Source: a virus. From it: a stretch of DNA of 40,387 bases. The notes below the pieces were generated by a model that was not told the DNA's origin, made no database searches, and saw nothing but the letters and a program-made list of their open reading frames with translations. The position numbers and the translations under genes were made by a program. Positions 1 through 40,387 of the stretch are shown here, one piece after another. Each line of letters starts with the position of its first letter. Position 1 is the stretch's first letter. The stretch spans positions 1 through 40,387 of IMG/VR virus record IMGVR_UViG_3300008952_003603, one strand, 5' to 3'.

Positions 1-1427
1 GACCAAGCTATGTCACCGCTCACGGTAAGAGTCTGGCCCGCGTTCTGGGTGAGTGTGTTTGTGTAGCCCGTGGACGTGAGAGAGGCGCACGCAGCGGCTG
101 TGTCGATTGCTATATCGGGAGACCCCGCATCAACTGTCACGTCGTCTGAGGCTGATGGAACTCCAGAGGGTAACCATGTGCCCGCCGTATTCCAATTCGC
201 CGCACTTGTACCTTCAGCGAATTTGCCCGCCGCATACGTGTACCCACTCGATAGCGTTCCCGGCCCGCTCCCCGTAGTGACTACGACATCCTGTGCCCCG
301 AGACTTCCCGCTGGTGTGACTGCCGTAATCGAAGTAGCTCCGACCACCACCACGCTCGTTGCTGCTGTTCCCCCTATGGTGACAGAGGTGGCGCCCGTGA
401 AGTCTGTTCCTGTTATCGTGACTGCCCTACCTGCAACGGTCGGTCCCGAGCTTGGCGATATGGCTGTAACCGTAGGAGCGGGCGCCACAAATTGATCAGC
501 TCCAATACTCCAGGTGTCCCCAAGGGTGTCACGATCTCGTCCATCTATATCGAACTGGACACCAGCAGGAGTCGTGACAAGGTCTACGCCGTTTCCAATT
601 GCATCGGAGCCCGGCTTGAGGTGGAGGTCTTCTGATCCCGACACAGTCGAGACGAACTGATCCGCGACCGTCTTGTTTATCTGTACCGTGGAGCCTGGTG
701 CGGTGGCGTCTTCCGACATGTTGTTGTCTACGCCCGCGCCCCAGGCAGTGCCGGCACCTTCGAAGTCGCCCGCCGTCCCAGATGGAGCAGATACGCCCAT
801 CGAGATATTGTTCTTGATTACCTCGTACGTCGTCCATCCGTAGATCCCATGAGCGGCTCCACTTCCGGCTGTGGTCACGTTCCAGATCGTATTGTTAGCG
901 CACGTCATGCCAGATGAGCCACTCGCATAGATTTGGGTGATCGCATAGGCACGGTTCGCCGAGCTGGTCGTTTGATGTATTCCATAGATGATGCAGTTGA
1001 GAACCTGCTGGCCGTAGTATCGGCATTGGATTGCATCGAGGCTTTGATACGAGGAGATATCGTGCACAAGTAAGTTGCGAACGATACCCTGGTTTCCAAG
1101 TTTTATCGCAAGCGAGGCTTGGTAGGTCGATGGACCCCGATATAGCTCGAACCACTCGTATATCGAATTCCCGCCTGTCGGGTATCTAAACTCCAGGTTT
1201 CCGTCGATTCGCGCACCACTGCCAGCCGTGCCATCGTGGCGATTCCCCGCCGCAACGGTCAGCGTCACGCTGTTTACGCCCACGCTGATTGTAGGCGACT
1301 CGGCGTATATCTCGTCGTACAGCTCACCAATGCAGTCGTCGCCGGGGAAATTCGACAGGTCAGCCGCCCACAGGGTTATTGTGGTGTAGTCCTTCCCAAC
1401 GCCAATTGACTTAGTAACGGTCGCCAT
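1..1427 (-). CDS. Parallel beta-helix / IPT-TIG domain structural protein (3' part outside window)
   Basis: The reading frame opens with ATG at 1427 and stays open to the left edge, so about 475 residues are visible and the C-terminus is missing. Residues 1 to about 310 have the short hydrophobic, Asn/Gly-rich pattern of a right-handed parallel beta-helix (for example LLVHDISSYQSLDAIQCRYY, then NNTIWNVTT). Residues about 316-396 form a clear IPT/TIG immunoglobulin-like domain, beginning PTVTAISPSSGP with the internal VTITGTDFTGATSVTIGG. After it comes a beta-strand repeat with WNTAGTWLPSGVPSASDDVT. Such architecture is usual in phage tail spikes and surface adhesins, some of which cleave polysaccharide; no catalytic residues could be assigned here. 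A weak AGGA lies about 7 bases upstream. The gene looks richer in G+C than the replication genes: one 60-base line (301-360) counts to about 58%. Confidence 0.8.
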   Translation of the reverse strand, partial: MATVTKSIGVGKDYTTITLWAADLSNFPGDDCIGELYDEIYAESPTISVGVNSVTLTVAAGNRHDGTAGSGARIDGNLEFRYPTGGNSIYEWFELYRGPSTYQASLAIKLGNQGIVRNLLVHDISSYQSLDAIQCRYYGQQVLNCIIYGIHQTTSSANRAYAITQIYASGSSGMTCANNTIWNVTTAGSGAAHGIYGWTTYEVIKNNISMGVSAPSGTAGDFEGAGTAWGAGVDNNMSEDATAPGSTVQINKTVADQFVSTVSGSEDLHLKPGSDAIGNGVDLVTTPAGVQFDIDGRDRDTLGDTWSIGADQFVAPAPTVTAISPSSGPTVAGRAVTITGTDFTGATSVTIGGTAATSVVVVGATSITAVTPAGSLGAQDVVVTTGSGPGTLSSGYTYAAGKFAEGTSAANWNTAGTWLPSGVPSASDDVTVDAGSPDIAIDTAAACASLTSTGYTNTLTQNAGQTLTVSGDIAW

Positions 1428-1474
1428 TATTTATCCTGTACTATGTCAGCCGTTGCGTAGGTGAATTGGATACG

Positions 1475-2152
1475 CTAGTCCACAACCTGGCTCGTGTCTT
1501 CGACCTTGGCCAGACTTCCACCGCTCAAACCTATATCCGCAGCATAGTCCACCTTCTTCGCCCGCTTCTTAACCATGGTCATGATCGGCTCGCCTTCCTC
1601 ATCTGTCCCGGTCTGCTCATGCACAGATACTGTCAACTCTGCGATCAACTCATCAGTCATGTCTTCGATCGTAAGCGGCAAGTTGGTTCGCTTCTCCTGG
1701 TCAGAGAACTGCCAGTTGACGGGTTTGGGGTAACCCGCTGCCTCCAGTTCAAGCCAGAGTTCCGCGAGATCTTCCTTGCTGGGCCGCCTCTCTTTACCGA
1801 ACCAAAAAAGGGTGCCATTGGGTTTCTCAAAAAGCTTCTTGCCTGACCGCTTGCGGCGCGACAGATATTCCGGTAGAGCAATTTTGTCTGGTCCACATAT
1901 CTCAGACGTACCATCCTCATACTCGGCCAACATCTCCGTGGCTGACAGCACACTAAACTTGGCCCCCGCAAAACAATCAACTATTTTCTCATGTAGACCG
2001 CCCGAAGTATAATAGCCATTCGAGGTTCGGCTATGCGTATCACGCCATAGAACCCGGCTATAGGCCGCATCTTTCGCATGCTCATTGATGGCCACAAGTA
2101 CATCGCCCGGCTCATAGGATCCCGCCTGAATTCTCACCAGCAAATCTGCCAT
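1475..2152 (-). CDS. Hypothetical protein, 225 aa
   Basis: I do not recognise this protein. It starts at ATG 2152 behind a strong Shine-Dalgarno (AGGAGGAGA), and it is the first gene after the intrinsic terminator at 2199-2231, so it may have its own promoter. The sequence is soluble and mixed alpha/beta, with a basic middle (LSRRKRSGKKLFEKPNG, about residues 97-113) and an acidic to basic C-terminal third containing TGTDEEGEP and MVKKRAKKVD. There is no signal peptide or membrane segment. Its place between virion-like genes suggests a structural or morphogenetic role, which is inference only. Confidence 0.7.
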   Translation of the reverse strand: MADLLVRIQAGSYEPGDVLVAINEHAKDAAYSRVLWRDTHSRTSNGYYTSGGLHEKIVDCFAGAKFSVLSATEMLAEYEDGTSEICGPDKIALPEYLSRRKRSGKKLFEKPNGTLFWFGKERRPSKEDLAELWLELEAAGYPKPVNWQFSDQEKRTNLPLTIEDMTDELIAELTVSVHEQTGTDEEGEPIMTMVKKRAKKVDYAADIGLSGGSLAKVEDTSQVVD

Positions 2153-2198
2153 GATATTTTATCTCCTCCTACTGTGTAAACTCTTCCCATATTACACC

Positions 2199-2231
2199 AA
2201 AAAAGCTCCTCTCACGCGTGGCGTGGGGAGC
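2199..2231 (-). terminator. Intrinsic terminator closing the 4069-2283 gene cluster
   Basis: Read on the minus strand, a GC-rich stem-loop (2231-2205) starts GCTCC, ends GGAGC and has an inner CACGC/GCGTG-type stem. It is followed at once by six T residues (2204-2199). It lies in the largest intergenic gap of the window, just after the 2283-2699 gene, which is the expected position for a Rho-independent terminator. A second AT-rich inverted repeat (GAACAGA/TCTGTTC, about 2252-2281) sits between the gene and this hairpin. Confidence 0.75.
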
Positions 2232-2282
2232 AAGGAAAGGATGATATAAGGAGAACAGAAAAAATCTTTCTATCTGTTCTTC

Positions 2283-2699
2283 CTAGACATTTTTTGCCTT
2301 ATGAGGTCTTATATTCAACTTAGGGGCTGCGTTTCGAATATCCGTTACAAAAGCATCACCAACCCCACCGTCAATAGCGGTGGTAAGGGCGACCGAATTT
2401 GAACCGCTTACCCCACTTGCACTTGGTTGTGGCTTTACACCTACTAAAAAGGTTGCAGGGGCAATATCAATAACGCCAGCGTGATTTGCAGGGGCGCCTC
2501 GGGGAAAAACTGACCTGGCAGTATGGTCAGCAGTGAAGTCACCAGGTGTTGAAGAAACAGGAAAAGGATATTCTTGTGCGGCGAGAGTTGCCGCCGAGGG
2601 ATCTGGATAAATCAGAGGAATGCTAAACATATAGGCGTGAAAATGATTCGACGCAAAATGATTAGATGCAAAATATCCTCTAACTGCAGTATGCGCCAC
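2283..2699 (-). CDS. Small virion-like protein, paralogue of the 3734-4069 product
   Basis: This 138-residue protein has no function I can name. Its C-terminal half shares a block with the 111-residue product of 3734-4069: both contain PQPSASGV, then NSVALT, then DGG, in the same spacing (about residues 91-117 here). The N-terminus carries a short direct repeat (FASNHFASNHF). Both paralogues flank two beta-rich structural-type genes, so a role as a virion decoration or fibre component is plausible but unproven. It is the last gene before the terminator at 2199-2231. Confidence 0.65.
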   Translation of the reverse strand: MAHTAVRGYFASNHFASNHFHAYMFSIPLIYPDPSAATLAAQEYPFPVSSTPGDFTADHTARSVFPRGAPANHAGVIDIAPATFLVGVKPQPSASGVSGSNSVALTTAIDGGVGDAFVTDIRNAAPKLNIRPHKAKNV

Positions 2700-2709
2700 T
2701 ATTATCTCC

Positions 2710-3222
2710 CTACAGGTTCAACGTAACGCTTGATCTGTCACCATTTGTGTCCGACACAGAAGTAACTCTTGTTGTTGAGGTAGAGACCCCCTTGAAGACA
2801 CTGGAGCCCGGACCACCGGAAGCCTTGCCCACCAGAACGGCAGCTATGGCGCGAAGGGCCTGACGCAGAGTTACGCCAGATTCTACTCCATCTGCAAGGT
2901 CAAGTAAAGGAGCATAAAGCTCTATGGTGCGGGTGACGGGAGCCATGGCGCCGGCATTTTCCGTGATGTGAAAGACCATTTCTTCCGAGTCATTGCCTGC
3001 ACCAATTGTCATGTCCTCATCTAAGAGAAGAGAATATACGCCTGGCGTGCCGCCTCCAGCCACTTCTGTAACGGTTGGTGTAGTCATCGCCGTTGCGGCG
3101 GCGCCATTACGGGAGCGCCATACAGTAAAATTGGTAAGACCAGCTTCCCGTGTCTTTAAGTCCGTCGCATCAACGGCTACGAAATAGATAACTTGATCTA
3201 CTACTCCACTTGGTATTCTCAC
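2710..3222 (-). CDS. Phage structural protein with conserved C-terminal TLRQALR motif
   Basis: This 170-residue protein starts at GTG 3222 behind GGGGGATGAGAG. The N-terminal 100 residues are beta-rich (YFVAVDATDLKTREAGL, FTVWRSRNG), as in phage adaptor or fibre-base proteins. The C-terminus (about residues 110-170) carries a pattern I recognise from many phage minor structural proteins: an Asp-Gly-Val-Glu lead, then GVTLRQALRAIAA, GKASGG, and a terminal NGDRSSVTLNL. The biochemical role of that family is not settled. It lies between the two PQPSASGV paralogues, and a short gap and tight spacing suggest co-transcription. Confidence 0.65.
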   Translation of the reverse strand: MRIPSGVVDQVIYFVAVDATDLKTREAGLTNFTVWRSRNGAAATAMTTPTVTEVAGGGTPGVYSLLLDEDMTIGAGNDSEEMVFHITENAGAMAPVTRTIELYAPLLDLADGVESGVTLRQALRAIAAVLVGKASGGPGSSVFKGVSTSTTRVTSVSDTNGDRSSVTLNL

Positions 3223-3234
3223 CTCTCATCCCCC

Positions 3235-3711
3235 TTATGTGATGCTCTTACCCGTATAGGTTGTATTAATTTCTGCAATCCTAATTCTTATGGCACCGGG
3301 ATCGTCGCCAACAAGACCGCTGCCATTAAAGAGGAAGCGTGCCGCTGACGCGCCTGGATTATCATAAGTGATGAGTCTCTTTGTAATTGTCCCCGAAGGA
3401 ACTATGTGACATGAGATATCATCTCTTACGTCGGATTTATTTAGGGTTGAATCCCAAACTCCTACCGTGCCCCCAAACCATTCTTGGTTTGCTAACGTAG
3501 GAGCTATGTTGACACCGTTGGCATCTGTTGTAACGGAGTTAAAAGAGAATTCGGGGCGGACCTTGACTGCAACGTAGCCTCCGCCTAGAACATCTAATAT
3601 GACATTAATTCCATCCGCACCCCTGCAGTTAACAACTGACGTTGAGGTTTCTGCAGAAGGCGTTGCGCCGCTTGGGTGTATCTCGATGAAGTCGCCCGTA
3701 TTTTGAGCCAT
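3235..3711 (-). CDS. Beta-rich virion-type protein, 158 aa
   Basis: Not recognised by name. ATG 3711 follows GGGGGAG at good spacing. The sequence is Gly/Ser/Thr/Asn-rich with alternating hydrophobic residues (INVILDVLGGGYVAVKVRP, ITKRLITYDNPG), which suggests a beta-sandwich. There is no signal peptide, membrane helix or enzyme motif. Composition and neighbours fit a minor tail or head-decoration protein. Confidence 0.6.
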   Translation of the reverse strand: MAQNTGDFIEIHPSGATPSAETSTSVVNCRGADGINVILDVLGGGYVAVKVRPEFSFNSVTTDANGVNIAPTLANQEWFGGTVGVWDSTLNKSDVRDDISCHIVPSGTITKRLITYDNPGASAARFLFNGSGLVGDDPGAIRIRIAEINTTYTGKSIT

Positions 3712-3733
3712 ATTATCTCCCCCTGGAGTCTAA

Positions 3734-4069
3734 TTAGACATTGCTAGAAAGATAAGGATCCTCATTTGTACCAAAGGCCGCGTCGTCATGATCTATTACC
3801 TGGGTTGTCCCCGTGCCACCATCTAAGGCGCCTGTAAGAGCCACAGAATTAGGTCCACCGACGCCACTTGCACTCGGCTGCGGATTCCGCGTAACAGTTT
3901 CCGAGACCGCGCCGATATCTTTAAATTGCGTAATGGCCGCCCCTGTGCCAGGGGTGGAAACTAGACCGGTTGACGCCTGGTCTGGAAAGACCCCCGACGC
4001 GGTATGAGATCCTACCACATGTGGATAAGTTCCTCCCGTTAAACTTACTGCATTATACTGGTTTGGCAT
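3734..4069 (-). CDS. Small virion-like protein, paralogue of the 2283-2699 product
   Basis: A 111-residue protein with ATG 4069 behind GGAGGAAGTC. Residues about 62-90 contain PQPSASGVGGPNSVALT and DGGTGTTQVID, aligning with the same block in the 2283-2699 product. The upstream parts differ, so the shared block is either a domain or the conserved core of a diverged duplicate. Function unknown; a structural role is inferred from context. Confidence 0.65.
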   Translation of the reverse strand: MPNQYNAVSLTGGTYPHVVGSHTASGVFPDQASTGLVSTPGTGAAITQFKDIGAVSETVTRNPQPSASGVGGPNSVALTGALDGGTGTTQVIDHDDAAFGTNEDPYLSSNV

Positions 4070-4131
4070 GACTTCCTCCGTCCCTAATTATTTTACCCCA
4101 ACTACCTATATTACACATATAAGCAGAACGC

Positions 4132-4713
4132 TTACTCATTATACCCTTCTTCTTTAAAAGAATTGCTATAGGCAGGGCGGCGAGACTTGTCACCGGGGGC
4201 CACCAAGGCCTTAAGGGGCTTTTCCAAAACATAGAGAATACCCAATGTTTCGGCAGGGGTAATGCCAATTTGATGGGTTAAGGCGCGACCATCGCTAAAT
4301 TTCTTATAAAGCTTAACTCTAAAACCACCTCCATATGAAGCAGCATTACCTCTGATAGTGAGAGAGGAAGTATTTCCTGTATTTCGATCAGCATGAAATA
4401 TGTTGAGGAGATTTCCCTTACTATCAGCCATCTCCTTGAGAATCCATTCGTCATATTCTGCTGGGGCACATCGGAGAAAATCAATATATTTTGATGTACG
4501 TACTAGCTGAAGAATAAAAATCATTTGTAAAAGATCAGAATGACCCAACTTAAAAACAATTTTATTTTCCCAGTCGAAATCCCTGGCTCCTGTCTGAGAT
4601 GCCATCTCCATCCAGATACAGCGAAGTTCGCTATCAGGATTGAATTGCGCCGCAGCCCCCTTGCCCGTCTTATTGGGCTTGTAAATAGAGTAGCCTCTAA
4701 TGTCTGTCTTCAT
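4132..4713 (-). CDS. Possible Whirly/PC4-like ssDNA-binding protein
   Basis: A 193-residue protein whose ATG directly follows the stop of the annealing-protein candidate (TAA-ATG). The order of elements is suggestive of the ssDNA-binding fold of the Whirly/PC4 group: a basic beta start (YSIYKPNKTGKG), then NKIVFKLGHSDLLQMIFIL, then NIFHADRNTGNTSSLTI, then GGFRVKLYKKF, then ITPAETLGILYVLEKPL as a closing helix. I recall this arrangement from phage and archaeal proteins of that group, but the similarity is pattern-level only and no catalytic motif exists. Position next to a Rad52-like gene fits a recombination role. Otherwise it is hypothetical. Confidence 0.45.
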   Translation of the reverse strand: MKTDIRGYSIYKPNKTGKGAAAQFNPDSELRCIWMEMASQTGARDFDWENKIVFKLGHSDLLQMIFILQLVRTSKYIDFLRCAPAEYDEWILKEMADSKGNLLNIFHADRNTGNTSSLTIRGNAASYGGGFRVKLYKKFSDGRALTHQIGITPAETLGILYVLEKPLKALVAPGDKSRRPAYSNSFKEEGYNE

Positions 4714-5436
4714 TTAAAATTTCCTTGCCTTCATTACTTTTTCAATGGTACCATTATTAAGCGCCTTAATAAGAGATGTTGCTTCGCCCGTAGTGAGTTC
4801 TTCCAATTCATTTACAGGACGTGAGCCACACTCAAGAAGATTTTTTACCTTGATCTTTTTCTTCTTACAGATATTCTTTATGGCACTAATTTGAGCGGCC
4901 TGAATTAAAGAATCCGGGTCGGTGGTCGCATTCGAAATGGTCTTGGAAGAAATCTCTTCCTTTGAACACATGTTGATGCCCAGGCCGAAGCGCAAGGCTC
5001 TTGCTAGCGCCCTATTTTCAGCCATACAGACTGGATAAAGAGCAAAAACATCGTCAGTATTACGAATACTAGAATCCGCAGATCCACCGTAAGATTTTCC
5101 ATCCTCGAAAGTTACTACTACAGAAGCGAATGCATACCGTGTGGCCCCCTCGGACTCACTTAAGATGTTTTGAGGAACCATTGATTTGATCCCCCTCAGG
5201 TGACCAATGCGGAGTAATTCTGAAAGGGGTATAAAGCTCCCGCCATTCTTATCCTTAAAAAGATTTTCCTCTCTTATTTCATCGTTCCAATTCTTAATTT
5301 TAAAGGTCTCCTTTTTTGGGGGAGAAAGGGGTTTCTTCTCCAAAACGGCAATGCCTAATTCACCCTTTACTGCATTAGCCAAATCTAAAATATCTTGACT
5401 AATTTCTGTTTTCGGTTCTTTTTTCTTGCGCGCCAT
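4714..5436 (-). CDS. Rad52-type single-strand annealing protein candidate
   Basis: A 240-residue protein behind GTAGGAGAACAAC. Residues about 105-160 read as a beta strand (FASVVVTFEDGKSYGGSADS) followed by a helix rich in Ala/Arg (CMAENRALARALRFGLGINM). This matches the core pattern of phage Rad52-like annealing proteins, where a strand with DG and a helix of the AETRAxARALR type occur together. Residues about 184-230 (QAAQISAIKNICKKK, then ELEELTTGEATSLIKALNNG) resemble the small helical C-terminal module attached to several phage annealing proteins. If correct, it pairs complementary strands during recombination-dependent replication, with the RecA-like protein and SSB encoded upstream. 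A basic N-terminus (MARKKKEPK) is also seen. Confidence 0.5.
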   Translation of the reverse strand: MARKKKEPKTEISQDILDLANAVKGELGIAVLEKKPLSPPKKETFKIKNWNDEIREENLFKDKNGGSFIPLSELLRIGHLRGIKSMVPQNILSESEGATRYAFASVVVTFEDGKSYGGSADSSIRNTDDVFALYPVCMAENRALARALRFGLGINMCSKEEISSKTISNATTDPDSLIQAAQISAIKNICKKKKIKVKNLLECGSRPVNELEELTTGEATSLIKALNNGTIEKVMKARKF

Positions 5437-5445
5437 GTTGTTCTC

Positions 5446-6216
5446 CTACTTCATTTGTAAGTGCCAGAGGCGAGGCTCCGCACCTTTTTTAATCTCGTCA
5501 AAAATTTCTAACAATCTATTTGCAACCACTTCACAGGCGGCAAAACTAAAGCTCTTTGTATGATCTTGGACCCTAATCATGTGAAGCCCCAAGCTTATTA
5601 CAAAATCATCCTTAATTTTATCCCTCTGTTGAGTCCTCTCCATCGCATCCTCACCATATACATTGGAGAAATGAGTGGGGCCGTCGCACTCTATACAAAT
5701 GCCGACCCCTATTATTAATATATCGATTTCTAACGGATATGTAAAGGACTTTGATCTTTTCTCTATATGAAAACCGTGTTCCATTAAAAGATCACCTATG
5801 GTATTTTCTGCCTTGCTACCGACCCCGGATTGTAAACGTGCCCCTACGCGCATCGGGAGTAGAGCAAGGGCCTTCTCTTCTTTGGACAACTTTTTCCAGC
5901 GGGACTTTGCGGTGCGGGCCAGTTTCTTCTTTGCGTTCTCTCTTTCTGGCTCGGTAAGACTCCCCCAGTGACGGCGCATTCCACGAGAAATAAGACGCTT
6001 CTCATCTTTTGTTCGGGGTCTGGCCATGGGTGGCCCGTTTTCTTTTACATAAAGCTTCTGAGCGGCGCTACGAGTTCTGATTGGAATATTGGAGCGAAGC
6101 AAGACATCTCGGATGATCTTGGGATTTTTTCCCAACTCTTTCCCCAATGCATACATGCTTTTATTATTTTGGTACTGCTCTATGACATAGTCGCGCCAAT
6201 CTTCTTCAATATTCAT
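5446..6216 (-). CDS. Vsr/DUF559-like PD-(D/E)XK endonuclease with N-terminal helix-turn-helix, homing-endonuclease-like
   Basis: The 256-residue protein begins with a helix-turn-helix of the type that accompanies homing endonucleases (residues about 10-55: KSMYALGKELGKNPKIIRDV then SNIPIRTRSAA). A basic linker follows. The C-terminal half is a PD-(D/E)XK-fold nuclease with candidate catalytic residues E137 (SKAE), D165 (EID), E176 and D178 (ECDG) and H182, ending in LGLHMIRVQD. This resembles DUF559 and Vsr-type enzymes such as the EDxHD homing endonucleases. Its start overlaps the previous stop by four bases (ATGA). A free-standing homing gene or a repair nuclease are both possible; the N-terminal module favours homing. 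Confidence 0.65.
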   Translation of the reverse strand: MNIEEDWRDYVIEQYQNNKSMYALGKELGKNPKIIRDVLLRSNIPIRTRSAAQKLYVKENGPPMARPRTKDEKRLISRGMRRHWGSLTEPERENAKKKLARTAKSRWKKLSKEEKALALLPMRVGARLQSGVGSKAENTIGDLLMEHGFHIEKRSKSFTYPLEIDILIIGVGICIECDGPTHFSNVYGEDAMERTQQRDKIKDDFVISLGLHMIRVQDHTKSFSFAACEVVANRLLEIFDEIKKGAEPRLWHLQMK

Positions 6217-6557
6217 CGCTTCTTCTTCTTTGCCTTTCCAACGTTTTTAACCCCCTTGAGCGTTCCATAGAGGCGAGCCGCCTCGTTCTCAAGGTTCGCT
6301 TGCTGGCGGGCGGCCTGCATCCGCTCCTCTTTTTCCTTTTCTTCTATTTTAATTGACTTAGCTAAGGCTTCATGGTTTTCTTTTATCCACTCTATATCTA
6401 GGCGATGGAAGCCGAAATAGCTCGAATATACCGTTACGGAAGCATTTTCTGCATGAAACGACAAAACATTTTTCTTCTGCTTTAATGATAACTTCTTTAT
6501 GTTGGCTGGAACTGTAGACATAACTTGCTCTAAGTATTTCTTTGACATGCGTGGCAT
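6213..6557 (-). CDS. Hypothetical coiled-coil protein with basic C-terminus
   Basis: A 114-residue protein with AAGGAG five bases before its ATG. Residues about 65-95 are a charged helix likely to form a coiled coil (IKIEEKEKEERMQAARQQAN), and the last residues are strongly basic (GKAKKKKR), which would suit nucleic acid binding. Not recognised by family. It is the first gene after a 53-base gap and overlaps the nuclease gene by four bases. Confidence 0.6.
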   Translation of the reverse strand: MPRMSKKYLEQVMSTVPANIKKLSLKQKKNVLSFHAENASVTVYSSYFGFHRLDIEWIKENHEALAKSIKIEEKEKEERMQAARQQANLENEAARLYGTLKGVKNVGKAKKKKR

Positions 6558-6610
6558 GAATTCTCCTTTTTTATTTGCTACTTATAGTACACCGGAAGGT
6601 ATAACCTAAA

Positions 6611-6937
6611 CTATGTTTTTATTTTTTTATCTCTCATGAATTTTCTTAATTCGGCACCGCCGGTTACGCTAATATGGCTCAAGACAGCAAGTAAAAGATA
6701 CTTAAGTAATTCGCCATCTTCCTTGGCGGCGTCTGCGGCGATTTTAATTTCATCACCTTTGGCTACCATGCGGTCGGCTACGCGATCGGCCAAGACGAGC
6801 ATCTTATCTTCGACGTCGGGCTTAGCCTTTTCATATACGGCGATGGCAGAGTCTCGCGCTATATCCTTTACGTAGCCGCAACCGGATCCAAATAAAAGAA
6901 ATATAAAAACCGTCGATGCGGCGATAGCTTTCTTCAC
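6611..6937 (-). CDS. Small lipoprotein (possible unimolecular spanin or surface-exclusion protein)
   Basis: GTG 6937 follows GAGGAGGG and overlaps the preceding stop by four bases. The 108-residue product has a short basic start, a hydrophobic stretch (AIAASTVFIFLLF) and a lipobox (GSGC) with Cys20 as the likely lipidated residue. The mature part is charged and helical (DVEDKMLVLADRVADRMVAK). Near the end is a moderately hydrophobic segment (LLKYLLLAVLSHISVTGG, about residues 78-95) before a basic tail. Phage lipoproteins of this size are usually outer-membrane spanin subunits or superinfection-exclusion proteins. An N-terminal lipobox plus a C-terminal membrane segment would fit a u-spanin, but the segment contains His and Ser and is borderline. 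No lysin gene is nearby. Confidence 0.6.
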   Translation of the reverse strand: MKKAIAASTVFIFLLFGSGCGYVKDIARDSAIAVYEKAKPDVEDKMLVLADRVADRMVAKGDEIKIAADAAKEDGELLKYLLLAVLSHISVTGGAELRKFMRDKKIKT

Positions 6938-7326
6938 AGCAGGCCCTCCTCGGTGCCAGGGGAGGGGCGCTCACCTATGTCGGAGAATAATTCCCCGCCC
7001 AGCATATCAAAAACCTTTAAAATATCTGTATCCTTCATCTTTAAATTCATCTCCTCTATTAACATACCATACTCTTCGTGAAGGTGTTTGAATTTGTCAA
7101 CATTAACCCTGTAGGCACTGTTGCCGGAAGACTTCTTGAGATAAAATTCATCACAGCCGAAGGCGGCGGCGGTTTGGAGAACGCAGACAAGCGCTACTGC
7201 ATAATTAAATAATTCAGAGACATTTTTGAATTGGCCTACTTGGGCCATTATACGGGTATTGCGCCACAACTCCTTGCTTATATCAAGCATGATTACTTCT
7301 CTATTGCTATAATCTTTGCTTTCCAT
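6934..7326 (-). CDS. Hypothetical protein, 130 aa, coupled to the lipoprotein gene
   Basis: ATG 7326 follows AGGAG closely. An internal ATG at codon 13 is a possible alternative. The sequence is mostly helical, with a hydrophobic Ala/Val stretch (LFNYAVALVCVLQTAAAF, residues about 40-57) that could be a weak membrane or buried helix, and an acidic to neutral second half. I do not recognise a family. It overlaps the lipoprotein gene by four bases, so the two are probably translated together, perhaps for a shared job at the envelope. Confidence 0.6.
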   Translation of the reverse strand: MESKDYSNREVIMLDISKELWRNTRIMAQVGQFKNVSELFNYAVALVCVLQTAAAFGCDEFYLKKSSGNSAYRVNVDKFKHLHEEYGMLIEEMNLKMKDTDILKVFDMLGGELFSDIGERPSPGTEEGLL

Positions 7327-7437
7327 AGTTCTCCTAGTGGGGCAGATATATAAGTAAGCCGCTAACTATTAGCATGAGTACATCGGGTTGAATTAGTAGC
7401 AAAAAATAACTAAATAATCTACTCAATAATATTTTTA

Positions 7438-8112
7438 TTAACACAGGTGAAACTTTTCTCTCTTTGATTGCGCTGGAATATTGTGATGAATATTTTTTTC
7501 GATATCCCTCAACTCATCCTCTGTTTTTGTAGACCGCCAGTAACAAGTAGAGCAATTGACATTATAGATGTCCGACCCTAAAATTATTTGCTCCTTATCT
7601 TCTGTCATTCTAATCGTCTTGGTCCCATCAGAAGATTTACATTTATTGCAGATAGCAGTAAGTTGTACAATCTCGTCTGCCATCGCCAGTAATTTGGGCA
7701 CCGCGCCAAAGGGTCGGCCCGCGTAGTCTCGGGAGAGACCGGCCACAATGAAGCTTACTCCATAGTGAAGTATCATTTCATTGATGGCAAACCCCAGTTC
7801 TCTTTCGGAGTAAAACTGCGCCTCGTCTACAACAATTACATCCGGGGGACTAAAACCTAAACGAATTGTTTCAGAAAAAACACTAAATAATTTATAGCCA
7901 TTAAGCTTTGAATCAAGATGGAAGGCATCTACTTCTAGCCCGTGACGGGATTTTATAATGGAACGGTCAAGGCCGGTATCTGTATATCTGCTCGTAGGAG
8001 TATAACAAACAACATCTTTTTTTTGTGCCTCGGCCATGTCTGCCCTCTTGATAAGCTCAAGGGATTTTCCACTAAACATGGGTCCGGTGATAACTGTAAG
8101 CTTTCCTCTCAT
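7438..8112 (-). CDS. tdk: Thymidine kinase
   Basis: Phosphorylates thymidine to dTMP with ATP. The 224-residue product has the type II thymidine kinase layout: P-loop GPMFSGKS (residues 10-17), the DEAQF motif with the catalytic glutamate E97, the lid and substrate region AGLSRDYAGRPFG (about 124-136), and a structural zinc site formed by C155/C158 and C187/C190. I chose ATG 8112 because it overlaps the upstream stop as ATGA and has GGGGAG seven bases upstream. A start eight codons earlier exists but would overlap the upstream gene. Along with the dNMP kinase and nucleotidase genes it would raise nucleotide supply for phage replication. Confidence 0.95.
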   Translation of the reverse strand: MRGKLTVITGPMFSGKSLELIKRADMAEAQKKDVVCYTPTSRYTDTGLDRSIIKSRHGLEVDAFHLDSKLNGYKLFSVFSETIRLGFSPPDVIVVDEAQFYSERELGFAINEMILHYGVSFIVAGLSRDYAGRPFGAVPKLLAMADEIVQLTAICNKCKSSDGTKTIRMTEDKEQIILGSDIYNVNCSTCYWRSTKTEDELRDIEKNIHHNIPAQSKREKFHLC

Positions 8113-8324
8113 GCTACTTCTCCCCACTTTAACCATTCTTCTTCCTTTCGTTTACCGAAGTGTTCTTCAATTGTTTCCCAATAGGGTTCAGATATAGCCA
8201 TTTTACATTTGTGACACTCTATGGCGAGACGAGTGCCCTTTATTGACTCTCCTGGTCCTGCATAAATAATACGAGCGGAAACGTTTGTGCTTCCGCAATA
8301 GTCGCAACTAGTTTTTTCGGACAT
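8109..8324 (-). CDS. Small zinc-ribbon protein
   Basis: A 71-residue protein with two CxxC knuckles (C7/C10 and C37/C40) separated by a beta-rich loop, followed by an acidic and aromatic helix (EEHFGKRKEEEWLKWG). The layout resembles small phage zinc-ribbon proteins, including the Lar-like antirestriction group, but the match is too loose to assign a function. SD TTGGAG precedes ATG 8324, and the stop overlaps the thymidine kinase start, so the two genes are coupled. Confidence 0.7.
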   Translation of the reverse strand: MSEKTSCDYCGSTNVSARIIYAGPGESIKGTRLAIECHKCKMAISEPYWETIEEHFGKRKEEEWLKWGEVA

Positions 8325-8349
8325 CTAAAACTCCAAATCTCTTTTTTTG

Positions 8350-8613
8350 TTATACCTCATATTGAACATCGTCGTCCTCTATGTCTCCAAAGAATTCTTT
8401 AACCTCGCAGTCAATTGAAATTTTATAACTAACCCCAGTTTCCTCATTACTTATTATAACATCAAAATTCGAGGATGTAAAGAGCTTGTTGAAGATAAAT
8501 ATTGCGCCAGACATGGTTTGTTGAATATTTAGATCGTACTTATCCATTATTTCTTCGACGGCGGCGGCAACCTCATCTTCCAATAAGAAGACTTGTTTCC
8601 TGTCTATTGTCAT
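8350..8613 (-). CDS. Hypothetical acidic protein, 87 aa
   Basis: I prefer ATG 8613 because it overlaps the upstream stop as ATGA. A start 13 codons earlier is open but would overlap the zinc-ribbon gene. The small protein combines a helical N-terminal half (FLLEDEVAAAVEEIMDKYDL) and a beta-rich C-terminal half (FDVIISNEETGVSYKISIDC) with an acidic end. No family recognised. A promoter-like sequence (8453-8481) lies inside its coding region. Confidence 0.6.
   Translation of the reverse strand: MTIDRKQVFLLEDEVAAAVEEIMDKYDLNIQQTMSGAIFIFNKLFTSSNFDVIISNEETGVSYKISIDCEVKEFFGDIEDDDVQYEV
8453..8481 (-). promoter_or_regulatory. Sigma-70-like promoter candidate inside a coding region, ahead of zinc-ribbon and tdk genes
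   Basis: On the minus strand, TTTACA (8481-8476) and TATAAT (8458-8453) are separated by exactly 17 bases, an 11 of 12 match to consensus. It would start RNA upstream of 8109-8324 and thymidine kinase. It lies within a gene and could be chance in AT-rich coding DNA. Confidence 0.35.
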
Positions 8614-8819
8614 TCGGTGGTCCACTTTCTTCCGCACAATGCGCACCACCACTCTTTTTTTCCTTTTAAGAAATCACCTGTTTCGCGAACCATGGTCGAA
8701 TGCCCCTTTGGGCAGCTTTCGGGCTTCTTATATACGGGGGCCTTGGGGGCGGGAGGGGGTTCTGTCTGGCGGTCGTATAAATCTCCATATACCTTGTCCC
8801 AATCGATGTCGCCAAACAT
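8610..8819 (-). CDS. Small zinc-ribbon protein, 69 aa
   Basis: The 69-residue product has a proline-rich middle (TEPPPAPKAPVYKKP) and a C-terminal zinc-binding pattern: C36 with H40 nearby, then C59 and C62 (WWCALCGRKW). AGGAG lies six bases before ATG 8819, immediately after the stop of the glycosyltransferase gene. Function unknown. Such ribbons often bind nucleic acid or proteins. Confidence 0.65.
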   Translation of the reverse strand: MFGDIDWDKVYGDLYDRQTEPPPAPKAPVYKKPESCPKGHSTMVRETGDFLKGKKEWWCALCGRKWTTE

Positions 8820-8820
8820 T

Positions 8821-9819
8821 TTAAACTCCTATGGGCTGAGCTTTTTTTTCCTTATCTAGCTCGGGAAGTATATATTTAACTACAGCATTATACACACTCT
8901 CTGGAGGGATGGATCCGATGCAAAAACAGCCATCATGATCGGAGGCCGGAAAACACTTATGCTCATTAGCATTGGCCTTCAATATAATTGTTTTAGGACC
9001 TACGGGGCGTCGTTTTTCTATTTCGTCATCGCGGAAGAATACCATCAAGAATTTATCTAGGCCCGCTGCAAGATGGGCAAGATAAGAATCATTAGAGATG
9101 ACAACGTCGGCCGAATCTATGGCCGCCATGCACTCCTCAAGATTTAGCAGGCCTGCGAGATTTAGTGCAGCCGGGGCTAAATGTTCAATATGATTACATA
9201 TACCAATGCCTTCATAATCATCGACGAGGATAACTTTAAAATCGTTAGATAATAAATTTATAAATCTTGCATAATTCTCAATGCCCCAATTTTTCTTTAC
9301 ATCAATACCATCTTTCTTAAAACTTGGACAAACAACAACTTTTACCTTATCTTCAAAGGGGGCTAGCAAGGCATCTATGTGTTTAAAAGAATAGTGAGGA
9401 ATGTCATAAAGAGAAGATGGATTTTCTCCAATAATATTCTTCACCATTTCCAAGTTAATATCAACCTCGTGATTATGAGTTTCTGATATTCTTGGGGCGC
9501 GGATAATGGCTTCACAGTCTAAATATGGATATAACCACTTGAATCCAGTATTCGAAGGAAAGGACTCAATACATACATCTATTTTCTTGCTGACAATCCA
9601 CGCTATAGTAGCATCGCCATTCTTTTCTTTTGTGGCGTCGAAGCCCTTAACTCCATCGACATATTCAAGGTCGTTGAACAACCCTTCCATGTTTGGAAAA
9701 TCAGCCCCGCTATTAATTAATAGATAAACACTGTGTCCACTGCTGCTCAAAGCCTTTAAGACAGGAGTAAGCATGAGTGAACTTGAGGGGCTTCCATCTT
9801 TGAGTATTAGAATATTCAT
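8821..9819 (-). CDS. Glycosyltransferase family 9 (ADP-heptose:LPS heptosyltransferase-like)
   Basis: A 332-residue GT-B enzyme. The N-terminus has the GT9 start (MNILILKDGSPSSSLMLTPVLKAL) and the family's sugar-acceptor half. The C-terminal half has the nucleotide-sugar region VVISNDSYLAHLAAGLDKFLMVFF, matching the GT9 motif in which an aspartate and a small-residue helix bind ADP-sugar. GT9 enzymes normally add heptose or a related sugar to the LPS inner core. In a phage, the target could be host surface sugar, a virion protein or DNA; the sequence does not say which. The start follows AGGATGATAA, overlapping the end of the large glycosyltransferase gene, so both are likely made together. 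Confidence 0.8.
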   Translation of the reverse strand: MNILILKDGSPSSSLMLTPVLKALSSSGHSVYLLINSGADFPNMEGLFNDLEYVDGVKGFDATKEKNGDATIAWIVSKKIDVCIESFPSNTGFKWLYPYLDCEAIIRAPRISETHNHEVDINLEMVKNIIGENPSSLYDIPHYSFKHIDALLAPFEDKVKVVVCPSFKKDGIDVKKNWGIENYARFINLLSNDFKVILVDDYEGIGICNHIEHLAPAALNLAGLLNLEECMAAIDSADVVISNDSYLAHLAAGLDKFLMVFFRDDEIEKRRPVGPKTIILKANANEHKCFPASDHDGCFCIGSIPPESVYNAVVKYILPELDKEKKAQPIGV

Positions 9820-9822
9820 TTA

Positions 9823-12800
9823 TCATCCTGTAAAAGCTAGGTGTTGATTCCACTTTTCCTTGTTGGCCCACCGAAGAATGTCCTTGGGATGTTTTTTAAC
9901 ATCTATAAAAAGAACGTCTTCTGAATAAAATTGGGTCTCAAGCTGTCTAATATCCTCGTCGGTAATTTCTTCCACCGGCTTTTTGATCCATTTGCCCGTC
10001 TTGCGGCGATCGGACCCGGTGTCTCCATGATATCTAACCTGTTTTTTCCAGAAATTTTCCATAGAAGCCTTGCGTCCATAATCAACCCACGAGTAATGAT
10101 AAACGCAAGGTACTTCTTCTGTATTACAACAGTTGCTAAGCATCTCGCTATACTTCTTTTTATTAATATAGCTCATGGGATTATCCGTTCTAAAGTGGGC
10201 ATTCATCACATAAAGACGTCTATCCCAAACAATGGTGGTACGAATAAGGTGCCCGGTGTCTTCCCAAATGTATTCGCAGGAATCCGCATTCTCTCTTTCA
10301 AAGTATAAGTTGCCATCCTTGTATTTTCTAAACTGGATAGGTACATCGTGGACAATGTTGGGGAGGTTTTTAGAGAGGCGCCACTTATAGCAATTTTCTT
10401 TGGCACCGGTCGTCTTCATCCCTCCGTGGAATGTTATACAAGGGAGATCAAAGAGTACAGACGTTGGATCATTCCTGATGAGGTTTTTTATAGCAGGATA
10501 CTGCCATTCGGGGACCATTTCATCACAATCTGTTTGCCATAGGTACTCGCCCTTGCATAATCTCCGAGCGAATGTCTTTTGAACTCCCATCATATTGGGC
10601 TTCTCATAGTCCCATGAATTCTGATCTAAAACGAGGCGCTTACCCCATTTCTTTTTCTGCTTCTTCAATAGTTCCCATGTGCCATCAGTAGAACCTCCAT
10701 CTACCATGATAAATTCGTCAGAAAAGCCAAGATGATTTGATATAACTTCAGCTATAGGAAGCCCCATATCTATCCCATTTAGTATGATGCAATAGGTGCT
10801 AATGGAAACATCTTGAGCAAGATCAAAGATGTCAGACCAGCCTCGTTCTTTTGCCCAAGGAGATTCGCAGATAACTTGGATAACATCATCATAAATACTT
10901 ATATTATCTATACATTTCTTGGGCATTGGGCACTTGGCTAAATGACAAGGCTTTAGACACTCGCCTCTATGAGGAGGATTAATAGCTATAGAGATGCTCT
11001 TTCCTATTAAAACATAGGGGTCCTTCTGAGGGGTTTCGGGCAGAACTTCGCAGACTCCACCGGCCACCAGTTGGGGTCGGGGAATACAGTTTCGATCAAA
11101 GGTCGATCCGAACAGGGTGACACAGTCAGTTCCTACTGCGGCTGCGACATGGCCCGGGAATGAATCCATACCTATGTGAAGCTTAGACTTAGATAATATC
11201 CAAGCTAATTCTTGTGGACTCGTCTGGCCTCTTAAATCATAAACACCATGCTGCATTATATTGTTGAGAGGAGGGTCTTCCTTGCCACCAACATGGACTA
11301 TGGGTAATCTACAATACTTTATCAGCCCTTGCATATTATAATAATTTTTAATAGCCAAGGACGTCCCAGTATGAACTGTAATAAAGTCAGACTCCCAATC
11401 GAGTTCATCCAGCTTAAGGGCCTCTGGTTTTTTCTTTTCAATAAAAACATTCTCTGCCTTGACTCCGCACATGTCGGCATACACATCCATAAGATGTTTG
11501 CCATGACCATTATGAAGCCAATGGGGAATCTTCTGAGTTAATATATAGGGATTAAAGCACATCTTAAAGTGGCCAGCATCCTGATTGTTTCCCTCGGCAA
11601 CACGATAATCCATTAAAGAATTACTATACTTGATGACCTTTTTGATGTGGGGATTGCCCTCAAGGATATTCATGTATTTTTCCGAGGTGGCAAAATATAT
11701 GGAGGCATCTGGGTGCTTCTTGGCGATGCCGGCTACCACCGCTGTACTCAGAAGGACGTCACCGGCGGTTTCTGGCATAGCATAGAGAATTCTTTCCTTG
11801 TCAGTGGGGTCAATGACCTGAACGACGCTTTCGATACGCTCCTCTTCTCCCACTCTAAGTCTTTCAAGCTTATTATTTTCTTCGGCCTTATTTCGAAAGA
11901 ACTTCTCGATCTGTTCTACGGAGCGATCTGACTTCAGCCAGTCGATAACACCATCTTCATGAACATCTTCGTGGAGCACATTCTCATAGAGCCAACGGAT
12001 TGACTTTTCCTTGTCGTCTTTTATATTTGATGGTATTTGATCTGGGGCCTTCTTGATGTCGATGGGCTTATCCCACGTTTTACTTCTATCTTTGGCCTCA
12101 TCATTTCTAAAATAATTAATCCAAATATCTGCTGCCTTATCCCAGCTATTAAGAACGTGATCGCGTCCACGCAAGCCCTCTTTTTTACGGCGACCGGAAC
12201 TCCAACTACGCAGCGCCATGGTGACCTTTTTAGCGAAGTCTTCTTCGGAAAAAAGGGACCTTCTCTGCATGGTCCCCGAATCGGTGAAGGTTCCAGCTAT
12301 TTTCATTGGAATGCCACCGGGGGCATTAACCTGCTCTTCAGTTGCGCTCCACTCGGACGCTAAAATAGGAACACCGCAAGCTTTGGCCTCGCTCAGGGGC
12401 ATTCCATACCCCTCGCAAACGGAAGCTTGAACATACAAGTCCATCGCATTATAGATGTGTGCAAACTTGTCATTAGGCAAGCCCTTGCCAGTGTTGGGGG
12501 TCTTAACTGCCTTCTTTTGGCAGACCGGACAGGCACTCAGTTCGCCTCGCCAACTATCTATAAAAAAGTGATCACAATTGCTGCAGATAAAAGTAAATAA
12601 AACTCTATCCTGTAGCCCGTTGCGTTTAACCTCAAGGGGGATATCCCATCCTACATCGGGAATAGATGTGTGAAGAAGCAAGTAGGGAAGCTTTCTCTTG
12701 CTTTTTTTGATCTTATTGTTTTTCTTGTAGTGCCTATCCCACTCTTTTAGCATCTTTTTAAAAGAAAGGATGAGGCGAGGGTAGAGTTTGCGCTGTTGGT

Positions 12801-13452
12801 TGCGCATAACCGTACCTATAATAAGATCGTCTGGCTTGAGCCCTAGTGATTCTTTAATCTTCGCTTTGTCGAGGGGCTGGAAGGACTCGGTATCAACGCC
12901 TGGGGAGGGTGTACCTAAAACCTTAATTTTAGAACTTTGATTCTCCAGCACCTTCTTTCCGTACTGAGAATAGGTGAAAATAGCATCGGCCTTTTCATAC
13001 ATGTTGACCCACTCAGGCTTCTGAGGGTGACCATCGATGCAGGCCATGAGAGACCATTTGAAATTATCGCGCAGCTTTGTTTTGTGTTGCCATTCCACCA
13101 TCCACGGATCACGGATGTCGCAAACATAATCGGGGCGGAAATCTACTAAAACTTGATCAAATTTCCACTTGCCAAACTGGTTTAGCTTATAATCTTTTTT
13201 ATAGGCCTTGTCTTCGGAGGGGTCTGCGCGGAACTTCCCGTTGGCCCCCCTAACAATTTTGGGGAGGGCACCGTAGAATTTCCATGGGACATTATCAATT
13301 CGAGGATCATTGGACGACATATATGATCCATATTCTGCTACTTCAAATTCTCCCGTATCATTTATGCGACTTATTACTTCACGCCAGTATGTTGCAAAAC
13401 CCGTCATTAAGGGCGTGGCTTCGCCCAAAAAAAGAATTTTCTTCTTAGTCAT
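9823..13452 (-). CDS. Three-domain glycosyltransferase fusion (GT4-GT9-GT2), 1209 aa
   Basis: Residues 1-450 are a GT4 (group 1, GT-B) enzyme with the E-x7-E pair E347/E355 in CEGYGMPLSEA. A zinc-knuckle insertion interrupts it (C290, C293, C308, C311). A charged linker (about 450-550) follows. Residues about 553-830 are GT9-like: RILYAMPETAGDVLLSTAVV at the start and LHIGMDSFPGHVAAAVG at about 758-773. A Cys cluster (C832, C836, C841, C847) follows. Residues about 883-1120 are a GT2 (GT-A) enzyme with DGGSTDG at about 918-924 and the metal-binding D975/D977 in QTDCDEM. Three activities in one chain suggest ordered assembly of an oligosaccharide. The gene overlaps the sigma gene by eight bases. 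Acceptor unknown; host LPS, virion protein and modified DNA are all possible. Confidence 0.85.
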   Translation of the reverse strand: MTKKKILFLGEATPLMTGFATYWREVISRINDTGEFEVAEYGSYMSSNDPRIDNVPWKFYGALPKIVRGANGKFRADPSEDKAYKKDYKLNQFGKWKFDQVLVDFRPDYVCDIRDPWMVEWQHKTKLRDNFKWSLMACIDGHPQKPEWVNMYEKADAIFTYSQYGKKVLENQSSKIKVLGTPSPGVDTESFQPLDKAKIKESLGLKPDDLIIGTVMRNQQRKLYPRLILSFKKMLKEWDRHYKKNNKIKKSKRKLPYLLLHTSIPDVGWDIPLEVKRNGLQDRVLFTFICSNCDHFFIDSWRGELSACPVCQKKAVKTPNTGKGLPNDKFAHIYNAMDLYVQASVCEGYGMPLSEAKACGVPILASEWSATEEQVNAPGGIPMKIAGTFTDSGTMQRRSLFSEEDFAKKVTMALRSWSSGRRKKEGLRGRDHVLNSWDKAADIWINYFRNDEAKDRSKTWDKPIDIKKAPDQIPSNIKDDKEKSIRWLYENVLHEDVHEDGVIDWLKSDRSVEQIEKFFRNKAEENNKLERLRVGEEERIESVVQVIDPTDKERILYAMPETAGDVLLSTAVVAGIAKKHPDASIYFATSEKYMNILEGNPHIKKVIKYSNSLMDYRVAEGNNQDAGHFKMCFNPYILTQKIPHWLHNGHGKHLMDVYADMCGVKAENVFIEKKKPEALKLDELDWESDFITVHTGTSLAIKNYYNMQGLIKYCRLPIVHVGGKEDPPLNNIMQHGVYDLRGQTSPQELAWILSKSKLHIGMDSFPGHVAAAVGTDCVTLFGSTFDRNCIPRPQLVAGGVCEVLPETPQKDPYVLIGKSISIAINPPHRGECLKPCHLAKCPMPKKCIDNISIYDDVIQVICESPWAKERGWSDIFDLAQDVSISTYCIILNGIDMGLPIAEVISNHLGFSDEFIMVDGGSTDGTWELLKKQKKKWGKRLVLDQNSWDYEKPNMMGVQKTFARRLCKGEYLWQTDCDEMVPEWQYPAIKNLIRNDPTSVLFDLPCITFHGGMKTTGAKENCYKWRLSKNLPNIVHDVPIQFRKYKDGNLYFERENADSCEYIWEDTGHLIRTTIVWDRRLYVMNAHFRTDNPMSYINKKKYSEMLSNCCNTEEVPCVYHYSWVDYGRKASMENFWKKQVRYHGDTGSDRRKTGKWIKKPVEEITDEDIRQLETQFYSEDVLFIDVKKHPKDILRWANKEKWNQHLAFTG
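12249..12276 (-). terminator. Intragenic intrinsic-terminator-like hairpin
   Basis: On the minus strand a six-base GC-rich stem (GGGACC/GGTCCC, 12276-12271 and 12260-12255) with a ten-base loop is followed directly by six T residues (12254-12249). It lies inside the GT4 part of the fusion gene. Translating ribosomes would normally mask it, so it may act only when translation fails, or not at all. Confidence 0.35.
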
Positions 13453-14086
13453 ATATTGCGCCCCGGATTTTCTTGATGGCGTTTGCTTCTATGTGTCGAA
13501 TCCACTCAGGACTAAAGCCAAGAACCTCGCCAATCTTTCTTAAAGTCGCACCCCCATACCTTAATTGAACAACCCTCTTCTCCGCATCTGATAATCCAGA
13601 CTCCTCTATGATGGTTTCACAGGGGATTTCATCGTTGCAATCACATGCCGACCAGTCAATTCTACTCAACTTGGCCAATGTTTTTACATCAATATACTGC
13701 CGATCCGACAAGGCAAGATCTTCCTTAATTTTCTTATCTGCAATCCCTCTTTTAGATAGCGCATTGAATTTGGAAACTAGTCGTCTCATTTTGGTGCCAA
13801 CTGTAAAGGGCCCACTGAACTTGCTAGCTTCTCTCTTCATTATATTGCGAATACAAGAGGTCAAATATGTAGAAAATTTAGTTCCTTCCTTTGGATCGTA
13901 ATTATCAATTATGCGGAGGAAGAGGGCTGTGAGGGCCTCCTGTTCGTAATCTTCAGAGTCGCAAACATTATTGCTCTTACGAAAACGGCTAGCCTCCCTT
14001 CTTATCAGGGAGGCATTTTTTTCCATAAGAGCACTAAATTTCTCGCTCTTTGTCAAATTACTACTAAGGATTTCCTCATTTGTCAT
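13445..14086 (-). CDS. Phage sigma-70-family RNA polymerase sigma factor
   Basis: A 213-residue sigma factor of the small, two-domain type. Residues about 45-90 match region 2 (DYEQEALTALFLRIIDNYD, then TKFSTYLTSCIRNIMKREA), which binds the polymerase clamp and the -10 element. Residues about 164-208 match region 4 (LSDAEKRVVQLRYGGATLRK then GFSPEWIRHIEANAIKKIR), a helix-turn-helix for the -35 element. Region 1 is absent. It would direct host RNA polymerase to middle or late phage genes, whose promoters I could not identify. It sits after ssb, behind AGGAA, and its end overlaps the glycosyltransferase fusion. A strong hairpin lies within its 5' coding region. Confidence 0.88.
   Translation of the reverse strand: MTNEEILSSNLTKSEKFSALMEKNASLIRREASRFRKSNNVCDSEDYEQEALTALFLRIIDNYDPKEGTKFSTYLTSCIRNIMKREASKFSGPFTVGTKMRRLVSKFNALSKRGIADKKIKEDLALSDRQYIDVKTLAKLSRIDWSACDCNDEIPCETIIEESGLSDAEKRVVQLRYGGATLRKIGEVLGFSPEWIRHIEANAIKKIRGAIYD
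13992..14022 (+). terminator. Plus-strand intrinsic-terminator-like hairpin inside the sigma gene
   Basis: GCCTCCCT (13992-13999) pairs perfectly with AGGGAGGC (14007-14014) across a seven-base loop, followed by A and seven T residues (14016-14022) on the plus strand. This has the form of a Rho-independent terminator for antisense transcripts. The same stem would also fold in the sigma mRNA about 25 codons after its start. Confidence 0.45.
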
Positions 14087-14095
14087 CTTACATTC

Positions 14096-14560
14096 CTACC
14101 AAACTGGATCGAGATCATTTCCCTCCTTAAAGGGGGCATCTGCCTTTCCTGCTGTTGCCTTCTTTCTACCGCGAGTACGAGTAGTCTTTCGTTCTGCTGG
14201 TTTCGCTGGGGCCTCTTGGGCCTCGGATGTTGCAGTAGTCTCGCGAGGGCGAGCCCCAAGAGAAACATCCTCTGCAACAACAACCAGTTTGGAACGAGGA
14301 TTATCGTTATCATCGCGCCAAGAATCCTGGCGAAGATAGCCGGAAACACGTAGCTCAGAACCCTTCTGGGTATACTCAGCTATAATTTCAGCAACACGGC
14401 CCCAAGAGTCGCAATCAAGAAAAGCTACAGCGCGATTCTCTCCGCGACGCCTATTGACCGCAAGCCGAAACTTGCAAAGTGGCGTCTCCTTGGCTCCAAC
14501 GTGTGAAAATTCTGGATCCGCCGTAAGCCTACCAACTAAATTTACCTGATTCATGTCCAT
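14096..14560 (-). CDS. ssb: Single-stranded DNA-binding protein
   Basis: A 154-residue bacterial-type SSB. Residues 1-110 form the OB fold (VNLVGRLTADPEF, FRLAVNRRRGE, FLDCDSWGRVAEIIAEYTQK, LRVSGYLRQDSW). The basic, Thr/Ala-rich tail (about 110-148) is disordered and ends DLDPVW. Host SSB tails usually end DDDIPF, the docking site for many repair proteins, so this acidic-hydrophobic end is a variant with Trp as the last residue. It coats ssDNA for the phage polymerase, primase and helicase encoded upstream. ATG 14560 has AGGAGG seven bases upstream, and a strong promoter lies at 14600-14628. Confidence 0.93.
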   Translation of the reverse strand: MDMNQVNLVGRLTADPEFSHVGAKETPLCKFRLAVNRRRGENRAVAFLDCDSWGRVAEIIAEYTQKGSELRVSGYLRQDSWRDDNDNPRSKLVVVAEDVSLGARPRETTATSEAQEAPAKPAERKTTRTRGRKKATAGKADAPFKEGNDLDPVW

Positions 14561-14599
14561 TTTTCATCCTCCTTAAGATTTTGTTAAACCGTATACTCT

Positions 14600-14628
14600 A
14601 TTATACTATAAATTTTCTACTTTGTTAA
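14600..14628 (-). promoter_or_regulatory. Sigma-70 promoter for ssb and the sigma factor
   Basis: Minus strand TTAACA (14628-14623), 17 bases, TATAAT (14605-14600): 11 of 12 consensus bases. It overlaps the last codons of the polymerase C-half gene and lies about 40 bases before the ssb start, leaving a short leader with the AGGAGG. The position upstream of a gene gap supports it being real. Confidence 0.75.
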
Positions 14629-16246
14629 GTATAAAAGAATTTCCTTGTTTGTAACCAGTAACCTGCACAACATTCTCTTCTCTCAAACTATGGCGACACC
14701 TCCCATACTGTCGGGAAAATATTACACAACTATCAATCATGTAAGAACTATCTGAGATGGCAACGAAGGCCATGTCATTCCCATTTTTATCAACGTGCTT
14801 CTTAACCTTTTCGACCATGGCGGCAAATATAAAGCGGGAACCATCTGGTGCATCAACAAATTCCATGCACGGAGTATAGTCATCGACATATTTCTCATCG
14901 CCTGCCGTAAATGAAACTCCTATATAAAATTTCTCAAAACTGATTTCTCCGCGAACGCTCTCTGCCGTCATATATTTAATATGAGCATCTATCAATTCTC
15001 CTATGGCCTTGGCGCGCCGCGCGGTTGGTCGGCGCACGCCAACCTCCTCAAAGAATTTTTTATCCCGAGTGAGAAGTTCCTCAACCAAGTTGCGTAGGTT
15101 AAAATCACCCCCCTTCTTATGGTCGATAAGTGGAAAAGATATTATAAATTTTAGAACCTTCTTCTCATTGGGCGTCAACTCTCTGAGGAGATTGAAGTCC
15201 GCATACATATTATAACGTGAAACCTTAAATTTGTCAAGGGCCCCCGACCAAATTAATGCATCAAGCACAGTCTTCTTAGCTGGCTTATCAAAGAACTTCT
15301 TAACAAGCTCTTCGTAAGTTTTTACATCACATTTCTTAACCTCTCCATATGTAGATTTTCCAATGCCCTTGATGTGCGAGAGGCCAAAGGCAATATGCCT
15401 GTCTCCCACTATCTTAAAATCCATTGTTATTTCATCAATGCTGGGAGGCAAGACTTCTATGCCCATGAGCTTCCCATCATTTACAATTGTTAATATCTGA
15501 TCTGTTTGCTCCTTTGAACCTGTTCCAGATTTGTTTAAAAGGGCGGTAAAAAACTCTGTTGTATAATGGGTCTTTGCCCAGGCTGTCTTATAGGCAAGGG
15601 TAGCATAACAGACGGCGTGTGACTTATTGAAGGCATAACCGGACATTGGTAGAATCCAATTCCAAATCTGATCTGCTAGCTCTTGCTCGTAACCATTCTT
15701 TAGACATCCACCAACAAATTTTTCTTTCATTTCCGCCAGCTGCTCTGGCAATTTCTTGCCTACTGCTTTGCGAATTTTGTCTGCTTCTACGAGGTCCAAT
15801 CCGGCGATCTGCCATGCTAATTCCATTATCTGCTCTTGATATACAAGGGCGCCAAATGTCGGACCTAAGATAGGCTCAAGATCAGGATGAAGAAAGGAGG
15901 CAGGCTTGTGTCCTAACTTAACCGCTATATACTCTTCCATCATGCCGGCCTTCAGTGGACCGGTACGAGCCAGGCTTGTAAAGTCGGCCAACGAAAGAAT
16001 AGAGGTTGGCTTGAACTGGCCAATCCACTTGCGGGCCGTTGGGCCTTCAATCTGAAAGACTCCTATGGGGCTGCGTGCAATAATATCAAAGACGAGCGGA
16101 CAATCCTTCTTCATTGTTTCGATGTTGAAGGACACATCCTTGCGACATCCACATTTAAAGTTCGGGGAGTCCACGTCTCTTGCGCCATTGGTTGACTTGA
16201 CCGAGCTTGCCTTCGCGGACGAGCCTGTCTTTTTGCTTTTTATCAT
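14606..16246 (-). CDS. dnaE: DNA polymerase III alpha subunit, C-terminal half (fingers, HhH, OB)
   Basis: This 546-residue protein carries the part of PolIII alpha after the catalytic palm: VFQIEGPTARKWI and RTGPLKAGMMEEYI, the fingers helices with LVYQEQIMELAWQIAGLDL, SGYAFNKSHAVCYATLAYKT, a helix-hairpin-helix region (GLSHIKGIG), and a C-terminal OB-like domain (FAAMVEKVKKHVDKNGNDMA). It begins exactly where the N-half product stops, so the two would assemble into one enzyme. The start is uncertain. I chose ATG 16246, which has GGAAGAGAGAGG upstream but overlaps the zinc-ribbon gene by about 90 bases out of frame. A longer start at 16312 and shorter starts near 16114 are possible. A basic Ser/Lys-rich linker opens the protein. 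Confidence 0.85.
   Translation of the reverse strand: MIKSKKTGSSAKASSVKSTNGARDVDSPNFKCGCRKDVSFNIETMKKDCPLVFDIIARSPIGVFQIEGPTARKWIGQFKPTSILSLADFTSLARTGPLKAGMMEEYIAVKLGHKPASFLHPDLEPILGPTFGALVYQEQIMELAWQIAGLDLVEADKIRKAVGKKLPEQLAEMKEKFVGGCLKNGYEQELADQIWNWILPMSGYAFNKSHAVCYATLAYKTAWAKTHYTTEFFTALLNKSGTGSKEQTDQILTIVNDGKLMGIEVLPPSIDEITMDFKIVGDRHIAFGLSHIKGIGKSTYGEVKKCDVKTYEELVKKFFDKPAKKTVLDALIWSGALDKFKVSRYNMYADFNLLRELTPNEKKVLKFIISFPLIDHKKGGDFNLRNLVEELLTRDKKFFEEVGVRRPTARRAKAIGELIDAHIKYMTAESVRGEISFEKFYIGVSFTAGDEKYVDDYTPCMEFVDAPDGSRFIFAAMVEKVKKHVDKNGNDMAFVAISDSSYMIDSCVIFSRQYGRCRHSLREENVVQVTGYKQGNSFILNKVENL
15209..15237 (-). promoter_or_regulatory. Perfect sigma-70 promoter inside the polymerase C-half gene
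   Basis: TTGACA (15237-15232), 17 bases, TATAAT (15214-15209) on the minus strand, matching consensus at all 12 positions. It is embedded in coding sequence and would transcribe the end of the polymerase gene, ssb, the sigma gene and the glycosyltransferases. Confidence 0.6.
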
Positions 16247-16538
16247 TTGCCTCTCTCTTCCTTTCAGTCTGCTCAGCGAACCACTCCTTTGGCTTAGTGT
16301 GTTCGCGAGCAAATGAATCCTTTTCCATTAAGTCTCTTATCTTTATTTCTGTTCGAGTACCAACTCTGGCGTTACCATGATATCTAAAGGTATCAACTGA
16401 CTCACACTTTGGACAAGGATGCCCGCCCTCACTCATTTTAGCAATTGTCATGAAGGCTTGCCAAATTTCTTCGCACCCCTTACATTTAAAATCATATCTT
16501 ATAGGATGATTTCCACCAGTAATATTCCATTCAACCAT
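16155..16538 (-). CDS. Zinc-ribbon protein inserted between the two polymerase halves
   Basis: A 127-residue protein with a FmdB-like zinc ribbon: C19/C22 (YDFKCKGC) and C42/C45 (HPCPKC). A helical, strongly charged C-terminal two-thirds follows (KPKEWFAEQTERKREANDKK). ATG 16538 is favoured over a TTG two codons earlier because GGGAGG lies six bases upstream. The gene begins directly after the stop of the polymerase N-half, and its last 90 or so bases overlap the C-half frame. No nuclease motif is visible, so it is not an obvious homing gene. It could be a polymerase-associated factor or a passenger. Function unknown. Confidence 0.75.
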   Translation of the reverse strand: MVEWNITGGNHPIRYDFKCKGCEEIWQAFMTIAKMSEGGHPCPKCESVDTFRYHGNARVGTRTEIKIRDLMEKDSFAREHTKPKEWFAEQTERKREANDKKQKDRLVREGKLGQVNQWRKRRGLPEL

Positions 16539-16540
16539 TC

Positions 16541-18265
16541 TCAACCTCCCTCAACCAAACCCCTTGTAATTGAAAGTATGTCAAGATTTTTAAGACCAAG
16601 AATGTCTGCCTTAAGTAAGTTCATTTTGTCCAACGAATGATAATCATAACCTGTCACAATCTTTTTACCCTTAGGATCCCAAGTCATTGGTATTAATCCC
16701 TCCTCTACATTTCTATCAAGAATGATATAAGCAGAAGGGTGGATAGACGTATGACGTGGCATATCAACAAGATGTTCAGCTATTTTAAACAAAGTACCAT
16801 ACTTTTTTCGCCACTTATTAAGATCATCGGACAAGTAGGCCTCAGCAAAGCTATCAGTCTTTGCGGGTATTGTAGAGGTAATGGTGTTGACCTCCTCATG
16901 AGGCATGCCTAAAGTTCTACCGATATCCTTCAATACGCCCTTGATTTTCATCTTTCCAAAAGATACCACTGGTAGGACGCGGTCCTTGCCAAAAGTATGC
17001 TCAATAAAATCAATAACCTTTGTGCGACTATCCTGAGAGAAGTCCGCATCAATATCCGGAAGTCCAACACCTGCTCGTCCACTATTCCAAAAGCGCTCCC
17101 AATACAATTTGTAGGGCATGGGGTCAATATTGGTGATGCCAAGCATGTAAGAAATGAGGCTACCTGCGGCGCTTCCGCGGCCATCACCTGTTTCTATTCC
17201 GCCATCGCGGGCCCATTTGATGTAGTGCTGAGTTATTAGGAAATAGTCGGCTAGATCACAACCCTCAATATCTTTCAACTCTCTTTGTACACGATCATTA
17301 TATTCGGAGGCATTCTTGCGGGCGCCGAACCCCTTACTATACCAGGCGTCCCTTAACATCTTCTTCAAGAAATCAAGAGAGGAGAGTTCGCCCGGCACAA
17401 ATGGGTATTGAGGAATTTTAATATCCTTATCGATGGTGACATTACATCTATCTGCAACCTTTTGGGTTTCCCAGATCTCCTCTCTATGCCATCCCTCTTC
17501 TTCCAGAATCTCCTCGTCCTTCATGTAGTATTCGTCGGTAGAAAAGGCGAAGCGCTTTCCGCCCTCATAGAGGGGCTTGTCGGACATCTTGCTATTGGTA
17601 TTTATCGCAAGGAGCACTTCGTGATAATAAGCGTCATCCTTATTAACATAGTGACTATCGTTACTAACTATGCGAGGAATGCCCATCTTCTTAGACCAGT
17701 GACGCAGCTTCTTGGTTATCTTTGGCTGACCTGGCACACCGCTATCTTGGACTTCAATATAGAAGCGATCCTCGAATACTTCGCGCAACTTCTTAATGAG
17801 AGCGATCGCCTTGTCATCTTCATCGTTGAGCGCATGCTGTGAAATTAAAGATGCAAAGCAGCCGCTGAAAACTATCAGCCCCTCTTGATTTTCAATAAGA
17901 TCATCTACCGTGATGCGCGGATTAAAATAAAACTGCGAGGCGGCGCGGGCCGTAAGACGATTAAGGCTTTTCAAGCCATCATTATTCATCGCAATCACAC
18001 TCATGTGCGAATTGATGCGCTTATTCTTGTCCTCCTCATTTTTGAGACTATAGCCCATGTAAAATTCGCATCCCAGAATCGGTTTAATCCCAGCCTTCTG
18101 GCACGCATCATAAAATTCTACATGACCGTAGCAGTTACCATGGTCCATTATACCAAGGGAGTCCTGCCCCATTTCTTTTGCCCTCTCTACCATTGATGTA
18201 ATAGTAGACTTTCCATCGAGCAAGCTATAAAAACTATGATTGTGTAAATTGCAAAAGCAAGCCAT
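16541..18265 (-). CDS. dnaE: DNA polymerase III alpha subunit, N-terminal half (PHP and palm)
   Basis: This 574-residue protein starts with the PHP domain (NLHNHSFYSLLDGK, residues 6-19; IMDHGNCYG, 39-47; FSGCFASL; SNDSHYVNKDDAYYHEVLLA), then the palm with DGRGSAAGSLISYMLG (about 361-376). All three catalytic aspartates are here: D406 and D408 in LPDIDADF, and D554 in LKADILGL, equivalent to E. coli D401, D403 and D555. The chain stops a few residues after the last of these (LDILSITRGLVEGG), at the loop that precedes the fingers, and the fingers are encoded by the gene at 14606-16246. It synthesises phage DNA with the RecA, helicase and primase encoded upstream. SD AGAGGA precedes ATG 18265. 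Confidence 0.93.
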   Translation of the reverse strand: MACFCNLHNHSFYSLLDGKSTITSMVERAKEMGQDSLGIMDHGNCYGHVEFYDACQKAGIKPILGCEFYMGYSLKNEEDKNKRINSHMSVIAMNNDGLKSLNRLTARAASQFYFNPRITVDDLIENQEGLIVFSGCFASLISQHALNDEDDKAIALIKKLREVFEDRFYIEVQDSGVPGQPKITKKLRHWSKKMGIPRIVSNDSHYVNKDDAYYHEVLLAINTNSKMSDKPLYEGGKRFAFSTDEYYMKDEEILEEEGWHREEIWETQKVADRCNVTIDKDIKIPQYPFVPGELSSLDFLKKMLRDAWYSKGFGARKNASEYNDRVQRELKDIEGCDLADYFLITQHYIKWARDGGIETGDGRGSAAGSLISYMLGITNIDPMPYKLYWERFWNSGRAGVGLPDIDADFSQDSRTKVIDFIEHTFGKDRVLPVVSFGKMKIKGVLKDIGRTLGMPHEEVNTITSTIPAKTDSFAEAYLSDDLNKWRKKYGTLFKIAEHLVDMPRHTSIHPSAYIILDRNVEEGLIPMTWDPKGKKIVTGYDYHSLDKMNLLKADILGLKNLDILSITRGLVEGG

Positions 18266-18273
18266 ATTATCCT

Positions 18274-19137
18274 CTACTTAATCTTTTTATCTTTTAGTTT
18301 CCATTCTGTTTTGCAGGCATCTGGATTACACATGTACTTGCACTTAAAATTCCCATAAGGATTACTGGTTATCCTCTTGGGCTTCATGTCCTTATCTATC
18401 TTCTTTGCTATTTCAATAATCCACTTTCTATTTTTTTCTCTCTGATTAACATCTACTACGAAGGTATACTCGCACTTTTTAAGATAGTCAAAGGTCAGTA
18501 ATCTTATTTCATAATTGGGATATAGTATAGAAGCCGCCAAATCATATAGGCGAAGCTGTGCATCGTCTATGGCCTCTTCATATTTAGGAACCCAATTCCC
18601 AGTTTTCCAATCTCTAATCTCCAGTACTCCTGGCTCGGTTTCGAGTACCATGTCTATTATTCCAGTAATCTGGATGCCGTCCCCTATTGGAATCTTAAAT
18701 TTCTGTTCAACGGCCAACACCTTATCATTGAGCGGAGACTCCTCTCTGTCGAGAACCTTCTGAATGAGATGAATCCCCTCTGCAAAAAGCCAAAGGGGAG
18801 ACTTCTTATTGGTGGTCATCAAATCATCGACGCTGCCGTGATAATTATGTATACCTGTCATAATCTGAAATTCGGGATCGTCTGGACAGAATTCACCCCA
18901 CTTCTTGTGCAACAAATGGGGTTGCGTCTTCTTATATAGCCATAGATATTCTTTCCGCCAATTCTTGCGGTGCCCCAATGATATTCTCTCTAGCTGCCTA
19001 TGGATCAACTTACCATTTGACGTTGCGAAGGTATCGCCCTTGCGTATACCCAGCACATATTCAAGATAATATTTGAACGGACACATCAAGTATGTTTTAA
19101 TACGCGATGCGCTTATTGTACCACCAAATGACTTCAT
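18274..19137 (-). CDS. Cas4/RecB-family PD-(D/E)XK nuclease with Fe-S cysteines
   Basis: A 287-residue exonuclease of the RecB/Cas4 (PDDEXK_1) group. Residues 9-30 match the family start (SASRIKTYLMCPFKYYLEYV), H46 sits in GKLIHRQLE, D162 is in GIIDMVL, and D176-x-K178 lies in EIRDWKTG, with Q194 and Y198 in AQLRLYDLA. C19 plus C266, C270 and C275 form the four-cysteine iron-sulphur pattern of AddB/Cas4. It lies directly before the polymerase halves and is the first gene after the perfect promoter at 19161-19189, so it is co-transcribed with them. It probably resects DNA ends for recombination-dependent replication. No CRISPR locus is present, so a role in spacer acquisition is unlikely. Confidence 0.85.
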   Translation of the reverse strand: MKSFGGTISASRIKTYLMCPFKYYLEYVLGIRKGDTFATSNGKLIHRQLERISLGHRKNWRKEYLWLYKKTQPHLLHKKWGEFCPDDPEFQIMTGIHNYHGSVDDLMTTNKKSPLWLFAEGIHLIQKVLDREESPLNDKVLAVEQKFKIPIGDGIQITGIIDMVLETEPGVLEIRDWKTGNWVPKYEEAIDDAQLRLYDLAASILYPNYEIRLLTFDYLKKCEYTFVVDVNQREKNRKWIIEIAKKIDKDMKPKRITSNPYGNFKCKYMCNPDACKTEWKLKDKKIK

Positions 19138-19160
19138 TAAACCACCAACCGTTTCTTTTT

Positions 19161-19189
19161 ATTATAGCACACGAGAGAACTTTTGTCAA
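19161..19189 (-). promoter_or_regulatory. Perfect sigma-70 promoter for the Cas4-like/polymerase operon
   Basis: TTGACA (19189-19184), exactly 17 bases, TATAAT (19166-19161) on the minus strand: a 12 of 12 match. The -35 element overlaps the TGA stop of the dNMP kinase gene, and the start of the Cas4-like gene is about 25 bases beyond the -10. GGTTGGTGG sits between them as a possible ribosome site. This is the best-supported promoter in the window and implies recognition by the host housekeeping sigma factor. Confidence 0.88.
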
Positions 19190-19878
19190 CCCATCTTCAT
19201 TTTTTTGCACACTTTGATACAAGTGGACATCAAATGATTGAGATCTCCGTAATTATTTATCACCATATCGAATAGGGAATTTTTCTTATAATTTGCAACA
19301 TCGAAAAAATTAAGTTTGCTTAAGTATGAGTAATCTGGAAGACTATTTATGATCTTTCGATCCTCATTATTTAATGCAACTTCCGAAGCGTGATTATCAC
19401 TAGGACCATCACCTCCTCGCCACAGTCGTATAACCTTACCGCCCAACTCTTTAATTTCATGAGCCTCATTTGGAAAACGAACATCCGTAATAATATGATA
19501 CTTATACTTATCTGCATAGTTGTATATTTGATTGAAGCAAGACTTCACCCAAAAATCATCTGCTATGTTTTGCCTAAATAACTCTGTTCCAATATATTGC
19601 AACAGTTGTCTGACTGTCATATGATGCGTAGTTATATTATAGTTGCGACGCTTATGGGTGGGGATATCCTGCCATCTCCAATTCGTATATGTAGATTCTT
19701 TTTGTTCCTGTGTTCCCCAGGCGATATTTTTATCCACTCCCATATATTTAACAGCAATCTCCTTGATGGGATCCGCAAAAGCAATAATGTTTACATTTTG
19801 TCGCCCCAAAATTTTTGCAAAATATTCCGCTACTTGATTTTTTCCACTACCTTTTTTCCCACTAAGTCCAATAATCAT
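19186..19878 (-). CDS. Deoxynucleoside monophosphate kinase
   Basis: A 230-residue P-loop kinase of the phage dNMP kinase family (T4 gene 1 type). The P-loop is IIGLSGKKGSGKNQVAEYF (residues 2-20). The substrate region has TVRQLLQYIGTELFR followed by DDFWV, and a second nucleotide-binding strand ends in HIITDVRFPNEAHEIKELGG. It phosphorylates deoxynucleoside monophosphates to diphosphates. SD TGAGGAACAA precedes ATG 19878, eight bases after the nucleotidase stop. The end overlaps the -35 box of the downstream promoter. Confidence 0.85.
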   Translation of the reverse strand: MIIGLSGKKGSGKNQVAEYFAKILGRQNVNIIAFADPIKEIAVKYMGVDKNIAWGTQEQKESTYTNWRWQDIPTHKRRNYNITTHHMTVRQLLQYIGTELFRQNIADDFWVKSCFNQIYNYADKYKYHIITDVRFPNEAHEIKELGGKVIRLWRGGDGPSDNHASEVALNNEDRKIINSLPDYSYLSKLNFFDVANYKKNSLFDMVINNYGDLNHLMSTCIKVCKKMKMG

Positions 19879-19885
19879 TTGTTCC

Positions 19886-20635
19886 TCATGCGTTAACTTT
19901 TAATATTCGGGCCTTGGCCTTAAGCACTTCATAAAATGTGGATCTCCAGCTATTTGAAGAAGTGAAGGTAACCCCCTCCATGGAAGGAGTTAGTCCGTGG
20001 CCCGCAGTAGAATTATTCTTTCTCCATTCTTTATTATAGGGCATTGAAACCAATATGCAGTGTGGTACTCCCGCATCGTATGCCTCCATAAGATATTCCG
20101 GCTTATCATCCAGTACTATATCTGGCCTCTCTAGCAGAAAAACATCCTTCTTATGGGATATCCCCTCGATAAGTTCAAGGCTTCCGTTATCCTTGTCTAT
20201 CCTCATGACCGAATTCTTGCGAGACAAATACCCTCCGCAATGATATATTTTATCCCAACGAATATTATTATTCTTGAGAGCCTGTCGAGTATCCAAGATT
20301 GTTTTGAGAGGACGAGATGTACAAAATTGAATTTCGCACCCACATTCGAAAAGCCACCCTATGTCACGAGCAATATCTCTGGATAGGGCTCGACAGGTAG
20401 AGAACTCTCTGTCGTTGCAATACTTATCATAAACTTCCTCAAACAAGTATCTGTCTAGACCCCACTTCTCGAAGAACTCCCAGGTGTCGGCATCTCTCGA
20501 TGAAGCATTTCTAATTTGAGGATTTACCCCACATTCTTCTATTTCTAGTTGATCCCAATGTTGATTAATATAACTTAGGAAGTCATTAATCCAATCAAAA
20601 ATAACCTCGTCGAGGTCAAATATTATTTTAGCCAC
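19886..20635 (-). CDS. HAD-superfamily 5'(3')-deoxyribonucleotidase-like protein
   Basis: A 249-residue HAD phosphatase. Motif I is IIFDLDEVIFDW with nucleophile D7 and acid D9. FCTSRP (motif II, about residues 104-109) and VLDDKPEYLMEA (motif IV) follow. The layout fits 5'-nucleotidase, deoxy (pyrimidine), C-type enzymes found in phages; a nonspecific phosphatase is an alternative. It would trim unwanted dNMPs or balance pools beside the dNMP kinase. Its start overlaps the primase gene by eight bases. Confidence 0.75.
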   Translation of the reverse strand: MAKIIFDLDEVIFDWINDFLSYINQHWDQLEIEECGVNPQIRNASSRDADTWEFFEKWGLDRYLFEEVYDKYCNDREFSTCRALSRDIARDIGWLFECGCEIQFCTSRPLKTILDTRQALKNNNIRWDKIYHCGGYLSRKNSVMRIDKDNGSLELIEGISHKKDVFLLERPDIVLDDKPEYLMEAYDAGVPHCILVSMPYNKEWRKNNSTAGHGLTPSMEGVTFTSSNSWRSTFYEVLKAKARILKVNA

Positions 20636-21698
20636 TATCTTTCTCTTTCAATTTCTGAAAAATTTCTCTTATTTCGTTAACAGACATCTCGTCTAAATCG
20701 CTGTGATCGCCAAGATCAACCCTAGTAACATCCATATAGCCACCTAAGTATTCATGTGTCAACTCTCCCTTACCATGTAGAACCTTGTCAGCCGCTCTGT
20801 TTCCTGCCAAATCATTATCAAAAGCAACGTAAAGTTTATAGGCGCCGGATGCAAGTATGCTTCTTTGTTGACGCCTCGAAATACTGGTGCCAAAAACGGC
20901 GACGGCATTCCTGATGCCTGCTTCCCATAATTTTATGACCCCCAAAGGACCCTCAACTAAAACAATTCGCTCCGTCCTCTGTATGTGCGGAGAAGTTTTA
21001 TGATAACCGTACAGGTAGTCATTGACATTTCCTTCGTGGAGCCACTTTGGTCTCCCGTCAGTTTCGTTTTCCGCCCAACGCGCGGTCGCTGCCACCAGGT
21101 CCCCTTCCTTGTCTCGGATAGGGAGGACAATTCTGTTATAGAATAATGTCCCCTGTGTTTTGGCGTACCGAACATCGAACTCCTCTAACGCTGTGCGGGA
21201 AAAACCCCTCTCTTTGATCATGTAAGATTCAATGACAGGATCCCACGAGAGGCGATCGAGTGACTCCTCTGGTATTACCTTTTTCTTTACAAGGTTGGTT
21301 TCCTTTATAATTTTCTTGTTGCGGATTCTCTCTACTGTTTCGTCATTATATTCGGTATCAACTAAGTTTTTGAGGAACTTTATAGCACCCACAAAATCTA
21401 ATCCTTCTGTTGCTCTAACAAGGCCATATATGTCATGACCGTAATCAAAATGACAATTATGAGTAAAACACTTCCATATACCCAACTCTTTTGACCAAGA
21501 AAAGCCTCCTGGGTTGTCACCAACATGGACAGGGCACGGGCAGTTATAATATGTACCTCTATCATATACATCAATCCCCATGTGGTCAAAAATCATTTCT
21601 ATATTCTCGTTGCATATTTCACGCAAGAGATCTGATTTTCGCTTAAGTGTTTCCTTGTTCATTTGATACTTCATATTGTTCGTCTGGAGAAAGTTCAC
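20628..21698 (-). CDS. DnaG-type DNA primase (CHC2 zinc finger and TOPRIM)
   Basis: A 356-residue primase. The zinc-binding CHC2 domain is at about residues 36-105, with C55, H58, C77 and C82 (CPCPVHVGDNPGG then WKCFTHNCHF). A core follows with YNRIVLPIRDKEGDLVAATARW. The TOPRIM domain has E249 (LVEGP) and D294/D296 (AFDNDLAGNRAA). It lacks the C-terminal helicase-interaction domain of host DnaG. It makes RNA primers for the phage fork next to the DnaB-type helicase. I give GTG 21698, but ATGs at codons 9 and 13 are possible, since the gene overlaps the helicase end by 56 bases. Confidence 0.92.
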   Translation of the reverse strand: MNFLQTNNMKYQMNKETLKRKSDLLREICNENIEMIFDHMGIDVYDRGTYYNCPCPVHVGDNPGGFSWSKELGIWKCFTHNCHFDYGHDIYGLVRATEGLDFVGAIKFLKNLVDTEYNDETVERIRNKKIIKETNLVKKKVIPEESLDRLSWDPVIESYMIKERGFSRTALEEFDVRYAKTQGTLFYNRIVLPIRDKEGDLVAATARWAENETDGRPKWLHEGNVNDYLYGYHKTSPHIQRTERIVLVEGPLGVIKLWEAGIRNAVAVFGTSISRRQQRSILASGAYKLYVAFDNDLAGNRAADKVLHGKGELTHEYLGGYMDVTRVDLGDHSDLDEMSVNEIREIFQKLKEKDSG

Positions 21699-23058
21699 TT
21701 TTTAATTTCCCTTCTTCCAAGTACATTCTATCGTGCTCAACCCTAAGGTTAAGATAATCTTCGAATCCCATACCTGGACCATAACGAGTAAGCATTGTTC
21801 TCAGCTTCATGTTTCCCGCTATTGGGCCATCTTCCTCAACCTCCTCTCTTTCTTTGTGTCCTAAAACGGAGAAGTTAGAAACATACCACAGAATTCTATC
21901 AGCTGCGGCAATTTGGTTCTCTCGATTCAATTGCGCCAACAAAAGCATTGGCACATTGTAGCGCGTAACGAAATCATGAAGCTGTGTTGCCTGAAAGCCC
22001 AACACTTGCCATTCAGCCATCTTGCCCATCTCTGATTCCTTCATCAGCTTGATGTAATCATATATGATAAGGCAGTCGTTAAAATCTCCATCCTCATTGC
22101 GCCCCACATACTTGGTAAGCCAATAGCGCATCGCGCTCAAAGATCTATGAAGAGGTTGGCCCCCTATGTAGGTATGATAAATGGGAAGGTTCGTTACTAT
22201 ATTGGCAGCATCTTTTATTCTCGTAACATAGTCGAGACGCGAGCGCCAGCGTCCTGTCTCAATGAAACTAATGGGCACCTTTGAAATGGAGGCCCCCAAC
22301 CGCAATCTTTGATATTCTCCCGATAGCTCGGTGTCCAGATACAAGACAGGAATATCCTTCCTCATTGCAATGTGCTTAGCCACATTTAGAGCGAGCCCGC
22401 TTTTAAAACCCTTCTTTTGTGCGGCCACCAGGCTAATGGATGCCCTGCGAAAGCCACCGCCAATTGCAGCATCCCAGCGCGGGAGGCCGCTGGATAGACC
22501 AACAAGTTCACAAGGATTATCAGCCCGCTCATTCGCCCACTCAATAAAACCTTCGCCAAGCACGTTGAGATCATCATCGTGATTAACCGAAGCTACGGCA
22601 TCATTGATCTTTCTTTCAAGCTCTGACACAATATCGATGGAACTTTTTTCGTGATCAGAAACCAGATCTGTTAGATCATCTACAACGCCAAAGAGGGCGC
22701 GCTTAATGGCCAAATCTTTAATGCGGCGCGTTACGTTGTTGAGATTTCTCTGCGAAACCTTTCTTATAAAGAGGGTCTCGATATATTCGCCGTCGCTCGT
22801 CAGCGCATCAATGTTCTCGTAGCCAAGCTCGATAGCTTTGTTGCGAACAAGCTCGCTATCAATATTGGTCGGATCCTCATCAAGAAGCTCCGAAATGGAG
22901 CGAAAAATAATTTTATTTGTTAGGCGTCCGAAATCTGTGAAGCTGACATACTTACAGACATCCAGATAGGACGGTGGATGATTGACACAGATGGAGATGA
23001 GGGATCGCTCGGCAATATCATCTACATAATCTTCAAGCGTTATTTCTTTAGTCTTCAA
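21643..23058 (-). CDS. DnaB-type replicative helicase
   Basis: A 471-residue helicase with a DnaB-like layout: an N-terminal helical domain (about 1-125), a linker, and a RecA-fold motor. The P-loop reads AAQKKGFKS (about 212-220), a variant of the usual GxxxxGK[ST] with Phe before the Lys. Walker B is LIIYDY with D334. The DnaB signature AQLNRE is at 375-380. It opens the fork for the phage primase and polymerase. It starts with TTG, overlapping the preceding gene by 11 bases. A strong promoter lies about 370 bases upstream, inside the preceding gene. Confidence 0.92.
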   Translation of the reverse strand: MKTKEITLEDYVDDIAERSLISICVNHPPSYLDVCKYVSFTDFGRLTNKIIFRSISELLDEDPTNIDSELVRNKAIELGYENIDALTSDGEYIETLFIRKVSQRNLNNVTRRIKDLAIKRALFGVVDDLTDLVSDHEKSSIDIVSELERKINDAVASVNHDDDLNVLGEGFIEWANERADNPCELVGLSSGLPRWDAAIGGGFRRASISLVAAQKKGFKSGLALNVAKHIAMRKDIPVLYLDTELSGEYQRLRLGASISKVPISFIETGRWRSRLDYVTRIKDAANIVTNLPIYHTYIGGQPLHRSLSAMRYWLTKYVGRNEDGDFNDCLIIYDYIKLMKESEMGKMAEWQVLGFQATQLHDFVTRYNVPMLLLAQLNRENQIAAADRILWYVSNFSVLGHKEREEVEEDGPIAGNMKLRTMLTRYGPGMGFEDYLNLRVEHDRMYLEEGKLKSELSPDEQYEVSNEQGNT

Positions 23059-23539
23059 ATCTCTTCTTCGTTATGTAATTTTCTAAACTTTTCATTTTGG
23101 ACTCAACGCCCCAAACGGTTGAATCTACCTGTTCTATCAATGCTTCAAGCTGATTTAATTTTTGAAACCTGTCCATGAGATCATCATCGTCCCAGAGGAC
23201 CACCCATTTTCTCTCCTCGATCGACCCTCCCTTGACTTTTGACATCCCTCGATATATTTCTCCATTGACCTCGGGCTCCCCCAATCTCTTTAATGCCCGC
23301 GCCCTTCCCAGCGTGTCTTTCAAGAACAAATGCCAACCCGCGAGAGCATCATAATGTGAATCAAGCGCATCCCGTGACAACTGTTTAAGCTCATCACCGC
23401 GCATCTTCAGGATCTGCTTGACCCTATCATACCATGGTTCGGCAACTTTGTCAAGCCCTAATTCTCCGCGAAGACCTTCAACCCAATGAATATCGGCCTC
23501 ACAGGAGGCATTCTCTAATCTTTTCTTCAACATCTTCAT
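23048..23539 (-). CDS. Hypothetical helical protein between nuclease and helicase genes
   Basis: A 163-residue, mostly alpha-helical protein with many charged residues (RVKQILKMRGDELKQLSRDA) and no recognised domain. It overlaps the nuclease gene by 41 bases and the helicase by 11, so it is part of the same operon. A helicase loader or replication accessory role is possible from position only. A promoter-like sequence sits within it at 23426-23454. Confidence 0.6.
   Translation of the reverse strand: MKMLKKRLENASCEADIHWVEGLRGELGLDKVAEPWYDRVKQILKMRGDELKQLSRDALDSHYDALAGWHLFLKDTLGRARALKRLGEPEVNGEIYRGMSKVKGGSIEERKWVVLWDDDDLMDRFQKLNQLEALIEQVDSTVWGVESKMKSLENYITKKRFED
23426..23454 (-). promoter_or_regulatory. 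Strong sigma-70-like promoter inside the gene before the helicase
   Basis: TTGACA (23454-23449), 17 bases, TATGAT (23431-23426) on the minus strand: 11 of 12 consensus bases with perfect spacing. It would transcribe the helicase, primase and downstream genes. Confidence 0.5.
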
Positions 23540-23900
23540 TCTTCTTTACTCTTACCAAGGTTATATTGTTCATTCTACACCACTCCTCCTTCTTTCTATC
23601 TCTTATTTGTGATTGTCGAAAATTCTCTTTTGAGCCATGAAAAAAGAAGGAATACTTTGCATGCTGTGCCCCATCTGCTTCAACTGCAATACGTAATTCG
23701 GGAATAAAAAAATCAATGTGCAGACGACTACGAGGTATGTTAAATTCTTCCAGAATGACGAAACGAGGGAATACCCCCTGAAGGGCAACCCCCGTCTCCC
23801 ATTGAAGATTACTTTTGCGATCTTCTTTACTTCGCAGAGGATTCTTAGATTGCGCTAAGTTAATTCTAACCTCTCTGCCCTCAAAATCTATAAACTTCAC
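23499..23900 (-). CDS. Small PD-(D/E)XK (DUF559/Vsr-like) nuclease
   Basis: A 133-residue protein starting at GTG 23900. It carries a compact PD-(D/E)XK core: E35 (WETG), D63 in the beta-hairpin (RLHIDFFIPELRIAV), and E74/D76 with H80 (EADGAQH), then a helix (QIRDRKKEEWCRMN) and a closing strand (ITLVRV). This resembles the DUF559/Vsr nuclease group and small phage Holliday-junction or recombination nucleases. It sits directly after the RecA-like gene, which argues for a repair or recombination function. The other, larger nuclease of this fold (5446-6216) has an extra helix-turn-helix, so these are different types. Confidence 0.7.
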   Translation of the reverse strand: MKFIDFEGREVRINLAQSKNPLRSKEDRKSNLQWETGVALQGVFPRFVILEEFNIPRSRLHIDFFIPELRIAVEADGAQHAKYSFFFHGSKENFRQSQIRDRKKEEWCRMNNITLVRVKKNEDVEEKIRECLL

Positions 23901-23903
23901 ACT

Positions 23904-24920
23904 CTAATCCGAACACAACTCCAAGATTTTGGACCTCAACTCATCCCTAACAGATTCGTTATTCTCCAGGTATTCTATGGCTGCAAGTTCACCGTGGGCA
24001 AACTGTTCGCCATTCAAACTATATCTCCCGCCCTTCTTTTTTTCAATTATTGCTAAATTGGACGCCATATTTAAAATTTCCATGGTTTGAAATATTCCTC
24101 TATCATCATAAATGGGAACCCTTACTACCTTCCCGGGGGCCCGCCACCTATTTTTATTTATTTCAATATCAACCCATTTGCCCACCCGGCTATCGTCCAC
24201 CTTAATGATGTTGGCCTGAACATTCTCTTTCTTGAAAAAGAGCCGAGAAGAGCTATAGTGACGCACCGAATTTCCGCCCGGGGTTGGTTTTCCGGATACA
24301 TATGGATTCAGCTTGTCACGCTTCTGATTAATGAGAATCAGGCGACCTGCCGCATCGTCTATGACGGGAAGAGCTTTGGCGAGAAAGCGAGCCATTAAAG
24401 AAGCAAGGGAGCCCATGGTCTTTTCGCTCATGGTTTTCGCGATGTCGGCCTCAGTGGCGGAGGCAGCGGCGATAGAGTCGAAAACAACGAGGGCATTTTC
24501 GACCTTTTTGAAGATATTGATGGCCATGTCGCAAGCTTCTTCGCCCGACTGTGGCTTAAGCTGTATGAACTTGTCGAGATCCAACCCTTCGAAGCGCTCC
24601 AAAAACTTCTCGTTGAGGCCTCGCTCTATGTCAATATAGAAGACGGGCCAGCCGTTTTTCTGCGCCGCAACCACCGTGTGCATCGCCATAGTGGACTTGC
24701 CTGAGCCGTATCCGCCGCAAAGCTCATGTATTCCGACAGGAAACGGTGTCCCCAATTCGAGGTCGAGGGAGAAGGATCCCGTTGAAAGAAAGGACTTGTG
24801 CCCAATAACGTCGCGCCCAGTTACTACTGCTTCCTTGCGGAACGTATTTTTTAGTAGATCCTTAAGAATGCTGTCGGCTGACTTACCCATGGTTAATTCT
24901 TCAACTCTATTTTTCGCCAC
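23904..24920 (-). CDS. RecA-like recombinase
   Basis: A 338-residue RecA-type recombinase. The P-loop is CGGYGSGKS (residues 68-76), the Walker B strand is LVVFDSIAAAS with D148, the Gln sensor INQ is at 197-199 and the DNA-binding loop 2 is PTPGGNSVRHYSSSR (about 212-226). YIDIERGLN (95-103) corresponds to the catalytic glutamate region. It loads on ssDNA, exchanges strands and so links recombination to replication. The helicase, the Cas4-like nuclease and the annealing-protein candidate point to a recombination-dependent replication scheme. It starts at GTG 24920 with GGAGG seven bases upstream, overlapping the preceding gene by 14 bases. Confidence 0.9.
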   Translation of the reverse strand: MAKNRVEELTMGKSADSILKDLLKNTFRKEAVVTGRDVIGHKSFLSTGSFSLDLELGTPFPVGIHELCGGYGSGKSTMAMHTVVAAQKNGWPVFYIDIERGLNEKFLERFEGLDLDKFIQLKPQSGEEACDMAINIFKKVENALVVFDSIAAASATEADIAKTMSEKTMGSLASLMARFLAKALPVIDDAAGRLILINQKRDKLNPYVSGKPTPGGNSVRHYSSSRLFFKKENVQANIIKVDDSRVGKWVDIEINKNRWRAPGKVVRVPIYDDRGIFQTMEILNMASNLAIIEKKKGGRYSLNGEQFAHGELAAIEYLENNESVRDELRSKILELCSD

Positions 24921-25374
24921 TTAGAAACCTCCACAAACTTTTTCTTTTCTTAATTGTCTTGCCTCGCAGATCGGGACCAGCCTCAAAGATGATCGGATCC
25001 GGAGCGCCCGTATCCTTCGGGCTATTTATTCTCTCCTGTTTTTCTTTTTCCTCCTCGCATAGATGGGTTAAAAGGGCAATGATTTCGCCCAACTTATTAT
25101 AGCGGGCCTTACCAACAAGGTCGCGCTTGGTGTCAGCTTTTATTTGGGGAAAAATCCGCAGCAGAAGGTCTTGGCCGTAACGCTTGCCTACGGAGCCAAA
25201 TGCCTTATGTAGGCGCGTATTAAGTGTAATGACATCTCGATAGGGCGTTCTGGTTTTCTTCTTGCTCCAGAAGTATGGCCCCAACTTATATTTAGAGAGA
25301 AGGACCGACTCAATCATCCATTGAATCGGCCCCACCTTGGTGTCAGTCGTCTTTGACTGAATAAGTTTTCCCAT
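24907..25374 (-). CDS. Hypothetical protein before the RecA-like gene
   Basis: A 155-residue, basic and mainly helical protein (KKKTRTPYRDVITLNTRLHK, then a Glu/Lys-rich helix EEEKEKQERIN, ending KKRKSLWRFLSGEK). No family recognised. It overlaps the RecA-like gene by 14 bases, so the two are translated from one message, which suggests a replication or recombination accessory role. Confidence 0.6.
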   Translation of the reverse strand: MGKLIQSKTTDTKVGPIQWMIESVLLSKYKLGPYFWSKKKTRTPYRDVITLNTRLHKAFGSVGKRYGQDLLLRIFPQIKADTKRDLVGKARYNKLGEIIALLTHLCEEEKEKQERINSPKDTGAPDPIIFEAGPDLRGKTIKKRKSLWRFLSGEK

Positions 25375-25395
25375 TATTTGTTCCCGTCTTTGTTT

Positions 25396-25833
25396 CTATT
25401 CTGGCTCGTTACCTGATGCCTCAATTACTACATCATTAATACCCACGGACTCATTTATTGATATAGAGAGGGCTCGCTTTTCTGGATACTGTTCCTTTAG
25501 CTGCGCGGCCAATGAGGTTTTTTTTATTCTTAGTTCTAAAAGTTGCTGGTCGAAGAGGCCGGGGGCAAGACCCGAGGCCTCAACGAGGACCGCCTCCTCT
25601 TTAATATAGCCCAGGAGAGTTCTCTTGTCAAGTATTTTTTCTAGAGGAATCGCATTGCAGACCATCTCTTCCTCACTATATATACTTCCATCCTTATACT
25701 TAATATTTTTAAGCCTGTAAAGCTTCATGTTCGGGGGAGGGCAAACTTCATAGACATTCTCTACTCCTAAATCATTAGGACTTAAAGATTGGCAGCATCT
25801 CCCATCTTCTTCAATTTTTATATAATACTTCAT
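25396..25833 (-). CDS. Hypothetical protein at the tail/replication boundary
   Basis: A 145-residue protein. I use ATG 25833, which overlaps the stop of the lectin-like gene as ATGA, over an upstream TTG. The N-terminal half is a beta-rich region with Cys and Pro (YYIKIEEDGRCC, then VYEVCPPPNMKLYRLKNI). The C-terminal half is helical then acidic (LFDQQLLELRIKKTSLAAQL). Position after the adhesin genes suggests a fibre assembly or accessory protein, but I cannot identify it. It contains the promoter at 25603-25631. Confidence 0.6.
   Translation of the reverse strand: MKYYIKIEEDGRCCQSLSPNDLGVENVYEVCPPPNMKLYRLKNIKYKDGSIYSEEEMVCNAIPLEKILDKRTLLGYIKEEAVLVEASGLAPGLFDQQLLELRIKKTSLAAQLKEQYPEKRALSISINESVGINDVVIEASGNEPE
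25603..25631 (-). promoter_or_regulatory. Sigma-70-like promoter upstream of the RecA/replication operon
   Basis: TTGACA (25631-25626), 17 bases, TATATT (25608-25603) on the minus strand: 11 of 12 consensus bases. It lies within the preceding gene, at the point where the map changes from tail to replication genes, so it would let the replication block be expressed before the tail genes. Confidence 0.5.
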
Positions 25834-26540
25834 GTATGAGCCACCCAATCAACACCCATCGCATAATGAGAATTATCCACCGCATCTATTCCGAAGCCAA
25901 TTCTATTGGAATCGTAGGTTAAGTTTGTTACGTTGTGTGGAGAGTGAGTATATGTTTGAACTTTAATGAAACTTACACCATCCATAGAAATGTATAAATC
26001 ACTAGTAGATGATGTCAGTCTATCGACCCTCAATATAAGATTTTCCGCTATGTCCACCCGAGGAAAACCATAGACCGCCATCTGAGGACCCGCCCTATAG
26101 GCAACGCTTGCGGTAGCCCCCTGTTCTTGAACATACTCCCTAATCATTGTAGTTGGGCCCATGGTGGGATGTAAAATAATTCCGTAATGGATGAGGTGTC
26201 CAGTTAAAATATTCTTCATCACAATGCCAACAGAAGTGGCGTTATCGACGCCGGACCCCCTAGAGAGAGCATCGCCCGTTATATTAAAACTGCAAACAAA
26301 AGAGGAGGTTTCGGTTAAATCCTTATAAAAATATCTCAGATTATGATTGGTACCATCACCATATATCTCTATATCTTGCCCTCCGTTTCCCTCAATATGT
26401 GTCCCCCCCGTGTTTTCGGTTAGGCCATAACTTCTCCAGTCGGGATCACTAAAAATATCCTCTTGGAAGTGATATACGGTGTAGGCGGGACCGAGCCAAG
26501 TCCATGGATCATCCGAAGGTTTTTTTACGAGTATTGCCAT
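25830..26540 (-). CDS. Tail-associated lectin-like protein (copy 2 of a repeated domain)
   Basis: A 236-residue beta-sandwich-like protein with the pattern of a concanavalin/LamG-type fold: SSFVCSFNITGDALSRG, LILRVDRLTSSTSDLYISMD, and the ending RIGFGIDAVDNSHYAMG plus DWVAHT. The same closing pattern ends the 3203-residue giant (DWVAHT) and the neighbour at 26551-27261 (FDWVEH). The likely role is sugar or surface binding on the tail, or a chaperone-like partner of the giant protein. SD AGGGGG precedes ATG 26540. Confidence 0.65.
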   Translation of the reverse strand: MAILVKKPSDDPWTWLGPAYTVYHFQEDIFSDPDWRSYGLTENTGGTHIEGNGGQDIEIYGDGTNHNLRYFYKDLTETSSFVCSFNITGDALSRGSGVDNATSVGIVMKNILTGHLIHYGIILHPTMGPTTMIREYVQEQGATASVAYRAGPQMAVYGFPRVDIAENLILRVDRLTSSTSDLYISMDGVSFIKVQTYTHSPHNVTNLTYDSNRIGFGIDAVDNSHYAMGVDWVAHT

Positions 26541-26550
26541 TTCAAGCCCC

Positions 26551-27261
26551 CTAAGTTAACGGCGCGTGCTCAACCCAGTCGAATGAAGCTGCGTTCTCCT
26601 GGGCAACCCCGGCGGTGTTGGACGTATGATAATACCCAAACCCTAGTCTGTTAGCGTTGATGTGCGGAGTTCCCTCTGTTACATTGTTAAGAATGTAATC
26701 AAGAGTTATCATCTCTCCGTCTGTCGTACTCCACGAAAAAATAGTCTGATCATTCGCCCTCCTTAGCTCAAGAATTACAGGTCCGGTTGCCTTTATCGCC
26801 TTTGTGTGCAAATTTGAAGACCAATTGCTGGCGCTGGTCCACTTCTGCACCGACAGCACAGCGTTGCCCTTAGGCGCGGCGATTGCTCCGGTGGGTCTAC
26901 CCTCTAGTACAAAAGCTATCATTCCTCCCGTCTCCGCATCTACCGCAACGAGGCCGGCCCCCTGGTAGGGAGCGGTTGTATTCCTAGAGACATCGTCTAT
27001 GACTGTATTTAAAATTACGCTGCACCTTATTCGAGACCATTTCGTCGCATCTTTGTATGCGTACCTGAACTGCTCTGTTCCGCCCCCCAAGTGGGACTGA
27101 ACATATACTGCACCATTTGCATTTATATCTTGAACCATTTGCCCGTTTAAGGAATGATTCCATGAAGACCTGAAGCCACTTGATTGAAAGTGATCTTTTC
27201 GATCAGAGGATGTGTTGTCATCCTGTTTAGATCTTATATATATAGACCTGTTCGTGCCCAA
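26551..27261 (-). CDS. Tail-associated lectin-like protein (copy 3 of a repeated domain)
   Basis: Also 236 residues, beginning at TTG 27261 with GGAGG nine bases upstream. It has the same elements as 25830-26540: a beta strand with RIRCSVILNTV, ILELRRANDQTIFSWSTTDG, and RLGFGYYHTSNTAG leading to FDWVEH. It looks like a diverged tandem duplicate of that gene and of the C-terminal domain of the upstream giant protein. Function: probable carbohydrate-binding tail component. Confidence 0.65.
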   Translation of the reverse strand: MGTNRSIYIRSKQDDNTSSDRKDHFQSSGFRSSWNHSLNGQMVQDINANGAVYVQSHLGGGTEQFRYAYKDATKWSRIRCSVILNTVIDDVSRNTTAPYQGAGLVAVDAETGGMIAFVLEGRPTGAIAAPKGNAVLSVQKWTSASNWSSNLHTKAIKATGPVILELRRANDQTIFSWSTTDGEMITLDYILNNVTEGTPHINANRLGFGYYHTSNTAGVAQENAASFDWVEHAPLT

Positions 27262-27278
27262 GCTAACATACCTCCATT

Positions 27279-30200
27279 TTAGGTGTGAGCCACCCAGTCA
27301 AAAGAAATATTTCCGTTTTCGTTGCTAGGACTGGGGCCTTCCCAGTCATAGCCGACGCCGACACGATCTAAGTCTTCCCAAGAAGAACCAGGGTTTGGGT
27401 AGCCACCCCCCGACGTTGATTCTAGCTGACCAGCATACGACCAGTTGACGCCATCTAAACTATAATACAAGAATGTAGTAGTTGAACCTGAGCGCTTTGT
27501 TAATAAAAATATATTCGCGCCCATGGGCTCGATGTCATTTACGGGATCTTCTCGTAGGAGCGTCCCATTAGGGTGGTAGTGCCTGAGTTTTAACTTATAT
27601 GTCACATTAGCGGAAGCGTCTTTGCCCACACAAAAGAAGGTGGTATTAGTTGTAGCACTTTCTAAGATGATCCCGGCCCACAAATCTTCTTCAATTGTTG
27701 CAATATCTAGCGAACATGCTATTACCCTATGATTATCTGCATTAAAACCGGTGTCGGCCTTATATATATGCTTGAGTATAGGAGTTCCGGCATTTCCCAA
27801 GGTTTCATCTATGTAAAGATATCCATTACCAGATGTATCTACCTTAAAAGCAGGAGACTCGTGAGTTTGCCAATCTGAGAGATTATCCTGCTTCCAATGG
27901 TAGGTTCTCCTCTTTGTTACAACCCCGTAATTATCTAGCGTGTCTTCAAAGTAGGACGCGGGGCGGGGGACATCGAGGGGGTTTAAAAAGGACGTCAAAG
28001 TGTCGGGCGTTGCTGTACCAACTATGGTGCCAACGTCATCTTTGCCGCCACCTTTATTTGTATCTTCTATGACCAGGTTGCCATTCTCAATTGAAATTAC
28101 CGGGGGGAGAGTTCTGAATTCATCACGCCCCGATCCATCACTAATGGGGGGCAAGCTCAAGACATCGAAGCGGAAGGGCTTTATAATGTTGCCAAAGGGT
28201 AGGCGCTCATTCTCTCCAAGGGGTGCGGGCCTCCCAAATTCAGCAAAGTGAGATTTTAACCCATAGGAAGTCTGATAGCCGCCTGTGCCGAACTGAACCC
28301 CCATGTCACTGATCCCGTGGTTGGGCACCCCATAAAGACCGCTGGTTGCACCCGTAGTAGAAAATTCTTGAAGGGCGAAGTCATCAAAGGAAACTTCAGG
28401 CAAGCCCGTCTTGGTTACCGAGGCAAACCTTGTTTTACCAAACCTATTGGCGCGCGATGCTACAAGATTTTTAGCATAGAAATTCATCAACTCCACCGAT
28501 GTTCCGGGGCCCGTATAGGAGGCGCTTGTAATTTCGCCCCTTGGGGGGAAGTTCCAGGGCGCAAAATTTTCATCAATATTGATAGTTTTCTTATAGACCC
28601 CCGAGGCGGTTGCATCGCTAACCCAAGACTCTGGATACGACTCCCCATAACGCTTTACAGATTGAACAGGTATGGCAATCTTTCCAGTCCACCGAGTAGT
28701 ATCATCATCCTTTATATTGTTGTGTATTGCTTCATATAGTTCAACTAAGTCATTGTAGTTCGCTATTCCGTCTGGGGCCGATATTGCATCGGTTGTTGGG
28801 TCAATGAAGACAACAAAGCGAAGAGGGTTGGCCAAGGTTGCTGTGCCCATCGTGAGCGACGCGGGATAATTATGCTCTGTGTTGTCTCCGTCATTGTGGA
28901 GAACCCCGAAAACTCCTCCTTCAAATGATGCCGTATCGATGGCGTTGTTATATTTTGATATAAATGGCGAGATGGAAGTTCCCAATATGGCCTCAGTATC
29001 ATTAGATATGAGAGAAATATTGTCCATATTGCGAATAGATCTAACTTTCCCAATTTTAGTAAGATTCGACAGATAGGCAACCTCTATCTTTGAACTATCA
29101 ATATTGGTAACAGAAACAGCGACGGGATCAGTTAGGGTAAAGGTGTCGTTATCGGCCGAAGTGATAACACCGGAGGCGGGAGAAATAGATAGCAAATCTG
29201 TCTTTCCACTATAGAGGGGCGCACCTGCGGCTTTTAAATTGTAGGCAGATACGACACCAGATTCATGGACACGATCAATGGATATAGAGCTGGAATAGCC
29301 TTCGTCTAATTTAAGAACTGGGCCGTAATGAAAAGGAGTCCCTGCCGAGTCCGGGGCTAAGAAGTTATAGGGCTCCACCGGCAGTGTAGAAGTGACACCC
29401 GAGGCTCTAACGCAAGCAACCATTGGTGACGCGGAAAAAAAATGGGCAGCAGGATAGTAGTCAGGGCCTAAGTCAACTGCGGGGCCGGTACTAGCAAAGG
29501 TATTATCAGTAGGATCTACCCTGTATGGCGCTCCAATCAGCACCGTATTGAACTCTGAGTCAAATGCAATAGCCTTATTGGCAAAACCGGAATATCTTTT
29601 TGTATCAGGGGATCCAGAGTAACTCCCCCAGGGGGTAAAATGGCTATATTGACCAGAGAATACATATTTATTTTTATATCTTCCCGCCACCTTTTCATAT
29701 ACAAACATCCCCATTGAAACATGAGGGGGGTTGGTCCCGGCGCCGACTGATTCAGAACATCCAGCTGCAATTATATCTCCAGAAGAAGACACTCTGATGG
29801 AGTATCCAAGGGAGCGCAAATTACTCTTCATTGGTTTGTCTATTATTTGTGCGACTTCATACACACCCTGATCCAATTTTCGCTCTATAACATAAATAGC
29901 CCCCTCACCAACAGGGGTGTTGGGTGTGCCTAGAGCGATAACAGATGCGTCCAAGTTACAATCAATGTAAATACCACCTGTTACACCCTCTATTGATATA
30001 TGATATTGAAGATCGGTAGAAAGGAAGGCGGATGATAAGCTCGATCTCTTATATATTCTTATCGCCTTAGTGGAAACTCCTGTCGTTATGGCTGTAACCA
30101 CGTAGAAACCATCACCAGAAATCTTTACCTGGCTTCGCTCCCAGGCTCCCGATGTTTGCAAAGATTCCGTAACTACAGCTGCCGCCATGCTCCAGCTCGG

Positions 30201-33200
30201 TGAAGTGTGGCGCTCAAAATAAAACCACCCCGGGCCTGGGGTCGGAGATGTAGTCCCCCTTCGAGTTGATACCATATGCTTTCCGTCATCTGATATAGAT
30301 ATATCAAGTCCAATATTATCATGAGCCAACGCGGCCGGATGAGTTACACTGCCGAGAAAACTCCAATCATCCCCACTTCTTTCGTAAGTATGTATGGATC
30401 CCCCATTTAAAATTGTGCCCGATGACAAATCAATATTGGGTGAACCTATTGCTACCGTTGTTCCATCGCCACTTATTACAGCCGATGTTCCAAACTTATC
30501 ATCGTCTCCCGGAGCGCTACTTAAGGTTGGAGTAAAAAACAAGGACCACTTATTGCCTGTTTTTTTATAAACATAAGCCGAAGGAGTTAAGGTGATATCA
30601 TAATTGCGCTGGCCCGGGGCCCCAACAACCGCATATTTTCCATCATGTGAAAGATCAACGGCCTCCCCAAACTGGGTGCTCCTAACAGATGAGCCGATAT
30701 GGAAATTTACGCCAAAAGGATCTCCGGTCACCTGCTCTTCCCAGTCACTGCTAAATAAATTTACAAAAGTATCATCTCTTAATTCAGTGAAATCAACATC
30801 TATAACGGGAACCGTTGTTGCAATCCCATATGCTCCCGCCGTGGGATTGGTGCCGGGGGTCGGAATATCTCCCCCGCCCCATTGCACATCTGTTAATCCA
30901 GCGTGCCCACTGCCCGCAATATTAAGATAATTAGAAAGAGAATTTTTATAAGATAAAACAAATTCGGGACAAGCCGTTGCTGGATCATTTAAAAAATATC
31001 TGCTAACGGAGATCTCCTGGGCGCCGGCACTAAAGATGGTGCTAATTTCACTGCCCAAAATATCGGGAGTTATAGTTGAAGATCCTAGTATACCTATATT
31101 GTCATCTTCGACCTTGCCTAAAATTGCGCTGACTCCGGAAGCTGCAGAGCCATAAGCAAGCACAAAAACACCAGAGCCAGATATATCATCATAGAGGGAC
31201 TCAATGTCAAGACAATTTATGGGACCTTCGTGAAAGATGTATTCATCGCCCCAATATGTGGGAGAGGAACCGTCCTGTTTAAAATTGAGCAGTTTTCCTC
31301 TGAACTCCGTAACATTTGCGTAAGATAGGGGTATCTCATCGTTCCAACCCCCCAAGCTTTTTCCGCTCTTACTTGGGGCGGGAATTGCAAGTGTGAGTGT
31401 CGTCGGCTTTCCAACATATTGATTCGGAAGATCACCCGGCTCTCTAAAACCCGCATCTGGAGCTTGCCAGGGGCCTGCACCTATCGCAACTATCGAGCCA
31501 TCTTTATTGACATCAATGGCACGACCATAGTAGTTATTTTCTGCAGTAGACTCTGAGAAAAGTTTTTTGTTGAGCATAAAACGCCCTGTTTGCTCATCCC
31601 AAACCTGTATGGCGCCGGCCCTAGATAGTAGCTCATGTGTTTCGCCCGGCTGACCAACTGTCACAATCTTTCCATCTGATGAAATCGAAACAGAATGGCC
31701 AAAGTTAGAGTGACTGGCTCCGTCTATGTCATAGATTTTATCAAAAAGCTCCCACTTACTATCTGTTTCATTGTAATCGTAGATGTAGGCGGCGCCCTTG
31801 TTGTCATTTGTGGAAGATAAGCTTTCAAGGGGCGCACCAACAACTATTCTTTTCCCATTGGCAATTGAGACGGAATTTCCATGTCCAGTTGAGGTTCCAA
31901 ATGTTGCAGAATGGCCACGGGCAGGATTAATAGTCGGATCAAAACCAGGTGGATTTGAAATCCGAAAACAACCTTCGAATAAAAAATCCTCCGCCCCCGG
32001 AGTTGCTCCAACTCTATCAATAATGGCAACTTGGTCACTATTTTTTGTTCCTACTATGACCTGCTCTCCGTCAGAAGAAATGTCAATAGAATGACCAAAT
32101 CTCTGAAAAGAATTGGTGTCCAAAGATTGTGCCGCATATATTTTAGAAATGCTCGTGGAAGTCAATTCAGCATTCCAAACACCCAAATCTGACAACTGGC
32201 CCTTAAAAAAACCGCCGGTCCCAGGAAAACCTCCTCCGGTCCAGTTTCCTCCCGCCCCAAGATATAAACCATTCCAATCCGCCGATGTCAGAGCATGAGG
32301 CAGGGAGACCGCACCAGTACCCACGGTTTCCTCTGTGCCATCTAAGTATATCTTTGCTAGCCCGCTAGATAGTAAATAGGTAACTGCGCCATGATACCAC
32401 ACTCCTGGCTGTATGGTGGTTGATCCTCGTATTTCGGAGCCGGTGGAGCTTGTTCCGGTCCTAAAACACAACCTATAATCTCCAGGGGTATCTCTGTCAG
32501 AAATGAGCATGGTTCTATTTTTCGGATCAAAACCACTATTGCCTATCATCGCTATCACCATATGGCTACTAACAGTTTCACACTTGAACCAGGAAGAGAA
32601 TGTTAACTCGGCGGGGCCATTATTTGGAAACGAAACAAGAGAGAGATCTGAGCTTAGGCCCGAATGGTTTGAGTGAACATAATCATTTGCCCCATCGAAG
32701 TGTAACGAGTGGCAAGTTGGGCCGGACACACCTCCGTTGGAAACCCAGGTGGGCCCATTAACTAGGGTGCCATAATAATTGTTTGACGTAAGAGGAGATC
32801 CTACTGTGGTGTTTGAAGACCCAGACTCATAAGCCTGACGAGGCCCGCCGCCGGATGACCAACTAGTACCACCCCCATCATTAAATTTATAATAAGCCGT
32901 AGGAATTGGGTCCGAGGGGGGAGAACCAGATATGCTGGAAGCAACTTCTTCGCTAAGTCGGACCCAGGAACCACTAACTTTTCTCCAGTAGTCAAAGCCC
33001 CCCAATTCTTTTGCCTCTGTAGCAGAAAGATGTCTCCTGAAGGGGGCTCCTAAAACTATCCTTTCTCCGGAATCATCTATGGCTACTGACCACCCGAGTT
33101 GGCCACCAAAATTGGTACTAAAACAATAGCCATTACCTAGCTCGCCCTCTAATGACCACGGTCGCCCGGCATAAAGACTGGTGGGGGCAACTAGCTCCAG

Positions 33201-36200
33201 TGAAGCCCCAAAGGTGTGACCTATATACCCCGGGGCCGACAACAACAAGTAATCATCAAATTCGGACCACCCGTTTGGAAATTCTCCCTCTTCTAATTGG
33301 CTTCCATACACAATAATATCCCCAAGAGAAGACGTGGAAGTACTTGCAGGAAATAAAAACCATTCACAATTATTGTTGGTGGAAATAGTAGATCCAGAAT
33401 ATGTTACTGCAACCCTGTACCAACCACTCCCAACTGGCTTAGGAGTATGTATTGTGGGAACTTCTCCAGACGTATTGGTTAAAATTGGGACGCCGGAAGA
33501 CCACGTAATATCAACATCACTTGTAGCCGTAACTGTACTAGAAATTTTAAAATCGAAGGTAAACTTTGATTTAATTGATGTGCCTTCCTTAACAAACAAT
33601 GAAAAAGTATATGGACTATTTGCCGCAAGGAAGGCTCCGCCGTTTCCAGTAGACATCCCCTCTGTCAAGGAGGCGTCATCATCTCCTATGCTCCACGCTC
33701 CGGTAATACCAGGGACACCGCCAGGAGGATTTCCAAAGGGATCATTTTGATTATGCAAAATTACCGGAGTTCCAGCTATCGTGCGCCAACGAGTAATTAT
33801 CCCCATATCCCAACGATTACTATCCAAAAGGATATTTGTTGCACTAACACTTCTTTTATAGACATATCCACGCCCCACCTTGGAGGGGTTTGCTAATCCA
33901 GTGGAAACCTTGTAGCCTGGAGACCCAACGACTATAGTGTCACCATCACCATCAATATCTACATCAAAACCAAAGTGATCACCAAGAATAGCTGTCGGTG
34001 CAAAAAGCGTCCGATCCAACTCCCAAGAAGACCCGACCTTATCATAGATGTGAATTGCGCCGCTATTTTCTTCAAGTCCCGATGCCGCCGTCATTGGTGC
34101 ACCCACAACCATTGTGGTTCCACTGGCTGCGACCGCCACCGAGTAACCATCACCATACCCTTGAGGGCCCGCGTAGGTTTGTTTTGCCGAGGTAGCGTGC
34201 CCTAAGTATTCTGAAGGGTAATCAATAATATTTCCAGAAACCACCTCTTCTACTTGTGCACCATAAAATAATACAGATTCAGTTTTTAAAGTTCCAGGGA
34301 GCGAAGGATATATGGATAATTGAGCAGCCGTATTGTCAACATTTGCAAAGGTAAAGGCGACCCTATACCACCCTTGACCAACCTCCTGTATCGGATGTGG
34401 AGTATTGGTCCCAAGAACTGTGGTAATGGTCGGACTAGGCGAAGCGTTTAAAACCACTCCAATCAAATGATTAGTTGGAGAAGGTCCAGATAGAGCAATC
34501 GAAAAGGAGCAAGTATGTATACCTGGCGGAACCTGAACGCCCTCTTTAACATAAAATGAACATGTATAAGACTTTCCAGCAGAGATAGAAAAGCTTTGAT
34601 TTACCCCGTCAGGCGTACCGGCACCGGATGTATTATTTTTTATCAGAGTTGCTTCAAATGGTGCGCCGAACGGACCCGCATAAGACTTTGTTATGGTTGG
34701 GGCTCCGGACGATGTCCAGTTGGATGTGCTAAAATCATTGCTATCAAGTAAAAGATTCTTGTAGGCAACCTCGTCTGATGCCGTGGTCTGGGTCGCTATT
34801 GTCTCGTAGGCAATTATTCCCGAGCCTCCGGGCAAGCTTGCCATTGACATATTCTGAACATTGTGAGCATCAAAGCAATATGATGTTCCCATGTCTGCGG
34901 TAGATAATATACCGCTAGATGATAATGGGTGTCCGGGCACCGTAAGGGAACCATCGAAATATTCGTAGGGCTTAATAAGATAGGTAGGATCTAAGAAGTC
35001 AATTTGAGAATTTATATTTTCATTAAAGATTCCACTGACGAAAGGGTTGGAAGACAAACTAACATCTCTCAGGAGTGCTTCGCCAGGGATCTTTCCAAAT
35101 TGGCAAACTACCGTGCCGGGCTCATAAGTTAAGAAGGGGCTTTCTGCCGCCCTTGGATCCTTGGTAAAGTTGTCCACAGTCATCAAGTTTACAGGTACAT
35201 ACTGGTGCCCCTTGGAAGCATCCACATTCCAGCGGTCGAATTCATCTGGCGACTCCGACCCATCTTTTCCGTGGGCCGTATAGGCTGGCAGAACTGCGTA
35301 GGCACCAACCCTGGTGTCTTCTTTTATGAAGGGTGCGAGGGGCTGATAGTCCGGATCTATGGCATAATTGGGACCGAAGGAGAGGCCGGAAGGCAATTGA
35401 TTCTCCACGTTGCCCCAGGCTGCATCGGTCGTGGCAAATAGGCCATAATCCTTGTCGATAAGGATGCCTTCTGCTGCATATACGCGACCATAGAAGTTGT
35501 CAGCAATATTCTTAACCTTCTCATACCACTCCATGATCCAGTTTTGATTCTGACTTTTCTTAGAAGGTATGTATTTTTTTCCACTATAATAATTGGTGAG
35601 GGCAATCTGCTCTAACACGAGAGCCTTGTTGGAAGCACTCAAGGAGTCAAGATTAGTCTGAGTTCCGCCCAAGGTGGGAAACCCCTCGGTGATGTCACCG
35701 CCCGCAACTATAAGATCAATAATGGCTTGATCGACAAATTTATCGTCTATGCGGGACTGGAAATTGGGATCTTGTGCGGCCAAAAAGCCGGCATCCGAAG
35801 CAAAGCCCAGAGTCGTCTGATGCTTCTTGAAGACAGACCAATAGTCGAACCCCTTCATGGCGAGGGGCAATTCTCTTTCCGGCGGTATATAGGTGCGATA
35901 AATACCGGCCGAATCATAGAAGCCCACCGTAAGGCTATCCCAAGCTTTTACAAACTTGATGCCCGAGGGGGTGGGCAGACCATCTATGGGGGAGAGCAAG
36001 TCACTGTCTATGAAACCTTCCTGGCGCGCCCCAAGGATCCCCACATAGTCATCGGCATCCGTCTCATCGACGCCCCAGCGAACATTCGTTGTGTAGCCAC
36101 TGCTATTTGGAATGGGAATATTATCTTCAGTAATTTGGAAATCTACCGCCCTATTTACAATTGCTACGCGCTCGCCTTCCAGCAGCCAATACCAATCAAA

Positions 36201-36890
36201 GCCCAAATCATTAAGTACCGTGGTTAGCACGCTCCTAAGGGAGGAGCCATCGAACTTCCAGCGGAACAAGTCCAAACTGACGTTAAGGCCGCTGGCCGTT
36301 ATAGGCAGATTGCTCTCTACTATGCTGGCCTCTGGAAAGAGGTTTTCGGGATCGAAGCCCAGGCCGCTGACATAGGGGGAGTTGATGATTGTGGAGCGCA
36401 GATCCTCGTAGAGGGCACCCTCTTCATTGTTCTGGACGTAGCGGCGATCTTCACTAGTTAGGGCACCGGGAACTGATTCTCGCAGGTAGGAACCTACCGA
36501 CAAAATTCCTCTACCATCTAGGGTGGTCAGCCCCCCTTGGTCCTCCGTAAAGATTGATACATTGTCAAGATCCTTGCGGCGGTCCTGCAAACTAATGGTG
36601 GCCGTGGTGCCGCTCATCGTATCGGAGTATTCCACATGGGTGACGCGCCCCGCCACCGTAAAGAAGTCGGGACCTATGTAGAACTTTGCCGCCGTGCCGA
36701 TTTCGGGCAACGTGTCGAGGGAACCGCCAAAGCTATCTTGCACAACATCGATGTCAAAAGTATGAGGACTATCATTGAAGCCAAACTTAGCATTCATGCC
36801 GGCGAAGTATCCGGGAATAGTTATGCCAAAACCGCTTCCGGGTGGAACTCCAGCGCTGGCACCTGCTACAGATATACTATATGCGTTCAT
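27279..36890 (-). CDS. Giant composite tail adhesin, 3203 aa (hub-like N-terminus, FG-GAP repeats, LamG, lectin-like end)
   Basis: Residues 1 to about 160 resemble a baseplate-hub start (ITIPGYFAGMNAKFGF, GPDFFTVAGRVTHVEY, then LQDRRKDLDN). Residues about 710-900 and 1020-1225 are two carbohydrate-binding-like modules, each with an LLLDSN- or ILLDSN-type opening, a central SFYVKEG- or SLFVKEG-type strand, GWYRVA and a YGAQ/YGSQ-L/V-EE end. FG-GAP/propeller repeats (about 910-1285, 1597-1810 and 2070-2460) recur with GxSVxISxDGxxVxVGxP; one, DVDIDGDGDTIVVG, looks calcium-binding. A LamG-like region spans about 1330-1590 (YYKFNDGGG to LYLGAGGNW). About 2460-3000 return to structural sequence. 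The last 200 residues are the lectin-like domain ending DWVAHT. It is very long for a tail protein and probably binds host surface. No protease or lysin motif seen. Confidence 0.85.
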   Translation of the reverse strand: MNAYSISVAGASAGVPPGSGFGITIPGYFAGMNAKFGFNDSPHTFDIDVVQDSFGGSLDTLPEIGTAAKFYIGPDFFTVAGRVTHVEYSDTMSGTTATISLQDRRKDLDNVSIFTEDQGGLTTLDGRGILSVGSYLRESVPGALTSEDRRYVQNNEEGALYEDLRSTIINSPYVSGLGFDPENLFPEASIVESNLPITASGLNVSLDLFRWKFDGSSLRSVLTTVLNDLGFDWYWLLEGERVAIVNRAVDFQITEDNIPIPNSSGYTTNVRWGVDETDADDYVGILGARQEGFIDSDLLSPIDGLPTPSGIKFVKAWDSLTVGFYDSAGIYRTYIPPERELPLAMKGFDYWSVFKKHQTTLGFASDAGFLAAQDPNFQSRIDDKFVDQAIIDLIVAGGDITEGFPTLGGTQTNLDSLSASNKALVLEQIALTNYYSGKKYIPSKKSQNQNWIMEWYEKVKNIADNFYGRVYAAEGILIDKDYGLFATTDAAWGNVENQLPSGLSFGPNYAIDPDYQPLAPFIKEDTRVGAYAVLPAYTAHGKDGSESPDEFDRWNVDASKGHQYVPVNLMTVDNFTKDPRAAESPFLTYEPGTVVCQFGKIPGEALLRDVSLSSNPFVSGIFNENINSQIDFLDPTYLIKPYEYFDGSLTVPGHPLSSSGILSTADMGTSYCFDAHNVQNMSMASLPGGSGIIAYETIATQTTASDEVAYKNLLLDSNDFSTSNWTSSGAPTITKSYAGPFGAPFEATLIKNNTSGAGTPDGVNQSFSISAGKSYTCSFYVKEGVQVPPGIHTCSFSIALSGPSPTNHLIGVVLNASPSPTITTVLGTNTPHPIQEVGQGWYRVAFTFANVDNTAAQLSIYPSLPGTLKTESVLFYGAQVEEVVSGNIIDYPSEYLGHATSAKQTYAGPQGYGDGYSVAVAASGTTMVVGAPMTAASGLEENSGAIHIYDKVGSSWELDRTLFAPTAILGDHFGFDVDIDGDGDTIVVGSPGYKVSTGLANPSKVGRGYVYKRSVSATNILLDSNRWDMGIITRWRTIAGTPVILHNQNDPFGNPPGGVPGITGAWSIGDDDASLTEGMSTGNGGAFLAANSPYTFSLFVKEGTSIKSKFTFDFKISSTVTATSDVDITWSSGVPILTNTSGEVPTIHTPKPVGSGWYRVAVTYSGSTISTNNNCEWFLFPASTSTSSLGDIIVYGSQLEEGEFPNGWSEFDDYLLLSAPGYIGHTFGASLELVAPTSLYAGRPWSLEGELGNGYCFSTNFGGQLGWSVAIDDSGERIVLGAPFRRHLSATEAKELGGFDYWRKVSGSWVRLSEEVASSISGSPPSDPIPTAYYKFNDGGGTSWSSGGGPRQAYESGSSNTTVGSPLTSNNYYGTLVNGPTWVSNGGVSGPTCHSLHFDGANDYVHSNHSGLSSDLSLVSFPNNGPAELTFSSWFKCETVSSHMVIAMIGNSGFDPKNRTMLISDRDTPGDYRLCFRTGTSSTGSEIRGSTTIQPGVWYHGAVTYLLSSGLAKIYLDGTEETVGTGAVSLPHALTSADWNGLYLGAGGNWTGGGFPGTGGFFKGQLSDLGVWNAELTSTSISKIYAAQSLDTNSFQRFGHSIDISSDGEQVIVGTKNSDQVAIIDRVGATPGAEDFLFEGCFRISNPPGFDPTINPARGHSATFGTSTGHGNSVSIANGKRIVVGAPLESLSSTNDNKGAAYIYDYNETDSKWELFDKIYDIDGASHSNFGHSVSISSDGKIVTVGQPGETHELLSRAGAIQVWDEQTGRFMLNKKLFSESTAENNYYGRAIDVNKDGSIVAIGAGPWQAPDAGFREPGDLPNQYVGKPTTLTLAIPAPSKSGKSLGGWNDEIPLSYANVTEFRGKLLNFKQDGSSPTYWGDEYIFHEGPINCLDIESLYDDISGSGVFVLAYGSAASGVSAILGKVEDDNIGILGSSTITPDILGSEISTIFSAGAQEISVSRYFLNDPATACPEFVLSYKNSLSNYLNIAGSGHAGLTDVQWGGGDIPTPGTNPTAGAYGIATTVPVIDVDFTELRDDTFVNLFSSDWEEQVTGDPFGVNFHIGSSVRSTQFGEAVDLSHDGKYAVVGAPGQRNYDITLTPSAYVYKKTGNKWSLFFTPTLSSAPGDDDKFGTSAVISGDGTTVAIGSPNIDLSSGTILNGGSIHTYERSGDDWSFLGSVTHPAALAHDNIGLDISISDDGKHMVSTRRGTTSPTPGPGWFYFERHTSPSWSMAAAVVTESLQTSGAWERSQVKISGDGFYVVTAITTGVSTKAIRIYKRSSLSSAFLSTDLQYHISIEGVTGGIYIDCNLDASVIALGTPNTPVGEGAIYVIERKLDQGVYEVAQIIDKPMKSNLRSLGYSIRVSSSGDIIAAGCSESVGAGTNPPHVSMGMFVYEKVAGRYKNKYVFSGQYSHFTPWGSYSGSPDTKRYSGFANKAIAFDSEFNTVLIGAPYRVDPTDNTFASTGPAVDLGPDYYPAAHFFSASPMVACVRASGVTSTLPVEPYNFLAPDSAGTPFHYGPVLKLDEGYSSSISIDRVHESGVVSAYNLKAAGAPLYSGKTDLLSISPASGVITSADNDTFTLTDPVAVSVTNIDSSKIEVAYLSNLTKIGKVRSIRNMDNISLISNDTEAILGTSISPFISKYNNAIDTASFEGGVFGVLHNDGDNTEHNYPASLTMGTATLANPLRFVVFIDPTTDAISAPDGIANYNDLVELYEAIHNNIKDDDTTRWTGKIAIPVQSVKRYGESYPESWVSDATASGVYKKTINIDENFAPWNFPPRGEITSASYTGPGTSVELMNFYAKNLVASRANRFGKTRFASVTKTGLPEVSFDDFALQEFSTTGATSGLYGVPNHGISDMGVQFGTGGYQTSYGLKSHFAEFGRPAPLGENERLPFGNIIKPFRFDVLSLPPISDGSGRDEFRTLPPVISIENGNLVIEDTNKGGGKDDVGTIVGTATPDTLTSFLNPLDVPRPASYFEDTLDNYGVVTKRRTYHWKQDNLSDWQTHESPAFKVDTSGNGYLYIDETLGNAGTPILKHIYKADTGFNADNHRVIACSLDIATIEEDLWAGIILESATTNTTFFCVGKDASANVTYKLKLRHYHPNGTLLREDPVNDIEPMGANIFLLTKRSGSTTTFLYYSLDGVNWSYAGQLESTSGGGYPNPGSSWEDLDRVGVGYDWEGPSPSNENGNISFDWVAHT
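29520..34150 (-). repeat. FG-GAP/beta-propeller repeat array within the giant tail gene
   Basis: At the protein level about twelve to fourteen units of 50-90 residues are visible, each with a small-residue/hydrophobic strand, then DGxxVxVGxP or a variant, then a loop and an IYxY/VYKR-type strand. The best copies encode QFGEAVDLSHDGKYAVVGAP, KFGTSAVISGDGTTVAIGSP, NFGHSVSISSDGKIVTVG and RFGHSIDISSDGEQVIVG. Units are broken up by the second sugar-binding-like module and a LamG-like region. Propellers of this kind mediate adhesion in integrin alpha chains and bacterial surface proteins. Confidence 0.75.
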
Positions 36891-36928
36891 ATCTCCACTC
36901 TTCTAAGATTACAACTATAATACACCCG

Positions 36929-38404
36929 CTAAAGAGCAAAGCCCGAGGGCAATGCTTGACTAATTACAAAACCGGAGGTCGTAATATGTGTCACTACCGG
37001 ATTATAATAGCCCTGTCTATCGAAAACATGGGTGGGATTTCTATAGAAGGATGTATTGTCGCCATAAAGTCTTTCTGTTCCCAGGTCCCAATGGATATAT
37101 TTTGTGGGGTCGCTCGTTGAATCTGTTCTGGTAGAAAATAAATTCACCGAAAGAGGATTTTCTCCTGATGACGGAACGCCGGATGCTGCGATTGTGTGCG
37201 GCACTGTCCCCACCGTGAAGCCCGACACAATGACATAGGGCGTGGGATTAAAAGTTTGCTTGGCCTCACAAAGCAATTGATACTTCCCAACCTTAAGATC
37301 ATCAAAACGATAAGAGAACTCTGAAAAGCCTGGGGCGGACCGGTCGCTTGCCACTATTGTTCGATAAAATTGTCCAGACTCTGGAGTGATGACGTAGGGA
37401 TAAAATTCCACCTCGCGTGCATCATAAGAAGTGAGTGCAACATCAACGGGCGAGTCAGGCTCGTATGCGAGGCGAACCTTCATCCACTCTATGGCTCCTC
37501 GCGACCCACCATCTCCCGGCTCCACTTCCCAGGTGATGGCAGCATTTGAGGGCGTACCGTCTTCGGTTAGTGTGGTTGATGTAGTGTGTCCAACGTAGCC
37601 GGGCGTTAGAGACGTAATATAAGTATCGAGAGCAGGCCACCCGTTCGGCTGAACGCCCTCTTCTAATTGGGCCCCATAAATTAGAATACTTCCGACAAAA
37701 AATGTCGCAGTATGGGCTGGGGAAATTGTAATGGTGACGCTTGTATTTGCACCAAGTGTTGCGCTATCCAATATAAAGGCGACCCTATACCAACCCGACC
37801 CAATATTTTTTACAGGTAACACCAGACTTGCGCTTGGTCCCGTCAAGACCGGCGCCCCCGATGACCACTCTATGGAAAAATTATCTGTGGATGCCGCCTG
37901 AAAACTGACGAGGGAGCCCGGCGTAGTTGCGCCCTCTTTTACAAAGATAGAAAAGACATGAGAGGTGTTTGGCTTGAGGCCCGCAACAATTTGCGAGATG
38001 GACTCAACCGACAACGCATCAGTATCCTCTATTGTCCAAGCATTATTGGAAATTCCATAGGGTCCAGTTTGATTCTTAGCCAATGTAGGGGCGGAGGCTG
38101 ATGTTGACCATGAGGTCCCCGTTGAAAAAGAATTGCTCTCCAGTAGCAAGTTGGTAACATCATTTAGGTAAGCGCTCTTGAAACTTACATCTAGCTTGTC
38201 TGTGACAGAGACACCGCTTACAGCAGCATAGGGCGAGAAACCAATCGAACCACCAATGGCAGGGGTGAGGCTGAAGCCCGGAACACCTGGTGACCCCGCT
38301 TTTGCCACCGTAAAAGATCCAAGAAAATTGGCAACATTTAATTTGCTTACTTCAAAGGACCCCTGAAAGGCGGCGCCGTTATTTGCCGATAGCCTACACG
38401 ACAT
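36929..38404 (-). CDS. Tail protein with carbohydrate-binding-like module and PKD-like C-terminus
   Basis: A 491-residue protein from ATG 38404, which has AGGAGG nine bases upstream; an earlier start 6 codons away is open. Residues about 85-290 match the module found twice in the giant: LLLESNSFS, FSIFVKEG, GSGWYRVAF, YGAQLEEG and GYVGHT. The last 100 residues have the PKD/Ig-like layout (SGENPLSVNLF, YIHWDLG, THVFDRQGYYNPVVTHI). PKD domains act as spacers or binders on surface proteins. It sits immediately before the giant adhesin gene. Confidence 0.75.
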   Translation of the reverse strand: MSCRLSANNGAAFQGSFEVSKLNVANFLGSFTVAKAGSPGVPGFSLTPAIGGSIGFSPYAAVSGVSVTDKLDVSFKSAYLNDVTNLLLESNSFSTGTSWSTSASAPTLAKNQTGPYGISNNAWTIEDTDALSVESISQIVAGLKPNTSHVFSIFVKEGATTPGSLVSFQAASTDNFSIEWSSGAPVLTGPSASLVLPVKNIGSGWYRVAFILDSATLGANTSVTITISPAHTATFFVGSILIYGAQLEEGVQPNGWPALDTYITSLTPGYVGHTTSTTLTEDGTPSNAAITWEVEPGDGGSRGAIEWMKVRLAYEPDSPVDVALTSYDAREVEFYPYVITPESGQFYRTIVASDRSAPGFSEFSYRFDDLKVGKYQLLCEAKQTFNPTPYVIVSGFTVGTVPHTIAASGVPSSGENPLSVNLFSTRTDSTSDPTKYIHWDLGTERLYGDNTSFYRNPTHVFDRQGYYNPVVTHITTSGFVISQALPSGFAL

Positions 38405-38780
38405 CCTGGGGAGCCTCCTCAACCACTATGTGGTCGCCCGTATAGGGATCAATTTTCAGGAATCGACACAGGTTTGTTCCTCGCCATCCTATGTTGACAA
38501 AGTTGAGAAAAACGCTCAGACCTTTTTTATACGGCAAGTAATCTAAGTTGCCATCTACTCGGAGATGCTCAAAAAATTTTTCTCCCCGCTCATTGTAGGC
38601 GAAGAATTCACCAGAGGAAGCTGTAAAAAATTCATAAGGCTCGGCATTTATAATAGAGTCGTTATTTACTTTTATAATAAAAAGAGGGCCTCCCAGCAGA
38701 GGCGTGATTGAGACCTCCAATGAGGGGTCGTTCGTGTCGTAGGTATATTTAATCTTATTTTCTAATATATCATGTTCCAT
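38394..38780 (-). CDS. Hypothetical virion-type protein, 128 aa
   Basis: I take ATG 38780; a TTG two codons earlier is the alternative. Both overlap the previous gene end. The sequence is beta-rich with aromatic pairs (GGPLFIIKVNNDS, FFTASSGEFFAYNERGEKFF) and an acidic end. Not recognised. Its place in a run of tail genes makes a small baseplate or collar protein likely, by inference. Confidence 0.55.
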   Translation of the reverse strand: MEHDILENKIKYTYDTNDPSLEVSITPLLGGPLFIIKVNNDSIINAEPYEFFTASSGEFFAYNERGEKFFEHLRVDGNLDYLPYKKGLSVFLNFVNIGWRGTNLCRFLKIDPYTGDHIVVEEAPQDVV

Positions 38781-39312
38781 AGTCAAAGGTCACCCTATAG
38801 CGTAAAATTCCCTGTCCATTAGTTCCACCATAATTCCCAACACCAACGCTTGAGCTAACATCCAAGTTAAGGTAAATCCACTGAGAAGCATCAGAGGCAG
38901 TTACTCCACTTATTGCGGTATGGCCATCTCTTCTGAAAAGATTTTGCGCTATAGGCAGAGTTGCTGAAACTACACCGCTTGATGAAGTTATTGTTCTGTC
39001 TTGTAACCAATTACCACTTCCTGTTATTCCTTGATTATAATTTATCAGGCCAGCTTGAATTAAGTTAGGACCCCAGAACCGCATGTTGCGGATAAAGCCA
39101 TTTCCACCCATATTGGTGGCGCGCATAATGACAACCTTGGTATCGCTCGCAGTAGAGACATCAGTATTTATCGTCCCGAAGGAGAGAGTGCCGGCCGAAG
39201 TATCATCTACCTCGCCCACGTAGCCAGAAGCCGCAAGGGCCGCATAGTCGTAAAGAAACGGATCTAGTCCCGAAGTGGCAAACTGATGAAATTTTACTGT
39301 TGGTACGGCCAC
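38770..39312 (-). CDS. Beta-rich tail or baseplate structural protein, 180 aa
   Basis: GTG 39312 lies behind AGGAG. The protein has repeated Gly/Ser/Thr/Asn segments and hydrophobic strands (TKVVIMRATNMGG, QWIYLNLDVSSSVGVGN, ILRYRVTFDYGT). No enzyme motif or membrane segment. Likely a beta-sandwich structural component; the family is not identified. Confidence 0.6.
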   Translation of the reverse strand: MAVPTVKFHQFATSGLDPFLYDYAALAASGYVGEVDDTSAGTLSFGTINTDVSTASDTKVVIMRATNMGGNGFIRNMRFWGPNLIQAGLINYNQGITGSGNWLQDRTITSSSGVVSATLPIAQNLFRRDGHTAISGVTASDASQWIYLNLDVSSSVGVGNYGGTNGQGILRYRVTFDYGT

Positions 39313-39321
39313 TATTTACTC

Positions 39322-40387
39322 CTATGGTATGGTCGATGTTGCGCCATCGCCCGTATACGTCCATGTGACATTAAAAGAAACGGAGTTAGCTTGATTGTCA
39401 GGATCGAAAGAAAACGAAGTTATTCTACTTAAATTGCCCTTAGCCTGTCCACCATGGGTATTGATAATGTGCTGCGCATAGGCCTTGGCTTTCTCAAGGG
39501 TGTCACCAATTACCTGCCCACTAAGTTGATATTGCCCCTCTGTCGTAGTGCCGAGGTTTTGCCAAACAGGCCCAGTTGCCTTGCCGGGAATCTGAATAGA
39601 AGCAAAGGCATCGACGGGGCGCTGTTCGCTAATGGAATAGTCCGCATCTATTATGCCGGATGCTGCCGCATCATTTAGCTTGTCGTCCCAGGAGGCGCTA
39701 TAGTCAACTGTGCCTGCGTTGTGATTGCGTGTGACGCTTTCTGAAAGATAGCCACTACCCAATATTCTTGTGCGGCCCATCAGGGTGTGAAAGCCAGAGG
39801 CAGAAGCGTAGAGAGTGGGGCGAACGTCCACCAGCCAGCCCGCCATGGCCTTGTTGTTGCGCTCAAAAGGGGTGGCCGCATGTCCCTGGATGTTGCCATT
39901 AACAGATATGGAAGATATGCCCGTGGTATCGGTGCTAATATCGAAGGTGTTTCTATGTAAATAATCAAGGGCGGCGCCGCTGGCCAAAACATAGTTTTCG
40001 GTCACGCTATATGAGCCACCGGTCTCATCGAGGGATTCTGAGAGGAGTCCGCGAATATAAGAGAGATTGGAATAGCTGGAGAAGATTTGAGAGGGGCGAC
40101 CGCCCGGTATCTTGGCCACTGGATTTAATCCGCCCAGTCGCGCCGTCACAAAGGCTTTGGCGTTAGTGAGGGAGTTGTTGATGCCGCTGGGATTTGTATT
40201 GAGTCCGACTGCACTTACGCTGTGAGTTAGGGTCGCCGTATCATCATCACTTTCGCCCCAGTCCCACGTATCGGAATAGTCCTTAACGCCCGAGAGGGCG
40301 GTGGCGCTGGCAACGTTGTTTTGATAAACGAAGGCAAGCGTATAGTTGACCTTGTTAACCCAGACGCTTTCATCAAAGGATACATCA
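39322..40387 (-). CDS. Virion structural protein, 5' end outside window
   Basis: The frame is open from the right window edge to the stop at 39322, so at least 355 residues are present and the start codon lies to the right of the window. An internal GTG at about 40149 is not the start, because coding sequence with the same character continues upstream (NKVNYTLAFVYQNNV, SDTWDWGES). Repeated patterns with SESVTRNHNAGTVDYSASWD and ISSISVNGNIQGH resemble phage tail or fibre proteins built of repeating beta segments. The end lies ten bases from the next gene. Function: structural, exact role unknown. Confidence 0.7.
   Translation of the reverse strand, partial: DVSFDESVWVNKVNYTLAFVYQNNVASATALSGVKDYSDTWDWGESDDDTATLTHSVSAVGLNTNPSGINNSLTNAKAFVTARLGGLNPVAKIPGGRPSQIFSSYSNLSYIRGLLSESLDETGGSYSVTENYVLASGAALDYLHRNTFDISTDTTGISSISVNGNIQGHAATPFERNNKAMAGWLVDVRPTLYASASGFHTLMGRTRILGSGYLSESVTRNHNAGTVDYSASWDDKLNDAAASGIIDADYSISEQRPVDAFASIQIPGKATGPVWQNLGTTTEGQYQLSGQVIGDTLEKAKAYAQHIINTHGGQAKGNLSRITSFSFDPDNQANSVSFNVTWTYTGDGATSTIP

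Follow-up and report, generated by a model that had tools for sequence, protein, structure and literature searches.

In cyanobacteria, dnaE is carried as two genes that break near the sequence YxFNKSHS, and the two halves of the protein are ligated by trans-splicing of a split intein. Replication enzymes built from two chains are also known in phages. The split polymerase halves gp43A and gp43B of phage 25 co-purify and are polymerase-active, and the split NrdA of phage Aeh1 is active (PMC2988022). Group 2.2 jumbo phages carry a minimal split PolIII-alpha, whose two chains were inferred by Iyer et al. 2021 to reconstitute the catalytic enzyme (PMC7824862). Adjacent pieces of dnaE, sometimes with a small ORF between them, are found in Gordonia phage Terapin, Rhodococcus phage ChewyVIII and Microbacterium phage MortySmith, where they are annotated as two polymerase genes, and dnaE of Bacillus phage vB_BauM_KLEB27-3 is interrupted after the palm.

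Here, we focus on a dnaE locus in a 40,387-bp IMG/VR contig, the whole of which was analysed and is termed the window. The locus very probably encodes a complete family C (DnaE-type) replicase as two non-spliced chains, cut in the linker between palm and fingers, which we infer to assemble into an active enzyme. This is a variant of known two-chain phage enzymes, and what is new is this arrangement of DnaE, which was not described in the open-access full text searched (an earlier mention is possible). The components of the locus are as follows.

16541-18265, minus strand: dnaE-N, the PHP and palm/thumb half of DnaE, 574 aa (Pfam, PHROG 405, AlphaFold)
17048-17056, minus strand: codons of the PDID catalytic aspartates, D404 (17054-17056) and D406 (17048-17050)
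16604-16606, minus strand: codon of the third catalytic aspartate, D554, in KADILGL, invariant in alignments
16155-16538, minus strand: zinc-ribbon (FmdB-like) ORF in the gap, 127 aa if begun at ATG; a TTG start at 16544 is possible
14606-16246, minus strand: dnaE-C, the fingers, HhH and OB half of DnaE, 546 aa from the ATG at 16246 (Pfam, PHROG 405, AlphaFold)
16148-16156, minus strand: codons of a C-G-C motif, residues 31-33 of dnaE-C, near its start

An earlier note, made from the window's sequence, had described dnaE as two genes split between palm and fingers, with PHP and three catalytic aspartates in the first half and fingers, HhH and OB in the second, and Pfam and PHROG 405 bear this out. 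dnaE-N matches PHP (PF02811, 5.6e-42) and DNA_pol3_alpha (PF07733, 2.4e-68), contains all three of D404, D406 and D554, and ends about 16 residues past LKADILGL. dnaE-C matches the fingers (PF17657, 5e-37) and HHH_6 (PF14579, 4.5e-11), while its OB match is weak and below the Pfam cut-off; the OB domain is also modelled, and the family C domain order of PHP, palm, fingers, HhH and OB is complete across the two chains. PHROG 405 is covered from 42 to 614 by dnaE-N and from 624 to 1081 by dnaE-C. In alignment with Taq DnaE, dnaE-N reaches residue 635 and dnaE-C begins at 639; the halves are therefore separated by only a few linker residues, in agreement with the earlier estimate that the second half resumes within 15-20 residues.

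Plausible Shine-Dalgarno sequences precede dnaE-N, the middle ORF and dnaE-C. The ATG of dnaE-C at 16246 has the best of its candidate Shine-Dalgarno sequences and overlaps the middle ORF by 92 nt. An alternative GTG at 16174 would give a protein of 522 aa and matches the usual start of the family, a methionine a few residues before CGC. Because this GTG fits the relatives, and because residues 1-21 counted from the ATG are modelled by AlphaFold at very low confidence (pLDDT <50), the start of dnaE-C is ambiguous. The third conserved cysteine of dnaE-C is residue 48. The window also carries a replication module comprising SSB, a TOPRIM primase, a DnaB-like helicase, RecA and a PD-(D/E)XK nuclease. 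The same layout is present in a second contig, IMGVR_UViG_3300007513_002149, with 99.98-100% identity over about 13.6-13.7 kb across the locus, which excludes an error in the assembly of a single contig.

The 127-aa ORF between the halves is absent from the earlier note. Its codon score of 0.23 (windows in the right frame score 0.20 +/- 0.18, those in a wrong frame -0.29) indicates that it is coding, and it has a strong Shine-Dalgarno sequence upstream. Searches of Pfam and PHROG returned no significant endonuclease match; the sole match is to the zinc ribbon Zn_ribbon_8 (3e-5, 24.4 bits, under the curated cut-off of 34.4), with both C-x-x-C pairs present. Homologues of this ORF lie between the dnaE halves at seven related loci (L015, L016, L021, L096, L097, L098 and L124).

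Relatives were sought by tblastn against sequenced phages and then by alignment-based scans of IMG/VR. The former gave only distant DnaE proteins of about 28-36% identity, mostly in one piece, together with the dnaE genes of Terapin, ChewyVIII, MortySmith and KLEB27-3 that are broken at other sites; there were no close relatives among the sequenced phages, and the best matches, at about 30-36%, were mainly faecal records named 'Bacteriophage sp.'. One such record, MT836213, reads as bacterial chromosome, with dnaE beside an ORF resembling 6-phosphofructokinase. In IMG/VR, scans with the single sequence of each half found the second contig only, and relatives required alignment queries. These answered the earlier suggestion that DnaE broken at the same loop be sought in phages: dnaE is cut at the same linker in 81 of 151 IMG/VR loci and whole in 70, or, once near-duplicates are removed, split in 59 of 111 and whole in 52, fractions that depend on the sampling of loci and are no census. 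By comparison, none of 80 bacterial dnaE loci, retrieved from genomes with a profile of the split C-half, was split at the linker; a single full-length frame runs across it in 74, and the remaining six are single frames, cut by a contig end or shortened, with no second piece. Of 51 split C-halves, 44 have a CxC motif close to the N-terminus created by the break; of 52 fused linkers, none has. With the enzyme divided at one and the same position in dozens of uncultured relatives, the split looks from these sequences like a stable way of building a working enzyme and not a damaged gene.

The identity of the genes that occupy the gap follows lineage. A large clade of split loci has a DnaQ-type DEDD exonuclease gene in the gap wherever the contig reaches, with few exceptions in profile searches; that of L075 matches PF00929 at 1e-12, and D17, E19, D135, H200 and D205 are near-invariant in 68 copies. 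Further genes are sometimes present in these gaps, and among the gaps listed L042 and L094 alone have HNH-like genes, next to the exonuclease. The window's lineage (the window with L015/016/124, L021, L096, L097 and L098) always has a small zinc ribbon with cysteine pairs in the gap, for which Zn_ribbon_8 is the best Pfam match, below cut-off, where scanned. To this L096/098 add a dUTPase, an ORF with no Pfam match and a thymidine kinase, and L021 adds an RNase HII. Outside the clade, L026 has a 78-aa ORF of unassigned family in its gap. Neither exonuclease nor zinc-ribbon genes were found near fused dnaE by profiles trained on the split loci; as the profiles come from the split loci themselves, the link of these genes with the split is an association and not an independent test.

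The three catalytic aspartates have equivalents that are invariant in 48 aligned N-halves, and in 44/44 split and 55/55 fused sequences; split genes also retain the PHP ligands. AlphaFold models dnaE-N at pLDDT 91.6 and dnaE-C at 88.9, and the best PDB matches of both are bacterial DnaE proteins. The TMq is 0.83-0.89 for dnaE-N; for dnaE-C it is about 0.45-0.66 with larger rmsd, as expected if the modelled domains lie at different relative angles. Distances in the N- and C-halves are correlated at r = 0.94 in split genes and 0.95 in fused genes. The correlation, being no stronger in split genes, mostly reflects shared history, and it was dropped as evidence of assembly.

That the two open frames might arise by frameshift or faulty assembly was rejected on three grounds: the gap holds a coding ORF, the second contig is concordant and split relatives are many. 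The earlier note had taken uninterrupted relatives as a sign of assembly error; fused relatives do exist, at 35-39% identity, and do not imply one. Another alternative is that the pieces are rejoined into one chain, through RNA splicing of an intron or protein trans-splicing of a split intein. Precedents exist in the cyanobacterial enzyme, which is also encoded by two genes, and in KLEB27-3, where an HNH gene within a probable group I intron (22 bits, below gathering, in a similar permissive Rfam search) interrupts dnaE about 30 residues downstream of the present break. Against an intron, Rfam searches gave no match for the junction with the threshold relaxed to E<=1, for the window at gathering thresholds or for four further split loci at E<=0.05, and a junction intron was rejected. 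In the split loci dnaE-N ends 16-39 residues after LGL, nearly all 16-26, and about 15-40 residues precede homology in dnaE-C, so that intein fragments have no room. No intein sequence or motif was found at the break, and a split intein was likewise rejected. As the earlier note had observed, NKSH is intact and internal to dnaE-C; the break site thus differs from the cyanobacterial one. The gaps of relatives are moreover ordinary genes, 0.25-3.4 kb in extent, each with its own start. As there is no intron match and the tails and heads are too short for an intein, the halves are most likely separate proteins, and rejoining by either route is very unlikely. Alternatively, the interrupted gene could be a decayed pseudogene in a phage that relies on another polymerase, which might lie elsewhere given a window of just 40 kb. 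This is likewise very improbable: the catalytic residues are kept in all split genes, the frames are open in dozens of divergent relatives, and dnaE-C has its own Shine-Dalgarno. Ten split-dnaE contigs of 82-230 kb, all with PF07733, yielded no polymerase of family A or B, although IMG/VR contigs may be incomplete and may leave another polymerase beyond their ends. The two-chain polymerase proposed in the earlier note is accordingly the best-supported reading, by virtue of the shared break, the conserved active site, the searches of those ten contigs that gave neither PolA nor PolB and the searches that detected neither intein nor intron, with assembly and activity as its conjectural parts.

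How the split arose is a separate question. Trees of the N-half and the C-half agree on one well-supported phage clade that unites the window with the exonuclease clade and with fused relatives. Within it split and fused states are intermixed, the starred branches forcing at least three changes and the tree a minimum of five, so that fission probably either recurred or was succeeded by re-fusion; the trees were made in quick mode and have long branches, which leaves the number of fission events uncertain. The fused relatives keep a canonical, Cys-free DnaE linker, which favours a fused ancestor and recurrent fission. A single split in the ancestor of the phage clade, with the uninterrupted relatives as re-fusions, would concern history and not mechanism. 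It is favoured by the CxC...C with which dnaE-C starts in both the window's lineage and the exonuclease clade, and the grouping of all splits in one clade is rejected only at the borderline (p-AU 0.045); yet it has the intermixed states and the ordinary fused linkers against it, and the single clade is rejected at 0.011 when L021 is left out, making one origin somewhat unlikely. The window and the other zinc-ribbon loci may form one clade (p 0.45). The interruption could also go back to a homing endonuclease gene, since degraded into the present passenger gene or displaced by it, in the way that mob genes split nrdA of Aeh1 and gene 60 of T4 (PMC2988022). The HNH-like genes of L042 and L094 point in this direction, but with neither a significant endonuclease match for the window's middle ORF nor an endonuclease in the gaps of most relatives such an origin is doubtful. 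The earlier note's alternative, a recent and tolerated gene insertion, finds no support: the split occurs widely, at least one large clade has had it for long, and the gap genes are lineage-specific.

In the two-chain reading, dnaE-N and dnaE-C would be translated separately from one operon and left unspliced, and the halves would most likely each fold on their own and bind one another non-covalently. dnaE-N would supply the metal-binding active site together with PHP, whose retained ligands make it a possible proofreading nuclease, while dnaE-C would supply the DNA-binding parts of fingers, HhH and OB. The break would represent a tolerated fission site across an uncultivated phage clade. Once opened at the linker, dnaE would leave a gap for others, filled by a DnaQ-like exonuclease gene in one large clade and, in the window's lineage, by the small FmdB-like zinc-ribbon gene, joined in some by dUTPase, thymidine kinase or RNase HII; any role for the gap gene is putative. 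It is conceivable, if rather unlikely, that the palm/fingers split has been recurrently selected and that the CxC...C junction and the gap gene (DnaQ-like exonuclease or zinc ribbon) are working parts of a three-polypeptide polymerase with assembly guided by co-translation.

The comparison with known systems sets out what is particular to this locus. As in the T4-like gp43A/gp43B of phages 25 and 44RR and the NrdA of Aeh1, an essential replication enzyme comes as two chains with an insert between the genes (PMC2988022), assembly and activity being established there and presumed here. Those enzymes differ in being PolB or ribonucleotide reductase, in having as insert an endonuclease gene or untranslated sequence, and in being confined to a few T4-like phages. 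The jumbo-phage PolIII-alpha is likewise a two-chain family C polymerase, but it is a catalytic core only, with no PHP or other PolIII domains, its genes lie far apart and a PolB coexists (PMC7824862); here PHP, HhH and OB are present, there is one operon, and the contigs of ten relatives have no PolB. In Terapin, ChewyVIII and MortySmith the break is at the PHP/palm boundary, about 280 residues earlier, and separates PHP only.

A chromosomal-type replicase is here divided at the boundary of active-site domain and fingers, and a whole uncultivated phage clade has kept it that way. The natural pairs of split and intact genes bear on how much covalent continuity DnaE needs and why the linker has been repeatedly fissioned, and the exonuclease in the gap raises the question of whether a proofreading gene placed between the halves makes a new kind of holoenzyme. 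The locus further speaks against annotating two-part DnaE genes of metagenomic phages by default as frameshifts, pseudogenes or inteins.

The window carries two large ORFs besides its split DnaE (DNA polymerase III alpha) gene, dnaE:

9823-13452, 1209-aa ORF, apparently a fusion of several domains of glycosyltransferase type in a single protein
27279-36890, 3203-aa ORF, probably a repeat-containing structural or tail protein

Among the examined dnaE loci (L-numbers; coordinates within each locus), three have the following ORFs between the PHP and palm half (dnaE-N) and the C-half (dnaE-C), the two HNH-like ORFs adjoining the DnaQ-like exonuclease gene:

L042, 8023-8670, HNH-like ORF
L094, 2130-2813, HNH-like ORF
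L047, 8057-10561, 834-aa ORF with RCC1-like repeats

A second break inside dnaE-C leaves the gene in three pieces at L130, L131 and L132, and dnaE-C of L062 (8827-11220) contains an apparent insertion of intein-like and HNH-like sequence.

L130, L131 and L132, C-half ~8792-11784, second break near query residue 740-746, interruption of ~0.9 kb

Two distinct split loci, L131 and L136, lie on the 206 kb contig IMGVR_UViG_3300024358_000009, where a Pfam domain search matched PF07733, a domain of dnaE-N, twice; L132 and L135 are such a pair on another contig.

In Bacillus phage Jayan (L095), dnaE corresponds to two annotated polymerase genes with a small ORF in between, and the break is at a different position again, at about residue 410. 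The faecal record MT836213.1 (L010), named 'Bacteriophage sp.', reads as bacterial chromosome, since its dnaE is followed by a 6-phosphofructokinase-like ORF. Similar MT83xxxx records, which predominate among the tblastn matches, may be bacterial chromosome too.
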